NCBI RefSeq assembly: GCF_021401345.1
Contig: NZ_JACBGE010000005.1
Location: forward strand, 124,001-188,000
Length of the DNA: 64,000 nucleotides
Reading direction: 5' to 3'
Source: Hydrogenophaga sp. NFH-34
GTDB taxonomy: Bacteria; Pseudomonadota; Gammaproteobacteria; Burkholderiales; Burkholderiaceae_C
Numbering within the stretch: position 1 is the first letter of the stretch; every line of letters starts with the position of its first letter. A model generated the notes under the pieces. That model was not told the origin of the DNA and did no database searches. It saw only the letters and a list, made by a program, of their open reading frames with translations. Positions 1-64,000 of the stretch are shown in pieces. A program made the translations under genes and the position numbers.

Positions 1-1
1 G

Positions 2-514
2 GTGGAAGGCAACCTGCTGGCCGCGCACCAGGAGATCCAGAAACTGGGCCTGCTCTACCCGGCGGGCGAACTGGGCTTCGAACAGGTGGAGGCCGCCGTG
101 CTGAACGTGGCGCGCTACACCCCCTTCAAGCTGGCCGAAGCCGTGCTCGGTGGGCAACTGGCGCGCGCGCAGCGCATGCTCGACGGGCTGCAGGCGGAGG
201 GCGAAGCGCCCGTGCTGGTGCACTTCGCGCTGGCCGAAGACATTCGCACCCTGCACCGCCTGCGCACGGCGGTGGACGCCGGGCGCCCCCTGCCCATGGC
301 GCTGCGTGAAAGCCGCGTCTGGGGCGTACGCGAAAAGCTCATGGAGCGCGTGCTGCCGCTGCTGGGCGCCCACACGCTGGGCAAGTGGCTCGACGACGCC
401 CACACCGTGGACGGTATCGTCAAGGGCCTCAAGGCCGACGGCTGGCCGATCGACCCCTGGCAGGCCCTGCAGCAGATGGCCATGCGCGTGGCGCGGGCCT
501 GCGCGCCACGCTGA
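2..514 (+). CDS. holA: DNA polymerase III delta subunit, C-terminal part
   Basis: The gene is cut by the left edge of the window; about 170 C-terminal residues remain of a protein that is usually about 340. HolA is the clamp-loader subunit that opens the beta sliding clamp during replication. The residues seen match the family's helical C-terminal domain, with the run FKLAEAVLGGQLARAQRML followed by a stretch on input from neighbouring subunits (VHFALAEDIRTL). The first codon visible is internal, so no start can be assigned. The stop lies 18 bases before the stop of the convergent AraC-type gene. Identification is by remembered family resemblance. Confidence 0.9.
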   Translation: MEGNLLAAHQEIQKLGLLYPAGELGFEQVEAAVLNVARYTPFKLAEAVLGGQLARAQRMLDGLQAEGEAPVLVHFALAEDIRTLHRLRTAVDAGRPLPMALRESRVWGVREKLMERVLPLLGAHTLGKWLDDAHTVDGIVKGLKADGWPIDPWQALQQMAMRVARACAPR

Positions 515-532
515 TCCGCCGCTGCAGCGCCC

Positions 533-1495
533 TCACACGCCCGAGCGCCACGCAGCTTGCCGGAACTCGCTGGGCGCCATGCCGGTGTGCTCGCGGAACG
601 CGCGGCTGAAATGCGCGCCGTTGTTGAAGCCCCAGGAAAAGGCGATGTCGGTGATGGTGCGCCCGGCCATCGCCGGGTTCTTGAGGTCGCGCATGCAGGC
701 CTGCAGGCGCCGGCGCAGGATGTGGTTGGCCAGGGTGTCGTCTTCTTCGCTGAAGGCCTTGTGCAGGTGGCGTTTGCTGCAGTTGAGCGCCAGGGCCATG
801 CCCTCGATGGACAGGCCCGGGTCGCGCAGGTGCTGACCGATGTGGTCGCGAATGCGGTCGCGCAGCGCCTCCATCTGTGTGGCGCTGCTGGCCTTGCCCG
901 CCAGCTCCTGCAGCGACAGCCGCACCAGCTCCATGACCATCTCGCCCGCCCCGCAGGCCGAGGCCTCGCTCATGCTGGGCAGTTCCTGCCAGGTGCTGCG
1001 CATGGCTTCCAGCGCCACGCGGGAGATGCCGCTGGCGCCCCCCACGTGCCGCGCCATCAGCGGCTCCAGCCGCAGGCCGCGCTCGGTCAATTGTTCCCGA
1101 GGCAGCATCACGATGAGGTGCTCCACCCGCTCGGGGTTGCCGATCTCGTAGCTGCCGGTGGTGTCGTAGATGGCCCAGCCACCGGGCCGCACAAAGGCCT
1201 GGCGGCCGTGCTGCTCCACCGCCGCGCTGCCCTGCCAGGGCGCCACGATCTTGAGGTAGCTGGTGTCGCTGGAGCGCGCCAGCCGCTGGCTGCGCAGCAC
1301 GCGGTGGCGGTTGGCTTCGAGTTTGGTGAACACCACCTGGCCGGCGTGCGAAGCCGCTATGTGACCGTCGAACAGGGTGTCGCCGTACAGGTCGGACTCC
1401 AGCCCACCGAAATGGCTCCAGACCCAGTCGCGCCAGACCGCCGCACGTTCGGCCGGCGCGGCGACATCGGTGGACATGAGGTGGGTGGCGGTCAT
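533..1495 (-). CDS. AraC/XylS-family transcriptional regulator
   Basis: About 320 residues. The N-terminal half resembles the AraC-binding-like domain of FeaR/XylS-type activators, and the C-terminal about 100 residues form the double helix-turn-helix: first helix pair near LSIEGMALALNCSKRHLHKAF, second near TITDIAFSWGFNNGAHFSRAF, ending in the usual GMAPSEFR. It is divergent from the ABC transporter and aldehyde dehydrogenase operon, which is its likely target. Inference: it responds to an aromatic or amine-derived compound, as FeaR does. Start uncertain: ATG at 1495 was chosen, with in-frame alternatives at 1507 and 1477 and no clear ribosome binding site for any. Confidence 0.85.
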   Translation of the reverse strand: MTATHLMSTDVAAPAERAAVWRDWVWSHFGGLESDLYGDTLFDGHIAASHAGQVVFTKLEANRHRVLRSQRLARSSDTSYLKIVAPWQGSAAVEQHGRQAFVRPGGWAIYDTTGSYEIGNPERVEHLIVMLPREQLTERGLRLEPLMARHVGGASGISRVALEAMRSTWQELPSMSEASACGAGEMVMELVRLSLQELAGKASSATQMEALRDRIRDHIGQHLRDPGLSIEGMALALNCSKRHLHKAFSEEDDTLANHILRRRLQACMRDLKNPAMAGRTITDIAFSWGFNNGAHFSRAFREHTGMAPSEFRQAAWRSGV

Positions 1496-1566
1496 GGCGC
1501 GAACCATTATGCGGCGCGACCTGCCGACCCTGAACCCCTTAAGGTCGAGGGAAAACCCGTATCGGC

Positions 1567-1607
1567 GTGCACGCTGGGGCAAGCACAAAGTGCACGCTGG
1601 GCAAAGC
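1567..1607 (+). promoter_or_regulatory. Two direct repeats, candidate AraC-type operator upstream of the ABC operon
   Basis: GTGCACGCTGGGGCAAGC (1567-1584) and GTGCACGCTGGGCAAAGC (1590-1607) are 16/18 identical and start 23 bases apart, about two helical turns on the same face. Tandem half-sites of this kind are what AraC-family dimers bind. A possible -10, TAGGAT, lies at 1627-1632, so the downstream half-site ends where the -35 would be, the normal arrangement for class II activation. The divergent AraC gene is the obvious candidate. Operator function is inferred. Confidence 0.5.
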
Positions 1608-1681
1608 GGCTGCCCCGGGGTCTGCCTAGGATTTGAAACCCGTCCCAGAGGCGGTTTCCAACGCGAATCCAGGAGACAAGC

Positions 1682-2878
1682 ATGGTTCACCCGACGAGAC
1701 GACAGATCATCCGGGGCGCCGCCGCGACGGTGGGCGCCCTGTCCGTGGCGCCGCAGTTGCTGGCACAGTCCGCGCCCGTGCGCATCGGCTACACCATGGC
1801 GCGCACCGGCCCCTGGACCGGTGGCGCCCAGACCAGCCAGGAGCCCAACTACCTGCTGTGGGCCGAGCAACAGAACGCCGCCGGCGGCCTGGACGTGAAG
1901 GGCCAGCGCCGCAAGATCGAGCTGATCAGCAGCGACGACCGCAGCGACGTGGAGACCGTGGTCCGCACCTATGAAAAGCTCATGGGCAGCGACAAGGTGG
2001 ACCTGGTGCTGCCGCCCTGGGGCTCCAACGCCAACTTCGCCGTGGCCCCGCTGGCCAACCGCTTCCAGTACCCCTTCCTCGCGCCCACCGCGCTGTCGCG
2101 CAAGCTGGCCGAGATGAAGCTGCCCTACTTCTTCCTGCTGCTGCAGCAGCCCAAGCCCATGTGCGAGGCGCTGGTCGACATGTTCAAGGCCGCCGGTGTG
2201 AAGACCGTGGCCGTGATCTACGTGGACGACCTGTTCGGCCTGGAAAACTACGCCGCCCTCAAGGTGGCGCTGCAGGGCAGCGGCATCCAGATGGTGGAGG
2301 ACAAGAGCTACCCGGGCGGGGTGAAAGACCTCTCGCCCGTGCTGCGTTCCATGAAGGACAAGAACCCCGACGCCTTCGTGGGCTTCACCTACCCGCCCGA
2401 CACCATCCTGGCCAGCCGCCAGGCCAAGGAAGTGGGGTTCAACCCCAAGTTCTTCTACGCTTCGGTGGGCACCGCCTTCCCGCTCTACAAGAACGTGCTC
2501 ACCCCCGCCGGCGCCGAAGGCGTGCTGGGCATGGGCTCGTGGAACAGCAAGACCAGCCCGGGCGCCAAGGCCTACTTCGACGCCCACGTGGCCAGCCAGA
2601 AAAAGGAACCCGACCGCTGGGCCAGCGGCGCCACCTGGGCCGGCCTGGAAATCCTCACCAACGCCGTCAAGTCCGTCGGCCTGGACCGCAAGGCCATCCG
2701 CGACTACGTGGCGGGCAACACCCACAAGACCATCATCGGCGACATCAAGTTTGCCGGCAGCGAGAACGTGGGCACGCCGGGCACCGTGGGCCAGTGGCAG
2801 AACGGCGAGTTCGAGGTGGTGTGGCCGAAGGACCGCGCCACCGCCGCACTGAACCCCAACAAGCCGGCCTGGAAGTAG
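1682..2878 (+). CDS. ABC transporter periplasmic substrate-binding protein (branched-chain amino acid/aromatic type)
   Basis: 398 residues. A twin-arginine-like signal (RRQIIRG at residues 6-12, then a hydrophobic run to about LLAQ at 28) suggests export to the periplasm. The mature part begins VRIGYTMARTGPWTGG, typical of the Leu/Ile/Val-binding (Peripla_BP_6) fold, and the length is normal. It is the first gene of the cluster with both permeases and both ATPases. Substrate cannot be read from sequence; an aromatic or amide-type ligand is inferred from the aldehyde dehydrogenase downstream. GGAGA (1671-1675) upstream supports the ATG start. Confidence 0.88.
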   Translation: MVHPTRRQIIRGAAATVGALSVAPQLLAQSAPVRIGYTMARTGPWTGGAQTSQEPNYLLWAEQQNAAGGLDVKGQRRKIELISSDDRSDVETVVRTYEKLMGSDKVDLVLPPWGSNANFAVAPLANRFQYPFLAPTALSRKLAEMKLPYFFLLLQQPKPMCEALVDMFKAAGVKTVAVIYVDDLFGLENYAALKVALQGSGIQMVEDKSYPGGVKDLSPVLRSMKDKNPDAFVGFTYPPDTILASRQAKEVGFNPKFFYASVGTAFPLYKNVLTPAGAEGVLGMGSWNSKTSPGAKAYFDAHVASQKKEPDRWASGATWAGLEILTNAVKSVGLDRKAIRDYVAGNTHKTIIGDIKFAGSENVGTPGTVGQWQNGEFEVVWPKDRATAALNPNKPAWK

Positions 2879-2880
2879 AC

Positions 2881-2965
2881 CCACCCCCGAAGCGGCCACC
2901 GGGCCGCTCCCCCCTCAAGGGGGCGGCGCGAGCGGCCCGGCAAAGCCGGTTCCGCCGCGCCCTGG
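2881..2965 (+). repeat. Dispersed GC-rich intergenic repeat, copy 1
   Basis: Lies between the binding protein gene and the first permease gene. Its end (2934-2965) matches 43707-43738 at about 30 of 32 bases, including the core CCCGGCAAAGCCGGTTCC, which folds as GGC-GCC-type short stems. The CCCCCCTCAAGGGGGC segment forms another short hairpin. Related copies lie at 31251, 33121, 43628 and 63449. Function unknown. Confidence 0.75.
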
Positions 2966-2988
2966 ACAACTCTCCCTTCGTTTGCTGC

Positions 2989-3891
2989 ATGTCCTTTTCT
3001 GCCTGGCTTGAACTCATCGCCTCGGGTCTCATCACCGGGGGCATCTACGCGCTGGTCGCGCTGGGGCTCAACCTCCAGTACGGGCTGATGCGCATCCTCA
3101 ACATCGCGCACGGCGAATTCCTCATGGTCGGCGCGTTCCTCACCTGGATGGTGCAGTCCAGCTTCGGCCTCTCGCCGCTGTGGATGATCCCGGTCTCGTT
3201 CGCGCTGCTCATGGCGCTGGGCATCGCCATCCACTGGCTGTGCTTCCGCCGCCTCACTGCCACTTCGCCCAACCTCGACGTGTTCGAGGCGCGGGGCCTC
3301 ATGGTGGCCTTCGGCCTCATGTTCCTGGTGCAGAACGTCATCTCCTACGTCTGGGGTGGCGATCTGCGTGGCTACGACTTCCTCACGCAGCCGGTGCAGA
3401 TCCCGCTGCCGGGCGGCGAGGCGCAGTTTGCCGCCAACAAGCTGCTGGTGTTCGGCTTGGCGCTGCTGTTTGCGGGCGCGCTCATCGTGCTGCTGCGCCA
3501 GACGCTGCTGGGCAAGGGCGTGCGGGCGTTGATGCAGTCGCCCATCGGCGCGCAGCTCGTGGGCATTGACACCAAGCGCCTGCACCCGCTGATGTTCGGC
3601 ATCGGCCTGGGCCTGTCGGGTGTGGCCGGCTGCCTGCTGTCCATGGCCTACACCATCAGCCCGTCCATGGGCGAGCCCTACACCGTCACCGCGCTCATCG
3701 TCATCACGCTCGGCGGCTTCGGCAGCATGGGCGGCGCGCTCGCGGGCGGCCTGCTGCTCGGCGTCATCGAAGCCGTGGGCATGCACTTCACCAACCCCTC
3801 GCTCAAGGCCTTGCTGAGCTACGTCGTCTTCATCGGCGTGCTGCTGCTGCGTCCCGAAGGCCTGTTTACGAGAAAGAGCAGAAAAGCATGA
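2989..3891 (+). CDS. livH: Branched-chain-type ABC transporter permease (LivH family)
   Basis: 300 residues, inner membrane, about eight hydrophobic segments. The start MSFSAWLELIASGLITGGIY and the following YALVALGLNLQYGLMRILN with NIAHGEF is the family's diagnostic N-terminus (the usual form is NxAHG near residue 40). It pairs with LivM to form the channel. An ATG at 2989 was chosen because it begins exactly at the family N-terminus, although no good Shine-Dalgarno precedes it; the leader is occupied by the repeat at 2881. Confidence 0.88.
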   Translation: MSFSAWLELIASGLITGGIYALVALGLNLQYGLMRILNIAHGEFLMVGAFLTWMVQSSFGLSPLWMIPVSFALLMALGIAIHWLCFRRLTATSPNLDVFEARGLMVAFGLMFLVQNVISYVWGGDLRGYDFLTQPVQIPLPGGEAQFAANKLLVFGLALLFAGALIVLLRQTLLGKGVRALMQSPIGAQLVGIDTKRLHPLMFGIGLGLSGVAGCLLSMAYTISPSMGEPYTVTALIVITLGGFGSMGGALAGGLLLGVIEAVGMHFTNPSLKALLSYVVFIGVLLLRPEGLFTRKSRKA

Positions 3892-3896
3892 CGCAC

Positions 3897-3970
3897 AACG
3901 CCGGACCGCTCCAAGTTGTGCGAGCCCCCTCGGGGGGCAGCGCAGTACACGCAGTGACAAGCGTGGGGGC
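3897..3970 (+). repeat. Intergenic repeat-like hairpin element
   Basis: The gap between livH and livM contains GCCCCCTCGGGGGGC, a strong hairpin, followed by GACAAGCGTGGGGGC. It resembles intergenic elements common in Comamonadaceae (from memory) but is not closely related to the other repeat copies in this window. Its GGGGG may also serve as the livM ribosome-binding region. Confidence 0.5.
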
Positions 3971-3973
3971 ACC

Positions 3974-5002
3974 ATGACCTCCCGACAATTCCTCATCCGC
4001 GACCTGCTGGTCCTGTTCGGCCTCACCGGCTGGGCCGTGGCCCTGCCTGGTTTTGCCAGCGAGTTCGCCGTGTCCATGGCGCTCACCTGCCTGATGTATA
4101 TCGCCCTGTCATCCAGCTGGGCCATGTTCTGCGGCACCACGCGCTACCTCTCGCTGGCCACCTCGGCTTTCTTCGGCATCGGCGCCTACACCAGCGCCAT
4201 CCTGCTCGAATCCCTGCCGTGGGAGCAGGTCATCGTGCTGGGCGCACTGGTGGCGGCCGCCGTGGCCGTGGTCATGGGTGCGGCGGTGCTGCACCTGCGC
4301 GGCACCTACTTTGCGGTGCTCACCTTCGGCATGACGGAGCTGATCCGCCACGCCATCAGCTACTTCGAGAAATCGGTCACCGGCACCGTGGGCCGCGTGC
4401 TCATGGTGGTGCCCGAACGCGAAACTATCTACCTCACCGTGCTGCTGCTGGCGGTCATCGCCGTGGCGCTCTCCATCGTCATCCGCCGCACCCGCTTCGG
4501 CCTGGCGCTGCAGGGCATTGGGGCCGATGAACAACGCGCCCAGACCCTGGGCGTGAACACCCGCATCGTCAAGGTGGCCGGCTTCGCGCTCACGGCCGCC
4601 ATCGCGGGCGCCGTGGGCGCGGCCATGAGCGTGCGCTGGACCTACATCGACCCGCACACCGTGTTCAACCCCTTCATCGGCTTCCAGACCGTGCTGATCG
4701 CGCTGATTGGCGGCGCCATGACGCTGTGGGGCCCGCTGATTGCCGCCATCGTCTTCAGCGTGCTGGCCGAGACCCTGCGCCTGCAGGTGCCGCAGCTCTA
4801 CATGATGTCGCTGGGTCTGCTGCTCATCCTCTCGGTGCTGTACCTGCCGGGTGGCCTCGCCTCGCTGCGTGCTGACACCTTCAAGGGCTGGAAAAACGAC
4901 ATCCAGGCCTGGTGGACCGACATCAAGGACGACCTGAGCGGCGAGACGAAACGCCGCAAGGAACGCGAGAAAAAACGCCGGGAGCAGCGCCATGTCTACT
5001 GA
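3974..5002 (+). CDS. livM: Branched-chain-type ABC transporter permease (LivM family)
   Basis: 342 residues, polytopic inner-membrane protein. The segment SLATSAFFGIGAYTSAIL and the later FGLALQGIGADEQRAQTLGVN are LivM signatures (the EAA-like loop that contacts the ATPases). Unusually, after the last membrane segment (about residue 295) there is a tail of about 40 residues that is strongly charged, ending ETKRRKEREKKRREQRHVY. The last 11 bases overlap livG, implying translational coupling. Uptake partner of LivH. Confidence 0.87.
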   Translation: MTSRQFLIRDLLVLFGLTGWAVALPGFASEFAVSMALTCLMYIALSSSWAMFCGTTRYLSLATSAFFGIGAYTSAILLESLPWEQVIVLGALVAAAVAVVMGAAVLHLRGTYFAVLTFGMTELIRHAISYFEKSVTGTVGRVLMVVPERETIYLTVLLLAVIAVALSIVIRRTRFGLALQGIGADEQRAQTLGVNTRIVKVAGFALTAAIAGAVGAAMSVRWTYIDPHTVFNPFIGFQTVLIALIGGAMTLWGPLIAAIVFSVLAETLRLQVPQLYMMSLGLLLILSVLYLPGGLASLRADTFKGWKNDIQAWWTDIKDDLSGETKRRKEREKKRREQRHVY

Positions 5003-5800
5003 CGCGAAACAGCCCCTGCTGGATGCGCAGCAAGTCACCGTCCGCTTCGGTGGCCTGGTGGCGGTGGACGCGGTCAGCGCCACCTTCATGCCCGGCGAGC
5101 TGGTGGGCATCATCGGCCCCAACGGTGCCGGCAAGACGACCTTCTTCAACGCCATTTCGGGCGTGACCAAACCCACCAGCGGCCGCCTGACCGTGCGCGG
5201 CCAGCAGTTGGCCGGCAAGGGTCCGCACCGCTTCGCGCGCAACGGCCTGGCCCGGACCTTCCAGACACCGCGCACCTTTGGCGACATGACCGTGCGCGAC
5301 AACATCGCCTTCGGCCTCAAGTTCGCCGGCCGGCGCCGCCGCAAGTACCTCCTGTGGGGCGAAGAAAGCGGTGTGCCCTGGGTGCTGCGCACGGCCGACA
5401 GCATCCTCGGCCTCATTGGCCTCAGCGCGCAGGCCGATCTGCCCGCCGCTGCCATCACCCCATCGCAGCAGCGCCTGCTGGAGATTGGCATGGCGCTGGC
5501 CACGCGCCCGCGCATGCTGCTGCTGGACGAAGTGGCCGCCGGCCTGACCGAAAACGAGGTGGAGGAAATGGCCCGCCTCATCCGCCGCCTGCGCGACGAG
5601 CTGGACCTGACCGTGGTGTGGATCGAGCACGCCGTGACCACGCTGCTGCGCCACGTGGAGCGCGTGATCGTGCTGCACCAGGGCAAGAAGATTGCCGACG
5701 GCCCGCCGCGCGAGGTGGTGCGCAACCCCGAGGTGATCGAGGCCTACCTGGGCGACGAGATGAACGACGAGAACGACGAATCCCGCGCGGAGGTGACCGC

Positions 5801-5804
<4 letters not shown>
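4992..5804 (+). CDS. livG: Branched-chain-type ABC transporter ATP-binding protein (LivG family)
   Basis: 270 residues, cytoplasmic ATPase. Walker A GPNGAGKT at 42-49, Walker B MLLLDE at 175-180, switch histidine in WIEHAV. The ABC signature reads ITPSQQR (155-161) where LivG normally has LPYGQQR or LSGGQ-like, and the residue after the Walker B Glu is Val, not Pro. Both are changes I recall in aromatic-type subfamilies, so it is probably functional. Overlaps livM by 11 bases and livF by 4 (ATGA). Confidence 0.87.
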
Positions 5805-6619
<815 letters not shown>

Positions 6620-6658
6620 CCCCTTTTGCTTTTATTCAGACCCGCCAAGGAGAACCCC

Positions 6659-8113
6659 ATGTCCGACCTGTCCATGCTCATCAACGGCCTCAAGGTCACC
6701 GCCGAAAAAGGCGCCACCTTCGAACGCCGCAACCCACTGGATGGCAGCGTGGCCACCCGCGCGCCCGCCGCCAGCCCGGCCGACGCCGTGCTGGCCGTGG
6801 AAGCCGCCGCCGAAGCCTTCAAGACCTGGAGCGAAACCGGCCCCGGCGAACGCCGCGCCCTGCTGCTGAAAGCGGCCGATGCGCTCGAAGCCAAGACGCC
6901 CAAGTTCATCGAAGCCGTGGCCGCCGAAACCGGCGCCACCGGCATGTGGGCCGGCTTCAACGTGCACCTGGCCGCCGGCATGATCCGCGAGGCCGCCGCC
7001 CTCACCACCCAGATCAGCGGCGAGGTGATCCCGTCCGACGTGCCCGGCAGCCTGGCCATGGGCGTGCGCCAGCCGGCCGGCGTGGTGCTGGGCATCGCGC
7101 CGTGGAACGCACCCGTCATCCTCGGCGTGCGCGCCATCTGCGTGCCCCTGGCCTGCGGCAACACCGTCATCTTCAAGGGCAGCGAAAACTGCCCCCGCAC
7201 CCACCAGCTCATCGTCGAAGCGTTTGAAGACGCCGGCTTCCCCGCCGGCGTGGTGAACTACATCACCAACGCCCCGGCCGACGCCGGCACCGTGGTCGAA
7301 GCCATCGTGGCCCACCCGGCCGTGCGCCGCATCAACTTCACCGGCAGCACCAAGATCGGCAAGATCATCGCCATGACCTGCGCCAAATACCTCAAGCCCG
7401 TGGTGCTGGAGCTGGGCGGCAAGGCCCCGCTGGTGGTGCTGGACGACGCCGACCTCGACGACGCCGTCAACGGCGCGGCCTTCGGCGCCTTCGCCAACAG
7501 CGGCCAGATCTGCATGAGCACCGAACGCCTCATCGTGGACCAGAAGGTCGCCGACGAATTCGTCAAGAAGTTCGCCGACAAGGCCAAGAACCTGCCCCTG
7601 GGCGACCCGCGCAAGCCCGAGCCCGTGGTGCTCGGCTCCGTCATCGGCCAAGGCACCGTGGACCACTGCAACGCCCTCATCGACGACGCCCTGGCCAAGG
7701 GCGCCAAGCTGGTGGCCGGCGGCAAGGCCGACAGCACGCTGATGCCCGCCACCCTGCTCGACCACGTGACCCCGCAGATGCGCATCTACCACGAAGAAAC
7801 CTTCGGCCCCGTGAAGTGCATCGTGCGCGTGAAGAACACCGAAGAAGCCATCGCCTGCGCCAACGACAACGAATACGGCCTCAGCTCCGCCGTGTTCGGC
7901 AAAGACATCGCCCGCGCCTTCAACGTGGCCCGCAAGATCGACAGCGGCATCTGCCACGTGAACGGCCCGACGGTGCACGACGAAGCGCAGATGCCGTTTG
8001 GCGGCGTCAAAGGCTCAGGCATCGGCCGCTTCGGCGGCAAGGCCGGCATTGCCGAGTTCACCGAACTGCGCTGGATCACGGTGCAGACCACGCCGCGGCA
8101 CTATCCGTTCTGA
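6659..8113 (+). CDS. NAD(P)-dependent aldehyde dehydrogenase, aromatic-aldehyde type
   Basis: 484 residues, the normal length for the superfamily. Visible catalytic residues: Asn150 in APWNAP, Glu251 in LELGGKAP, Cys285 in GQICMS; NAD-binding FTGS at 227-230. The region around NVHLAAGMIREAAALTTQI resembles vanillin, salicylaldehyde and benzaldehyde dehydrogenases. AAGGAGA at 6647-6653 fixes the ATG. It lies 39 bases after livF and is probably the last gene of the operon, oxidising an aldehyde made from the imported compound. The exact substrate is inference. Confidence 0.88.
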   Translation: MSDLSMLINGLKVTAEKGATFERRNPLDGSVATRAPAASPADAVLAVEAAAEAFKTWSETGPGERRALLLKAADALEAKTPKFIEAVAAETGATGMWAGFNVHLAAGMIREAAALTTQISGEVIPSDVPGSLAMGVRQPAGVVLGIAPWNAPVILGVRAICVPLACGNTVIFKGSENCPRTHQLIVEAFEDAGFPAGVVNYITNAPADAGTVVEAIVAHPAVRRINFTGSTKIGKIIAMTCAKYLKPVVLELGGKAPLVVLDDADLDDAVNGAAFGAFANSGQICMSTERLIVDQKVADEFVKKFADKAKNLPLGDPRKPEPVVLGSVIGQGTVDHCNALIDDALAKGAKLVAGGKADSTLMPATLLDHVTPQMRIYHEETFGPVKCIVRVKNTEEAIACANDNEYGLSSAVFGKDIARAFNVARKIDSGICHVNGPTVHDEAQMPFGGVKGSGIGRFGGKAGIAEFTELRWITVQTTPRHYPF

Positions 8114-8146
8114 GGCCGGCGGCTTTCGGCAGCCTTTGCGAGAGGA

Positions 8147-8172
8147 GCCCCGGAGGCGTGCGTGTCCGGGGC
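8147..8172 (+). terminator. Stem-loop after the aldehyde dehydrogenase gene
   Basis: Perfect 8-bp arms GCCCCGGA (8147-8154) and TCCGGGGC (8165-8172) around a 10-base loop, 33 bases after the stop. No T-run follows, so it may be an RNA-stabilising hairpin or part of the hairpin-rich junction and not a classical intrinsic terminator. Confidence 0.4.
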
Positions 8173-8191
8173 CATCAGAGGGCCGTCGTCT

Positions 8192-8225
8192 GCCCAGGCG
8201 CTTCCGGTGAATGGAAGTCCTGGGC
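8192..8225. repeat. Long imperfect inverted repeat
   Basis: GCCCAGG (8192-8198) pairs with CCTGGGC (8219-8225), and CTTCC (8201-8205) pairs with GGAAG (8213-8217). The loop is 7 bases, with a CG/T internal bulge. Twelve paired bases make this one of the strongest hairpins in the region. It sits 450 bases upstream of a tyrosine recombinase gene; it lacks the GTTRRRY core of integron attC sites. Confidence 0.5.
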
Positions 8226-8292
8226 CGACCACTTCAGGCTCACCGCTGCCGGTCAGGTTCCGCAGCCCAATGCCAGCCGCCACCGCGACCCT

Positions 8293-8322
8293 GCCATGCC
8301 ATGCCATGCCATGCCATGCCAT
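8293..8322. repeat. Six tandem copies of GCCAT
   Basis: Six perfect head-to-tail pentamers, followed by GC. Pentanucleotide arrays change length by slipped-strand pairing and are often phase-variable when they lie in or next to a gene. Each unit supplies an ATG on both strands (GCCATG on plus, ATGGC on minus). No recognised gene uses it here. Confidence 0.85.
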
Positions 8323-8673
8323 GCGTCATCCTGTGAGGCAGCCGACCGCGGTACCTTCAGCAGTTGCCACGCAGCAGCGAAGGGCTGCACGAGGTTCCGA
8401 ACGGCTCCTACCTGCCCAGGCGACTGGCGCCTTGCGACCTTGTACAGAAGATCACCCGCCCCGCGTGAGCAGCTGGTCTGCAGCGATTGCCGCCTATCGC
8501 AGCTCAAATCCGAATAGCCGCTAAAAGTCGAACATCGGTCGTTCGCTCGCGTCCAAGGCCCGATTTTCGGCGGTGAACCTGTCTGAATAGACCCGGTCGA
8601 GCTTGACCTAGCGCAACACCCTGCATTGGACGCGGCGCATGCTGTGTGGCCCTCAACTTGATGGGAGTCCATC

Positions 8674-9297
8674 ATGGAAACTTCAAGCAGCTCCGTTCAC
8701 CGTGAACCTTGGAACAAAGGAAAAATCGTTGGCCAGAAGGCGCCATTCAAGCTCAAAGACATCTGGGCGTTGCGCGTGCGCCTTCAACTGGAGGGCCGGG
8801 TTCGAGAGTTGGCACTCTTCAATCTCGGTATCGACAGCAAGCTGCGTGGTTGCGATTTGGTGGCACTCAAGGTCCGTGATGTATGCCACGGCGACCAAAT
8901 GTCCACGCGAGCTATCGTCATGCAACACAAAACACTGAGGCCTGTGCAGTTCGAAATCACGGCGGGAACCCGCGAGGCGCTGCAGATTTGGATCAAGCAG
9001 GCCGCGTTGAAGTCAGATGACTTCCTGTTCCCCAGCAGGCTTCATGAATCACCCCATTTAGGCACGCGGCAGTACGCTCGGATTCTGGGTCACTGGGTTG
9101 ACGAGTTGGGACTCGACCGTGCCGACTATGGGACGCACTCCATGCGAAGAACCAAGGCGACTCTGATCTATCGACGCACCAAAAACCTCCGAGCCGTGCA
9201 GCTGCTGTTGGGACATGCAAAACTGGAATCCACCGTGAGGTACCTGGGCATTGAGGTCGATGACGCGCTTGAAATCTCCGAGCAGACGGAGATTTGA
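8674..9297 (+). CDS. Short tyrosine recombinase (catalytic domain only)
   Basis: 207 residues. The full catalytic set is visible: Arg58 (SKLRGCDL), Lys86 (MQHKT), His155 and Arg158 (HSMRRT), His181 (LLGHAKLEST) and nucleophile Tyr190 (VRYLGI). There is no N-terminal core-binding domain, so the protein is about half the usual integrase length. I recall near-identical stand-alone recombinases in many proteobacteria, so this is a family and not a truncation. GGGAG at 8663-8667 supports the start. Target sites are unknown. It stands alone, without other phage or integrative-element genes. Confidence 0.85.
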   Translation: METSSSSVHREPWNKGKIVGQKAPFKLKDIWALRVRLQLEGRVRELALFNLGIDSKLRGCDLVALKVRDVCHGDQMSTRAIVMQHKTLRPVQFEITAGTREALQIWIKQAALKSDDFLFPSRLHESPHLGTRQYARILGHWVDELGLDRADYGTHSMRRTKATLIYRRTKNLRAVQLLLGHAKLESTVRYLGIEVDDALEISEQTEI

Positions 9298-9350
9298 ACC
9301 CCACAGCTGGCTGTTGGCACAAGAGTCGGGCGCGTCCCACACAGGATGGT

Positions 9351-10379
9351 TCAGTTCGCAATACGACGGACCAAGGCCTTGGTGAATTCCGCTGTGCTCG
9401 CTTTGCCACCCAGATCACCCGTCCGAACCTTGTCGATGTTCAGCGTTGCGTCGAGTGCCTGGCGCAGTTTTGTGGCCATGTCTGTGAGCTGGACGTGGTC
9501 CAGCATCATCGCGGCGGCCAGCAACAGGGCGGTGGGGTTGGCGATCCCCTTGCCAGCGATGTCCGGCGCTGAACCGTGCACCGCTTCGAAGATCGCGGCG
9601 TCTGCGCCGATGTTGGCGCCCGGCGCCATGCCGAGCCCACCCACCAGACCAGCGACGAGATCGGACAGGATGTCACCGAAAAGGTTGGTGGTGACCAGCA
9701 TGTCGAACTGCCAGGGGTTGAGCACCAGCTTCATTGCACAGGCATCGATGATGACGGTGTCCAGTTCGAACTTGCCCTTGTACTTTCGTTCGTACAAGTC
9801 CAGTCCGGTCTCCAGAAAAATGCCAGTGAGCGCCTTCATGATGTTGGCCTTGTGCACGATCGTGACCTTTTTGCGGCCCGTCGCGACGGCGTGTTCGAAC
9901 GCGAACTCCAGCAGGCGGCGGCTGCCTGCTCGGGTGTTGATGCCGGTGGCCATGGCCACAGCGTGTGGGTCGTCGTCGATCTGCACGAAATGCTCGTGCC
10001 CGATGTACAGACCCTCCAGGTTTTCGCGCACCACGACGAGATCGATTTTGTCGAAGCGACCGCCGGGGATGATGGTCAGGGCTGGGCGCAGGTTGGCGTA
10101 GAGCTTGAACTCTTCGCGCAGCCGAACGTTCGACGAGCGATAGCCACCGCCCGAGGGCGTTTCCAGCGGACCCTTGAGCGCCAGGCGCGTGCGACGGATG
10201 CTGTCGAGGGTGGCCTGAGGCAGCGGGTCTCCAGCTTGCTTGACGCCTTCGAGGCCTGCGATCTGCCGGTCCCAGGTAAACGGCGCCTTGAGTGCATCCA
10301 GTGCGGCCACCGTGGCATCGACGATTTCAGGACCAATGCCGTCTCCGGGGATCAGGGTGGCGGGAATCGATGTGATCAT
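9351..10379 (-). CDS. NAD-type isocitrate/isopropylmalate dehydrogenase family protein
   Basis: 342 residues, cytosolic beta-decarboxylating dehydrogenase. Motifs: IPGDGIGPEI near the N-terminus, substrate-binding RSSNVRLREEFKLYANLRP (81-99), VRENLEGLY (117-125), and near the C-terminus HGSAPDIAGKGIANP, whose Asp-Ile pair points to NAD and not NADP. Most like the short NAD-dependent isocitrate dehydrogenases; homoisocitrate or isopropylmalate dehydrogenase are less likely. It lies downstream of the malic enzyme on the same strand (128-base gap). Inference: an extra, NADH-producing TCA enzyme carried in an accessory region. Confidence 0.85.
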   Translation of the reverse strand: MITSIPATLIPGDGIGPEIVDATVAALDALKAPFTWDRQIAGLEGVKQAGDPLPQATLDSIRRTRLALKGPLETPSGGGYRSSNVRLREEFKLYANLRPALTIIPGGRFDKIDLVVVRENLEGLYIGHEHFVQIDDDPHAVAMATGINTRAGSRRLLEFAFEHAVATGRKKVTIVHKANIMKALTGIFLETGLDLYERKYKGKFELDTVIIDACAMKLVLNPWQFDMLVTTNLFGDILSDLVAGLVGGLGMAPGANIGADAAIFEAVHGSAPDIAGKGIANPTALLLAAAMMLDHVQLTDMATKLRQALDATLNIDKVRTGDLGGKASTAEFTKALVRRIAN

Positions 10380-10507
10380 GGTGAAGGTCCTTGGAAGAGC
10401 GTTGGTGTGAAGGTGAAGTGCATGAGCAGCCGGGCCATCTGTCGGAAGCCTCTGTTCAACAACATCTGGCGCCGACATCCATCAAAGTTGCGGCTGTTTG
10501 CAGGATG

Positions 10508-12802
10508 TCATCGCGTAGCGTTGATTTCGGCAACGGTCAGCGCGGTCATGTTGACGATGCGGCGCACCGTGGCGGAGGGTGTCAGTATGTGCACGGGTTT
10601 GGCTGCGCCCAGCAGAACGGGACCAATGGAAATGCCGCTGCCCGCCGCTGTCTTGAGCAGGTTGTAGGCTATGTTTGCCGCGTCAAGGTTGGGCAGCACG
10701 AGCAGATTCGCACTGCCTTTGAGAGGGCTCGATGGCATGAGATCACCTCTCTGCGAAGCATCCAAAGCAACGTCACCATGCATCTCACCATCGACCTCCA
10801 GCTTGGGTGAGAGCGCGCGTATCAGCGGCAGCGTGTCGCGCATCTTCACCGCAGAAGGGTGGTCGCTGGAGCCGAAGTTGGAGTGAGACAACAGTGCGGC
10901 CTTTGGCGTGATCCCGAAACGGCGTATTTCCTCGGCCGCCAACACCGTGATCTCGGCCAGTTGGGTGGCTGTGGGATCGTGGTTGACGTGGGTGTCAACG
11001 AGGAAGAGCTGCCGGTCGGGCAGCATCAGGCCGTTCATGCAGGCGTAAACATTCGCTCCCGAGCGCCGGCCAATGACCTGGTCGATGTACTGCAGGTGGA
11101 AGTCTGTCGTGCCCCAGGTGCCGCAAAGCATGCCGTCAACCTCGCCCTTGCGCAGAAGCATGGCCCCGATGAGCGTCAGGCGCCTGCGCATCTCGATCTT
11201 GGCGGTCTGCTGGGTCACCCCTCTGCGCTCCATGAGTGCATGGTAGGTCTGCCAGAAGTCTCGGTACCGGTCATCGTGTGCGGTGTTCACCACGTCGTAG
11301 TCCCGCCCGACTTGCAACCGCAGTCCGAAGCTCTCGATGCGCTGCAGGATGATCTCGGGGCGCCCGATCAGCGTGGGTCGTGCAAGGCCCTCATCGACGG
11401 CCACCTGGGTAGCACGCAGGACCCGCTCCTCTTCGCCCTCGGCATAGGCGATGCGCTTGCGCTCGGCCAGTTTGGCCACAGCGAAGATGGGTTTCATCGT
11501 CGTCCCGGAGGCGTAAACGAAGGACTGAAGCTTTTCGCGATAGGCTTCGAAGTCGGCGATGGGACGTGTCGCCACGCCCGACTCAGCGGCCGCCTGGGCC
11601 ACCGCCGGGGCGATGTGCATCATCAGACGCTGGTCGAAGGGCCTAGGGATCAGGTGGTCACGACCAAAGGTAGAGACAGCGCCTGCATACACCGACGTCA
11701 TCATGTCGGTCTGCTCGGCCTTGGCCAGTTCACGGATGGCATGTACGGCGGCCACTTCCATCGCTGGCGTGATGGTGCTTGCGCCGCAATCCAGCGCACC
11801 TCGGAAAATGTACGGGAAGCACAGTACGTTGTTGACCTGGTTGGGGTAGTCGCTGCGCCCGGTGGCGATCACGGCGTCGTCGCGAACCTTGCGGATTTCC
11901 TCCGGCTTGATTTCCGGCGTGGGATTGGCCAGTGCGAAGATCAACGGGTTGCTTGCCATGCTGGCCACCATCGCGGGCTTGAGCACACCACCGGCTGACA
12001 GACCGAGAAAGATATCGGCTTCACAGATCACTTCAGACAGCGTGCGCATCTTAGTCTTCTGTTGAAACACCGCTTTCTCCGGGTCCATCAGTTCCGCACG
12101 CCCTTCGTACACCACACCGGCCAGGTCGGTGACCCAGATGTTTTCGCGGGGAAAGCCGAGCGTGACCAGCAGGTTCAGGCAGGCCAGCGCAGCAGCACCT
12201 GCGCCGGAAGCGACCAGCTTGACACCTTTGATGTCCTTGCCGACCACCTCCAAGCCGTTCAGGATGGCCGCAGCCACGACGATGGCCGTGCCGTGCTGGT
12301 CATCGTGGAAGACCGGAATTTTCATGCGGTCGCGCAGCACTCGTTCGACGACGAAGCAGTCGGGTGCCTTGATGTCTTCGAGGTTTATGCCCCCGAACGT
12401 GGGCTCCAGCGACGCGATGATGTCCGCCAGCTTATTCGGGTCGGGTTCGTTGATTTCGATGTCGAACACATCGATGCCTGCGAACTTCTTGAATAACACG
12501 GCCTTGCCCTCCATCACCGGCTTGGAAGCCAGTGCGCCAATGTTGCCCAGTCCAAGCACGGCCGTGCCGTTGGTGATCACGGCGACCAGGTTGCCGCGCG
12601 AGGTGTAGCGAAACACGTTGGCCGGGTCGGCCACGATCTCCTCGCAAGCCGCGGCCACACCGGGCGAGTAGGCCAAGGCCAGGTCGCGCTGGTTGGTCAG
12701 TTGTTTGGTGCCCGCTACGGAGATCTTGCCGGGTGTCGGGAACTCGTGGTACTCCAGTGAGGCTTGGCGGAGTTCAGCATCTTTGTCTTTGGGATGGGTC
12801 AT
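10508..12802 (-). CDS. maeB: NADP-dependent malic enzyme with C-terminal phosphotransacetylase-like domain
   Basis: 764 residues, the usual MaeB length. The N-terminal about 430 residues are malic enzyme (LALAYSPGVAAACEEI, FDIEINEPDPNKL, VFHDDQHGTAIV, and the dinucleotide site near VASGAGAAALA). The C-terminal about 320 residues are a phosphate-acetyltransferase-like domain that is usually regulatory and not catalytic. Converts malate to pyruvate and CO2 in the cytosol. GAAAGGA just upstream supports the ATG at 12802. With the neighbouring isocitrate dehydrogenase it forms a small carbon-flux module. Confidence 0.92.
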   Translation of the reverse strand: MTHPKDKDAELRQASLEYHEFPTPGKISVAGTKQLTNQRDLALAYSPGVAAACEEIVADPANVFRYTSRGNLVAVITNGTAVLGLGNIGALASKPVMEGKAVLFKKFAGIDVFDIEINEPDPNKLADIIASLEPTFGGINLEDIKAPDCFVVERVLRDRMKIPVFHDDQHGTAIVVAAAILNGLEVVGKDIKGVKLVASGAGAAALACLNLLVTLGFPRENIWVTDLAGVVYEGRAELMDPEKAVFQQKTKMRTLSEVICEADIFLGLSAGGVLKPAMVASMASNPLIFALANPTPEIKPEEIRKVRDDAVIATGRSDYPNQVNNVLCFPYIFRGALDCGASTITPAMEVAAVHAIRELAKAEQTDMMTSVYAGAVSTFGRDHLIPRPFDQRLMMHIAPAVAQAAAESGVATRPIADFEAYREKLQSFVYASGTTMKPIFAVAKLAERKRIAYAEGEEERVLRATQVAVDEGLARPTLIGRPEIILQRIESFGLRLQVGRDYDVVNTAHDDRYRDFWQTYHALMERRGVTQQTAKIEMRRRLTLIGAMLLRKGEVDGMLCGTWGTTDFHLQYIDQVIGRRSGANVYACMNGLMLPDRQLFLVDTHVNHDPTATQLAEITVLAAEEIRRFGITPKAALLSHSNFGSSDHPSAVKMRDTLPLIRALSPKLEVDGEMHGDVALDASQRGDLMPSSPLKGSANLLVLPNLDAANIAYNLLKTAAGSGISIGPVLLGAAKPVHILTPSATVRRIVNMTALTVAEINATR

Positions 12803-12885
12803 CGGGTCCTTTCGACCGGTCGAAGTGGTTGGGCTCAGCGCTTGCGTATCAGCCCTGCACGGCGCGCTCGTGCAGGATTTCGGCG

Positions 12886-13920
12886 TCAGTGATCGCCTTG
12901 TGCCCTCGCCTGAACACCGGTCCACACGAACGGTTTGGGTTCGGCGTTGTAGTCAACAACATGCTCAACGATCGCGGACACCAATCGGGGGACGCCACTG
13001 AAGCTGTTGCAGCGCAGTCCGTCCTCGGCCATGTCGCGATAGAAGCGCTGCACGGACGTCAACCAGGCGATGGACGTGGTGGTGAAATGCATGTGGAACC
13101 TCGGATGCTGGACCATCCAGGCCTGCACTGAGGGGTGCCCGTGGGTGTCGATGTTGTCGGCGATCAGGTGCAGCGAATGGGTCTTGGGCGTTACATGATC
13201 GACCTTGCGCAAGAACTTCAACCAGGCCGTTTGGGGGTTGCGCAGCATGCAACGACGGGTGAGCCGACCGTTGAGCGTTTTCAGCGCGGCAAACAAGGTC
13301 GCCATGCCCTGGAGTTGGCGCTTGTTGGTCGTCGCTTTCGCAGCGCCTGTTACGGGCGGAAGCACCGTCTGCAGTCGATCAGGTGCGAGCATGGGACGCA
13401 TCTGTTTGCAGCTCAGCACCAGGGCGTGTTCGGGTGGAGACACATACACACCGACGATGTCTTCAATGGATCCGACGAATTGTGGGTCGTTCGAAGGACC
13501 GAACCTGTGCATCACAGGAGGCTTCAGTCCGTTGGCCCGCCAGTGACGCATCACCGTGCTGGGGCTGACCGCAAGCATTTCGGCCATCTTGTGCGCACTC
13601 AGGGTGTCTGCATCTTGGGTCGTCTGCGCCGTCAGCTCCAGCAGCTTTCGTACATCAACCTTCGTTGGGCGTGCACCGCGAGACTGGCGCAGTTCAATCC
13701 CTTGAAGTCCTGATGTCAGGTACCGCTTGCGCCACAGCGCAACCTGCGCGCGACCAATGCCCAGTTGCTCGCCAATTTCTTTGTTCTGTAGACCCTGCGA
13801 AGCCAGCAGAACGATCCGTGCGCGCTGCGCCAACCCCACGCTGGTGTGGGGTGAGCGCGCCAACTGGGTCAACTCATTGACCTGTTCGGTTGTCAACTCA
13901 ACCGCCGGAGCGACCCGCAT
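12886..13920 (-). CDS. IS630-family-like transposase with substituted catalytic residues
   Basis: 344 residues, uninterrupted. N-terminal HTH domains (about 30-130), then an IS630-type catalytic core: PPEHALVLSC, TLFAALKTLNGR, LIADNIDTHGHPSVQAW, PKPFVWT. The family's first Asp (usually VLSxDEK) is Lys172 here, with Gln for the next Glu. The middle Asp255 is kept. The Glu expected 36 residues after it (WLNxVE) is Gln291. Codons AAA and CAG were checked on the DNA. I see no terminal inverted repeats beside it. Either a decayed IS copy that kept its frame, or a domesticated DNA-binding protein. Confidence 0.75.
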   Translation of the reverse strand: MRVAPAVELTTEQVNELTQLARSPHTSVGLAQRARIVLLASQGLQNKEIGEQLGIGRAQVALWRKRYLTSGLQGIELRQSRGARPTKVDVRKLLELTAQTTQDADTLSAHKMAEMLAVSPSTVMRHWRANGLKPPVMHRFGPSNDPQFVGSIEDIVGVYVSPPEHALVLSCKQMRPMLAPDRLQTVLPPVTGAAKATTNKRQLQGMATLFAALKTLNGRLTRRCMLRNPQTAWLKFLRKVDHVTPKTHSLHLIADNIDTHGHPSVQAWMVQHPRFHMHFTTTSIAWLTSVQRFYRDMAEDGLRCNSFSGVPRLVSAIVEHVVDYNAEPKPFVWTGVQARAQGDH

Positions 13921-13989
13921 AGACGTTCTCCGCCGTTGATTGAGGTGGTGTCTGGCGCACAGTCTGGTCCGTGCTGTGATGGGAACTGC

Positions 13990-14328
13990 TCAGGCCTTCT
14001 TCACAAACTCAGACTTGAGCTGCATGGCACCGATGCCATCGACCTTGCAGTCGATGTCGTGATCGCCTTCCACGAGGCGGATGTTGCGCGCCTTGGTGCC
14101 CACCTTGAGCACGGTCGATGAGCCCTTGAGCTTGAGGTCCTTGATCAGCGTGACGGTGTCACCGTCCTGCAGCACGTTGCCCACGGCGTCTTTCCAGACC
14201 TTCACCGGTTCTGCGCTCTCGGTGGAGGCGCTGGCGCTCCACTCGTGGCCGCATTCGGGGCAGACGAGCAGTTCACCGTCGGGGTATGTGAGGGTGGACT
14301 GGCATTTCGGGCAGGGTGGCAAGCTCAT
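13990..14328 (-). CDS. PhnA/YjdM-family zinc-ribbon protein
   Basis: 112 residues. An N-terminal zinc ribbon with Cys6, Cys9, Cys23 and Cys26 (CPKC and CPECGHEW) is followed by the PhnA domain ([26 protein letters not shown] is the family hallmark). Despite the name, the family is not shown to hydrolyse phosphonoacetate, and its role is unclear. Full length. It is on the same strand as the operon that ends at 14363, 34 bases downstream of the SulP gene, and may be its last member. Confidence 0.88.
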
Positions 14329-14362
14329 GAGACAACAGAAAAAGGAAGTTGAAAAAGGAGGT

Positions 14363-16012
14363 TCAGACCGTCAGCTCGTCCGGCAACCGGCGCAGCACCC
14401 CGGCCAGGTCGTCGGCGTAGTCGCCCTCGGCCACGGTGTCGAGCACGCCGCTCTTCCAGAGCTTGGCGCGCACGCGGTGGTTGGCCTCGCACAGCATCAC
14501 GCGCACGCCGCGCCTTTGCAGTTTGCGTACCACGTCCTGCAGCGCCTGCAGGCCGGTGAAATCCATGAACGGCACCAGCCGCAACCGCAGGATCAGCACC
14601 TTCGGGTCGGTGCGGGTCTGGAGCAACATGCGCTCCAGGCTTTCCACCGCGCCGAAGAAGAACGGGCCATTGATCTCGTAGACCAGCACCCCCTTGGGCA
14701 GCGCTGGTTGACCCAGTTCGTGCAGGGTGGACCTGAGGTCGTCCTCGTCCACCGTCTGCACCTCCACCGACGCCGCCATGCGGCGCAGGAACTGCAGCGT
14801 CGCCAGGATCACGCCGACGTTCACGGCCACCACCAGATCGGCAAATACCGTCAGCAGGAAGGTGATGACCAGGATCAGCCCGTCGGCCCGTGGTGCGCGC
14901 AGCAGGATGTGCAGGAAGTGCGGGATCTCGCTCATGTTGTAGGCCACCACGAACAGGATGGCCGCCAGCGCCGCGAGCGGGATGTTCTGCGCCAGCGGTG
15001 CCAGGAACAGGATCACCGCCACCAGTGTCAGTGTGTGCGTGACGCCCGCCAGAGGGCTGGTGCCACCGTTGCGCACATTGGTCGCGGTGCGGGCGATGGC
15101 GCCAGTGGCCGCGAAGCCGCCGAACAGGGGCACCACGATGTTGGCCAGGCCCTGGCCCACCAGTTCCTGGTTCGAGTCGTGTTTGGTGCCGGTCATGCCA
15201 TCGGCCACCACCGCAGACAGCAGCGACTCGATGGCCCCCAGCATGGCGATGGTGAAGGCCGGCCCGATGAGCTGGACCATCTGCGTGAATGTCACCGTGG
15301 GAATGGAAAAGTCCGGCAGGCCCAGCGGGATGCCACCGAAGGCGGTACCGATGGTCGCCACCCCCGGAATCTTCCAGACCGACTGGATCACGGTGGCCAC
15401 CACCATCGCCGTCAGCGGCCCCGGTACGCGCGCCATGCCGCGGATGCGCGACGAGTACAGCACCAGCAGCAAGCTCATCACGCCCATCGCCAGTGTCGGC
15501 ACATGCACCTGCGTGATCACGCCCAGCAGGTGCAGCAACTTCTCGTGGAAATGTTCACCGCCGGTGGCCGGCAGGCCCAGAAAGTCCTTCCACTGGCCGA
15601 CGAAGATGATCACGCCAATGCCGCTGGTGAAGCCCACCACAACCGGCGCGGGGATGAAGCGGATCACCGCGCCCATCTTGGCCACGCCCATGAACAGCAA
15701 GATGAAACCCGCCATCAGCGTGGCCACGCGCAGGCCGTCGATACCGTACTTGGCCGTCACGCCCGCCAGGATGGCGATGAAGGCTCCTGTGGGCCCGGCG
15801 ATCTGCACCCGGCTGCCACCCAGCAGCGAGACCATGAAGCCACCGATGATGGCGGTGTAGATCCCTTGTTCGGGTCGTGCACCTGAGGCAATGGCAAAGG
15901 CCATGGCCAGCGGCAACGCCACCACGCCGACGATGACCCCGGCCACGATGTTGGGCACCAGGCGCCCTTTACCGAACTGGCCCGAGCGCTTGGCTTCCAG
16001 GACGGTGATCAC
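14363..16012 (-). CDS. SulP-family anion transporter with STAS domain
   Basis: 549 residues. About ten to twelve membrane segments. Family motifs include [27 protein letters not shown] and [12 protein letters not shown]; the last about 105 residues form a STAS domain ([22 protein letters not shown]). Proton- or Na-coupled uptake of sulfate, bicarbonate or dicarboxylate; the substrate is not readable. GTG start, overlapping the stop of the upstream spermidine-synthase-like gene by 4 bases, so translation is coupled. Confidence 0.88.
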
Positions 16013-16803
16013 CGGTTTTCCCAGGCCTGGCGAGCCTCGCGCAGCACGTCGTACATATCCGCCTCGATGTCCGACCAGGCACTGGGTGCCATCGAGGCCG
16101 GACGCACCAGGTGCTTGGGCAGGCGCGCGTCAATGGCCCAATCCTTGCGTGCAAAGACGATGGCGTTGCCGCATTCACGCGTGCCCACCACCAGCGCGTT
16201 GCCGTCAAACGCCAGGGCAATTCGCTCCATGAACACACCGTAGTAGATGTCCAGCTCGTGCAGGTTGCACAGCATCACCCCGCCGGGACGCAGCAGTCGG
16301 GCGCAATGGCCGTAAAAATTCTGGGTTCCCAAGGCGGGCGCCATCTGCTCGGCGTCGAAGCCATCCACCAGGATCACGTTGAACCGCTGATCGTCCACCG
16401 CCGCCACGAAGTCGGCACCGTCCGCCTGGACCACGCGGAAGTCCGCCTGATCGGGCGGGATTTCGAACTGTTCGCGCAAGGCGATCACCGCCGGATCGAT
16501 CTCGACCACCGTGATGTCGGAGCCCGGCAGGTGCCGATGGCAGAACTTGGGTAGCGAACCACCGCCCAGACCGATCATCAGAATGTGCTGCGGCTGCGGC
16601 TGAAACAGCAGGAAAGCCATCATCAGGCGCGTGTAGTCCAGCACCAGCCGGTCGGGATCGCGCAGGTCCATCGCGCTCTGGATGTCGGTCGAGCCAAAAC
16701 GCAGTTTGCGCCTGAAGCTCACATGCTCTACGCGCGCGCCTTGCTGGGTCAAACCCGCCCTGCGCGCTGCGGCGGCGATGGCGGAATGGTTTGAAGTGGT
16801 CAT
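16009..16803 (-). CDS. Spermidine-synthase-like methyltransferase-fold protein
   Basis: 264 residues, with no membrane domain. The binding loop LMIGLGGGSLPKFCHRHLP and VVEIDPAVI, followed by VVQADGADFVAA and NVILVDGFDAEQMAPAL, match the aminopropyltransferase fold. The Asp-rich site is present in altered form, so polyamine synthesis is possible but not proven. Starts within the end of the 124-residue gene upstream (ATGA overlap) and ends within the SulP start. Its co-occurrence with an anion transporter and a YoaK-like protein is unexplained. Confidence 0.78.
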   Translation of the reverse strand: MTTSNHSAIAAAARRAGLTQQGARVEHVSFRRKLRFGSTDIQSAMDLRDPDRLVLDYTRLMMAFLLFQPQPQHILMIGLGGGSLPKFCHRHLPGSDITVVEIDPAVIALREQFEIPPDQADFRVVQADGADFVAAVDDQRFNVILVDGFDAEQMAPALGTQNFYGHCARLLRPGGVMLCNLHELDIYYGVFMERIALAFDGNALVVGTRECGNAIVFARKDWAIDARLPKHLVRPASMAPSAWSDIEADMYDVLREARQAWENR

Positions 16804-17174
16804 GTCGTCCAAGTCGGAGAAAGTTCTGGGAAGACACTCGGCTCTTTCGAGCAGGCCAGTCCGTACTCCGGGTTGATCACGCAGGCGCGTTGAACCGTCT
16901 CCAGGCTGGCCGCACCAAAGCACACCGCATCCAGCCAGTTCATGGCGCGCATGAAGGCAGGGAGCGTGCAGGCACAGTCGCCGAACTGGTGTTCGAACGC
17001 CGTCACATCGGCGTGTTCATGGCTGTCGTCCAGGCACGGGGAGGACCAGCGCACAAACCCGTTTTCCAGCCAGACCGTGGCGACCGGCCAGCGGCGGATT
17101 TCCCCCATCGGCTGGAACGTGATGACCAGCCGCGTTGAGGAATGGTCCTGCGGCGCGCGCTCCAGTGCCCTCAC
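16800..17174 (-). CDS. Unknown 124-residue protein in coupled operon
   Basis: Not recognised. GTG start inside the end of the YoaK-like gene and a 4-base overlap with the next gene, so it is clearly part of the operon. Composition is mixed, without membrane segments or signal peptide. Four or five cysteines, two of them in FGDCACTLPAF. The last third (NWLDAVCFGAASLETVQRA, PEYGLACS) looks structured. Short downstream spacing and coupling suggest it works with the spermidine-synthase-like protein. Confidence 0.65.
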   Translation of the reverse strand: MRALERAPQDHSSTRLVITFQPMGEIRRWPVATVWLENGFVRWSSPCLDDSHEHADVTAFEHQFGDCACTLPAFMRAMNWLDAVCFGAASLETVQRACVINPEYGLACSKEPSVFPELSPTWTT

Positions 17175-17929
17175 GACCGGCTCCAGTCCCGGCTGCGCAG
17201 CCAGTCACTCACGTCCTGCCACAGCGGCGGCCAGGCCACGGCGCTGAGCACCAGCGCCAACGGCACCGTGGCAATGAAACCCACCTGTTTGAACGCCAGT
17301 GCACCCGCCAATCCACCCGCGAAGAACAGCCCCAGGATGGTGGCGTGGATGCCCAGCTTGTCTCGGTCGGCACGCACGAAGTGCACCGCGTTCCCCTCGT
17401 GCGTGCGGTTCCAGTAGAGCAGTCGGCCCAGCTCAATGCCCAGGTCGGTCACGATGCCTGTCATGTGCGTGGTGCGGATTTCGGCCTTGGAGATTTTGGT
17501 CACGATGGCGTTCTGCAGCCCCATGATGAAGCTCAGCACAAGCACCGTGGCCGGCAGAAAGATGTCGATCAGCGCGTTCAGGTTGGCCCCCAGCAGGCCA
17601 AAGAGCAGCAACAACACCGCTTCAAGCATCAGCGAGAAGGCGTACTCGCTGTGCAGGTGGCGTCGCCGTGCCCAGTTCACCAGCACAGCCGTGGTGGCGG
17701 CACCTGCGGTGAACGCCAGCAGCGCGGCCAGACCTGCCGCGCTCAGATACACATTGCCCAGCACCAGGTTGTCCGCCAGCTCAGAGACGATGCCCGTCAT
17801 GTGCGAGGTGTATCGCTGGATGGCCAAAAAACCGCCCGCATTGGCCGCTCCGGCCACGAACGCCAGCAAGCCGCCGAGCTGGCGGTTGGCGCGGCGGGTG
17901 CGCACTTTGTGGGTCAGGCTTTGGATCAT
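17171..17929 (-). CDS. YoaK/DUF1275-family membrane protein
   Basis: 252 residues, about six membrane segments. Diagnostic features: LLAFVAGAANAGGFLAIQRYTSHMTGIVSELAD and the second half-repeat ATVLVLSFIMGLQNAIVTKISKAEIRTTHMTGIVTDLG; the duplicated THMTG motif marks the family. Function of the family is unknown (suspected transporter). First gene of a four-gene operon with 4-base overlaps throughout. An upstream ATG would add 29 residues, but the chosen start (17929) gives the family N-terminus. Confidence 0.87.
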   Translation of the reverse strand: MIQSLTHKVRTRRANRQLGGLLAFVAGAANAGGFLAIQRYTSHMTGIVSELADNLVLGNVYLSAAGLAALLAFTAGAATTAVLVNWARRRHLHSEYAFSLMLEAVLLLLFGLLGANLNALIDIFLPATVLVLSFIMGLQNAIVTKISKAEIRTTHMTGIVTDLGIELGRLLYWNRTHEGNAVHFVRADRDKLGIHATILGLFFAGGLAGALAFKQVGFIATVPLALVLSAVAWPPLWQDVSDWLRSRDWSRS

Positions 17930-17963
17930 GGCGGTCGGGTGAATGCGCTTGTCATGCGCCTTT

Positions 17964-17995
17964 GATGTGTCTATAGTATGCCTCCAACACACATC
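17964..17995. promoter_or_regulatory. Inverted repeat in the divergent intergenic region
   Basis: Seven-base arms GATGTGT (17964-17970) and ACACATC (17989-17995) enclose 18 bases that contain TATAGTATG, read CATACTATA on the minus strand, a plausible -10 for the YoaK-like operon. The spacing suits a dimeric regulator straddling the promoter. No adjacent regulator is an obvious partner except perhaps the small ribbon-helix-helix protein at 18420. Confidence 0.35.
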
Positions 17996-18014
17996 ACATT
18001 GCAATAACATTATC

Positions 18015-18371
18015 ATGTCATTGTTTCAACTCGAACAGTCGTTGCGCTCCCAGCGGTCTCGTCCTCGGTGTGTGCGCGTCAACCTACGCCTCTGGTACGC
18101 GCTCAAGTCCGCGAACCTCATCACGCAACGGGAAGTGCCGCTGAGTGACCCGCAGGTGAATGGATTGCGCCTGCCGTACCTGGGGGACGTGATGGTGGTG
18201 CTGGACCCGGACCTGCAATCGGAGGCCTTTGCCATCGAAGAAGGAGCGCCTGCACTCGCGCCTGTGCCTGTCACACCCCAGGCGCGCGAGCCGCAACCAG
18301 CACCAAGTCCGCTGTCGCCCGCCAAACGCCCCGATTCGTTCTTTGAAGGACGCTGGATGGGACGCTACTGA
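18015..18371 (+). CDS. Unknown small protein, 118 residues
   Basis: Not recognised. The first about 75 residues look folded and basic (SRPRCVRVNLRLWYALKSANL, VNGLRLPYLGDVMVVLDPDL), followed by a Pro/Ala-rich linker (about 80-105) and a short conserved-looking tail SFFEGRWMGRY. No signal peptide or membrane segment. Divergent from the YoaK-like operon. The start has a poor Shine-Dalgarno, and the upstream DNA is unusually AT-rich for this genome. It could be co-transcribed with the ribbon-helix-helix gene 48 bases downstream. Confidence 0.5.
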   Translation: MSLFQLEQSLRSQRSRPRCVRVNLRLWYALKSANLITQREVPLSDPQVNGLRLPYLGDVMVVLDPDLQSEAFAIEEGAPALAPVPVTPQAREPQPAPSPLSPAKRPDSFFEGRWMGRY

Positions 18372-18419
18372 GGCCAGAAGCGGGCTGACGTGCTAATCAG
18401 ATTTACATAGAATGCACAT

Positions 18420-18626
18420 ATGGAGCTCAAAACCGCCCGCCTGACCGTCCTGATCGACCCGGCCAAGAAGAAGGCTTTCGAAAGCCTGTGCGCGCGCCAG
18501 GACGTCACACCGTCCCAGGTCGTCCGGCGTCTGATCCGCGACTACCTGGCCAGCCACGGCGAGGGTTTCATCCCCAGCGGCCTGGCCCAGCCCGTTGCGG
18601 AAGAGGACAGCGCAGCCCCTGTGTAG
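18420..18626 (+). CDS. Small ribbon-helix-helix (CopG-like) DNA-binding protein
   Basis: 68 residues. MELKTARLTVLIDPAKKKAFESLCARQDVTPSQVVRRLIRDYL is a typical RHH fold: a beta strand near 5-12 for DNA contact and two helices (15-27 and 30-43). The Gly-rich tail is flexible. Such proteins repress short operons or act as antitoxins, but no toxin gene lies adjacent, so toxin-antitoxin function is not supported. The start codon follows an AT-rich segment (ATTTACATAGAATGCACAT) that may hold its promoter. Confidence 0.7.
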   Translation: MELKTARLTVLIDPAKKKAFESLCARQDVTPSQVVRRLIRDYLASHGEGFIPSGLAQPVAEEDSAAPV

Positions 18627-18671
18627 GTTCGCGCTTCTTCAAGCAACCCGTTTCCCTATCAACGCTTGACC

Positions 18672-20252
18672 TCAGGCGAAGGCGAAACGGGGGTTGCTGC
18701 TGGCACCTTCCAGTTTGAACACGGCCATTGCCTGCACCAATTGAGTCGCTTGGCTCCTGAGGCTGGCCGCAGCGGCAGCGGACTGCTCAACCAGGGCCGC
18801 ATTTTGCTGGGTCGCCTGGTCCATCTGCGTGATGGCCTGTCCCACCTGACCGACGCTGCTGCTCTGCTCCTGGCTGGCAGAGCTGATTTCGCTGACGATG
18901 TCGTTGACGCGCTGGATGGCCGCCACGATCTCTTTCATGGTCTGACCCGCATGGCCCACGAGTTCAGTGCCTTGTTCCACTTGATCGACGCTGGCGCCGA
19001 TCAATGATTTGATCTCGCGGGCTGCCTCGGCGCTGCGCTGCGCCAGAGACCGTACCTCACCGGCCACCACCGCAAAGCCACGGCCCTGCTCACCGGCACG
19101 GGCCGCTTCGACGGCCGCATTCAGCGCCAGGATATTGGTCTGGAACGCGATGCCGTCGATGACACCGATGATGTCGGCGATCCGGCGCGAAGCGTCGTTG
19201 ATGCCTTGCATGGTTTCGATCACCTGGCCAACGACTTCCCCGCCTTTGACGGCAACGCCGGATGCGGTCAGCGCCAACTGGTTGGCCTGTTGGGCGCTGT
19301 CGGCGTTGTGGCGTACGGTTGAGCCCAGTTGCTCCATGGTCGCAGCGGTCTGCTGCAGAGCGCTGGCTTGCTGCTCGGTGCGGCCCGACAGGTCCTGGTT
19401 ACCTTGCGCGATCTGGGCGCTGGCCGTGGCCACACTTTCTGCATTGCTGCGCACCCCGGACACGATCTGCGACAGTGCCCCCTGCATCTCGGCCAAAGCA
19501 CTCAGCAGAGGGCTGAATTCGTCGCGGGCGGGGTCATGAATCGGGGTGGTGAGGTCACCATCACGAACGCGCTCGGCCACTGCCTGTGACAACGCCACTC
19601 GGCGGCGCATGGCCCGCGCGACATAGCCGGACGACAAGACCAGGCCGACGATGGTAAGCAGCACCAGGGTTTCGAGCACCGAGAGGGTGCTGTTGATCTG
19701 GGTGGATATGTGCTCCACGTCACCCGTGAGTTCGGTGCGCTGGTACTTGACCATCTCATCGAGCACCGACAGCACCTGGTTGCGCGCGGGGATGGTGTTG
19801 TCCACCAGGTAGCTGAAAGCCTCGTCTTTTTTCTCGGCCTGGATCAGGGCGAGATTCGCATCGGCGTGCCGCCACAACTGCTCCAGCAGGGGCGGCAGCT
19901 TGGCAAACATGATCTTGCCGCGCTCGGTGTACAGGTCGTCCTTGTAGATCGCCGCAGACTTCTCAACGAGCTGGCGCTTGGCGACGATATCGGTCAGCGA
20001 AGCGGCCCGTTCTTCTGGCGTGCGCGCCAGGATCGCATGCCGGATCTGCAGGGAGATGCGCGTGATGTTCAACTCCATGGCATCGGCTTCTGCCAGCTGC
20101 GGCACGCGCGAATGTTCAGTCTGCTGCGCTGCGACCGACACTGCGTTGAGGCGTGTGTAGGTGAAGGCGGCAAGTGCCACCAGGGCCAGTGACAATACGA
20201 TTACAACTATCCACAGTCGCGTGGCAATTCCGATTGATCCCAACGAACGCAT
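18672..20252 (-). CDS. Methyl-accepting chemotaxis protein
   Basis: 526 residues, inner membrane. TM1 about 12-32, periplasmic four-helix-bundle sensor about 33-190, TM2 about 191-213, HAMP about 214-266, then the cytoplasmic coiled coil with the highly conserved hairpin tip at 366-404 ([20 protein letters not shown]). It lacks a C-terminal CheR-binding pentapeptide (ends NPRFAFA). Senses an unknown periplasmic ligand and controls CheA. A sigma-28-type promoter precedes it, consistent with expression alongside the flagellar regulon. Confidence 0.93.
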
Positions 20253-20293
20253 GACGGTAACTCAATAATCTTGGACAAAGGCAAGTCTTTAGC

Positions 20294-20320
20294 TTGTCGG
20301 CAATTTGGAGAAGAACTTGA
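20294..20320 (-). promoter_or_regulatory. Candidate sigma-28 (FliA) promoter of the chemotaxis receptor
   Basis: On the minus strand TCAAGTTC (20320-20313), 11 bases, then GCCGACAA (20301-20294). The known consensus is TAAAGTTT-N11-GCCGATAA: 6 of 8 and 7 of 8 matches with the exact spacing. It lies about 40 bases before the receptor's ATG and points toward it. The rest of 20253-20490 shows nothing else I can assign. Confidence 0.6.
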
Positions 20321-20490
20321 CACGCTTAAAGCCTGCCTTGCACGCCCACGCGTGTATGACGGCAACTGGGCCGATAGCAGCCAGAAGCAGGCATGACGCT
20401 AACTACCGCAATCAGCCTGTAGCCGTCATCGATTTCCTTGGAGCGAGCGCCGATTTCTGGCCATTAGCCGGTTCTGTTCAAACGAATTTT

Positions 20491-20763
20491 CTAGGGCGCT
20501 GAATCAGACGCACGTTGTGTGCGCCGTGTTTCTCGCAGCATGAAAAGGTAAAGGCTCTCAACCTTTTCGCGCGCCCAGGGCGTCTTGCGCAGAAACGTCA
20601 AGCTGGACTTGACGCTGGGTTCTTGGGCAAAGCAACGGATCGGAATCCGTTGCGCGAGTTCAGCCCATCCGTAGTGGGCTTCGAGAGCACGAACGACCAC
20701 TTCAAGCGTCACGCCGTGAAGGGGGTTTCTCGGCTGTGCGGGGCGAGGAGGATCGGCTTGCAT
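20491..20763 (-). CDS. VF530-type small DNA-binding protein (DUF2132)
   Basis: 90 residues. The motif PLHGVTLEVVVRALEAHYGWAEL and the middle CFAQEPSVKSSLTFLRKTPWAREKVESLY are the family hallmarks; the fold is a small helical domain that resembles DNA-binding modules, function unknown. The start MQADPP was chosen as the nearest ATG to the conserved domain; upstream in-frame ATGs would add up to 19 residues. Divergent from creA. Confidence 0.8.
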   Translation of the reverse strand: MQADPPRPAQPRNPLHGVTLEVVVRALEAHYGWAELAQRIPIRCFAQEPSVKSSLTFLRKTPWAREKVESLYLFMLRETRRTQRASDSAP

Positions 20764-20892
20764 GGGGCGATTCTGCATCCGAGTCCGGCAACGGGTCCAC
20801 GCACAAGGCGCGCCAAGCACCCGCCAGAGCCCCCCTCATCCTGCTAAGGTGCGGCCAATCGGATCAGCCACCATATCTCCCGAAAGCCCGCC

Positions 20893-21369
20893 ATGCCCCG
20901 ACTCACCCGCCCCTTCGCCCTGCTGTTCGCCGCCGCGCTGGCCACCGCCGCAGGCGCCGAAGAAATCGGTTCGGTCGACACCGTGTTCAAGTTCATCGGG
21001 CCAGACCACAAGATCGTGGTCGAGGCGTATGACGACCCAGGCGTCAACGGGGTGACCTGCTACATCTCGCGTGCCAAGACGGGCGGGATCAAGGGCGCTT
21101 TCGGGTTGGCCGAAGACAAGTCGGAGGCGTCGATCGCCTGCCGCCAGGTGGGGCCGATCAGCATTCCGAAACCGATCCGCGAGCAGGAGGAAATTTTCAG
21201 CGAGCGCATCAGCCTGGTGTTCAAACGCCTGCGCATCGTGCGCATGGTCGACCCCAAACGCCACGCGCTGGTGTACCTGACGTATTCCGACCGGGTGATC
21301 GAAGGCTCGCCGCAGAACTCGGTGACGGCGGTGGCGGTGGACCGGGCGGTGCCGATTCCCTTGCGCTGA
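20893..21369 (+). CDS. creA: CreA-family periplasmic protein
   Basis: 158 residues, with a cleavable signal (hydrophobic run to about residue 22, ending TAAGA). Family features include [38 protein letters not shown], the two Cys that probably form a disulfide, and [24 protein letters not shown]. The function of CreA is not known, despite its historical link to the CreBC regulon. Full length, and upstream of proA with a 33-base gap. Confidence 0.9.
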
Positions 21370-21402
21370 CCGTTTCAGGGGGAAGGTGAGAAAATCCTGC
21401 CC

Positions 21403-22683
21403 ATGAACGCGACCTCCACCTCCGAACTGATGAACACCCTGGGCAGCCAGGCCAAGGCCGCCTCGGCGCTGATGGCCAAGGCCGGTGCAGCCACCAAGGT
21501 GAAAGCCCTGCGCGAACTGGCGCGCCTGCTGCGGGCCAGTGTCGAACCGCTGCAGGTGGAGAACGCGAAAGACCTGGAACGCGCCCGCGCCGCCGGTCTG
21601 GCCGAACCCATGGTCGACCGGCTCAAGCTCACGCCCAAGGTGCTGGAAACCTGCGCCGAAGGTTGCGAGCAACTGGCGGCGATGGCCGACATCATTGGCG
21701 AGATCTCGGGCATGAAGCAGATGCCCAGCGGCATCCGCGTGGGCCAGATGCGCGTGCCCATCGGCGTGTTCGGCATGATTTATGAAAGCCGCCCGAACGT
21801 GACCATCGAGGCCGCGAGCCTCTCGATCAAGAGCGGCAATGCGTGCATCCTGCGCGGCGGCTCGGAAGCCATCGACTCCAACCGCGCGCTCGCCGCGCTG
21901 GTGCAGCAGGCCTTGGTGACCGCCGGGCTGCCGGCCGACGCGGTGCAACTGGTGCCGACCACCGACCGCGCCGCCGTGGGCCAGCTGATCACCATGCCGC
22001 AGTACGTGGACGTGATCATCCCGCGCGGCGGCAAGGGCCTGATCGAACGCATCAGCGCCGAGGCCAAAGTGCCGGTCATCAAGCACCTGGACGGCAACTG
22101 CCACACCTACGTGGACGACCCCTGCGACATCGCCATGGCGGTGAAGGTGGCCGACAACGCCAAGACGCAGAAGTACAGCCCCTGCAACGCCACCGAGAGC
22201 CTGCTGGTGGCGCGTGGCGTGGCGGCAGAGTTCCTGCCGAAGATCGGCGCCGTCTATGCCGCCAAGGGGGTGGAAATGCGCGGCTGCCCCGAGGCACTGG
22301 CGATCCTGGCTGGCGTGCCGGGTGCACGCACCCAGGCCGCCACCGAGCAGGACTGGTGCGCCGAGTACCTGGCGCCCATCGTCAGCGTGAAGCTGGTGGA
22401 TGGCGTGGACGAAGCCATTGCCCACATCAACCGCTTTTCCAGCCACCACACCGACGCCATCCTCACCACCGACCACATGCACGCCCAGCGCTTCCTGCGC
22501 GAGGTCGATTCGGCCAGCGTGATGGTGAATGCGAGTACCCGCTTCGCTGACGGCTTCGAGTACGGGCTGGGTGCCGAAATCGGCATCAGCACCGACAAAT
22601 TCCACGCCCGCGGCCCGGTGGGCGTCGAGGGCCTGACCTCGCTGAAGTACGTCGTGCTGGGCGAAGGCGAAGTGCGCGGCTGA
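21403..22683 (+). CDS. proA: Gamma-glutamyl phosphate reductase
   Basis: 426 residues, cytosolic. Reduces gamma-glutamyl phosphate to glutamate semialdehyde in proline synthesis. Motifs: [17 protein letters not shown] (118-134), IPRGGKGLI, and catalytic Cys261 in [11 protein letters not shown]. Full length. Typical of the family throughout. Ends about 50 bases before the inverted repeat that precedes gshA. Confidence 0.95.
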
Positions 22684-22731
22684 GGCCCTTGCAACCCGGG
22701 GCTCCGGCCCCATCTCCAGCCTTTGACCTCC

Positions 22732-22758
22732 CGGACGGTCCCTACAATGGACCGTCCG
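22732..22758. promoter_or_regulatory. Perfect 10-bp inverted repeat with a -10-like loop, upstream of gshA
   Basis: Arms CGGACGGTCC (22732-22741) and GGACCGTCCG (22749-22758) around CTACAAT; TACAAT (22743-22748) is a good -10 hexamer, and TTGACC lies at 22723-22728 (spacer only 14). No T-run follows, so it is not an intrinsic terminator. Its end is 28 bases before the gshA ATG. Best read as an operator overlapping the gshA promoter. Confidence 0.55.
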
Positions 22759-22786
22759 ATCTCTTCCAAGCGCAAAGGTTGTTTCC

Positions 22787-24079
22787 ATGGTTCCGCACCT
22801 CGTCACCGCCCTGACCGGGCCGATCAACGAACTGGAGCAGCGGATCCTCGAATCCACCCCGGTGATCGAGCGCTGGTTCCGGCTGGAGTGGATGGAACAC
22901 ACGCCCCCGTTCTACAGCTCGGTGGACGTGCGCAACGCCGGCTTCAAGCTGGCCCCGGTGGACACCAATCTGTTTCCCGGTGGCTGGAACCACCTGACGC
23001 CGGAAATGCTGCCGCTGGCGGTGCAGGCCGCGATGGCCGCGATCGAAAAGATCTGCCCCGAAGCCAAAAACCTGCTGCTGGTGCCCGAAAACAGCACCGA
23101 CACCTTCTACCTGAGCAACCTGGCGCAGCTGCAGCGCATCTTCTATCAGGCGGGCCTGAATGTGCGGCTGGGTTCGTTGTCGAACGACATCAAGGCCCCG
23201 ACCACGATCGACCTGCCCGGTGGCGATTCGGTCACGCTCGAACCCCTGCTGCGCAGCAAGCGCCGCCTGGGCCTCAAGCACTTCGACCCCTGCACCATCC
23301 TGCTCAACAACGACCTGAGCGCGGGCGCCCCCGGCATCCTGGAAGACCTGCACGAGCAGTACCTGCTGCCGCCCCTGCACGCGGGCTGGAGCGTGCGGCG
23401 CAAGAGCCAGCACTTCAAGGCCTACGAGGAAGTGGCCAAGCGCTTCGGCAAGCTGCTGGGCATGGACCCGTGGCTGATCACGCCCATGTTCAACCAGTGC
23501 GGCCAGGTCGATTTCGCCGAGCCCCACGGGCTGGAATGCCTGCGCGCCAACACCGACGCGCTGCTCGCCAAGATCCGCCGCAAATACAAGGAATACGGCA
23601 TCAACGAAAAGCCGTTCGTGCTGCTCAAGGCCGACAACGGCTCGGGCGGCCGGGGCATCCTGACGGTGCGCGACGCCAAGGACATCGACCAGCTCAGCCC
23701 CAAGGCACGCACCTGCATGGCCACCACACAGGCCGGCCAGCCGGTCAGCGAGGTGATCATCCAGGAAGGCGTGCTGACCAACGAACGCATCAACGCGGCC
23801 GTGGCCGAACCCGTGGTCTACATGATGGACCGCTACGTGGTGGGCGGCTTCTACCGCGTGCACGCCGACCGCGGGGTGGACGAAAACCTCAACGCGCCCG
23901 GCGCCAGCTTCGTGCCACTGGCTTTCGAACACAGTGCCCAGTTGCCGCAGCCGGGCGCCAAACCCGGTGCCAGCGTGCCCAACCGCTTCTACATGTACGG
24001 CGTGATCGGCCGGCTGGCCATGCTGGCCGCCAGTTACGAGCTGGAAGCCACCGACCCGGACGCCGAGGTCTACGAGTGA
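22787..24079 (+). CDS. gshA: Glutamate-cysteine ligase (proteobacterial GshA, type found in Acidithiobacillus)
   Basis: 430 residues. Catalyses the first step of glutathione synthesis. Not the E. coli-type ligase: it matches the beta/gamma-proteobacterial class (starts MVPHLVTALTGPINELE; IERWFRLEWMEHTPPFYSSVDVRNAGFKLAPVDTNLFPGGWNHL; LLKADNGSGGRGILTV as the probable ATP-binding strand-loop). gshB, the second step, lies 5 kb downstream at 29158. The ATG fits that class's N-terminus. Expression probably goes through the palindrome at 22732. Confidence 0.9.
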   Translation: MVPHLVTALTGPINELEQRILESTPVIERWFRLEWMEHTPPFYSSVDVRNAGFKLAPVDTNLFPGGWNHLTPEMLPLAVQAAMAAIEKICPEAKNLLLVPENSTDTFYLSNLAQLQRIFYQAGLNVRLGSLSNDIKAPTTIDLPGGDSVTLEPLLRSKRRLGLKHFDPCTILLNNDLSAGAPGILEDLHEQYLLPPLHAGWSVRRKSQHFKAYEEVAKRFGKLLGMDPWLITPMFNQCGQVDFAEPHGLECLRANTDALLAKIRRKYKEYGINEKPFVLLKADNGSGGRGILTVRDAKDIDQLSPKARTCMATTQAGQPVSEVIIQEGVLTNERINAAVAEPVVYMMDRYVVGGFYRVHADRGVDENLNAPGASFVPLAFEHSAQLPQPGAKPGASVPNRFYMYGVIGRLAMLAASYELEATDPDAEVYE

Positions 24080-24254
24080 GCCCGCAGCACTGAACCATCG
24101 CCAGAGTGCCGTCAAGTTCAAGTTGTTGCGGCGCAACATGAGCGCCGGGCGACCCGTCTAGAGGAATCGCCCTACTGGCAAGCGCTGGCCGGCGGGCGCA
24201 GAATCGCGCACTTCCCGACAACGGTCCTGGCACACCGACGGTCCAGGCTTATTC

Positions 24255-26123
24255 GTGTCCAGCAAGCAATCGTCGCTCGCGGCGCTCACCCTGGGTGCCA
24301 TCGGCGTGGTCTATGGCGACATCGGCACCAGCGTGCTGTATGCCGTCAAGGAAATCTTCGGCTCCGGTCATGTGCCGTTCACGCACGCCAACGTGTATGG
24401 CGTGCTGTCGATCGTGTTCTGGACGCTCACGGTCATCGTCTCGCTGAAGTACGTGACCCTGGTGCTGCGCGCCGACAACGGTGGCGAGGGCGGGCTCATC
24501 GCCATGCTGGCGCTGGCGTCGCAAGCGGTGAAAGACCACCCCCGACTGCGCCGCGTCATGTTGGCCATCGGCATCTTCGGCACCTCCCTGTTCTATGGCG
24601 ATGGGGTCATCACCCCGGCCATTTCGGTGCTGTCGGCGGTCGAAGGCCTGGAAGTGGTCTCGCCCCACTTCAAGAAATACGTGGTGCCACTGACGCTGGT
24701 GGTGCTGTTCGCGCTGTTCTTCGTGCAAAAGCGCGGCACTGGCGGCATCGGCAGGTTTTTCGGCCCGATCACCCTGGTGTGGTTTGCCACCATCGCGGCC
24801 CTGGCCGTGCCGCACATCGTCGGCCACCCGGAAATTCTGGGCGCACTCAGCCCGCACCACGCGCTGCGGTTCGCCTGGGAACAGCCGGGCACCACCTTCA
24901 TCATCCTGGGTGCGGTGGTCCTGTGCGTCACGGGCGGTGAGGCGCTGTACGCCGACATGGGCCATTTCGGCAAAAAGCCGATCCGCCTGGCGTGGTTTTC
25001 CATCGTCATGCCCTGCCTGACCATCAACTACTTCGGCCAGGGTGCGCTGCTGCTGGCCGACCCGGACGCGGTGAAGAACCCCTTCTTCAACATGGCCCCG
25101 GGCTGGGCGCTGCTGCCGCTGGTGGTGCTGGCGACCATGGCCACGGTGATCGCCTCGCAGGCGCTGATCTCGGGCGCCTTCAGCGTCACCAAACAGGCCA
25201 TCCAGCTCGGTTACCTGCCGCGCCTGAACATCCGCCACACCAGCGTGCACGACAAGGGGCAGATCTACATCCCGTTCGTGAACTGGGCCCTGTTCACCGC
25301 CATCGTGCTCGCCGTGGGCATGTTCCGCTCGTCGTCCAACCTGGCCGCGGCCTACGGCATCGCCGTGACGCTGGACATGCTGATCACCACGGTGCTGACG
25401 TTCTTCGTGATCCGCTATGGCTGGCGCTACCCGCTGGCGCTGTGCCTGATGGCCACGGGCTGGTTCTTCCTGATCGACCTGGCGTTCTTCAGCTCCAACC
25501 TGCTCAAGCTGTTTGCCGGCGGCTGGTTCCCGCTGCTGATCGGTGGCGTGGTCTTCATGCTGATGATGACCTGGAAGCGCGGCCGCGAACTCATGAGCCA
25601 GGCCCAGCACGCCGATGCGATCGAGCTGGGCAGCTTCCTCGAAGCGGTGTTCATGGACCCGCCGGTGCGTGTTCCCGGCACCGCGGTGTTCCTCACGGCC
25701 GAAACCGGCACCACCCCGAATGCGCTGCTGCACAACCTCAAACACAACAAGGTGCTGCACGAGCAGAACCTGTTCGTCACGGTGCACAACCACGAGGTGC
25801 CCTGGATCGGACTGACCGACCGGCTGGAAATCGAGCCCCTCGGCCACGACTGCTGGCAGGTGGTGATCCACTACGGCTTCAAGAACGACCCCGACCTGCC
25901 CAAGGCGCTGGAGGGCCTGCGCGGCCGCGGCTGCGACCTGGAGCCCATGACCACCAGCTACTTCCTCTCGCGCGACTTGGTGGTGCCCTCGATGGGCGGC
26001 GGCATGGCCCTGTGGCGCGAAAAGCTGTTCGCACAGATGCACCACAACGCCGGTGCGGCCGCCGAATTCCTGCACCTGCCGAACAACTCGGTGATCGAGC
26101 TGGGCTCGAAAGTGCAGATCTGA
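24255..26123 (+). CDS. kup: Low-affinity potassium uptake protein Kup
   Basis: 622 residues, inner membrane, about 12 membrane segments in the first 430 residues and a cytoplasmic C-terminus. Signature [20 protein letters not shown] near the N-terminus, then [27 protein letters not shown]+/H+ symport. GTG start at 24255; no in-frame ATG is available upstream, and the reading begins directly at the family N-terminus ([13 protein letters not shown]). Full length. Confidence 0.93.
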
Positions 26124-26142
26124 CCCCGGCGAGAATCGCCCG

Positions 26143-27039
26143 ATGCTCACGCACCGGCAACTGCGCTATTTCGTGGAAATCGTCGACGCAGGCGGCTTCA
26201 GCCAGGCCGCCGAGCGGCTGTTCATTGCCCAGTCCGCGCTCAGCCGCCAGGTGCGCGACATGGAACAGACCCTGCAGGTCACGCTGCTGGAGCGCGAAGC
26301 CCGCCCGCTGGCGATGACGGCGGCCGGCCGCTCGCTGTACGCGGATGCGCGCCGCATCCTGGCCGCGCTGGAGTCGGCCGCGGCCAACGCGGTCCATGCC
26401 CAGCGCGGCACCGAAGGCACCTTGCGGCTGCTGCACTCGAGTTCGGTGCCCCTGGGGGTGCCCATCCTGGCCGCGCTGCGCGCCCACACCGGACAGCACC
26501 CGGGTGTGGGCATCGAAGTGTCCCAGGCAGCGTCGGAGCAGCAGGCCGAGGATGTGGCCGATGTGGGCCTGGCCCGCGCTCCCGTGCTGCGGCGCCACGA
26601 CGGCGTGCATTACCAGCCCCTGTACGAAGAGCCGCTGATGCTGGTATTGCCCGCCGGGCACGCCTTGACCGGCCACACCCGCATCGGCGTCGCCGCCCTG
26701 CGGGCGGAACGCTTCGTCGCCACGCCCCACCTTGAGCGCGGTGGCCTGAGCCACCGGGTGGCCGAGCTGTGCCGCGCCCAGGGCTTCCAACCCCAGCCCG
26801 CCGCCGTGCGCTCGCGCAAGTGGTCGCAACTGGCGCTGGTGGCGGGGGGCTTTGGCATCGCCATCGTGCCGCGGTCGATGGCCGAACAGGCCCCCGCAGG
26901 CGTGCATTGCCTGCCGCTGGACGACCCGCTCGCCGTCAGCGGGGTGCTGGCGATGTGGCGGCACGACGCCCCCGAACTGGTGCAGCGTTTCACGCGGCGG
27001 CTGGTGAAATCGTTTCCAGGGGCCACGGCACCGATCTGA
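26143..27039 (+). CDS. LysR-family transcriptional regulator
   Basis: 298 residues. N-terminal winged HTH (LRYFVEIVDAGGFSQAAERLFIAQSALSRQVRDMEQTLQVTLLERE), then a type 2 periplasmic-binding effector domain. Begins 19 bases after kup and is followed by a TauE-like permease (90-base gap) on the same strand. LysR proteins usually control a neighbour; the downstream permease is the natural candidate. Effector unknown. Confidence 0.88.
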   Translation: MLTHRQLRYFVEIVDAGGFSQAAERLFIAQSALSRQVRDMEQTLQVTLLEREARPLAMTAAGRSLYADARRILAALESAAANAVHAQRGTEGTLRLLHSSSVPLGVPILAALRAHTGQHPGVGIEVSQAASEQQAEDVADVGLARAPVLRRHDGVHYQPLYEEPLMLVLPAGHALTGHTRIGVAALRAERFVATPHLERGGLSHRVAELCRAQGFQPQPAAVRSRKWSQLALVAGGFGIAIVPRSMAEQAPAGVHCLPLDDPLAVSGVLAMWRHDAPELVQRFTRRLVKSFPGATAPI

Positions 27040-27128
27040 TTTCGAGATCGGCGCACAGCGCATTCGGTATTGGCCCTCGCGGCAGCGAATCCCTAGAGTC
27101 GGCGGGACCGATCCCCGTTCACGCTGCC

Positions 27129-27893
27129 ATGGAATTCCTGCTCGCCTTCCTGCCCCTCCCGCCGGCCGATCTGGCCATCGCCCTGCTGGCCGTCGGCGCG
27201 GCCTATGTGATCTTCGGCCTGGCCGGCTTCGGCACCGCACTGGTGGCGGCACCGGTCCTGGCGCACCTGGTGCCGGTGGCCGTGATCGTGCCCTTGCTCG
27301 CGCTGCTGGACGGCGCCGCGGCTGCAACCAGCGTCGCCCGCGATGGCGCTGCCGCCGACCGGGCCGAACTGCGGCGCATCGTGCCGGCCATGGCGCTGGG
27401 CAGCCTGGTGGGCGCGGCCCTGCTGCTGCTCGGCAGGCCCGATGCCTTGCTGCTGGCCCTGGGCCTGTTCGCCATGGGCTACGGTCTGTACGCGCTCAGC
27501 GGGCGCCGGCCCGCCGCGCGCTGGCCGGCGTCGGCCGCCTGGCCGTTTGGCGCGGTCGGCGGCGTGTTTTCGGCGCTGTTCGGCAGCGGGGGCTTTCTCT
27601 ATGCGATCTACCTCGCCGGACGCCTCGACACGCCCGCGCGCATCCGCGTCACCCAGTCCACCCTGATCGGGCTGGCCACGCTCACCCGGGTGGTGATCTT
27701 CCTGCTGGCCGGCGTCTACGCCCAGGGCCCCGTTCTGGCACTGGCGGTGCTGCTGGCGCCCGCCATGCTGGCCGGCAACGCGCTCGGCCGCCGCCTGGCC
27801 CTGGGCCTGCCACGCGAGCGCTTCCTGCGCATCATGGGTGCGGTCGTGCTGTGCGCGGGCTGCGCGCTGGTCTGGCGCTACGTCCGGCTGTAG
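27129..27893 (+). CDS. TSUP/TauE-SafE family membrane permease
   Basis: 254 residues, about eight membrane segments. YVIFGLAGFGTALVAAPVLAHLVPV and the second repeat FGAVGGVFSALFGSGGFLYAIYLAGRL are the duplicated family motif. These proteins carry sulfite, sulfoacetate or other organic anions across the inner membrane; the substrate is not readable. Transcribed with the LysR gene upstream, which likely regulates it. Confidence 0.83.
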   Translation: MEFLLAFLPLPPADLAIALLAVGAAYVIFGLAGFGTALVAAPVLAHLVPVAVIVPLLALLDGAAAATSVARDGAAADRAELRRIVPAMALGSLVGAALLLLGRPDALLLALGLFAMGYGLYALSGRRPAARWPASAAWPFGAVGGVFSALFGSGGFLYAIYLAGRLDTPARIRVTQSTLIGLATLTRVVIFLLAGVYAQGPVLALAVLLAPAMLAGNALGRRLALGLPRERFLRIMGAVVLCAGCALVWRYVRL

Positions 27894-27950
27894 CCCGGGG
27901 ACTCTGCGCATGGACAACGCCCGGCCAGCCGGTCGCGGCACAATCGCGCG

Positions 27951-29123
27951 ATGTCTTTTTTCCGTGATCTGAACCTCTCGGCCGCCACGGCCGGTTTCGT
28001 GGCGGTGCTGGTGGGGTTCACCAGCTCGGTGGCCATCGTCTTCCAGGCCGCGCAGGCCTTCGGCGCCACGCCGGAACTCATCACCTCGTGGATGTGGGCG
28101 CTCGGTCTCGGCATGGGCCTGTGTTCGGCCATTCCTTCGCTGATCCTGAAGAAACCGGTGATGGTGGCCTGGAGCACGCCGGGTGCCGCGGTGCTGGCCA
28201 CGGCCGGGCTGGCCGGGGGCTTTTCCATGGCCCAGGCGGTGGGGGCCTTCATGGCCTGCGCGCTGCTGATCATCCTGTCGGGCGCGACCGGCTGGTTCGA
28301 GCGGGTCATGAACCGCATCCCCATGGCCATCGCCTCGGCGCTGCTGGCGGGCGTGCTGGCGCGCTTCGGCCTGCAGGCATTTGCAACGGCGCAGACCGCA
28401 CTGCCGCTGGTGGTGCTGATGCTGCTGGCCTATCTGCTCGGCCGCCGCCTGCTGCCGCGCTACGCGGTGCCGCTGACACTGCTGGTCGCGGTCGCCTGGG
28501 TGGTGGCGCAGGGCCAGTTCAATGCCGGGGCGCTGGTGCTGCAGTGGGCGGTGCCGGTGTTCACCCGGCCCGAGTTCACGTTCAGCGCCTTCGTCAGCCT
28601 GGCCCTGCCGCTGTTCATCGTCACCATGGCCTCGCAGAACCTGCCGGGCGTGGCCGCCATCCGCGCAGCGGGCTACGAGATGCCGATCTCGAAAATCATC
28701 ACCATGACCGGCGTCGCCACCCTGGTGCTCGCACCTTTTGGCGGCTTTGCGCTCAATCTCAGCGCCATCACCGCCGCCATCTGCATGGGCGAAGAAGCGC
28801 ACGCCGACAAGGCCAAGCGCTACACCGCGGCCGTGGCCTGCGGCCTGATCTACATCGCCATCGGCCTGGTGGGCGCTGCCGTCACCGGCCTGCTGCTGGC
28901 CTTCCCCAAGGAACTGGTGCTGGCCATCGCCGGGCTGGCGCTGCTGGGCAGCATCGGCGGCGGCCTGCATGCCGCGCTGAAGGACGATACGCACCGCGAA
29001 GCCGCGCTCATCACTTTTCTGGTCACGCTCAGCGGGGTGGTGATAGCCGGCATCGGCTCGGCTTTTTGGGGCGTGGTCGCCGGCGCGCTGGCGCTGTTTG
29101 TGCAACAGTACGGGAAGCGGTGA
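27951..29123 (+). CDS. benE: BenE-family benzoate/H+ symporter-like transporter
   Basis: 390 residues, about twelve membrane segments. Motif: FVAVLVGFTSSVAIVFQAAQAFGATPELITSW and later NLPGVAAIRAAGYEMPISKI, ITAAICMGEEAHAD, all typical of BenE. Moves benzoate or similar aromatic carboxylates. It stands without other benzoate-degradation genes in the window, but the window's left operon (ABC importer plus aromatic-type aldehyde dehydrogenase) also points to aromatic use. Confidence 0.85.
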   Translation: MSFFRDLNLSAATAGFVAVLVGFTSSVAIVFQAAQAFGATPELITSWMWALGLGMGLCSAIPSLILKKPVMVAWSTPGAAVLATAGLAGGFSMAQAVGAFMACALLIILSGATGWFERVMNRIPMAIASALLAGVLARFGLQAFATAQTALPLVVLMLLAYLLGRRLLPRYAVPLTLLVAVAWVVAQGQFNAGALVLQWAVPVFTRPEFTFSAFVSLALPLFIVTMASQNLPGVAAIRAAGYEMPISKIITMTGVATLVLAPFGGFALNLSAITAAICMGEEAHADKAKRYTAAVACGLIYIAIGLVGAAVTGLLLAFPKELVLAIAGLALLGSIGGGLHAALKDDTHREAALITFLVTLSGVVIAGIGSAFWGVVAGALALFVQQYGKR

Positions 29124-29157
29124 ACCCCCAGCGCCCTTCGCGTCGAACCCGATACCC

Positions 29158-30105
29158 ATGAACATTCTTTTTGTCGCCGACCCCATCGAGTCCTTCAAGA
29201 TTTACAAGGACACCACCTTCTCCATGATGCGCGAGCTGCAGAAGCGCGGCCACCGCGTGGCCAGCACCGAGCCGCGCCTGATGCGCTGGCGCAGCGGGCA
29301 GCCGGTGATCGCGCAGGTGCGCCATCTGCAGCTCACCGGCCATGCCGACGACTGGTACACCGTGACCAGCGAGGCGCTGGAGCCCGTGCATGGATTCGAT
29401 GCCGTGATCATGCGCAAGGACCCGCCCTTCGACAGCGAGTTCTTCTACGCCACGCACCTGCTGGAACAGGCCGAGCGCGAAGGCGCGCGCGTATTCAACA
29501 GCCCGCGCGCGCTGCGCGATCACCCCGAAAAACTGGCGCTGATGGAGTTCGCGCAGTTCGCGCCGGCCACCCTGGTCACGCGCAGCGCGGCCGACCTGCG
29601 CGCCTTCCACGCCGAGCACCGCGACATCATCCTCAAACCGCTGGACGGCATGGGGGGCATGGGCATCTTCCGCGTCGGCCCCGACGGCATGAACCTCGGC
29701 TCCATCATCGAAACGCTCAACCAGGACGGCGCCACCAGCGTGATGGCGCAGGCCTACCTGCCCGAGATCGCCGAGGGTGACAAGCGTCTGCTGCTCATCG
29801 GTGGCCAGGTGGCCCCGTATGTGCTGGCGCGCATTCCGCAGGGCAACGAGGTGCGTGGCAACCTGGCCGCCGGTGGCAAGGGCGTGGCCCAGCCGCTGCG
29901 CGAGGAGGACCGTGCCGTGGCCGAAGCCATCGCCCCCACGCTGGCAGCCCGCGGCCTGCTGCTGGTGGGGCTGGACATGATCGGCAACAAGGTGACCGAG
30001 ATCAACGTCACCAGCCCGACCTGCTTCCAGGAAATCAGCGACCAGACCGGCTTCGACGTGCCGGCCATGTTCGTCGACGCGCTGGAGGCCGCGCTGGCCG
30101 GCTGA
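29158..30105 (+). CDS. gshB: Glutathione synthetase
   Basis: 315 residues, the normal length. N-terminal [24 protein letters not shown] is diagnostic; the ATP-grasp loop is [15 protein letters not shown], and the C-terminal metal-binding [11 protein letters not shown] closes the site. Joins gamma-glutamylcysteine and glycine. ATG is 35 bases after the BenE stop. With gshA this makes the glutathione pathway complete within 7.3 kb, separated by unrelated transport genes. Confidence 0.93.
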
Positions 30106-30254
30106 AAGGCGGTGGCGGGCGATGAGCGGTCGCGCCCTCTAGAAAACCCGAATGGTCTTGGCGGGTGACATTTCGCACACTACGCGCTGTCACCCCATCG
30201 AGCGGCAGGCAGGCGCTCGGCCGTGTGGCGTTGACCGATTAGGGACAGACGACC

Positions 30255-30815
30255 ATGAGCGAAACGATCGACCTCATCTCCGCCGCCTTTGCCAAGACGG
30301 AAACCGGCCAGCAGGAAATCCAGCAGCGTTCGCTGGGCCTGTCGCCCATGGTGCGGCGCATTCTGGTGCTGGTGGACGGGCAGCGCTGCGGCCGGGATCT
30401 GGCCACCTTTGCAACGGGCAGCGACATCGCCGCCATCCTCGGCGAACTGGTCGACAAGGGCTGCATCCAGGCCCGGCAGCGTGAGATGCCGGAGAAGTCC
30501 GATCGCCGGGTGGTGGGGGCGGTGGCCGAAACACCCTCCGCGGCCAGAGAGGCCGACACTTTCCTGACCCGCTTGCCGCCAGCGGCCGAACGGACTGCGG
30601 CCCAGAACGAGATGGCCCGCAACTTCATGATCAACACGGTCAACACAATCTTCGGTCAGCACACCCGCCTGTCGCTGATCGAAAGCATTGCCCATGCCTC
30701 GGGCACCGACGGGCTGCGGCAGGCCTTCCTGGGCTGGAAAGAAGCCATGACCGAAAACCGGGCCGGCAGCAAGCGACTGCCGGAGTTCATGGGCAAGCTC
30801 GTCGCGGTGCTCTGA
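30255..30815 (+). CDS. Unknown protein, 186 residues
   Basis: Not assigned to a known function; I recall similar hypothetical proteins in Comamonadaceae. The N-terminal half (AKTETGQQEIQQRSLGLSPMVRRILVLVDGQRCGRDLATF) reads like a small winged-helix domain, followed by a Glu/Ala linker and a helical C-terminus (ARNFMINTVNTIFGQHTRLSLIESI). No signal peptide or membrane segment. A regulator or sensor-associated protein is possible. Stands alone. Confidence 0.65.
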   Translation: MSETIDLISAAFAKTETGQQEIQQRSLGLSPMVRRILVLVDGQRCGRDLATFATGSDIAAILGELVDKGCIQARQREMPEKSDRRVVGAVAETPSAAREADTFLTRLPPAAERTAAQNEMARNFMINTVNTIFGQHTRLSLIESIAHASGTDGLRQAFLGWKEAMTENRAGSKRLPEFMGKLVAVL

Positions 30816-30861
30816 ACCGCACGCACCCGGTGCCGTGCCGCATGGCGCCTGCGGTGCGGCC

Positions 30862-31194
30862 TCAGTGGGGTGTGGCGCGTGAAAACAGGTTGAGCACCAG
30901 CACGCCGGCCACGATCAGCCCCATGCCGATCAGGCCGGCCAGATCGATCTTCTGCCCATAAAGCACAAACGCCACCACGGTGATGAGCACGATGCCCAGG
31001 CCCGACCAGATGGCATAGGCCACGCCCACCGGAATCGTGCGCAGCACCAGCGACAGGCAGTAGAACGCCACCGCGTAGCCGGCCACCACCAACACCGAGG
31101 GCCACAGCCGCGTGAACCCTTCGCTGGCCTTGAGGGCACTGGTGCCCACGACCTCGGCCACGATGGCAATCCCCAATGCGAGCCAGCCGTTCAC
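30862..31194 (-). CDS. Small multidrug resistance (EmrE-type) efflux protein
   Basis: 110 residues, four membrane segments. Glu14 ([16 protein letters not shown]), the essential proton/drug-binding residue, is present. WxxLG and the [15 protein letters not shown] segment fit the family; the protein is full length. Exports cationic compounds or, in the Sug-like branch, guanidinium. Downstream of the ABC importer genes on the same strand, with the repeat at 31251 in between. Confidence 0.88.
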
Positions 31195-31250
31195 AGCCGT
31201 TCACCTCTTCCGCGTTCATCAGGGCCAACGAAGCAAAACCGGCCCGTGTG

Positions 31251-31354
31251 CACCGCGGAACCGGCTCCGCCGGGCCGCAGGCGCAATTCCCCCGACCCGC
31301 GACGCTGGCGCGCCAGCGCGGGGAAAAGCCGCCTCGGGTGGCGCAGGAGGGCGC
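31251..31354 (-). repeat. Dispersed GC-rich intergenic repeat, copy in minus orientation
   Basis: Contains CGCGGAACCGGCTCCGCC, the reverse complement of the core seen at 2934 and 43707, plus a strong hairpin GACGCTGGCGCGCCAGCG. It fills the gap between the SMR gene and the permease gene. Confidence 0.7.
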
Positions 31355-32182
31355 TCACAGTTTTTCCGTTTCGCCCGCCTTGGGCTGCCAGGTCATCAGG
31401 CGCTTTTCGATCTTGCCGACCAGGCCGTCGAGCACCAGCGCGAACGTGGTCAGCACCAGAATGCCCGCCATCACCGTGTTGATGTCGAAGCTGCCTTCGG
31501 CCTGCAGGATCAGGTAGCCCACGCCCTGGCTGGACCCCAGGTACTCGCCCACGACCGCACCGACGAAGGCCAGCCCCACCGAGGTGTGCAGCGAGCTGAA
31601 CACCCAGCTCGTGGCGCTGGGCAGGTAGACATGGCGCAGCAACTGCTTCTGGCTGGCGCCCAGCATGCGCGCGTTGGCCAGCACCACCGGGCTCACCTCC
31701 TTGACGCCCTGGTAGACGTTGAAGAACACGATGAAGAACACCAGCGTGACCCCCAGCGCGACCTTGGAACCCATGCCCAGGCCAAACCACACCGCGAAGA
31801 TCGGCGCCAGGATGATGCGGGGCATCGCGTTCATGGCCTTGATGTAGGGCTCCAGAATGGCAGAGGCCATGGGCGAAAGCGCCAGCCAGAGGCCGCCGGC
31901 CAGGCCGCCCACCGCGCCGATGGCGAAAGCCATCACGGTTTCGGCCAGCGTGACCCCCAGGTGCTGGTAGATGTCGGCATCGGTGACGAACCAGGCCCAG
32001 ATGCGCTCGAAGATGCGCAGCGGCTCACCGAAGAAGAACGCCGCCTGGCGGTCGTTCTCGAACATGAACGGCGGGATCAGCCCTGGCTTGGTCATCGCAT
32101 GCCAGAACAGGAAGATCAGGGCCAGCAGGCCCAGTTGCCACAGGCGCAGCGTGGCCGGTCTCGGTTTGATCAGGTTCCACAT
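31355..32182 (-). CDS. ABC transporter permease, nitrate/taurine/aliphatic-sulfonate type
   Basis: 275 residues, about six membrane segments. The EAA loop is VSPVVLANARMLGASQKQLLRHVYLPSA, which contacts the ATPase. Typical of SsuC/TauC relatives. Third gene of a binding-protein, ATPase, permease operon; 22-base gap after the ATPase gene. Forms the inner-membrane channel for an unknown organic anion or pyrimidine-type substrate. Confidence 0.87.
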   Translation of the reverse strand: MWNLIKPRPATLRLWQLGLLALIFLFWHAMTKPGLIPPFMFENDRQAAFFFGEPLRIFERIWAWFVTDADIYQHLGVTLAETVMAFAIGAVGGLAGGLWLALSPMASAILEPYIKAMNAMPRIILAPIFAVWFGLGMGSKVALGVTLVFFIVFFNVYQGVKEVSPVVLANARMLGASQKQLLRHVYLPSATSWVFSSLHTSVGLAFVGAVVGEYLGSSQGVGYLILQAEGSFDINTVMAGILVLTTFALVLDGLVGKIEKRLMTWQPKAGETEKL

Positions 32183-32204
32183 AAGCGGGTGGGAGGCGGC
32201 CGCG

Positions 32205-33092
32205 TCAGGCGGCCTTTTGCAGTTGTTGCTGGTAGCCCTTGAGCACCTCTTCGCGCAGCACGCCCCAGATGGCGGCGTGCAGTTCGAGGAAGCGAGGCGT
32301 GGTCTTGACCTCGGCCACGTCGCGCGGGCGCGGAATGTCGATGGCGAACTCGCCGATCGGGTGGCTGGCCGGGCCGGCGCTGAGGATGACCACGCGGTCG
32401 CTCATGGCGATGGCTTCGTCGAGATCGTGCGTGATGAACAGCACCGCCTTCCGGCCCGCGCCCCCTTGCGCTGCGCGCTGTCCCCCCGAGGGGGAGCTCG
32501 GCGAGCTGGGGGCGGCCCGGCGCTCGCCGCCCTGCCAGAGATCCAGCACCTCGTTTTCCATCAGCTGGCGGGTCTGGATGTCCAGCGCGGAAAAGGGCTC
32601 GTCCATCAGAATGATGTCCGGGTCCATCACCAGGGTCTGCGCCAGGCTGGCGCGCTTGCGCATGCCGCCGCTCATCTGGTGCGGGTAGCGGTCACCGAAG
32701 CCGCCCAGGCCGACGCGGCGCAGCCATTCTTCGGCCTGGGCCTTGGCATCGCGATCCGCCAGACCGCGGAACTGCAGGCCGGCCATGACGTTCTGCAACG
32801 CCGTGCGCCAGGGCATCAGGCTTTCGGCCTGGAACATGTAGCCGGCCCGGGCATTGATGCCCGACAGGGCCTCGCCGAAGATGCGCACGCTGCCGGTGCT
32901 GGGCGTCAGCAGGCCGGCGGCCACATTGAGCAGCGTGCTCTTGCCGCAGCCGGTGGGGCCGACCACACTCACGAACTCGCCAGCCCCCACGGTGAGGTCG
33001 ACGTTCTGCACCGCGGTGTAGCGCTGGCCGGGGTTGTCCTTGCTGACGAAGGTGCAGGCCACGCCCTGCAATTCAATGGCGGGATGACTCAT
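32205..33092 (-). CDS. ABC transporter ATP-binding protein with an in-frame insertion
   Basis: 295 residues. Walker A GPTGCGKS (45-52), signature MSGGMRKR (140-147), Walker B IILMDEP (160-166), D-loop SALD (168-171), switch His222. SsuB/TauB relatives have about 5 residues between the tryptophan of DLW and the strand VLFITHD; here there are about 28. The extra segment (about 188-213, Ser/Pro/Gly/Ala-rich) is encoded by a repeat-like DNA element (see 32454). The catalytic residues are all kept, so the protein may still work. ATG at 33092. Confidence 0.85.
   Translation of the reverse strand: MSHPAIELQGVACTFVSKDNPGQRYTAVQNVDLTVGAGEFVSVVGPTGCGKSTLLNVAAGLLTPSTGSVRIFGEALSGINARAGYMFQAESLMPWRTALQNVMAGLQFRGLADRDAKAQAEEWLRRVGLGGFGDRYPHQMSGGMRKRASLAQTLVMDPDIILMDEPFSALDIQTRQLMENEVLDLWQGGERRAAPSSPSSPSGGQRAAQGGAGRKAVLFITHDLDEAIAMSDRVVILSAGPASHPIGEFAIDIPRPRDVAEVKTTPRFLELHAAIWGVLREEVLKGYQQQLQKAA
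32454..32531. repeat. Repeat-like hairpin element inside an ABC ATPase gene
   Basis: Contains GTCCCCCCGAGGGGGAG, a strong hairpin, next to TGCGCTGCGCGCTG. This resembles the intergenic repeats in the window (for example GGGGGGACAGCGCC at 43691). It is inserted in frame between the D-loop and the switch histidine of the ATPase, adding about 24-26 codons. No stop codon is introduced in the reading frame. Confidence 0.6.
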
Positions 33093-33120
33093 AGAAAAAG
33101 CTCTGTCTACCAAATACCCA

Positions 33121-33200
33121 AGCGGGGAACGCCGCGGAACCGGCTTCGCCGGCCCGCTGGCGTTGTCCCCCTCGCGGCGTCAGCCGCGCAGGGGGGTGTC
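33121..33200 (-). repeat. Dispersed GC-rich intergenic repeat, minus orientation
   Basis: Lies between the ATPase gene and the upstream binding-protein gene. Contains CGCGGAACCGGCTTCGCC and, at its end, CGGCGTCAGCCGCGCAGG, the reverse complement of the CCTGCGC-GCTGACGC block at 43630 and 63451. Confidence 0.75.
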
Positions 33201-33202
33201 AC

Positions 33203-34222
33203 TCACCGGTACTTCGCGTTCGCCTTCTTGACGAAGTCGTTGGTGTAGACCGCGTTCAGGTCGATCTTGGCCGCCGCGAGCTTGTCGTCCACGCTGGCCA
33301 GGGCCTTGAGCGCGGTCTCGGCGCCCTTGGCCGGGAAGCTGCCATCGGGCGACATCGCCTGCTTGGACGCCAGAAAACCGTCGATGTAGACCGCGCGGTC
33401 ACCCAGCAGATAGCTTTCGGGCACCACCTTGATGACGTCGCTGCCACCGGCCTGCTGGATCCACTTGTTGGCCCGCACCATGGCGTTGGTCAGCGCCTGC
33501 GCGGTCTGCGGGTTCTTCTCGACGAACGACTGCGGCGCGTACAGGCAACCGGCCGGCATCGGCCCCCCGAACACCTGTTCGGCCTCGGCGAGCTTGCGCG
33601 TGTCGGTCACGATCTTCAGGTCGCCCGAGCGGGCGAGCAGCGTGATGACGGGATCGAGGTTGGCCATGGCATCGATCTGGCCCGAGCGCATGGCGGCCAC
33701 CGCGCCGTTGCCGGCGCCCACACCCACGATGCTCACGTCGCTGGGCTTGAGCCCCGCCTTGGCCAGCACGAAATTGACCATCACGTTGGTCGAACTGCCC
33801 GGCGCGGTGACGCCCACCTTCTTGCCCTTGAGGTCGGCCACGCTCTTGAAGCTGGGCATGGTCTTGGGATTGACGCCCAGCACGATCTGCGGTGCAGCGC
33901 CTTGCAGCACGAAGGCCCGCATGGGCTGACCCTTGAACTGCATGTTGATGGTGTGCTCGAAGGCGCCCGAGACCACATCGGCGCTGCCGCCCACCACGGC
34001 CTGCAGCGCGCGCGAGCCGCCCGCGAAGTCGACGATGTTGACGTCCAGCCCCTCGGCCTTGAAGTAGCCCAGTTGCTCGGCAATGGTCAGCGGCAGGTAA
34101 TAGAACAGGTTCTTGCCGCCCACGGCGATGGTGAGCTTGGGCTTTTCGATGCCTTGCGCCCAGGTGAAACCAGGCAGGGTGGCGGCCGCGAGGCCCCCGG
34201 CGATGAGGTGTCGTCTTTGCAT
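33203..34222 (-). CDS. ABC transporter substrate-binding protein, NitT/TauT type
   Basis: 339 residues. Twin-arginine-like signal (RRHLIAGGL, residues 3-11; hydrophobic to about AWAQ at 22), then the two-lobed fold: KLTIAVGGKNLFYYLPLTIAEQLGYFKAEGLDVNIV and GKKVGVTAPGSSTNVMVNFVLAKAG. First gene of the operon with the ATPase and permease. The ligand may be a sulfonate, thiamine precursor or similar; not determinable here. Confidence 0.87.
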   Translation of the reverse strand: MQRRHLIAGGLAAATLPGFTWAQGIEKPKLTIAVGGKNLFYYLPLTIAEQLGYFKAEGLDVNIVDFAGGSRALQAVVGGSADVVSGAFEHTINMQFKGQPMRAFVLQGAAPQIVLGVNPKTMPSFKSVADLKGKKVGVTAPGSSTNVMVNFVLAKAGLKPSDVSIVGVGAGNGAVAAMRSGQIDAMANLDPVITLLARSGDLKIVTDTRKLAEAEQVFGGPMPAGCLYAPQSFVEKNPQTAQALTNAMVRANKWIQQAGGSDVIKVVPESYLLGDRAVYIDGFLASKQAMSPDGSFPAKGAETALKALASVDDKLAAAKIDLNAVYTNDFVKKANAKYR

Positions 34223-34334
34223 GAATCTGTCTCCGTTGTGAACCCCGTCTCATGGCACGGCCATGGGCTGCATGCCCGGGTCCGGACGATGATACCCCCA
34301 GCCTCCGCAGCCCCTGGCTGCGGCCAACCCGTAC

Positions 34335-35099
34335 TCAGCCCACGGGCTGGCCGTCGACAAACACCTTGAGTTCACCGGGTGCAAAGGCCGTCCACTGCTC
34401 GTTGCGGGTCAGCGGTGTGGTCACGATCACCGCCACCCGGTCACCGGCCTGGTTGATGTCGGCGAAATCGACGGTCCAGTCTTCGTCCATCAGCGTCGCG
34501 GCCTGGAACGGGTGCTGGCGGATCAGCCAGTGCAGTTTGGTGCTGCAGTGCGCCCACAGCGCATCCCCATTGGACAGCAGGAAGTTGAAGGTGCCGAAGC
34601 GGCTGATCTGTGGCACCAGCTCGCGCAGCGTGAGCGTGAGCTCGGCCACCGAGGGCACGCTGGCGTGCGACTTGGCCAGCTCCTGCATCAGCCAGCAGAA
34701 CGCGCGCTCGCTGTCGGTGCTGCCAACCGGCAGGAAATGGCTGTGCAGCTTGGGGTGGTAGTCCTTGAGGTCGCCGTTGTGGGCGAACACCCAGTGGCGG
34801 CCCCAGAGTTCGCGGGTGAACGGGTGCGCGTTTTCCAGGCAGACCTCGCCGACCGTGGCCTTGCGCACGTGGGCAATGATGTTCCGGCTCTTGAGCGGGT
34901 AGCCGCGCAGGAACGCCGCCACGGGCGAGGCGGCCGCACTCTCGTGGTCGATGAACAGGCGCAGGCCCTTGCCCTCGAAGAAGGCGATGCCCCAACCGTC
35001 CGCGTGGTGATCGGTCGCCCCGCCACGCTGGCAGAAGCCGGTAAAGCTGAAGGTGGCGTCGGTGGGGGTGGCGCAATTCAGGCCGAGCAGTTGGCACAT
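34335..35099 (-). CDS. Class II glutamine amidotransferase-like protein (YafJ family)
   Basis: 254 residues. The catalytic cysteine is residue 2, exposed after Met removal (MCQLLGLN). Other Ntn-type motifs: HHADGWGIAFFE, AHVRKATVG, HPFTRELWGRHWVFAHNGDL. It is a stand-alone glutaminase domain, without a synthase domain; the biological partner of YafJ-type proteins is not known. ATG at 35099, chosen because Cys must be second. Confidence 0.9.
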   Translation of the reverse strand: MCQLLGLNCATPTDATFSFTGFCQRGGATDHHADGWGIAFFEGKGLRLFIDHESAAASPVAAFLRGYPLKSRNIIAHVRKATVGEVCLENAHPFTRELWGRHWVFAHNGDLKDYHPKLHSHFLPVGSTDSERAFCWLMQELAKSHASVPSVAELTLTLRELVPQISRFGTFNFLLSNGDALWAHCSTKLHWLIRQHPFQAATLMDEDWTVDFADINQAGDRVAVIVTTPLTRNEQWTAFAPGELKVFVDGQPVG

Positions 35100-35145
35100 G
35101 GAAGCTATTGTGCCCCGGGCACCGTCCGCCGCGGAGACGGCCACC

Positions 35146-36606
35146 CTAGCCTTTGTGGCGAGGCTCCGGACGCAACCGCCAGGCGGCCAGCAGGGCCAGG
35201 GCGCACACCGCCCCCAGCATCACGAAAGTCTCGTGGAAGGCGGGCATGCGCTCGCCGCCATGGGCCGCCAGACGCCATTCGAGCACGATGCCGCACAGAC
35301 TCACCCCGGCGGCGCCGCCCAGCATGCGCAGGAAGTTGATGACGCTCGCCCCTTGGGGAATGTCGACATGGTGCAGGCCGCGCATGGCCCCCACGTTGAG
35401 CGAGGGCAGGATGAAGCCCAGCCCGATGCGCCCCACGATGGCCCAGAGCACCAGCCAGGTGACCGTCATCCCCGGGCTGCCGCTGCCCACGGTCACCATG
35501 AGCACGAACGAGGCCGCCAGCAATGCCAGGCCCAGGCTGACCAGCCGGTGCGTGGGGTGGCGGTCGGCCAGGCGGCCCACCAGCGAAATCGTCACCGCCA
35601 GCACCAGGCCCGCCGGCAGCAGGATGGTGCCGACGAACGCTGCCGACATGCCCAGGCCCATCTGCATGAACACAGGCAGCAGGTAGGTGGAGCCGAACAG
35701 GGCCGTGCCGTAGATGAACGCCACCACGCTGCCCATGGCGAAGCGCCGGTCGCGGAACAGCGTCAGGTTCATCAGCGGCGCCGAAGCCCCGGGCGTCCGG
35801 CTGCGCAGCATGTGCCGCTGCAATGCCACAAAAGCCAGTAGGGCAATCACCGCCCCGCCCAGCAGGGTCCAGGCCATGACGGCCGTGCCCCCTTTGAGCT
35901 CGACCAGGCCGTTGAGCAGACACAGCGTGCCGGCCGAGGCCAGCAGCAGGCCACGCCAGTCCAGACCCGCCCCCTGTCCCGCCATCGCCCCGCCCGGCGC
36001 ATTGACCGGCACGAACCGGCGCGCCAGCCACAGCGAGGCCAGACAGAACGGCACCACCATGAAGAAGATGGAGCGCCAGCCGAAGGCGTCGACCAACAGG
36101 CCGCCGATGCTGGGGCCGATGGCGGGCGCCAGCACCACGCCGGTGCCGAAGATGCCGCTGGCACGCCCCTGCTCACCCGGCTCGAAGGCGCGCAGGATGA
36201 TGATGGCCGGGATCGGCTGGACCACGCCGGCCGCCAGCCCTTCGGCCACCCGCGCCGCCAGCACCAGCGGGTAGTGCTGAGCAAAGCCGCCCGCCAGGCC
36301 GCCGGCCAGCAGCAGCCACATGCAGCCCGCGTAGGTGCGCCGGTAGCCGTAGCGCGAAAGCAGCCAGGGCGTGGTGAGCATCGACACGGTCATGGCCGCC
36401 ATGAAGCCCGAGGTGACCCACTGCGCCCGCTCCTGGCCCAGGTTGAAGTGCTGGCTCATGTCGGGAATGGCCACGTTGACGATGGTCGACGACATGACCG
36501 AGGCCATGGTGCCGATCATCACCGACAGCAGCAACAGCCAGCGGTAGCGGGCACCATGGCGCGCCCGCAGGGCAGCGATCGAATCGTCGGAAGGATGGGG
36601 CGTCAT
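35146..36606 (-). CDS. MFS drug exporter, DHA2 (EmrB/QacA) family
   Basis: 486 residues, about 14 membrane segments, the DHA2 layout. Motif near the N-terminus: MSSTIVNVAIPDMSQHFNLGQERAQWVTSGFM (the usual DHA2 D/E-x-TIVNVALP signature), then a 14-TMS core. Exports hydrophobic toxic compounds using proton motive force. An ATG at 36606 was preferred over a TTG 12 bases further upstream. Confidence 0.88.
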   Translation of the reverse strand: MTPHPSDDSIAALRARHGARYRWLLLLSVMIGTMASVMSSTIVNVAIPDMSQHFNLGQERAQWVTSGFMAAMTVSMLTTPWLLSRYGYRRTYAGCMWLLLAGGLAGGFAQHYPLVLAARVAEGLAAGVVQPIPAIIILRAFEPGEQGRASGIFGTGVVLAPAIGPSIGGLLVDAFGWRSIFFMVVPFCLASLWLARRFVPVNAPGGAMAGQGAGLDWRGLLLASAGTLCLLNGLVELKGGTAVMAWTLLGGAVIALLAFVALQRHMLRSRTPGASAPLMNLTLFRDRRFAMGSVVAFIYGTALFGSTYLLPVFMQMGLGMSAAFVGTILLPAGLVLAVTISLVGRLADRHPTHRLVSLGLALLAASFVLMVTVGSGSPGMTVTWLVLWAIVGRIGLGFILPSLNVGAMRGLHHVDIPQGASVINFLRMLGGAAGVSLCGIVLEWRLAAHGGERMPAFHETFVMLGAVCALALLAAWRLRPEPRHKG

Positions 36607-36687
36607 AGGGGCAGGCAACGGCGGCGTAGCTTATCGCCGTTTGCGCCCGGCCACCGCATAATTCCGCCAACCCTTGGGAAAACCACC

Positions 36688-37347
36688 ATGCGCCTGCTTC
36701 TGGTCGAAGACGACACGATGATCGGAGAAACCGTGCTCGACCTGCTGCGGGCCGAGCACTACGCCGTGGACTGGGTGCGTGACGGCGATGCCGCCGACAC
36801 CGCGCTGCGCACCCAGAGCTACGACCTGGTGCTGCTGGACCTGGGCCTGCCCCGGCGCGACGGCCTGACCGTGCTGCGCGACCTGCGCGCCCGCCGCGAG
36901 CGCGTGCCGGTGCTGATCGCCACCGCCCGCGACGCCCTGAGCCAGCGCGTCGAAGGCCTTGACGCCGGCGCCGACGACTACGTGCTCAAACCCTACGAGC
37001 TGGACGAGCTGCTGGCGCGCATCCGCGCCCTGCTGCGCCGCTCGGCCGGCCGGGCCGAGCCAGTCTACGACCACCAGGGCGTGAGCATCAACCCGGCCAC
37101 GCGCGAAGCCAGCGTGCATGGCGAACCGGTGGTGCTCTCGGCACGCGAATGGGCCGTGCTGGAGCCGCTGCTGGCCCGCCCGGGCCTGGTGCTCTCGCGC
37201 GCGCAACTGGAAGAGAAGCTCTACGACTGGAAAAACGAAATCAGCAGCAACGCGGTGGAGGTCTACATCCACGGCCTGCGCAAGAAGCTGGGAGCCGATC
37301 TGATCCGCAATGTCCGCGGGGTGGGCTACATGGTGCCCAAGCAGTGA
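36688..37347 (+). CDS. OmpR-family response regulator
   Basis: 219 residues. Receiver domain with Asp8, Asp9, phosphoacceptor Asp51, Thr79 and Lys101; then a winged-helix DNA-binding domain (about 125-218, REWAVLEPLLARPGLVLSRAQL, NAVEVYIHGLRKKLGADLIRNVRGVGYM). Similar to QseB/TctD-type regulators. ATG directly after the AT-rich leader. Cotranscribed with the sensor kinase that starts 35 bases later. Confidence 0.93.
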   Translation: MRLLLVEDDTMIGETVLDLLRAEHYAVDWVRDGDAADTALRTQSYDLVLLDLGLPRRDGLTVLRDLRARRERVPVLIATARDALSQRVEGLDAGADDYVLKPYELDELLARIRALLRRSAGRAEPVYDHQGVSINPATREASVHGEPVVLSAREWAVLEPLLARPGLVLSRAQLEEKLYDWKNEISSNAVEVYIHGLRKKLGADLIRNVRGVGYMVPKQ

Positions 37348-37381
37348 CGCGCCCGCTGCCCTGCCCATCCGCCACGCACGC

Positions 37382-38728
37382 ATGCTGCGACCGCTGACCT
37401 CCCTGCGCGCCCGGCTGCTGTGGTTCGTGCTGCTGGCCATCCTGGCCACGGCGCTGCTGCAGGCCACCCTGGCCCTGCGCGCCGCCCGCGCCGAGGCCGA
37501 CACCATCTTCGACTACCACATGCAGCAGGTGGCCCAGTCGCTGCGCGCCGGCCTGCCCCAGGGTCTGGCGACGGGCGTGCTGCCCCTGCCCCCGGAGGAG
37601 CAGGACTTCGATTTCGTGGTCCAGATCTGGACGCTGGACGGCAACCTGATCTTCCAGTCGGCCTCGCGTGCCGAACTGCCGCCCCGCGCCGTGCTGGGTT
37701 TTGCCGAGGTGGACGCCCACGGCACCCAGTACCGGGTGTATTCGGTGCTCACCCGCGGACTGGTGATTCAGGTCGCCCAGGACATGGCGGTGCGCGAGCG
37801 CATGGCCAGCGAACTGGCGCTGCGTACCGCGGTGCCCATCCTGCTGCTGGCGCCCATGCTGATGCTGTTGGTGGGCTGGCTGGTGGGCACTTCGCTGGCG
37901 CCCGTGAACCGCGTGCGCCAGCAACTGGCGGCCCGCACCGCCGACGACCTCACCGCCGTGGCCGAAACCGCGCTGCCCGACGAACTGCAGCCCCTGGTGC
38001 ACGAATTCAACGGCCTGCTGCAGCGCCTGTCGTTGGCGTTCGAGACCCAGCAGCGCTTCGTGGCCGATGCGGCGCACGAACTGCGCTCGCCCCTGGCCGC
38101 CCTGAAGCTGCAGGTCCAGGGCCTGCGCCGGGCTGGTGACGAGGCCACCCGCGAGCGGGCCCTGCAACGGCTGGACGCCGGCATCGACCGGGCCACCCGC
38201 CTGATCGAGCAGTTGCTGGTGCTGGCCCGCCAGCAGGCCCGCCAAGCCGAAGGCGCCCCCGCCCAGCCGCTGGCGCTGGACGAGCTGGCGCGGCAGGTGG
38301 TGGCGGAAGCGGTGGCGGCGAGCGGGGCCGACGTGGGCGTCGACGCCCCCGCCGACGGCCGCCCGGCCAGGGTCATGGGCCACCCGGAAGCGCTGCGCAT
38401 CCTGCTGCGCAATCTGCTGGAAAACGCCCTCAAATACGCCCCGCCCGGGGGCCGCGTCGACGTGCGCGTGCAGCCCGCCGGGCCCGCAGACAGCCCGGCG
38501 GCCGTCTGGCTCAGCGTGGAGGACAGCGGCTCCGGCATCCCGGAAGGCGAACGCGAGCGGGCGCTGGACCGTTTCTACCGGCTGCCCGGCACCCCGTCGA
38601 CCGGCAGCGGCCTCGGCCTGGCCATTGCCCAGGCGGTGGCGGCGCTGCACGGCACCCATCTGCAACTGGACACCTCGCCGGCGCTGGGTGGGCTGCGCGT
38701 GCGGGTCTGCCTGCCGGCCGCGGCCTGA
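37382..38728 (+). CDS. Sensor histidine kinase
   Basis: 448 residues, inner membrane. TM1 about 12-32, periplasmic sensor about 33-150, TM2 about 151-172, HAMP-like region, then phospho-acceptor His232 (AAHELRSPLAAL), N-box Asn348 (RNLLENALKYAPPGG), G1 DSGSGIP (381-387), G2 GSGLGLAI (408-415). Partner of the response regulator upstream. The QseC/TctE-type kinases often respond to tricarboxylates or hormones, but the signal is not readable. The formate dehydrogenase cluster follows 270 bases later. Confidence 0.93.
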   Translation: MLRPLTSLRARLLWFVLLAILATALLQATLALRAARAEADTIFDYHMQQVAQSLRAGLPQGLATGVLPLPPEEQDFDFVVQIWTLDGNLIFQSASRAELPPRAVLGFAEVDAHGTQYRVYSVLTRGLVIQVAQDMAVRERMASELALRTAVPILLLAPMLMLLVGWLVGTSLAPVNRVRQQLAARTADDLTAVAETALPDELQPLVHEFNGLLQRLSLAFETQQRFVADAAHELRSPLAALKLQVQGLRRAGDEATRERALQRLDAGIDRATRLIEQLLVLARQQARQAEGAPAQPLALDELARQVVAEAVAASGADVGVDAPADGRPARVMGHPEALRILLRNLLENALKYAPPGGRVDVRVQPAGPADSPAAVWLSVEDSGSGIPEGERERALDRFYRLPGTPSTGSGLGLAIAQAVAALHGTHLQLDTSPALGGLRVRVCLPAAA

Positions 38729-38768
38729 TTGCCCCGCGGGCCGGGCTGGCCGCCCACGGTTTTCCACA

Positions 38769-38796
38769 TTGACGAAACGCGTGCTCGGTATAACAT
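38769..38796 (+). promoter_or_regulatory. Candidate sigma-70 promoter of the formate dehydrogenase operon
   Basis: TTGACG (38769-38774), 16-base spacer, TAACAT (38791-38796). It is the best -35/-10 pair in the 273-base gap before fdhA, about 205 bases from its ATG. The intervening DNA contains a Pro/Gly-codon-rich stretch but no convincing gene. No FNR or NarL site was recognised. Confidence 0.4.
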
Positions 38797-39001
38797 CGTC
38801 AGCGCAATCCGCTCCCGTGCCAGACCACTGCCCGCGCCGCCGCCCGGCGCCCCGCAGGAGCCCCTTCTGGACCCGCCCGGTTGCTTCGAAAGGAAACCGC
38901 GCGCTGCGGTCCGCCAGCCCCTGGCCCGACCAGCCTGCCTCATTTCACCAGAAGCCCACGATGAAGCACCCATCCTCATTCCCACCCCCGGAGGTTCCGT
39001 C

Positions 39002-42000
39002 ATGGACATGAACCGCCGGCATTTCTTCCGCGTCAGCGGGGCGGGCCTCGTCGGCTCCAGCCTCGTGGCCATGGGCTTCTCGCCCGCCACCGCGCTGGCC
39101 GAAGTCCGCCAGTTCAAGCTGGCCTCCACCACCGTCACCCGCCAGACCTGCACCTACTGCTCGGTCGGCTGCGGCATCCTGATGCATTCGCTGGGCACAG
39201 GCGGCAAGAACGCCAAGGCGTCGGTGATCCACGTCGAAGGCGATCCGGACCACCCGGTCAACCGCGGCACGCTGTGCCCCAAGGGCGCCGGTCTGCTGGA
39301 CTACATCAACAGCCCCAACCGCCTGCTGTACCCCGAGTACCGCGCCGCCGGCTCCAAGGAGTGGCAGCGCATCTCCTGGGACGAGGCGCTGGACCGCGTG
39401 GCCAAGCTGCTCAAGGCCGACCGCGACGCGAACTTCCAGGCCACCACGGCCGACGGCCTGACCGTCAACCGCTGGCTCTCCACCGGCATGCTGGCCGCTT
39501 CGGCCTCCAGCAACGAAGCCGGTTACATCACCCACAAAGTGGCCCGTTCCTGGGGCCTGCTCGCATTCGACAACCAAGCCCGTGTCTGACACGGCCCGAC
39601 GGTGGCAGGTCTTGCCCCGACGTTTGGCCGTGGAGCGATGACGAACCATTGGGTCGACATCAAGAACGCGGACGTTATTCTGATCATGGGCGGCAATGCC
39701 GCCGAAGCGCACCCCTGCGGCTTCAAATGGGTCACCGAAGCCAAGGCGCACAACAAGGCGCACTTCATGGTGGTGGACCCGCGCTTCAACCGCTCTGCCT
39801 CGGTGGCGGACTTCTACGCGCCCATCCGTTCGGGCTCGGACATCGTTTTCCTCGGCGGGATCATCCATTACCTGCTGAGCAACGACAAGATCCACCACGA
39901 GTACGTTCACAACTACACGGACTTCAGCTTCATCGTCCGTGACGACTTCCAGTTCGTGGACGGCATTTTCTCGGGCTACAACGAAGAGAAGCGCAGCTAC
40001 GACAAGAAGAGCTGGGACTACGAGCTGGGCGAGGACGGTTACGTCAAGACCGATCCGACGCTGCAGCACCCGCGCTGCGTCTACCAGCTGATGAAGCAAC
40101 ACTACGCGGCGTACACGCCCGAGAAGGTCGAAAGCGTCTGCGGCACACCGAAGGAAAAATTCCTGCACGTGGCCGAGAAGTTCGCCTCCACGGCAGTGGC
40201 CGGGCGTGCGGCCACCATCATGTACGCCCTGGGCTGGACCCAGCACTCCATCGGCGCGCAGATCCTGCGCTGCGCGGCCATGGTGCAGCTGCTGTGCGGC
40301 AACATCGGTGTGGCCGGCGGCGGCATGAATGCGCTGCGCGGGCACTCCAACATCCAGGGCCTGACGGACCTGGGGCTGTTGTCGGCCAGCCTGCCGGGCT
40401 ACCTGTCGCTGCCGGGCGAAAAGGAACAGGACTACCAGCAGTACATCACCACCCGCACGCAGAAACCGCTGCGCGCGGGCCAGATGAGTTACTGGCAGAA
40501 CTACCCCAAGTTCCACGTCAGCCTGATGAAGGCCTGGTTCGGTGCGGCGGCCACGGCCGACAACCAATGGGCCTATGACTACCTGCCCAAGCTGGACAAG
40601 CAGTACGACATGCTGCAGATCTTCCAGCTCATGAACGAGGGCAAGGTCAACGGCTACATCGCGCAGGGCTTCAACCCGATCGCGGCGCTGTCCGACAGCA
40701 ACCGCCTGCGCAGTGGCCTGGCCAAGCTCAAGTTCCTGGTCGTGATGGACCCGCTGGCGACCGAAACGTCGGAGTTCTGGCAGAACTTCGGCGAGTTCAA
40801 CGACATGGACCCGTCGCAGATCCAGACCGAGGTGTTCCGCCTGCCCACGACCTGCTTCGCCGAAGAAGAAGGCGCGGTGGTCAGTTCCTCGCGCGTGCTG
40901 CAATGGCACTGGAAGGCAGCCGAACCGCCGGGCGAGGCCAAGACCGACGTGGCCATCATGGCCGGCCTGCACCACCGCCTGAAAGCGCTCTACGCGAAGG
41001 AAGGCGGGGCCTTTCCCGACCCGATCCTGAACCTGGACTGGAAGTACGCCGAGCCCGACCACCCGAGTTCCGAGGAGATCGCCAAGGAGTACAACGGCAA
41101 GGCGCTGGTCGACCTGACCGATCCGGCCGACCCCAGCAAGGTTCTGCGGCCGGCAGGCCAGCAGGTTTCCGGCTTCGGTGAACTGCGCGACGACGGCTCC
41201 ACCGCGTCGGGCTGCTGGATCTACGCCGGCGCCTGGACGCAGGCGGGCAACCAGATGGGCCGCCGCGACAACAGCGACCCCACCGGCATCGGCAACACGC
41301 TGAACTGGGCCTGGGCCTGGCCGGCAAACCGGCGCATCCTGTACAACCGCGCGTCGGCCGACCTGCAGGGCCAGCCGTTCAACCCGCACCGCAAGCTGGT
41401 GGGCTGGAACGGCAAGAGCTGGAGCGGGGCCGACGTGCCCGACTTCGGGGCCACGCTGGCACCGGAGACGGGCGCCGGGCCGTTCATCATGAACCCGGAA
41501 GGCGTGGCGCGCTTCTTCTCCCGCAAGGGGCTCAACGAAGGACCGTTCCCCACGCACTACGAGCCGTTCGACACGCCGCTGGGCTACAACCCGATGCACC
41601 CGGACAACGCCAAGGCCACGTCCTCACCGGCAGCGCGCGTGTTTGCCAACGTCTGGGACACCTTCGGCAAGGCGGCGGACTACCCGCACGTGGGCACCAC
41701 CTACCGGCTGACGGAGCACTTCCACTACTGGACCAAGCACTCGCTGGTCAATGCCATCACGCAGCCCGAGCAGTTCGTCGAGATCGGCGAGGCGCTGGCG
41801 GCGGAGCTGGGCATCCGGGCCGGAGACCGGGTCAAGGTCAGCTCCAAGCGCGGCCACATCAAGGCCGTGGCCGTGGTGACCAAGCGGATCAAGGCCATGA
41901 AGATCGAGGGCAAGAACATCCACCACGTCGGTATTCCGATTCACTGGGGCTTCAAGGGCGTGACCAAGCCCGGGTTCCTGGCGAACACGCTGACGCCTTT

Positions 42001-42067
42001 CGTGGGCGACGGCAACACGAATACGCCGGAATTCAAGACCTTCCTCGTGAAGGTCGAGAAAATCTAG
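39002..42067 (+). CDS. fdnG: Formate dehydrogenase-N-type large subunit, selenocysteine (UGA) containing
   Basis: 1021 residues if the in-frame UGA at 39587-39589 is read as Sec196. Twin-arginine signal (RRHFFR, 5-10); [4Fe-4S] ligands Cys50, Cys53, Cys57, Cys92. The Sec context is NQARV[15 protein letters not shown], the same position and context as E. coli FdnG Sec196, and the frame continues unbroken to 42067. Mo/W-bis-MGD enzyme that oxidises formate to CO2 in the periplasm. GGAGG at 38990-38994 sets the start. A naive annotation would split it into two genes (39002-39589 and 39602-42067). Confidence 0.95.
39587..39630 (+). promoter_or_regulatory. SECIS-like hairpin after the selenocysteine UGA
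   Basis: The UGA is followed by CACGGCC, the bacterial formate-dehydrogenase SECIS beginning. Outer stem CGGCC (39592-39596) with GGCCG (39626-39630); apical stem GGCA (39604-39607) with TGCC (39613-39616) around GGTCT, which presents the G and U that SelB contacts. Very close to the E. coli fdnG element as I remember it. Both stems were read from the DNA, not computed. Confidence 0.8.
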
Positions 42068-42077
42068 GAGACGCAGG

Positions 42078-43007
42078 ATGTCATTGCAATCACTCGATAT
42101 CAAACGCCTGTCCGCCACCACCACACCGGCTCCGCAGGCGCGCTCCCCGCAGTCGGGCGAGGTGGCCAAGCTCATCGATGTCTCCAAGTGCATCGGGTGC
42201 AAGGCCTGCCAGACCGCCTGCATGGAATGGAACGACCTGCGCCAGGAGCCGGGCCACAACGTCGGGGTCTACGACAACCCGGCCGACCTGACCGAAAACG
42301 CGTGGACGGTGATGAAGTTCACCGAATACGAGAACGAGGCCAGCGGCAACCTGGAGTGGCTGATCCGCAAGGACGGCTGCATGCACTGCGAAGACCCGGG
42401 CTGCCTCAAGGCCTGCCCGTCGCCGGGCGCCATCGTGCAGTACACCAACGGCATCGTGGACTTCCATGAAGAGCACTGCGTGGGCTGTGGCTACTGCGTG
42501 ACCGGCTGCCCGTTCAACGTGCCGCGCATCAGCAAGAAGGACCACAAGGCCTACAAGTGCACCCTGTGCTCGGACCGCGTGGCCGTGGGCCGCGAGCCGG
42601 CCTGCGTCACCACCTGCCCGACCGGCGCCATCATGTTCGGCACCAAGAAGGCGATGAAGGACCAGGCCGATACGCGCATCGCCGACCTCAAGGAACGCGG
42701 CTTCGACCAGGCCGGCCTGTACGACCCGGCCGGTGTCGGCGGCACGCACGTCATGTATGTGCTGCACCACGCCGACAAGCCGTCGCTGTACGCCGGCCTG
42801 CCCGATGCGCCGAAGATCAGCCCCATGGTCAGTCTCTGGAAGGGCATGGCCAAACCGCTGGCCATGGCCGCCCTGGGAGCCGCCGCGCTGGGCAGCCTGT
42901 TCCACTTCATCACCAAGGGACCGAACGAGGTGTCCAAGGAGCTGGAGGACGAAATGGACCGCAAGGACCGTGAGGCCGAGGCCGGCACCCAGGAGGACGC
43001 ACGATGA
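42078..43007 (+). CDS. fdnH: Formate dehydrogenase iron-sulfur (beta) subunit
   Basis: 309 residues. Four [4Fe-4S] cluster cysteine sets: 38/41/44/48, 101/104/109/113, 134/137/140/144 and 161/164/176/180. A membrane anchor near residues 260-280 ([16 protein letters not shown]) and a charged tail follow. Carries electrons from the large subunit to the cytochrome b. It begins 10 bases after fdnG and ends with ATGA overlapping fdnI. Confidence 0.94.
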
Positions 43008-43627
43008 GACGCAATCCCCGCGACCTGGTCCGCTACACCGCGGGCGAACGGGCCAACCACTGGGTGGTCGGCATCTGCTTCATCCTGCTGGCGCTCTCGG
43101 GCCTGGCCTTCTTCCATCCGGCCTTCTTCCCGCTGACACAGCTGTTCGGGGGCGGGCCGTGGACGCGCATCCTGCACCCCTACATCGGGGTCGTGATGAT
43201 GCTGTTCTTCGTCATCATGGCGCTGCGCTTCTGGCGTCTGAACGTGATCGAGCCGCGCGACGTCGAATGGCTCAAGAACGTCAACAAGATGGTGGACGGC
43301 AACGACCACGACATGCCCGAGCAGGGCAAGTACAACGGCGGTCAGAAGGTCCTGTTCTGGGGCCTGGTGGTCGGCATGGTGCTGCTGCTGGTGTCGGGCG
43401 TGCTGATGTGGCGCGCCTGGCTGAATCTGCCGGTGGACGTGGTGCGCATCGCCTCTGTGGTGCACGCCATCGCCGCCGTGTGGATGATCGGTCTGATCAT
43501 CATGCACGTGTACGCGGCCATCTGGACGCGCGGCACCATCCGCGCCATGATGTACGGCACCGTCACCCGCGCCTGGGCCAAACAGCACCACCGCGGCTGG
43601 TACCGCAAAATGACCGGGGATAATTAA
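43004..43627 (+). CDS. fdnI: Formate dehydrogenase cytochrome b (gamma) subunit
   Basis: 207 residues, four membrane segments. His residues suitable for two haems are visible in [52 protein letters not shown]. Delivers electrons to quinone in the inner membrane, coupling formate oxidation to energy conservation. Overlaps fdnH by 4 bases. Length like E. coli FdnI (217). Confidence 0.93.
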
Positions 43628-43738
43628 CCCCCCCTGCGCCGCTGACGCGGCTTCCCCCCTCCGTAGCGCGCCGCTGCGAGGCGCTTCGAGGGGGGACAGC
43701 GCCTGTGGCCCGGCAAAGCCGGTTCCACCGCGCCCTCG
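43628..43738 (+). repeat. Dispersed GC-rich intergenic repeat, longest copy
   Basis: Starts CCCCCCTGCGCCGCTGACG, nearly identical over about 31 bases to 63449-63480. It then has GGGGGGACAGCGCC and ends in the core at 43707-43738 that matches 2934-2965. Located between fdnI and fdhE. The whole element resembles a composite of two hairpins. Confidence 0.8.
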
Positions 43739-43813
43739 ATTTGGCGCTTCTTTATTCGTTGCGGGTCTTCGATTTGAGGGCGGTGGCTCTGTGTTTTTTG
43801 GGATCAACTGAAC

Positions 43814-44758
43814 GTGCAACGCATTCTCCAGCCCGGTGATATCGAAGCCCTGGACCGCACCAGCCTGCTGCGCGTGCGGCTGCCGCAACCGGTCAGCCTG
43901 TTCGCCGACCGGGCCGCGCGCCTGGCGCAGAAAGCCGAAGGCCACCCCATTGGCGACTACCTGCGCTTCCTGGCCCACATCGTCAAGGCCCAGCAGGCCG
44001 CGGCGGCCCAGGTCCGCACCCGCGCGCCCGACGCTGCGCTGATCGCCCAGGCCTGCCAGCACGGCATGCCGCTGATGCCCGCGGCCGGCCACATCGACCC
44101 GGCCTGGCAGGGCGTGCTGGACCTGCTCATCGGCGCCGCCCGCCAGGCCCCGGCCCTGCCGCCCGCCCTGGCTCCGGTGCTGGACACGCTGCGCGACCTG
44201 CCGGCCGACGCGCGCGACGCCCTGGCCCGCCGCGTGCTCGCCGGGCTCTACACCGAAGCCCACGACCTGGCGGCCGCCCCCCTGGTCATGGCCGCGCTGC
44301 AGGTGGTGTTTGCCGACCGTGCCAGCCGCCTGAAAGACAGCGACATCCCTTACGCCGACCCGGCCACCATCTGCCCCGTGTGCGCCACGCCGCCGGTGGT
44401 CAGCGTGCTGCGCATCGGCGCGCGCGAGGCCGGCCTGCGCTACCTGCACTGCGGCACCTGCGGCACCGAATGGCACATGGTGCGCGTCAAGTGCAGCCAC
44501 TGCGAATCCACCCGGCATGTTCGCTACCAGGGCCTGCAGGACGGCGACGCGCACACCGACGAGGTCGTCACGGCCGAAACCTGCGGCGACTGCCGCACCT
44601 ACCGCAAGCTGGTCAACCAGGAAAAAGACCCGCTGGCCGAACCGCTGGCCGACGATCTGGCCTCGCTGCTGCTGGACCTGCTGATGGGCGAAACCGAATT
44701 CCTGCGCGCCAGCATGAACCCCTTGCTGCCCATGAGCGACGCCGGAGCGTCCGCGTGA
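43814..44758 (+). CDS. fdhE: Formate dehydrogenase accessory protein FdhE
   Basis: 314 residues. Four rubredoxin-like Cys pairs: CPVC (187-190), CGTC (213-216), CSHC (227-230), CGDC (257-260), in the order typical of FdhE, a cytoplasmic iron-binding protein needed for maturation of respiratory formate dehydrogenases. GTG start. The stop overlaps the GTG of selA. Confidence 0.93.
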
Positions 44759-46182
44759 GCACCCCGACGCCCACGCTGCGCCTGCCGGCGGTGGACCGCG
44801 TGCTGTCGGCGCCGGCGCTGCAGGCACTGACGGCCGAACACGGCGGCCACGCCACCACCGAGGCCGTGCGCGCCACGCTGGAGGCCCTGCGCCCGGCGGC
44901 CCTGGCCGGCCAGCTGACACCGGCACAGATCGAGCCGGCGGCCCTGGCCGATGCCGTGGCCCAACGCCTGGCCGCGCGCTTCGCGCCGCGCCTCAAGGCC
45001 GTGTTCAACCTCACCGGCACCGTGCTGCACACCAACCTGGGCCGCGCCCTGCTGCCCGACGCTGCCGTGCAGGCCGTGGTGCAGGCGCTGACCACGCCCG
45101 CCAACCTCGAATTCGACCTCGCCACCGGAGGCCGGGGCGACCGCGACGACCTCGTCAACGACCTGCTGCGCGAGCTCACCGGCGCCGAAGCCGCCACCGT
45201 GGTGAACAACAACGCTGCGGGCGTGCTGCTGACGCTCAATGCGCTGGCCTCGCGCAAGGAGGTGATCGTCTCGCGCGGCGAACTGGTCGAGATCGGCGGC
45301 GCCTTCCGCATCCCCGACATCATGGCCCGTGCGGGCGCGAAGCTGGTCGAGGTCGGCACCACCAACCGCACCCACGCCAAGGACTACGCCGAGGCCATCA
45401 CCGACCGCACCGCGCTGCTGATGAAGGTGCATTGCAGCAACTACGCCGTCACCGGTTTCACCAAGAGCGTTCCCGAAGCCGAGGTGGCCGCCATCGCCCA
45501 CGCGCGCGGCCTGCCGCTGGCGGTGGACCTGGGCTCGGGCACGCTGGTCGACCTGGCGCAGTGGGGCCTGCCGCACGAAGCCACCGTGCGCGAGACGATC
45601 GAAGCCGGTGCCGATCTCGTCACCTTCAGCGGCGACAAGCTGCTGGGCGGGCCGCAGGCAGGGCTGATCGTCGGCCGCCAGGACCTGATCGCGAAGATCA
45701 AGAAGAACCCGCTCAAGCGCGCGCTGCGCGTGGGCAAGCTCACGCTCGCCGCGCTCGAACCCGTGCTGCGCCTGTACCTTGCACCCGATCTGCTGCCCCA
45801 GCGCCTGACCACGCTGCGCCTGTTCACCCGGGCGCCGGCCCAGATGCGCGCCCAGGCCGACGCCCTGCTGCCCCCCCTGCAGGCCGCGCTGGGCAGCGGC
45901 TACACCGCGAGCAGCGCCCCGATGTTCAGCCAGATTGGCAGCGGCGCGTTGCCGGTCGACAACCTGCCCAGCCACGGCCTGTGCATCGCCCCGGCCAGCG
46001 CCCGCCGCGCCGGCCGCGCGCTGGCCCGGCTGGAAGCCGCGCTGCGCAGCCTGCCGCGCCCGGTGATCGGCCGCATCGCCAGCGATGCGCTGTGGCTGGA
46101 TCTGCGCTGCCTCGAAGCCAGCGACGAAGCCGCCTTCACCGGCCAGTTGCCCCGGCTCGCCGAAGCCCTGGCCCAGGCCTGA
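44755..46182 (+). CDS. selA: L-seryl-tRNA(Sec) selenium transferase
   Basis: 475 residues. PLP-dependent enzyme converting Ser-tRNA(Sec) to Sec-tRNA(Sec) with selenophosphate. PLP lysine is Lys295 in [14 protein letters not shown], the same number as in E. coli. Other motifs: [33 protein letters not shown] start (44755) overlaps the fdhE stop by 4 bases. Confidence 0.95.
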
Positions 46183-46198
46183 ACGGCCGGCAGCGCCC

Positions 46199-48139
46199 AT
46201 GATCATCGGCACCGCCGGCCACATCGACCACGGCAAGACCGCGCTGGTGCGCGCGCTCACCGGCGTGGAAACCGACCGCCTGCCGGAGGAAAAACGCCGC
46301 GGCATTTCCATTGAACTGGGTTACGCCTACCTGCACGCCGACGACGGCTGCTCGCTGGGTTTCGTCGACGTGCCGGGCCACGAGCGCCTGCTGCACACCA
46401 TGCTGGCGGGCGCCACGGGCATCGCCCACGTGCTGCTGGTGGTGGCCGCCGACGACGGCGTGATGCCGCAGACGCGCGAACACCTGGCCGTGGTGGCCCT
46501 GCTGGGTGTGCGCCAGGGCAGCGTCGCCCTCACCAAGATCGACCGGCTCGACCCGGCCGCGCGCGCCGATCGCCTGGCCGCCGTGCAGGCCGAGGTGCAG
46601 GCGCTGCTGGCCGCCACGGCACTGGCCGGCGCGCCCCTGTTTCCCGTCTCGGCCCACACCGGCGAAGGCGTGGCGGCCCTGCGCGAACACCTGCTGGCCA
46701 CCGCGCGCCTCCACGACCCCGCGGCCGGCACGGCCACGCCGGCCCCCGGCATCGGTTTCCGCCAGGCGGTGGACCGCGCCTTCACCCTGGCCGGCACCGG
46801 CACCGTGGTCACCGGCACCGTGGCCGCCGGCCACGCCGGGGTGGGCGACGAGCTGCAGCAGGTGCCGGCCGGGCGGCCCGTGCGCCTGCGCGGCATCCAC
46901 GCGCAGAACCGGCCTGCGAAACGGGCCGACCCGGGCCAGCGCTGCGCCCTGGCGCTGGCCGGTGTGGACAAGGACGAGATGCACCGGGGCGACTGGGTCT
47001 GCCACCCCGCCATCGCGCTGACCACCACCCGGATCGACGTGCAGATCAGCCTCTGGCCCGACGAGGCCAAGGCACTGCGCTCGGGCACGCCGGTGCACAT
47101 CCACCTGGGCACCAGCGACCGGATGGGCAGCGTGGTGCTGCTCGACACCGACACGCTGGCGCCCGGCCAGCGCGCGCTGGCGCAACTGGTGCTGCACGGC
47201 AGCGTGGCCGCCTGGCACGGCGACCGCGGCGTGCTGCGCGATGCCGCCGCCAGCCGCACCCTGGCCGGCGTGCGCGTGCTCGACCCGTTCGCGCCCCAGC
47301 GCTACCGCCGCACCCCCGAGCGCCTGGCCGCGCTGAACGCCCTGGCGCTGCCCGACCGGGCCGAGCGTCTGGCCGCGCTGCTGGCGCAGGCGCCGCTCGG
47401 GCTGGACCTGCGCCAGACCGCCCGCGCCGAAGGCCTGGTCACGCCCGACGCGCTGCCGCTGCCTGCGGGCACCCTGCAACTGGAGCGGGGCGAACTGGCG
47501 ATCACCCCCGCCGCCCTGGCCGCCTTGCAGGCCGGCGTGGTGGACCGTCTGCGCACCTTCCACGCCGGCGCGCCCGACGAAATCGGCCCCGACAGCCGGC
47601 GTCTCAGGCGCCTGGCGGCGCCCCGCGCCAGCGACGCGCTGTGGCAGCACGCCATCGACGACCTGGTGGCCCGCCAGGCCATCGTGCGCAGTGCCCACTG
47701 GCTGCACCTGCCCGAACACGAAGCGCGTCTGAGCGAGGCCGAACAGGCGCTGGCGCAGCGGCTGCTGCCCGCCCTGCTGGCGGGGGGCTTCGATCCGCCC
47801 TGGGTGCGCACCCTGGCCCAGGACCTTGGCTGTGCCGAGACGCTGGTGCGGCAGACGCTGGCGCGCATGGCGCGGCGCGGCGAGGTCTTCCAGGTGGTCA
47901 AAGACCTGTACTATCCGATCCTGACCCTGGAGCAGTTGGCCGGCCTGGCCCGCGACTGCCAGAGCGGTCCCCGGGGCCTGCAGGCGGCCAGCTTCCGCGA
48001 CGCCAGCGGGCTCGGCCGCAAGCGGGCCATTCAGGTGCTGGAGTTCTTCGACCGCGTCGGCTTCACCCGGCGCGTGCGCGACGAACACCTGCCCCGCCCC
48101 GGGACCACGCTGTTCGGCCACCCCGCGGGCCCGGACTGA
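46199..48139 (+). CDS. selB: Selenocysteine-specific elongation factor
   Basis: 646 residues. GTPase domain with G1 GHIDHGKT (7-14), G3 DVPGH (57-61) and TKID as G4; then beta-barrel domains and, in the C-terminal about 250 residues, four winged-helix domains that bind the SECIS hairpin. Delivers Sec-tRNA to the ribosome at UGA. Starts 16 bases after selA and ends 14 bases before the tRNA-Sec gene. Full length (E. coli is 614). Confidence 0.95.
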
Positions 48140-48153
48140 CGCTCACGCACAAC

Positions 48154-48248
48154 GGAAGGGAAGCGTCCCCGGTGGGATGCCCGGGCTTCAAACCCGGCGG
48201 GTTGCGCCAAGCGCGGCCGGTGGGTTCGACTCCCTCTCCCTTCCGCCA
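48154..48248 (+). tRNA. selC: tRNA-Sec (UCA anticodon)
   Basis: 95 nt. 8-bp acceptor stem GGAAGGGA (48154-48161) with TCCCTTCC (48237-48244), discriminator G, encoded CCA (48246-48248). Anticodon stem CCGGG/CCCGG around CTTCAAA, with TCA at 48188-48190. A long extra arm and TTCGACT in the T-loop. The 8-bp acceptor stem and long variable arm are the tRNA-Sec hallmarks. Confidence 0.95.
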
Positions 48249-48339
48249 CGATGGCCCCGGCCGTTCCATTAAGTCCGGTCTAAGCGAGTGCGCCCACATT
48301 GAAGTCCTGTTCAACCAACGGCTTCCCCCAGGAGCGCAC

Positions 48340-49812
48340 ATGGACCTCAAGACCCTCACCCCCACCCGCCTCGTTCTGGCCCTCGCAGCCGCCGGCGTGA
48401 TCGGCGGCGCGGGCGCGACCTACTTCACGGGCACGCACGCAGGCGCCACCAGCCAACCGCCGGTGGCCACCCTGACCGCACCGGCACCCGCGACCATCGC
48501 CGGCACACCCGACTTCGCACAGATCGCCGCCCACCAGGGCGCGGCCGTGGTCAACATCAGCGTCAGCGGCCTGCGCAAGACGGCCGACGAAGGCGCCACC
48601 AGCGCCCCGGGCATCGACCCCAGCGACCCGTTCTACGAGTTCTTCCGGCGCTTCCAGCAAGGTGAGCAGACACCCAGCGAACAGCCCGTGCACGCCCAGG
48701 GATCGGGCTTCATCGTCAGCCCCGACGGCCTGATCCTGACCAATGCGCACGTGGTGCGCGATGCCAGCGAGGTCACGGTCAAGCTCACCGACCGGCGCGA
48801 ATTCCAGGCCAAGGTGCTGGGCGCCGACCCCAAGACCGACGTGGCCGTGCTGCGCATCGATGCCCACAACCTGCCCACCGTGACGCTGGGCACCACACGC
48901 GACCTGCGCGTGGGCGAATGGGTGCTGGCCATCGGCTCGCCGTTCGGTTTTGAAAACAGCGTGACCGCCGGCGTGGTCAGCGCCAAGGGCCGCTCGCTGC
49001 CCGACGACAGCCTGGTGCCCTTCATCCAGACCGACGTGGCCGTCAACCCCGGCAACTCCGGGGGGCCGCTGTTCAACGCCCGCGGCGAGGTGGTCGGCAT
49101 CAACTCGCAGATCTACAGCCGCTCGGGCGGCTACCAGGGCCTGTCGTTCGCCATTCCCATCGAACTGGCGAGCAAGGTCAAGGACCAGATCGTCGCCACC
49201 GGCAAGGCCAGCCATGCGCGTCTGGGCGTGACGGTGCAGGAAGTCAACCAGGCGCTGGCCGACTCGTTCCGGCTCGACAAGCCCGAGGGCGCGCTGGTCT
49301 CCGGCGTGGAACCCGGCGGCCCCGCCGAGAAGGCCGGCCTGAAGGTGGGCGACGTGATCCTGCGCCTGAACGGCCAGTCCATCGTGGCCTCGGGCGACCT
49401 GCCGGCGCTCATCGGCCAGGCCGCGCCTGGCGACAAGGTGGCGCTGGACGTGGTCCGCCAGGGCCAGCCCCAGACCATCGACGCCCGGCTCGGCGACGCG
49501 GCCACGCCCAAGAAGACCGAGACCGCCGCGGCCGGCAGCAACTTGGACCAGGGCCGCCTGGGCCTGGCCCTGCGGCCTCTGCAACCGCAGGAAAAGCACC
49601 AGGTGGGCGTGGACGGCCTGGTCATCGAAAACGTGGCCGGGGCGGCGGCCCGGGCCGGCGTGCAGCCCGGCGACCTGCTGATGGCCGTGAACGGCACACC
49701 CGTGCACAACATCGAGCAGGTGCGTGCTGCGGTGGCCAAGGCCCAGAAGTCTGTGGCGCTGCTGATCCAGCGCGACGGCGACCGCATCTTCGTGCCGGTC
49801 CGCCTGAGCTGA
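48340..49812 (+). CDS. Do-family (DegP/HtrA-type) periplasmic serine protease
   Basis: 490 residues. An N-terminal hydrophobic segment (about 10-28, LVLALAAAGVIGGAG) anchors or exports it. Catalytic triad His137 (TNAHVV), Asp167 (KTDVAVL), Ser240 (GNSGGP); two PDZ domains near 275-370 and 395-490. Degrades or refolds misfolded envelope proteins. AGGAG at 48330-48334 fixes the ATG. Follows tRNA-Sec by 90 bases but is functionally unrelated. DegQ, DegP and MucD cannot be told apart here. Confidence 0.92.
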   Translation: MDLKTLTPTRLVLALAAAGVIGGAGATYFTGTHAGATSQPPVATLTAPAPATIAGTPDFAQIAAHQGAAVVNISVSGLRKTADEGATSAPGIDPSDPFYEFFRRFQQGEQTPSEQPVHAQGSGFIVSPDGLILTNAHVVRDASEVTVKLTDRREFQAKVLGADPKTDVAVLRIDAHNLPTVTLGTTRDLRVGEWVLAIGSPFGFENSVTAGVVSAKGRSLPDDSLVPFIQTDVAVNPGNSGGPLFNARGEVVGINSQIYSRSGGYQGLSFAIPIELASKVKDQIVATGKASHARLGVTVQEVNQALADSFRLDKPEGALVSGVEPGGPAEKAGLKVGDVILRLNGQSIVASGDLPALIGQAAPGDKVALDVVRQGQPQTIDARLGDAATPKKTETAAAGSNLDQGRLGLALRPLQPQEKHQVGVDGLVIENVAGAAARAGVQPGDLLMAVNGTPVHNIEQVRAAVAKAQKSVALLIQRDGDRIFVPVRLS

Positions 49813-49832
49813 ATCCGCCCCGGGCCCGCGCC

Positions 49833-50084
49833 TCAGCCGCCGGCGGCCGGGGCGCAAGCCGACCCGCTGACGGCCGACGCCGCCACACAGCGCGCGCAGA
49901 TGCAGGCCTGGCCGCGCGTCTGCGCGGGCAGCCGGGCCAGCAGGTCGGCGCTGAAATGCTGGTCCATGCACCAGCAAGGCCCCTGCGGCACACCGGTGGC
50001 GCGCTCGATCTCCATCGCGCAGCGGTTGTCGCCCCCACACAGCGGGCAACGGGCGGGATCGGGCAAGGGAGCGGCGTCGGTCAT
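49833..50084 (-). CDS. Cysteine-rich CWC-family protein
   Basis: 83 residues, 9 cysteines. Pattern CPLCGGDNRCAMEIERATGVPQGPCWC then CICARCV fits the CWC (cysteine-rich) family, probably a small metal-binding protein of unknown role. Convergent with the protease gene, with a 20-base gap. Full length. Confidence 0.82.
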   Translation of the reverse strand: MTDAAPLPDPARCPLCGGDNRCAMEIERATGVPQGPCWCMDQHFSADLLARLPAQTRGQACICARCVAASAVSGSACAPAAGG

Positions 50085-50140
50085 GGTCAGGCTCTCGGGC
50101 GACGGAATGGCGGGGGGCTCCATGGTATGGTCTGCGGCCC

Positions 50141-50896
50141 ATGCTGCGATACCGGATTCCCTTTCTGGCTCTGGGCCACTGCCTGGCCCTGACGCTGACC
50201 CTGCTGACCGCCCCCGCCGTGCAGGCGGCCGGGCCGACCGATCCCCACACCGTGCCCGACACCCTGGCCCAGCGCCTGCAGGCCTGCACGCTCTGCCACG
50301 GCAAGGAGGGCCGGTCGACCAACAGCGGCTACTTCCCACGCATCGCCGGCAAGCCCGCCGGCTACCTGTACCACCAGTTGCTGCACTTCCGCGATGGCCG
50401 GCGCAACAACGCCGGCATGACCGCGCTGCTCGACCACCTGAGCGACGGCTACCTGCGTGAGATCGCCGACCACTTCGCCAACCTGGACCTGCCGTACCCG
50501 CCCCCACCGCCGCCCGAGGGCAGCGCCACGCTGCGCGCGCGCGGCGAACAGCTGGTGCGCCAGGGCGACCCGGCCCGGCAACTGCCCGCCTGCACGGCCT
50601 GCCACGGCAGCGCCCTGACCGGCGTGCGCCCGGCCGTTCCCGGGCTGCTCGGTCTGCCCCGCGACTACCTGCTGGGCCAGCTGGGCGCCTGGCAAACCGG
50701 CCTGCGCCAGGCCTTCGCGCCGGACTGCATGGCCGACATCGTCCGCCGGCTGTCGCCCGAAGACGCCTCGGCCGTGGCCAGTTGGCTGGCTGCACAACCG
50801 GTGCCCGTGCCGGCCCACCCGGCCCCGCCCGCGACCCAGCCCCTGCCATTGCGCTGTGGCCTGGTACCCCATGCCGCGCCGGGAGCCCGGCCATGA
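50141..50896 (+). CDS. Di-haem cytochrome c, c4/c553 type
   Basis: 251 residues. Signal peptide about 1-29 (LTLTLLTAPAVQAA). Two haem-binding motifs, CTLCH (49-53) and CTACH (151-155), each followed by an axial Met region, as in two-domain periplasmic cytochromes c4. Its stop overlaps the start of the tri-haem cytochrome by 4 bases, so the two are made together. Carries electrons toward a terminal oxidase. Confidence 0.88.
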   Translation: MLRYRIPFLALGHCLALTLTLLTAPAVQAAGPTDPHTVPDTLAQRLQACTLCHGKEGRSTNSGYFPRIAGKPAGYLYHQLLHFRDGRRNNAGMTALLDHLSDGYLREIADHFANLDLPYPPPPPPEGSATLRARGEQLVRQGDPARQLPACTACHGSALTGVRPAVPGLLGLPRDYLLGQLGAWQTGLRQAFAPDCMADIVRRLSPEDASAVASWLAAQPVPVPAHPAPPATQPLPLRCGLVPHAAPGARP

Positions 50897-52149
50897 CGCG
50901 CCCGCTGAAGATCGCACTGGCCGTGCTGGGCCTGGCCGTGGCCCTGCTGGCCGTGCTCGTGCTGCTGGAAATGCGCGCACCGGCCCTGCCGGCGGTGCCG
51001 GCAGACACGCCCGCCGCCCCGTCCGCGCAGGTGGCGCGTGGCGCCTACCTCGCGCAGGCCGGCAACTGCATGGCCTGCCACACCGCCCGGGGCGGCCAGC
51101 CGTACGCGGGCGGCCACGGCGTCGCCACCCCGTTCGGCACGGTGTTTGCCAGCAACCTCACGCCCGATCCCGCCACCGGCCTCGGCCACTGGTCGGCCGA
51201 GGCTTTCCGCCGCGCCCTGCACGAGGGCCGATCGCGCGACGGGCGCCTGCTCTACCCGGCCTTCCCCTACGACCACACGACCCGCTTGAGCGACGCCGAC
51301 ACCGACGCGCTCTACGCCTTCCTTCGCAGCCTGCCACCGGTGGCCCAGGCCACACCGCCCCACACCCTGCGCTTCCCCTACAGCACCCAGGCTGCCCTGG
51401 CGGTGTGGCGGCTGCTGTTCTTTGACGCCGGCCGCTTCGAGCCCGATCCGCAACGCAGCGCCGCGTGGAACCGGGGCGCTTACGTGGCCACCGTGGCCCA
51501 TTGCGCCGCCTGCCACACCACGCGCAACGCCTGGGGTGGTCCCGCAACGGTCTGGGGCGGCAACCGGATGCCCGACGGGCGCTGGTGGGCGCCCTCGCTG
51601 CGCGACCCGCGCGAGGCCGGCGTGCAGCACTGGAGCGAAGACCAGATCGTCGCTCTGCTGCAGGGCGGTCAGACCGCGGATGCCAGCGTGCTGGGCCCGA
51701 TGGCCGAGGTGGTGTTCCACGGCACCCAGTACCTGCACGGCGACGACCTGGCCGCCCTGGCCGGTTTTCTGCGCACCCTGCCCACCGACAGCCGCCCGGC
51801 GCCACCTTTCGAGCCGGCCGACCCGGCCCAGCGCGCGCTGGGTGAGCGCCTGTACGGCCAGCAGTGCGCGGCCTGCCACGGCGACGCGGGCCAGGGGGCC
51901 GCAGGCGCCTACCCGGCCCTGGCGGGCAACCGCGTGGTGCAGATGGATTCACCGGTCAACACCCTGCAGGCCATCCTCAGCGGCGGCTTCGCCCCCGCCA
52001 CGGCGCGGCATCCGCAACCCTACGGCATGCCCCCCTTCCGCACGCTGCTCGGCGATGGGGAAGTGGCGGCCGTGGCCAGCTTCATCCGCCAGAGCTGGGG
52101 CAACCAGGCTGCGGCGGTGGCGCCGCTGGACGTGCAGCGCGTGCGCTGA
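50893..52149 (+). CDS. Tri-haem membrane-anchored cytochrome c (alcohol/gluconate dehydrogenase subunit-like)
   Basis: 418 residues. An N-terminal hydrophobic anchor (about 7-26), then three motifs: CMACH (59-63), CAACH (204-208), CAACH (325-329). The features GNCMACHTARGGQPYAGG, ASNLTPDP, GLGHWS, and LGERLYGQQCAACHGDAGQG match the cytochrome subunit of membrane alcohol, gluconate or aldehyde dehydrogenases. No matching dehydrogenase lies beside it; the partner may be encoded elsewhere. Confidence 0.88.
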   Translation: MTRPLKIALAVLGLAVALLAVLVLLEMRAPALPAVPADTPAAPSAQVARGAYLAQAGNCMACHTARGGQPYAGGHGVATPFGTVFASNLTPDPATGLGHWSAEAFRRALHEGRSRDGRLLYPAFPYDHTTRLSDADTDALYAFLRSLPPVAQATPPHTLRFPYSTQAALAVWRLLFFDAGRFEPDPQRSAAWNRGAYVATVAHCAACHTTRNAWGGPATVWGGNRMPDGRWWAPSLRDPREAGVQHWSEDQIVALLQGGQTADASVLGPMAEVVFHGTQYLHGDDLAALAGFLRTLPTDSRPAPPFEPADPAQRALGERLYGQQCAACHGDAGQGAAGAYPALAGNRVVQMDSPVNTLQAILSGGFAPATARHPQPYGMPPFRTLLGDGEVAAVASFIRQSWGNQAAAVAPLDVQRVR

Positions 52150-52151
52150 AG

Positions 52152-52436
52152 CTAACGCCCCAGCAGCGCCTCGCCCCAGTCCCAGGGGCCGGTGAGCGTC
52201 AGCGTCACCACCACCCAGGCTCCGTCAGGCCGCACCTGCAGCTCGGCGTCCCAAACCCCGCCCTCCTCCTGCGGGCCGCGGGGCCCGGGGCCTTGCCGCT
52301 CGGCCGCCGCCAGCACCCGGCGCGCCTCGGCCACCACGGCGTCCTGCTCACCGGACGGCACGCTGGCCATGGCCTCCCAGCAGCCCAGGCCCTGGCCATC
52401 GTCGCTGGCATCAAAGATCAGATAGAGCAGTTCCAT
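52152..52436 (-). CDS. Unknown small protein, 94 residues
   Basis: Not recognised. MELLYLIFDASDDGQGLGCWEAMASVPSGEQDAVVAEA followed by a Gly/Pro-rich middle and DAELQVRPDGAWVVVTLTLTGPWDWGEALL. Cytosolic, acidic, two-strand/helix look. Its stop lies 3 bases after the stop of the cytochrome, convergent. I recall similar short hypothetical proteins in Comamonadaceae. Confidence 0.6.
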   Translation of the reverse strand: MELLYLIFDASDDGQGLGCWEAMASVPSGEQDAVVAEARRVLAAAERQGPGPRGPQEEGGVWDAELQVRPDGAWVVVTLTLTGPWDWGEALLGR

Positions 52437-52530
52437 GCTGTGAGCAGCGCCGCAGCGGGCCGGGGTGCGGCGGCAGCAGCGCTTCCAAAAGTGAAGTAGG
52501 CTTTCCGAACGGGCTCAGGGAAAAACAGGA

Positions 52531-52542
52531 GAACGGTCGTTC
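52531..52542. promoter_or_regulatory. 12-bp palindrome upstream of fadD, TetR-like operator candidate
   Basis: GAACGGTCGTTC, with perfect 5-base arms GAACG and CGTTC. Lies 66 bases before the fadD ATG. TetR-family fatty acid regulators of proteobacteria bind sites of the general form AACG-CGTT (family knowledge). No regulator gene adjoins, so this is inference. Confidence 0.4.
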
Positions 52543-52607
52543 GATTTTCGTTCCACAATCTTAAGTTTCCGACCCGAGTCCGCACACATCCACCCGGAGA
52601 GACAAGC

Positions 52608-54296
52608 ATGACCGCTGCAACGGCCGACCGCCCTTGGCTGGGCGCCTACCCCGAAGGGGTTCCCGCCGACATCGACGTGGACCAGTACCCTTCCCTGGTG
52701 CACCTGATCGAGGACAGCTTCACGCGCTTCGCGCCGCGCACGGCCTACAGCTTCATGGGCAAGGAGGTGACCTACGCCCAGACCGATGCGCTCTCGCGGG
52801 CCTTCGCCGCCTACCTCCAGGGCCTGGGGCTGGCCAAGGGCGACCGGGTCGCCATCATGATGCCCAACGTGCCCCAGTACCCCGTGGTGGTGGCCGGCAT
52901 CCTGCGCGCCGGCTACGTGGTGGTCAACGTCAACCCGCTGTACACGGCCCGCGAGCTGGAGCACCAGCTCAAGGACTCGGGCGCCAAGGCCATCGTCATC
53001 ATCGAAAACTTTGCGGCCACGCTGGAGGCCTGCCTGGCCAAGACCCCGGTCAAGCACGTGGTGCTGGCGGCCATGGGTGACCTGCTGGGCCTGCTCAAAG
53101 GCGCCATCGTCAACTACGTGGTGCGCAACGTCAAAAAGATGGTGCCCGAGTTCAGCCTGCCCCAGGCGGTGCGCTTCAACGACGCGATCGCGCGCGGCGG
53201 TCGCGGTACATTGCGCCAGCCCGACATCGGACCCGACGACGTGGCCGTGCTGCAGTACACCGGCGGCACCACGGGCGTGAGCAAGGGCGCGGTGCTGCTG
53301 CACCGCAACGTGATCGCCAACGTGCTGCAGTCCGAGGCCTGGAACGATCCGGTCATGAAGAAGGTGCCGGCCAGCGAGCAGCCCACCAGCGTCTGCGCCC
53401 TGCCGCTGTATCACATCTTCGCGTTCACCGTGAACATGATGCTGAGCCTGCGCACCGGCGGCAAGACCCTGCTCATCCCCAATCCGCGGGACCTGCCGGC
53501 CGTGCTCAAGGAGCTGTCCAAGCACACCTTCCACAGCTTCCCGGCCGTCAACACCCTGTTCAACGGCCTGGCCAACCACCCCGACTTCGGCACCGTCAAC
53601 TGGAAGAACCTCAAGGTGTCCGTGGGCGGCGGCATGGCCGTGCAGGGCGCGGTGGCCAAGCTCTGGCTGGACAAGACCGGCTGCCCGATCTGCGAAGGCT
53701 ACGGCCTGTCGGAAACCAGCCCTTCGGCCAGTTGCAACCCGGTCACCAACACGTCCTTCACCGGCACCATTGGCGTGCCCCTGCCGAACACCTGGATGAA
53801 GTGCATCGACGATGCCGGCAACCAGGTGCCCGTGGGCCAGCCCGGCGAGATCGCGATCAAGGGCCCGCAGGTGATGGCCGGCTACTGGCAGCGCCCCGAC
53901 GAGACCGCCAAGGTCATGACCGCCGACGGGTACTTCAAGTCCGGCGACATCGGCGTCATGGACGACAAGGGCTACTTCAAGATCGTCGACCGCAAGAAGG
54001 ACATGGTGCTGGTCAGCGGCTTCAACGTCTACCCCAACGAGGTCGAAGACGTGGTGGCCACGATGCCCGGCGTGCTCGAATGCGCGGTGGTCGGTGTGCC
54101 CGACGAGCGCTCGGGCGAAGCGGTCAAACTGGTGATCGTGAAGAAGGACGAATCCCTGACCGAAGCACAGGTGCGCGAGTTCTGCAAGGCCAACCTCACG
54201 GGCTACAAGCAGCCCAAGGTGATCGAGTTCCGCACCGAACTGCCCAAGACCCCGGTCGGCAAGATCCTGCGCCGCGAACTGCGCGACAAGAAGTAG
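52608..54296 (+). CDS. fadD: Long-chain fatty acid-CoA ligase
   Basis: 562 residues, typical length. AMP-forming synthetase. Motifs: YTGGTTGVSKGAVLLHRN (A3 loop), CEGYGLSETSPSASCNP, GYFKSGDIGVMDDKGYFKIVDRKKDMVLVSGFNVYPNEVED, and the C-terminal catalytic lysine region PKTPVGKILRREL. Activates fatty acids for beta-oxidation at the inner membrane. GGAGA at 52596-52600 sets the start. Confidence 0.93.
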   Translation: MTAATADRPWLGAYPEGVPADIDVDQYPSLVHLIEDSFTRFAPRTAYSFMGKEVTYAQTDALSRAFAAYLQGLGLAKGDRVAIMMPNVPQYPVVVAGILRAGYVVVNVNPLYTARELEHQLKDSGAKAIVIIENFAATLEACLAKTPVKHVVLAAMGDLLGLLKGAIVNYVVRNVKKMVPEFSLPQAVRFNDAIARGGRGTLRQPDIGPDDVAVLQYTGGTTGVSKGAVLLHRNVIANVLQSEAWNDPVMKKVPASEQPTSVCALPLYHIFAFTVNMMLSLRTGGKTLLIPNPRDLPAVLKELSKHTFHSFPAVNTLFNGLANHPDFGTVNWKNLKVSVGGGMAVQGAVAKLWLDKTGCPICEGYGLSETSPSASCNPVTNTSFTGTIGVPLPNTWMKCIDDAGNQVPVGQPGEIAIKGPQVMAGYWQRPDETAKVMTADGYFKSGDIGVMDDKGYFKIVDRKKDMVLVSGFNVYPNEVEDVVATMPGVLECAVVGVPDERSGEAVKLVIVKKDESLTEAQVREFCKANLTGYKQPKVIEFRTELPKTPVGKILRRELRDKK

Positions 54297-54406
54297 CCCG
54301 CCGCGCACAGCCTGTCCTTCCCTCAGGGACAGCGCGATGCGGCTGTGCCACGTTCTCGACGCTGTCCACGCTCTGATCGCGCACAGGCTTCTGGTCCAAT
54401 GCGCCC

Positions 54407-55162
54407 ATGAACAAGACGCCCCGTACCGCCATCGTCGCCGCCCTGCACGACGAGCTCGCCAGCGTGCTGGCCCTCATGCCCGATGAGCAGAAGCAGGTGA
54501 TCGGGGGCCGGGCGTTCTGGGTCGGGCATCTGCACGGGCAGGAGGTGGTGGCGGTGCTCAGCGGCATCGGCAAAGTGGCGGCAGCCACCACGGCCACGCT
54601 GTTGATAGAGCGTTTTCACGTGCAACGCATCGTGTTCACTGGCGTGGCCGGTGGCCTTGGGCCGGGTGTACGGGTCGGGGACGTGGTGTTGGCCCGCAGC
54701 TTCCTGCAACACGACATGGATGCCTCACCGCTGTTTCCGCGCCATGAGGTGCCGGGTTACGGGCGTGCCCGCTTTGACGCCGACAGCGGCTTGGCCGATG
54801 CGCTGGCACTGGCTTGCGAGCGCATGCTGGGCGCCTTGCCCCCACAGTTGGACGCCAGCACCGTTCAGGCCTTCGCTCTTCAGACCCCGCGCCTGCACCA
54901 GGGCTTGCTGATCAGCGGCGACCGCTTCGTGGCCACCACAGCCGAAAGCACCAAGCTGCAACGCGAGCTGCCCGAGGCCTTGGCGGTGGAAATGGAGGGG
55001 GCGGCATTTGCGCAGGTCTGCCACGATTTTGGCGTGCCGCTGGCGGTGGTGAGAACCATTTCGGACCGCGCCGATGACGATGCCCATGTGGATTTCCCGC
55101 GCTTCCTGCGCGACGTGGCCAGCCGCTACAGCGGTGCCATCGTTCGCGAGCTGATGGCCTGA
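54407..55162 (+). CDS. mtnN: 5'-methylthioadenosine/S-adenosylhomocysteine nucleosidase-like protein
   Basis: 251 residues, slightly longer than usual (about 230). Nucleosidase fold: AIVAALHDELASVLALM, VVAVLSGIGKVAAATTATLLIERF, FTGVAGGLGPGVRVGDVVLA, VEMEGAAFAQVCHDFGVPLAVVRTISDRADDDA with the catalytic Glu and Asp. Cleaves adenine from MTA, SAH or 5'-deoxyadenosine. Convergent with the GntR gene (6-base gap). Confidence 0.87.
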   Translation: MNKTPRTAIVAALHDELASVLALMPDEQKQVIGGRAFWVGHLHGQEVVAVLSGIGKVAAATTATLLIERFHVQRIVFTGVAGGLGPGVRVGDVVLARSFLQHDMDASPLFPRHEVPGYGRARFDADSGLADALALACERMLGALPPQLDASTVQAFALQTPRLHQGLLISGDRFVATTAESTKLQRELPEALAVEMEGAAFAQVCHDFGVPLAVVRTISDRADDDAHVDFPRFLRDVASRYSGAIVRELMA

Positions 55163-55168
55163 GGCGGC

Positions 55169-55873
55169 TCAGCGCGTCTTGCGCGCACCCGTGACGGGCG
55201 ACAGCGCCTGCCTCAGGCGGTCTTCGCGCTGCGGAACCTCCGCACTCAAGGCGCGTTCGACGTGGCCAATGTGGTCGAGCATGCGCCGCCGTGCCAACGG
55301 CAGATCACCAGCCTCCAGCGCCGCCACGATGGCGGCGTGCTCATCACAAGACTGTCTGGCGTCATGGGTGGACTGGTAGAGCGTGGCGGCGAGCGTGGTG
55401 CGGGCCGTGAGATCGCGCAGCACGTCGCACAGCAAGCGGTGGCCCAGGTTTTCCGCCAGACACACATGGAAATCCGCCAGCATGAAAGCCCTCGTGGCAG
55501 CGTCGTCCTGCTGGATGGCCAGACGCTCCTGTTCGATATGGCGGCGCAAGGCTCGGGCCACCTGCTGCAGAGGGCGGCCTTCCTCCGTGGGCTCGGTCGC
55601 GGGTGGCGCCAGGATGCCGGCCTCGACGATGCGGCGGGCCGAGAATGCGTCCCGCGCGTCGTCCATGGACGGCTCCACCACATACCAGCCCTTGCGCGGC
55701 CGCACCTCCACGAACCCCCTGGCCTGCAACTGCATCAGGGCTTCGCGCACCATGGTGCGGCTGACCTGGAAGAGGTCGGCCAGCTCCTGTTCGCCCAGCC
55801 GCTGCCCAGGCGCGAGTTGCTGCGCCAGGATGGATTCGACGACTCGTTGGGCGATTTCAAGCTGGGTGGACAT
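55169..55873 (-). CDS. GntR-family transcriptional regulator (FadR subfamily, FCD domain)
   Basis: 234 residues. Winged HTH in the first about 75 residues (GQRLGEQELADLFQVSRTMVREALMQLQARGFVEVRP), then the FCD helical ligand domain with metal-binding His and Asp positions. Usually senses a carboxylate. Lies 48 bases downstream of dctA on the same strand; a palindrome before dctA (57223-57242) is the likely operator. Confidence 0.9.
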   Translation of the reverse strand: MSTQLEIAQRVVESILAQQLAPGQRLGEQELADLFQVSRTMVREALMQLQARGFVEVRPRKGWYVVEPSMDDARDAFSARRIVEAGILAPPATEPTEEGRPLQQVARALRRHIEQERLAIQQDDAATRAFMLADFHVCLAENLGHRLLCDVLRDLTARTTLAATLYQSTHDARQSCDEHAAIVAALEAGDLPLARRRMLDHIGHVERALSAEVPQREDRLRQALSPVTGARKTR

Positions 55874-55921
55874 CAGCCGAACACTGTAACGCCTTCGCCT
55901 TGCGCCGCCTGGACTCCTCGG

Positions 55922-57199
55922 TCATTCCAATCGGGGCTGTTCCCTGCCGTCCAGCACGGCATGGGCTTTGGTGCGGTCAATGTCACCTTCCCAGGCCGCG
56001 ACCACCACGGTGGCCACGCAGTTGCCGATCAAGTTGCCCAGTGCCCGGGCGATGCCCATGAACCAGTCAATCGACAGCACCAGGACCAGCCCAATGGCCG
56101 GAATCGCCGGAATGGCATGCAATGTGGCAGCCAACACCACGATGGCCGAACCCGGGACGCCATGGGCACCTTTGCTGGTGACCAGCGAGATCGCCAGGAT
56201 GGCCAGCAGGTCCGACATCGAGATGGGGGTGTTGGTGGCTTGCGCAATGAACACCGCCGCCAGCGTGATGTAGATGGAGAACGCGTCCAGGTTGAAGGAA
56301 TAGCCGGTGGGAATGACCAGACCCACGGTGGAGTCCTTGATGCCCATGCCGCGCAGCTTGGCCATGATCTGCGGCAACACGCTGTCGGACGATGTGGTGG
56401 CAAACACCACGGCCAGTTCCTCGCGCAGATAGCGCAACAACTTGAAGATGCTGAAGCCGGCCATGCGCATGATCAGACCCAGCACCACAAAGACAAAGAA
56501 GATCACAGCGCCGTAGAACAGCAACACCAGCATGCCCAACTGCTTGAGCGAACCCAGGCCGTATTTGCCCACGGTGAAGGCAATGGCACCCAGCACGCCC
56601 AGCGGGGCGAGTTTGATGATGAGGCCCATGATCTTGAACAGCACCTGCGAGAGCGTGTCGATGAAACCCGCCACCGGCGCACCACGTTCGCCCAGCAAAG
56701 CCAGGGCGCAGCCGAACAGCACGGCAAACAGCAGCACCTGAAGCACATCGCCGTTGGCAAAAGCCGCCACCACCGTGGTGGGAATCAGCTTCATCAGGAA
56801 CTCCACCGTGCCTCCGCTGGTGAGCTTGTCCGCATTGCTGGCGTAGGCACTCATGGCAGACGCGTCGAGTGTGGCCGGGTTCACGTTCATGCCCACGCCG
56901 GGCTGGAACCAGAACGCCAGCACCAGGCCCAGCAACAGGGCGATGGTGGTGACGACCTCGAAATAGATCAGCGCCTTGACGCCAACCCGGCCGACCCGCT
57001 TGAGATCACCTGCGCCCGCGATGCCATGCACCACCACGCAGAAGACCAGCACCGGGATGATCATCTTGATGAGCTTGATGAATCCATCACCCAAGGGCTT
57101 GAGTTTGACCGCCAGCTCCGGCGATACGAACCCCAGGGCAATGCCCAGCAGCAGGGCCAGCAACACCTGCCCGAACAGGGACTTGAAAAACTTGGCCAC
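55922..57199 (-). CDS. dctA: C4-dicarboxylate transporter DctA (DAACS family)
   Basis: 425 residues, inner membrane, eight membrane segments plus two hairpin loops. Features: GQVLLALLLGIALG, FIKLIKMIIPVLVFCVVVHGIAG, SSDSVLPQIM, GLVIPTGYSFNLDAFSIY. Na+- or H+-coupled uptake of succinate, fumarate and malate. GTG at 57199 with AGGAG 6 bases before it (57205-57209 on the minus strand) is clearly the start. An upstream in-frame start is not needed. Confidence 0.93.
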   Translation of the reverse strand: MAKFFKSLFGQVLLALLLGIALGFVSPELAVKLKPLGDGFIKLIKMIIPVLVFCVVVHGIAGAGDLKRVGRVGVKALIYFEVVTTIALLLGLVLAFWFQPGVGMNVNPATLDASAMSAYASNADKLTSGGTVEFLMKLIPTTVVAAFANGDVLQVLLFAVLFGCALALLGERGAPVAGFIDTLSQVLFKIMGLIIKLAPLGVLGAIAFTVGKYGLGSLKQLGMLVLLFYGAVIFFVFVVLGLIMRMAGFSIFKLLRYLREELAVVFATTSSDSVLPQIMAKLRGMGIKDSTVGLVIPTGYSFNLDAFSIYITLAAVFIAQATNTPISMSDLLAILAISLVTSKGAHGVPGSAIVVLAATLHAIPAIPAIGLVLVLSIDWFMGIARALGNLIGNCVATVVVAAWEGDIDRTKAHAVLDGREQPRLE

Positions 57200-57222
57200 C
57201 TTTTCTCCTCGACAAGTTAGAA

Positions 57223-57242
57223 ATACAAATCTTGTATGCAAG
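57223..57242. promoter_or_regulatory. Overlapping palindromes upstream of dctA, GntR-type operator candidate
   Basis: ATACAA-ATC-TTGTAT (57223-57237) has perfect 6-base arms, and CTTG-TATG-CAAG (57231-57242) overlaps it. Core TTGTATGCAAG resembles FadR/GntR-family half sites. It lies 24 bases before the dctA GTG, in the expected promoter/leader position, and the downstream gene encodes a GntR-family regulator. Confidence 0.55.
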
Positions 57243-57341
57243 AATGTAGGCAAGAAAACCTGTTGGCTTTCGAGGGATTTCCCTAGGTTGGAATGGCCGT
57301 CTGTCGGCGTGCAGGACGGCGCTGACCTGGCCAGACGGGGC

Positions 57342-58328
57342 CTACCTCAACCAGCCCCGCTTGCGGAAATAGATCATCGGCACCACGGCCGAGATGATCA
57401 TCAGCACGATGGCGAAGGGATACCCCAGCTTCCACTGCAGCTCGGGCATGAACTGGAAGTTCATGCCGTAGCTGCTGGCCACCAGCGTGGGGGGCAGCAG
57501 CGAAACGCTGGCCACCGAGAAGATCTTGATGATCTTGTTCTGGTTGATGTTGATGAAACCGACCGTCGCGTCCATCAGGAAGTTGATCTTGTCGAACAGG
57601 AACGCGGTGTGGCCATCGAGCGAATCCAGATCGCGCAGGATCTGGCGCGCGTCCTCGAACTGCTCGGCGCTCAGCAGCCGGCTGCGCATCATGAAGCTGA
57701 CGGCGCGGCGCGTGTCCATCACGTTGCGGCGGATGCGGCCCGACATGTCCTCGTGCCGGGCGATGGCACCCAGCGCCTCGCCCAGCGCGCTGTCGGTCGC
57801 TTCGCTGGAGAGCACCTTGTGGCTGACCTGCTCCAGATCGTCGTAGATGTCTTCCAGCGTGTCGGCGCAGTACTCGGCGTCGGCGTCGAACAGCATCAGC
57901 AGCACGTCCTTGGCGTCCTCGATCAGGCCCGGCATGCGGCGTGCGCGCATGCGCAGCAGGCGGAACACCGGCACGTCCTCGTCGTGGATGGAGAACAGCA
58001 CGCCCCGGCTCTTGAGGCTGTCGTTGTGTTCGTTGAGGATGAAGGCCACCCGCACCGCACGCGGGTCTTCGGGGTCATCGATCAGAAAGTCCGAGCGCAC
58101 ATGCAGCTCGCCGTTGTCTTCCTCGAAGAAACGCGCCGACTCCTCGATGTCGTCGTCCATCGCATCTTCGGGGATGGACAGACCAAAATGCTGCTTGACC
58201 CAGCGCCGCTCCTCGGGCGTGGGGTCTTCCAGGTCGACCCAGATGGGCTTGAACCGGGCCAGCTCTTCGAGCGACTCGATTTCTTCCTGGAACAGGCGGC
58301 CATTGGCCAGGGTGAAGACGTTGAGCAT
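57342..58328 (-). CDS. corA: CorA-family magnesium/cobalt transporter
   Basis: 328 residues. A large cytosolic N-terminal domain, a long stalk helix, and two C-terminal membrane segments with the GMN motif at 288-290 (SSYGMNFQFMPELQW) that marks the pore entrance. Ends in a basic cytoplasmic tail. Passive Mg2+ uptake. The start is the ATG at 58328. Confidence 0.93.
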   Translation of the reverse strand: MLNVFTLANGRLFQEEIESLEELARFKPIWVDLEDPTPEERRWVKQHFGLSIPEDAMDDDIEESARFFEEDNGELHVRSDFLIDDPEDPRAVRVAFILNEHNDSLKSRGVLFSIHDEDVPVFRLLRMRARRMPGLIEDAKDVLLMLFDADAEYCADTLEDIYDDLEQVSHKVLSSEATDSALGEALGAIARHEDMSGRIRRNVMDTRRAVSFMMRSRLLSAEQFEDARQILRDLDSLDGHTAFLFDKINFLMDATVGFININQNKIIKIFSVASVSLLPPTLVASSYGMNFQFMPELQWKLGYPFAIVLMIISAVVPMIYFRKRGWLR

Positions 58329-58685
58329 GGGGCGCTCCCGGCTGGACGGTGGACTGGGCGAAACGGAGCGAGGCGAGGGCCTCAGGGTTCGGCGGCGCTT
58401 TCAGCCGACCGGCCGCCCGTATCAGCCACCGCAGGATCCACGGCGCTCAGGCAGTCCCGGTAGAGGCTGAAAGCACACAACTGGGGGGCGTGCTTTCCAT
58501 GGCAATCTCCGAAAGGATATGCCCCGAATTATGGCACCGCCACCTGAGCAGACCGGTGCGCGCCAGCGCATTTCCGAGCCCGCGTCGGCGTTTACAGGAA
58601 CTTCACACAATCGCCATGGAACGGAATGCAAAGGTCGCCACAATCGGTTCCGTGCCCCGATGCCGGGTGCTCTGACACTCACACC
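58329..58685. other. 357-base gap between divergent corA and nodT-like genes
   Basis: No clear gene. On the minus strand, GGAGA precedes an ATG at about 58499 that opens a 17-codon frame. A different frame there reads about 30 codons (LCAFSLYRDCLSAVDPAVAD...) without an obvious start. I cannot show that either is real. No riboswitch was recognised. Confidence 0.4.
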
Positions 58686-60149
58686 ATGACCGCCCTGCCC
58701 GACGCCCCTTTTCACGCCGCAGCCGCACGGCGCCCCCTGCACGCCGCCATCGGCGCGATCAGCCTGGCCGTGCTCACCGGCTGTGCCAGCCTGTCGGCCC
58801 CCGCAACCGCCGACCTGCCCGCCATCGCCACGCCCGCCCAGTGGCGGACCGCGCCTGCCGAGGCCGGCAGCGCCACCGCCCTGGCCAGTTGGTGGCAGCG
58901 CTTCGGCGATGCCGAGCTCACCGCCCTCATCACCCAGGCCCTGCAGGCCAACACCTCGGTGCGCAGCGCGCAAGCCTCGCTGCAACAAGCCCGTGCCCAG
59001 CGCGATGCCGCGCAGGCGGGCCTGTGGCCCACGCTGACCGGGTCGGGCTCGGGCCAGCGCAGCAAGAGCGGCGATGCGGCCGCCAGCAACCGTTTCCAGG
59101 CCGGGCTGGACGCCAGTTGGGAGCCCGATCTGTTTGGCGCCAACCGCAGCACGGCGCAGGCCAGCGAGGCCGACCTGGCGGCCGCCGGCACCACGCTGGC
59201 CAATGCCCAGGTTTCGCTGGCCGCCGAAGTCGCCCTGGGTTACATCGACCTGCGCGGCCTGCAACAGCGCCTGGCCATCGCCCAGGCCAGCCTGGCCGCC
59301 CAGGCGGAGACCCTGCAGATCACCCGCTGGCGCGCGCAAGCCGGACTGGCCGCCTCGCTGGACGTGGAGCAGGCCCTGGCGGCGTACGAACAGACGGCCG
59401 CCCAGGTGCCGGCCTTGCAGACCAGCATCGGCCAGAACCTCAACGCCCTGGCGGTACTGACCGGCCAGGCCCCGGGCGCCCTGAACGAGCGCCTTGCCAG
59501 CGCTGCCCCGGTGCCCCAGGCATCTGCCACGCTGGCCCTGGCGATCCCGGCCGAGGTCTTGCGCCAGCGGCCCGATGTGCGCACCGCCGAATACCGCATC
59601 GGTGCCGCCCTGGCCCGCCTGGACGCGGCCGAAGCCGACCGCTATCCGAGCCTGCGCATCGGGGGTTCGGTGGGCCTGTCGGCGCTGACGCTGTCGGGAC
59701 TGGGCAGCGGCGCCACCATCGCCAACAGCCTGCTCGCGAGCATTTCGCTGCCCCTGTTCGACGGCGGCACGCGCCGCGCCCAGGTGCAATCACAGGAAGC
59801 CGCGCTCGAAGCCGCGCGCGTGAACTACGAGGCCGCCGTGCTCACGGCCCTGCAGGACGTGGAAGACGCGCTGCTGGCCCTGCGCGGTGACCAGGAGCGA
59901 CTGGTCCGCCAGCAGAGCGCCCAGCAGGCTGCCGCCAACGCGGACCTGCTGGCCCGCCAGCGCTACAGCAGCGGCCTGATCGACTTCCGCACCGTGCTGG
60001 ACACGCAGCGCACCCTGCTGTCCGCCCAGGACAGCGTGGCCAGCACCCAGGCAAGCATCGCGGCCGACCACGTGCGCCTGTACAAGGCGCTGGGCGGCGG
60101 CTGGAATCCCGAAGCGGCCACCTCCACCGAACCCGCGTCGACCCGCTGA
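58686..60149 (+). CDS. Outer membrane efflux lipoprotein, NodT/TolC family
   Basis: 487 residues. Lipoprotein signal with lipobox LTGC, Cys33. Two efflux repeats with the usual features: WWQRFGDAELTALITQAL, LRQRPDVRTAEY, SLPLFDGGTRRA, YSSGLIDFRTVLDTQ. Outer membrane channel for the MacA/MacB-like pump encoded directly downstream (28-base gap). Confidence 0.9.
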   Translation: MTALPDAPFHAAAARRPLHAAIGAISLAVLTGCASLSAPATADLPAIATPAQWRTAPAEAGSATALASWWQRFGDAELTALITQALQANTSVRSAQASLQQARAQRDAAQAGLWPTLTGSGSGQRSKSGDAAASNRFQAGLDASWEPDLFGANRSTAQASEADLAAAGTTLANAQVSLAAEVALGYIDLRGLQQRLAIAQASLAAQAETLQITRWRAQAGLAASLDVEQALAAYEQTAAQVPALQTSIGQNLNALAVLTGQAPGALNERLASAAPVPQASATLALAIPAEVLRQRPDVRTAEYRIGAALARLDAAEADRYPSLRIGGSVGLSALTLSGLGSGATIANSLLASISLPLFDGGTRRAQVQSQEAALEAARVNYEAAVLTALQDVEDALLALRGDQERLVRQQSAQQAAANADLLARQRYSSGLIDFRTVLDTQRTLLSAQDSVASTQASIAADHVRLYKALGGGWNPEAATSTEPASTR

Positions 60150-60177
60150 CATCGAACCCCCTCACGCCGGACACACC

Positions 60178-61499
60178 ATGAGCAAGAAGAAGGAAGCCAC
60201 CTCCGCCGAACTCCAGGACCTGCTGGGCCAGGACAGCCCCCCGCGCTGGTGGCAGCGCACCTCGCTGTGGGCAGGCCTGGCCGTGCTGGCCCTGGCCGGC
60301 GGCGGCCTGTACGTCTGGCAAGCCCAGCAGCAGTCGCGGGCCGCACCGGTCTACCTGACCGAGGCCGTCAAACGCGGCGACATCACCCTGACGGTCGCGG
60401 CCAACGGCACGCTGCAGCCCACGCGCTCGGTCAACGTCGGCAGCGAACTCTCGGGCACCGTCAAACGGGTGCTCGTGGATGTGAACGACCGCGTCAAAGC
60501 CGGGCAGGTGCTGGTCGAGCTGGACACGGCCAAGCTGGTCGACCAGGTCACCCAGGCCCGCGCAGGGCTGGCTTCCGCGCAAGCTTCGCTGGCCCAGACC
60601 AGCGCCACGCTGAAGGAAGCCCAGGCCTCGCTGGCCCGCTACGAAGAGGTCGCGCGCCTGTCCGGCGGCAAGGTGCCGTCGGCCACCGAACTCGACACCG
60701 CACGGGCCGCCGTCGAGCGGGCGGTGGCCGCCGAAAACGCGGCACGTGCCAGCGTCGAACAGTCGCGCGCCACGCTCTCGACCAACGAAACCAACCTGTC
60801 CAAGGCCTCCATCCGCTCGCCCATCGACGGTGTGGTGCTCTCGCGCTCGGTCGACCCGGGCAACGCGGTCGCAGCCTCGCTGCAGGCGGTCACGCTGTTC
60901 TCGGTCGCCGAGAACCTGACCCAGCTCAAACTGGACGTGGCGGTCGACGAGGCCGACGTCGGGGCCGTGCAGGCGGGGCAGAAAGCCACCTTCACCGTCA
61001 GCGCCTTCCCATCCCGCCGCTACCCGGCCACCATCGAGCGCGTGGCCTTCGGCTCCACCAAGACCGACAACGTGGTCACCTACACGACCACGCTGGGCGT
61101 GGACAACGCCGACCTCAGCCTGCGCCCGGGCATGACCGCGTCGGCCACCATCGTGGCCAAGGAAAGCCAGGGCGCGCTGCTGGTGCCCAACACGGCGCTG
61201 CGCTTCACGCCAGCCAGCGCCGGCGCTGCGCCCGCGAGCGCCAGTGCATCGAGCGATGGCGGCATCCTGTCCAAGATCATGCCGCGCCCGCCGCGCTCGA
61301 ACACGCCCAAGACCGCCGGCGTCGATCGCCGCGGCGGCGGGGCCGGCCCGCGCCAGATCTGGGTGCTGCGCGACGGCCAGCCGGCCGCGGTATCGGTGCG
61401 CACCGGCATCAGCGACGGCCGCATGACCGAGGTCACGGGCGAAGGCCTGGAAGCGGGCATGCCCGTCATCATCGAGCAGCGCGCCGGAGGCAGCCGCTC

Positions 61500-61503
<4 letters not shown>
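60178..61503 (+). CDS. Periplasmic adaptor (membrane fusion) protein, MacA-like
   Basis: 441 residues. N-terminal anchor about 26-44 (WAGLAVLALAGGGLYVW), then a lipoyl/barrel-sandwich domain split by a coiled-coil hairpin (VTLTVAANGTLQPTRSVNVGSELSGTVKRVLVDVNDRVKAGQVLVELD), then a beta-barrel domain. Links the inner membrane ABC pump to the outer membrane factor. Last 4 bases overlap the ATPase gene. Confidence 0.9.
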
Positions 61504-63441
<1,938 letters not shown>

Positions 63442-63448
63442 CAGGGTC

Positions 63449-63560
63449 ACCCCCCTGCGCCGCTGACGCGGCCTCCCCCCGCTCTTGCGCGCCGCCACGC
63501 GGCGCTGGGCAGAGGGGCAGCACCTGTGGCCCAGCGGAGCCGGTTCCACGGTGCCCCTGC
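63449..63560 (+). repeat. Dispersed GC-rich intergenic repeat, copy after the exporter operon
   Basis: 63449-63480 (CCCCCCTGCGCCGCTGACG...) matches 43628-43659 with one or two mismatches; the end (63528-63559) is a diverged form of the core, with GAGCCGGTTCCACGG. Sits between the permease stop and the purT stop. Confidence 0.75.
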
Positions 63561-63585
63561 ATGAAGGCGCACCGTTCGGACGGCT

Positions 63586-64000
63586 TCAGCCCCTGCGCGG
63601 CTGCACTTTGCTCGCCGCCAGCTTGGCGTTCGCCCGCGCGGCATCGGTGGTCTCGGCGCGCGCCAGCGCCACACCCATGCGGCGCTTGGTGAAGCTCTCG
63701 GGCTTGCCGAACAGGCGCAGATCGGTGCCGGGCACCGCCAGGGCTTCGTCCACGCCATCGAACACGATGCCCTGGGCGTCGACACCACCGTAGATCACGG
63801 CGCTGGCGCCCGGGTTGCGCAGGCGGGTGTCGACCGGCAAGCCCAGGATGGCGCGCGCGTGCAGCTCGAACTCGCTCTGGTGCTGGGTGCACAGCGTGAC
63901 CAGGCCGGTGTCGTGCGGGCGCGGGCTGACTTCGCTGAACCAGACCTGATCACCCTTGACGAACAGTTCCACGCCAAACAGCCCCAGGCCGCCCAGATCG
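63586..64000 (-). CDS. purT: Formate-dependent phosphoribosylglycinamide formyltransferase, C-terminal part
   Basis: The gene runs off the right edge; about 138 C-terminal residues are present of about 400. [33 protein letters not shown] is the ATP-grasp active-site region of PurT, and [22 protein letters not shown] is its C-terminal signature. Adds formate-derived carbon in purine synthesis. It uses formate, as does the cluster at 39-48 kb, but there is no direct genetic link. Confidence 0.93.

Follow-up and report, generated by a model that had tools for sequence, protein, structure and literature searches.

In-frame copies of a dispersed hairpin repeat in an ABC ATPase gene and other predicted genes of a Hydrogenophaga genome

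The window, a stretch of 64,000 nucleotides (G000:C55:124001-188000) from a Hydrogenophaga genome of 5.18 Mb in 72 contigs (G000), carries a gene for an ABC transporter ATPase on its minus strand (Table 1). Structure searches returned the CmpBCD/NrtBCD ATPases as top matches. In line with the initial annotation, according to which the catalytic motifs are kept, the alignment columns that we take to be Walker A, the signature, Walker B, the D-loop and the switch histidine were invariant or nearly so among orthologues. By its motif set and ABC ATPase fold, the protein is an ABC importer ATPase. Its predicted structure had a mean pLDDT of 86.8 and a pTM of 0.84, and the sole stretch of at least three residues with a pLDDT below 50 comprised residues 190-212, between a helix (172-186) and a strand (216-220). 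This stretch lies in an extra in-frame segment, which is thus predicted to be disordered within an intact fold.

Table 1. Features of the ATPase locus and of the hairpin family in the window
Feature	Position in window	Strand	Basis
ABC transporter ATPase gene, NrtCD/TauB/SsuB-like importer, insert host	32205..33092	-	translation of 295 aa
Extra in-frame segment, residues 188-212	32457..32531	-	orthologue alignment; 25 of 29 genus orthologues without it
Repeat copy proper	32460..32532	-	covariance model R1, 53 bits, E 1.1e-6
Hairpin 1: perfect 7-bp stem GGCGAGC/GCTCGCC, conserved loop GCCGGGCCGCCCCCA	32500..32528	-	sequence; family covariation
Hairpin 2: TCCCCCTCGGGGGGA	32481..32495	-	sequence; family-conserved
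Hairpin 3: GCGC-GCA-GCGC, then AAGGGGGC end	32468..32478	-	sequence; family variability read by eye
Second window copy of the hairpin family, located where a stop meets a start (ATGA before the copy, ATG directly after it)	3889..3970	+	profile search and R1

The top NCBIfam model of the ATPase was the taurine ABC ATPase, whose equivalog cutoff (NF008421) was missed (183.9 bits, best stretch 25-189, versus 357). Two insert-free orthologues likewise fell short of it (194.7 and 201 bits), and the low score is therefore not ascribed to the insert. In practice, what differs is where the best alignment ends: for carriers it breaks off at the insert (25-189 and 25-187), and for two noncarriers it reaches residues 216-217.

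The window protein reads ...LDLW-Q-GGERRAAPSSPSSPSGGQRAAQGGA-GRK-AVLFITHD, whereas the insert-free orthologues of the genus mostly read ...LW-(QS or AA)-KKK-AVLFITHD. The orthologue alignment placed the extra residues, which the initial annotation had put at about 188-213, at about 188-212. On balance, G000 and G002 are 24 residues longer here, and G010 and G012 are 25 residues longer. These four carriers accounted for the segment in a first alignment of 22 sequences, of which 18 were devoid of it. Strong orthologue matches (E ≤ 1e-60) were present in 29 of the 67 genus genomes; 4 had the segment and 25 a five-residue loop. Furthermore, reading the interval between two motifs at a set of 80 loci, some of them from Hydrogenophaga, revealed the segment in none of the 73 readable ones; 7 loci had no motif-pair match and were left out, and a long match at L103 was due to an early start of the pattern, its real loop being short. 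The segment is thus not shared across these orthologues; as the repeat also has many matches in the genome (see below), the refuting outcome named with the initial annotation, a family-wide segment without repeat relatives, did not occur. In the G002 assembly, an upstream part of the gene consists of unknown bases. Since the segment is present in four assemblies, an assembly error is unlikely.

The DNA of the insert had been described as resembling intergenic repeats, and this resemblance proved real. When 161 bp around the site were used as a DNA query against the own genome, 32 matches were obtained at E ≤ 1e-3. One was the site itself, and 4 corresponded to the conserved flank of the gene (query bases 4-51). 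The other 27 fell on the insert part (query bases 52-129, window positions 32451-32528), the best of them with an E value of 1.8e-8 and 80% identity over 68 nt. This search uses no model and provides an independent test of repeat identity. The covariance model R1 was built from 28 copies, including four ABC inserts, and the R1 score of the ABC copy (Table 1) is therefore partly circular. The proposed relation to intergenic repeats of the window held for one element, at 3889-3970, the only other copy found inside the window, but not for the repeats at 31254 and 33133, which belong to a different family. The latter family, distinct from the hairpin family, consists of palindromes with a core around GGAACCGGCTTCGCCGG; its members lie close to the ABC operon as well as at other places of the window (31250-31305, 33130-33170, 2919-2966 and 43692-43739). 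In addition, a selenocysteine tRNA is predicted at window positions 48154-48248 (plus strand).

An iterated profile search and alignment revealed the architecture of the repeat. A constant loop of approximately 15 nt, GCCGGGCCGCCCCAA, lies between arms that differ among copies yet are mostly complementary; loop and arms are followed by CCCCCTCGGGGGG, a third region, and GGGGGC. The unit usually comprises 73-85 nt, and there are also tandem arrays, in which copies recur approximately every 84 nt (e.g., L129 and L132). In the ABC copy, the conserved loop is located at 32507; the motifs pointed out in the initial annotation, CCCCCCGAGGGGGAG and TGCGCTGCGCGCTG, lie on the plus strand at 32482-32496 and 32467-32480, respectively. 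In the RNAalifold structure of 28 copies, standard pairs made up 91.5% (76.6% in shuffled alignments), 57 cells showed double changes (16.0 in shuffles), and the covariation score was 0.369 (0.114 in shuffles), dropping to 0.102 or less when the partner was shifted by 1-3 columns. These pair counts cover the C5/G5 hairpin and stem 1, whereas hairpin 3 was identified by visual inspection. The fold energy of single copies was not clearly better than that of shuffled sequences (six sequences, z from -1.43 to 0.27), and therefore the structural claim rests on covariation. Thus, of the folding and copy search proposed along with the initial annotation, the copies and a covarying stem were obtained, but not a distinctive single-sequence fold (z of -0.02 for the ABC copy). 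An Rfam search of 6 loci gave no match on a copy, its three matches (E 0.11-0.81 and 0.95) all lying under the gathering scores.

With 150 of 7,937 candidates scored, R1 gave at least 82 matches at E ≤ 1 and at least 65 at E ≤ 1e-3 in the own genome, both numbers being lower bounds. When 150 candidates were likewise scored per genome and the threshold was E ≤ 0.001, 11 other genomes of the genus contained from at least 17 to at least 135 matches. The lowest count belonged to G006, a genome that is 81% complete; the ten genomes that are at least 99% complete gave from at least 29 to at least 135 matches each. At the same depth and threshold, genomes from two further genera within the family yielded at least 5 and at least 32 matches, and one genome of another family yielded none. 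In two genomes from other genera, G222 (L177, L182, L184) and G334 (L179, L183, L185), related elements are situated just before apparent start codons, several of them at ATGA junctions, and G222 has three tandem copies with a 77-nt period.

Copies in the own genome were assigned to genes with a simple codon-usage gene caller. One of the 82 matches lay outside the fetched stretches; of the remaining 81, 24 were within predicted genes, 16 overlapped a gene edge and 41 were intergenic. For 36 of the 57 nongenic copies, a gene boundary was located no more than 20 nt from the 3' end, and in 28 of these 36 cases the gene was on the opposite strand; several copies were found at ATGA/TCAT stop-start overlaps. 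The 24 in-gene copies are spread over 23 predicted genes, two cases being doubtful: the MFS-like gene at L137, which has two copies close to its 5' end, and a weak match (E 0.89) in L251. The L251 gene (2719-4464, minus strand), which by our reading encodes a sugar-type ABC ATPase, has an apparent long insert after the signature motif; the insert contains VDSRLRGNGG, perhaps another repeat, in addition to the weak match. Thus, the ABC insertion, treated as a single case in the initial annotation, is an insertion but not a single one. The hosts MutS (L130), LigA, RecJ, RadA, RsmG, RecQ, HrpA and CobQ scored above the NCBIfam cutoffs, and the other host genes bear tentative names based on our reading of the sequence.

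In 18 in-gene copies the element is in sense orientation, with all three frames in use (AGPPQ-, PGRPK- and RRAAPS-type peptides), and in 6 it is antisense, always in the same frame, which contains PPEGA. Among the 34 nongenic copies with scores of 56 bits or more, any one of the six reading frames lacked stops in 26 to 33 copies.

For comparison with relatives, the own genome and seven others were searched with 18 segments, and 14 in-gene sites were aligned; the other four segments (Fic, dioxygenase, Nudix/MBL and FdsB) had no individual alignment. At all 14 sites, including those in MutS, LigA, RecJ, RadA, RecQ, RsmG, HrpA and CobQ, the element was missing in at least one relative. The flanks were exactly contiguous in MutS of G006 and in LigA of G002, while one element-free relative each had a short unrelated stretch at the HypD and CobQ sites. 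That certain loops are targeted more than once and tolerate inserts is indicated most strongly by relatives carrying elements at the same site. In RsmG, G006 also has the element (99 of 111 bases identical). The CobQ element of G000 is in sense orientation, but those of G001, G010 and G012 are antisense; conversely, the element in the linker of a FAD/OYE fusion is antisense in G000 and sense in G001 and G010, the G002 row being masked at this site and counted neither way. Furthermore, the RecJ site of the G000 repeat is occupied in G010 (L258) by another palindrome, TGAGCCTGTCGAAG ... TTTCGACAGGCTCGG, whose translation is VRTEPVEG.... DNA repair and replication genes (MutS, LigA, RecJ, RadA and RecQ) made up 5 of the 23 hosts. 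The binomial probability of at least 5 such genes among 21 (without the two doubtful cases) is 3e-4 at a base rate of 3% and 0.003 at 5%, where the category was picked after viewing the list and the base rates are assumed.

The repeat matches, the empty sites and the kept motifs support an in-frame insertion of a repeat into the ATPase gene, as initially suggested. We consider it highly probable (roughly 0.9) that the whole is explained by the in-frame insertion of one copy of a nonautonomous hairpin repeat, which is dispersed in Hydrogenophaga-type genomes and in at least two further genera. The unit would be a small mobile hairpin, recognized through its structure by a putative enzyme. Most insertions into genes would be purged, and the survivors would be those that add a multiple of three bases and are read through in a stop-free frame. 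Such survivors would sit in loops or linkers, where they may add a segment that is tolerated and for the most part disordered. The ABC ATPase has its insert in the loop that connects the helix following the D-loop to the strand leading to the switch histidine, and this insert is presumably translated as part of the protein.

How the repeat moves was addressed by several comparisons. No general target-site duplication was found (30 of 81 copies; mean score 4.9, versus 4.6 for mismatched pairs). A stem derived from the target had been considered, the stem in other genera resembling the start of the next gene; it was dropped as a general rule because the scores were close to those of mismatched pairs (4.9 versus 4.6) and only 1 of 30 nontandem copies, at C71:95510, was a strong case. 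The sole Y1_Tnp (RAYT-like) match of the genome is located at C10:72145-72423 (L126 2771-3592, minus strand). Among the copies listed, a lower bound, none was within the fetched 7 kb around this match; the nearest one on the contig was approximately 22 kb away, at C10:94592. Mobilization by a RAYT is unsupported, since no transposase gene was flanked by copies in this lower-bound list.

The segment is rich in Ser, Pro, Gly and Ala, and the RNA fold of the ABC copy is no better than shuffles (z -0.02), as could be expected of an ordinary lineage-specific loop extension, for example by GC-rich expansion, with a chance likeness to the repeat. Such an extension is very improbable: 27 other genomic places resemble the segment in the model-free search, the constant loop and the C5/G5 hairpin align in register among them, and the same element is in frame in many unrelated predicted genes. 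Even less credible is a pseudogene or an assembly artifact: four assemblies contain the insert, and the open frame, the kept motifs and the low pN/pS of the host speak against decay. Retention of the insert for a function, either as a regulatory RNA or DNA hairpin in the coding sequence or as a recruited protein segment, appears improbable, although less so than the two previous explanations. Between carriers, the insert DNA differs at 6-15% of sites, and host-gene synonymous divergence is 0.32-0.46, as constraint on a DNA or RNA structure would give; however, the low divergence is also expected of inserts younger than the host splits. According to the orthologue alignment, the inner stem of hairpin 1 differs between two host groups by a compensatory change (CGAGC/GCTCG to CGGGC/GCCCG), but the differing stems could be two different copies. 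The proportion of DNA repair and replication hosts (5 of 23) parallels a tendency reported for other REPs (in PMC3733652), but was noticed post hoc and depends on an assumed base rate. At the protein level, pN was no lower than pS in any of the six carrier pairs. Over the 22 codons of the insert, pS was 0.05-0.08 and pN 0.06-0.18 (pN/pS of approximately 1.2-2.7), compared with a pN of 0.024-0.074 and a pS of 0.32-0.46 in the host gene (pN/pS 0.07-0.17); the insert values rest on small numbers (1.0-1.5 synonymous and 3.0-8.5 nonsynonymous differences per pair in four related sequences). Thus, the ABC insert shows no sign of protein-level constraint. This and its predicted disorder (pLDDT below 50) leave functional novelty of the segment, and thereby the suggested creation of a useful new protein segment, unsupported.

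Insertion of a repeat copy is compatible with several histories of the ABC site. In the rpoB tree, G000 and G002 group with the insert-free G006, and G010 with the insert-free G001, G024 and G033 (of the 17 genomes, 2 gave no rpoB match, and G019, a short fragment, was excluded). In the tree of the ABC backbone, most inner forks of which are too poorly supported for finer branching to be read, G010 and G012 fall within an eight-row group (96/98) that includes six other species, and G000 and G002 fall outside it. Based on both trees, the carriers do not form a clade. Transfer of the whole ABC gene is unsupported, because the backbone separates G010 and G012 from G000 and G002 and windowed identities show no recombination tract in the flanks of the gene. 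A single ancestral insertion in the genus, followed by several losses that left scattered carriers, is a rather unlikely course, although somewhat less so than retention for function. It would be consistent with the insert tail GGGGGGACAGCGCGAAGCGCAAGGGGGC, which (with up to 3 mismatches) was found, among 66 genus genomes, only in the ABC gene of the four carriers, and with the GRK that follows the insert in all four of them versus the KKK of noncarriers. Among 399 genomes of the family, those with the tail were the own genome and five from other genera, one per genus. However, an ancestral insertion needs several separate, precise losses, each restoring KKK, in G006 beside G000 and G002 and in G001, G024 and G033 beside G010. 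Moreover, insert divergence is below host synonymous divergence. Unless constraint acts on the DNA, this value is low for an ancestral insert and makes the inserts appear younger than the splits between their hosts. The carriers may go back to a common origin followed by exchange over short range, to independent insertions of one subfamily, or to an ancestral gain with losses.

A broader view, which we hold only as an unlikely generalization, is that a class of mobile hairpins with a constant loop and a freely covarying stem, read by a putative structure-specific enzyme, repeatedly hits permissive loops of housekeeping and repair proteins in either orientation across a free-living genus and supplies them with disordered segments. 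If this were true, the inserts in MutS, LigA, RecJ, RadA and RecQ might alter the mutation rate.

In-frame insertion of the repeat is real and one of many, and its kind is already known from the Rickettsia palindromic elements (RPEs) and from intragenic REPs. A title by Ogata from 2002 reportedly presents protein-coding palindromes as a feature unique to Rickettsia. No description of the hairpin family in Hydrogenophaga or Comamonadaceae was found in titles and abstracts of the open-licence literature, which is weak evidence of absence. The RPEs are described as dispersed palindromic elements of approximately 150 bp, located in frame in many unrelated genes and each having a conserved encoded peptide (review PMC10969869, citing Ogata 2000 and 2002). 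Similarly, the hairpin family is dispersed, palindromic, in frame in unrelated conserved genes and missing from at least one relative at each of the 14 aligned sites. It differs by its shorter unit (usually 73-85 nt), by its occurrence in a Hydrogenophaga-type genus, and by having no conserved encoded peptide, three sense frames and one antisense frame being used instead. The same paper describes MITEs with in-frame fusions as small, nonautonomous and both intergenic and intragenic (PMC10969869). These properties are shared by the hairpin family, which, however, lacks a general target-site duplication; terminal inverted repeats spanning the unit were not seen by eye in the copy alignment.

According to Di Nocera et al. 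(2013), GTAG/CGTC REPs are mostly intergenic and near gene ends, and some are intragenic, many of the latter in genes for DNA synthesis and repair, including DNA ligase (PMC3733652). The paper also reports different REPs at about the same site in recB of two Xanthomonas species, and catalogues intragenic REPs in several other species (PMC3733652). CGTC REPs are characterized there by the CGTC tag, a stem of 8-9 bp and a loop of 4-5 nt (Table 1 of PMC3733652). Like these REPs, the hairpin family is short and mostly nongenic near gene ends, with some copies in repair genes, including that for LigA. In contrast, it is longer, combines multiple hairpins with an approximately 15-nt constant loop and a covarying stem, and is devoid of a GTAG/CGTC tag: a 20-nt stretch around the 5' end contained GTAG in 0 of 81 copies, and CTAC was found around the 3' end in 3; CGTC was present around the 5' end of 1 copy, and its complement GACG around the 5' end of 12 and around the 3' end of 4 of the 81 copies. 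What the family adds to the known systems is some two dozen in-gene copies in one genome outside Rickettsia and the catalogued REP species. Since all 14 aligned sites have empty counterparts and some loops have elements in opposite orientations, the fate of in-frame insertions, whether tolerated, purged or recruited, is directly testable here.
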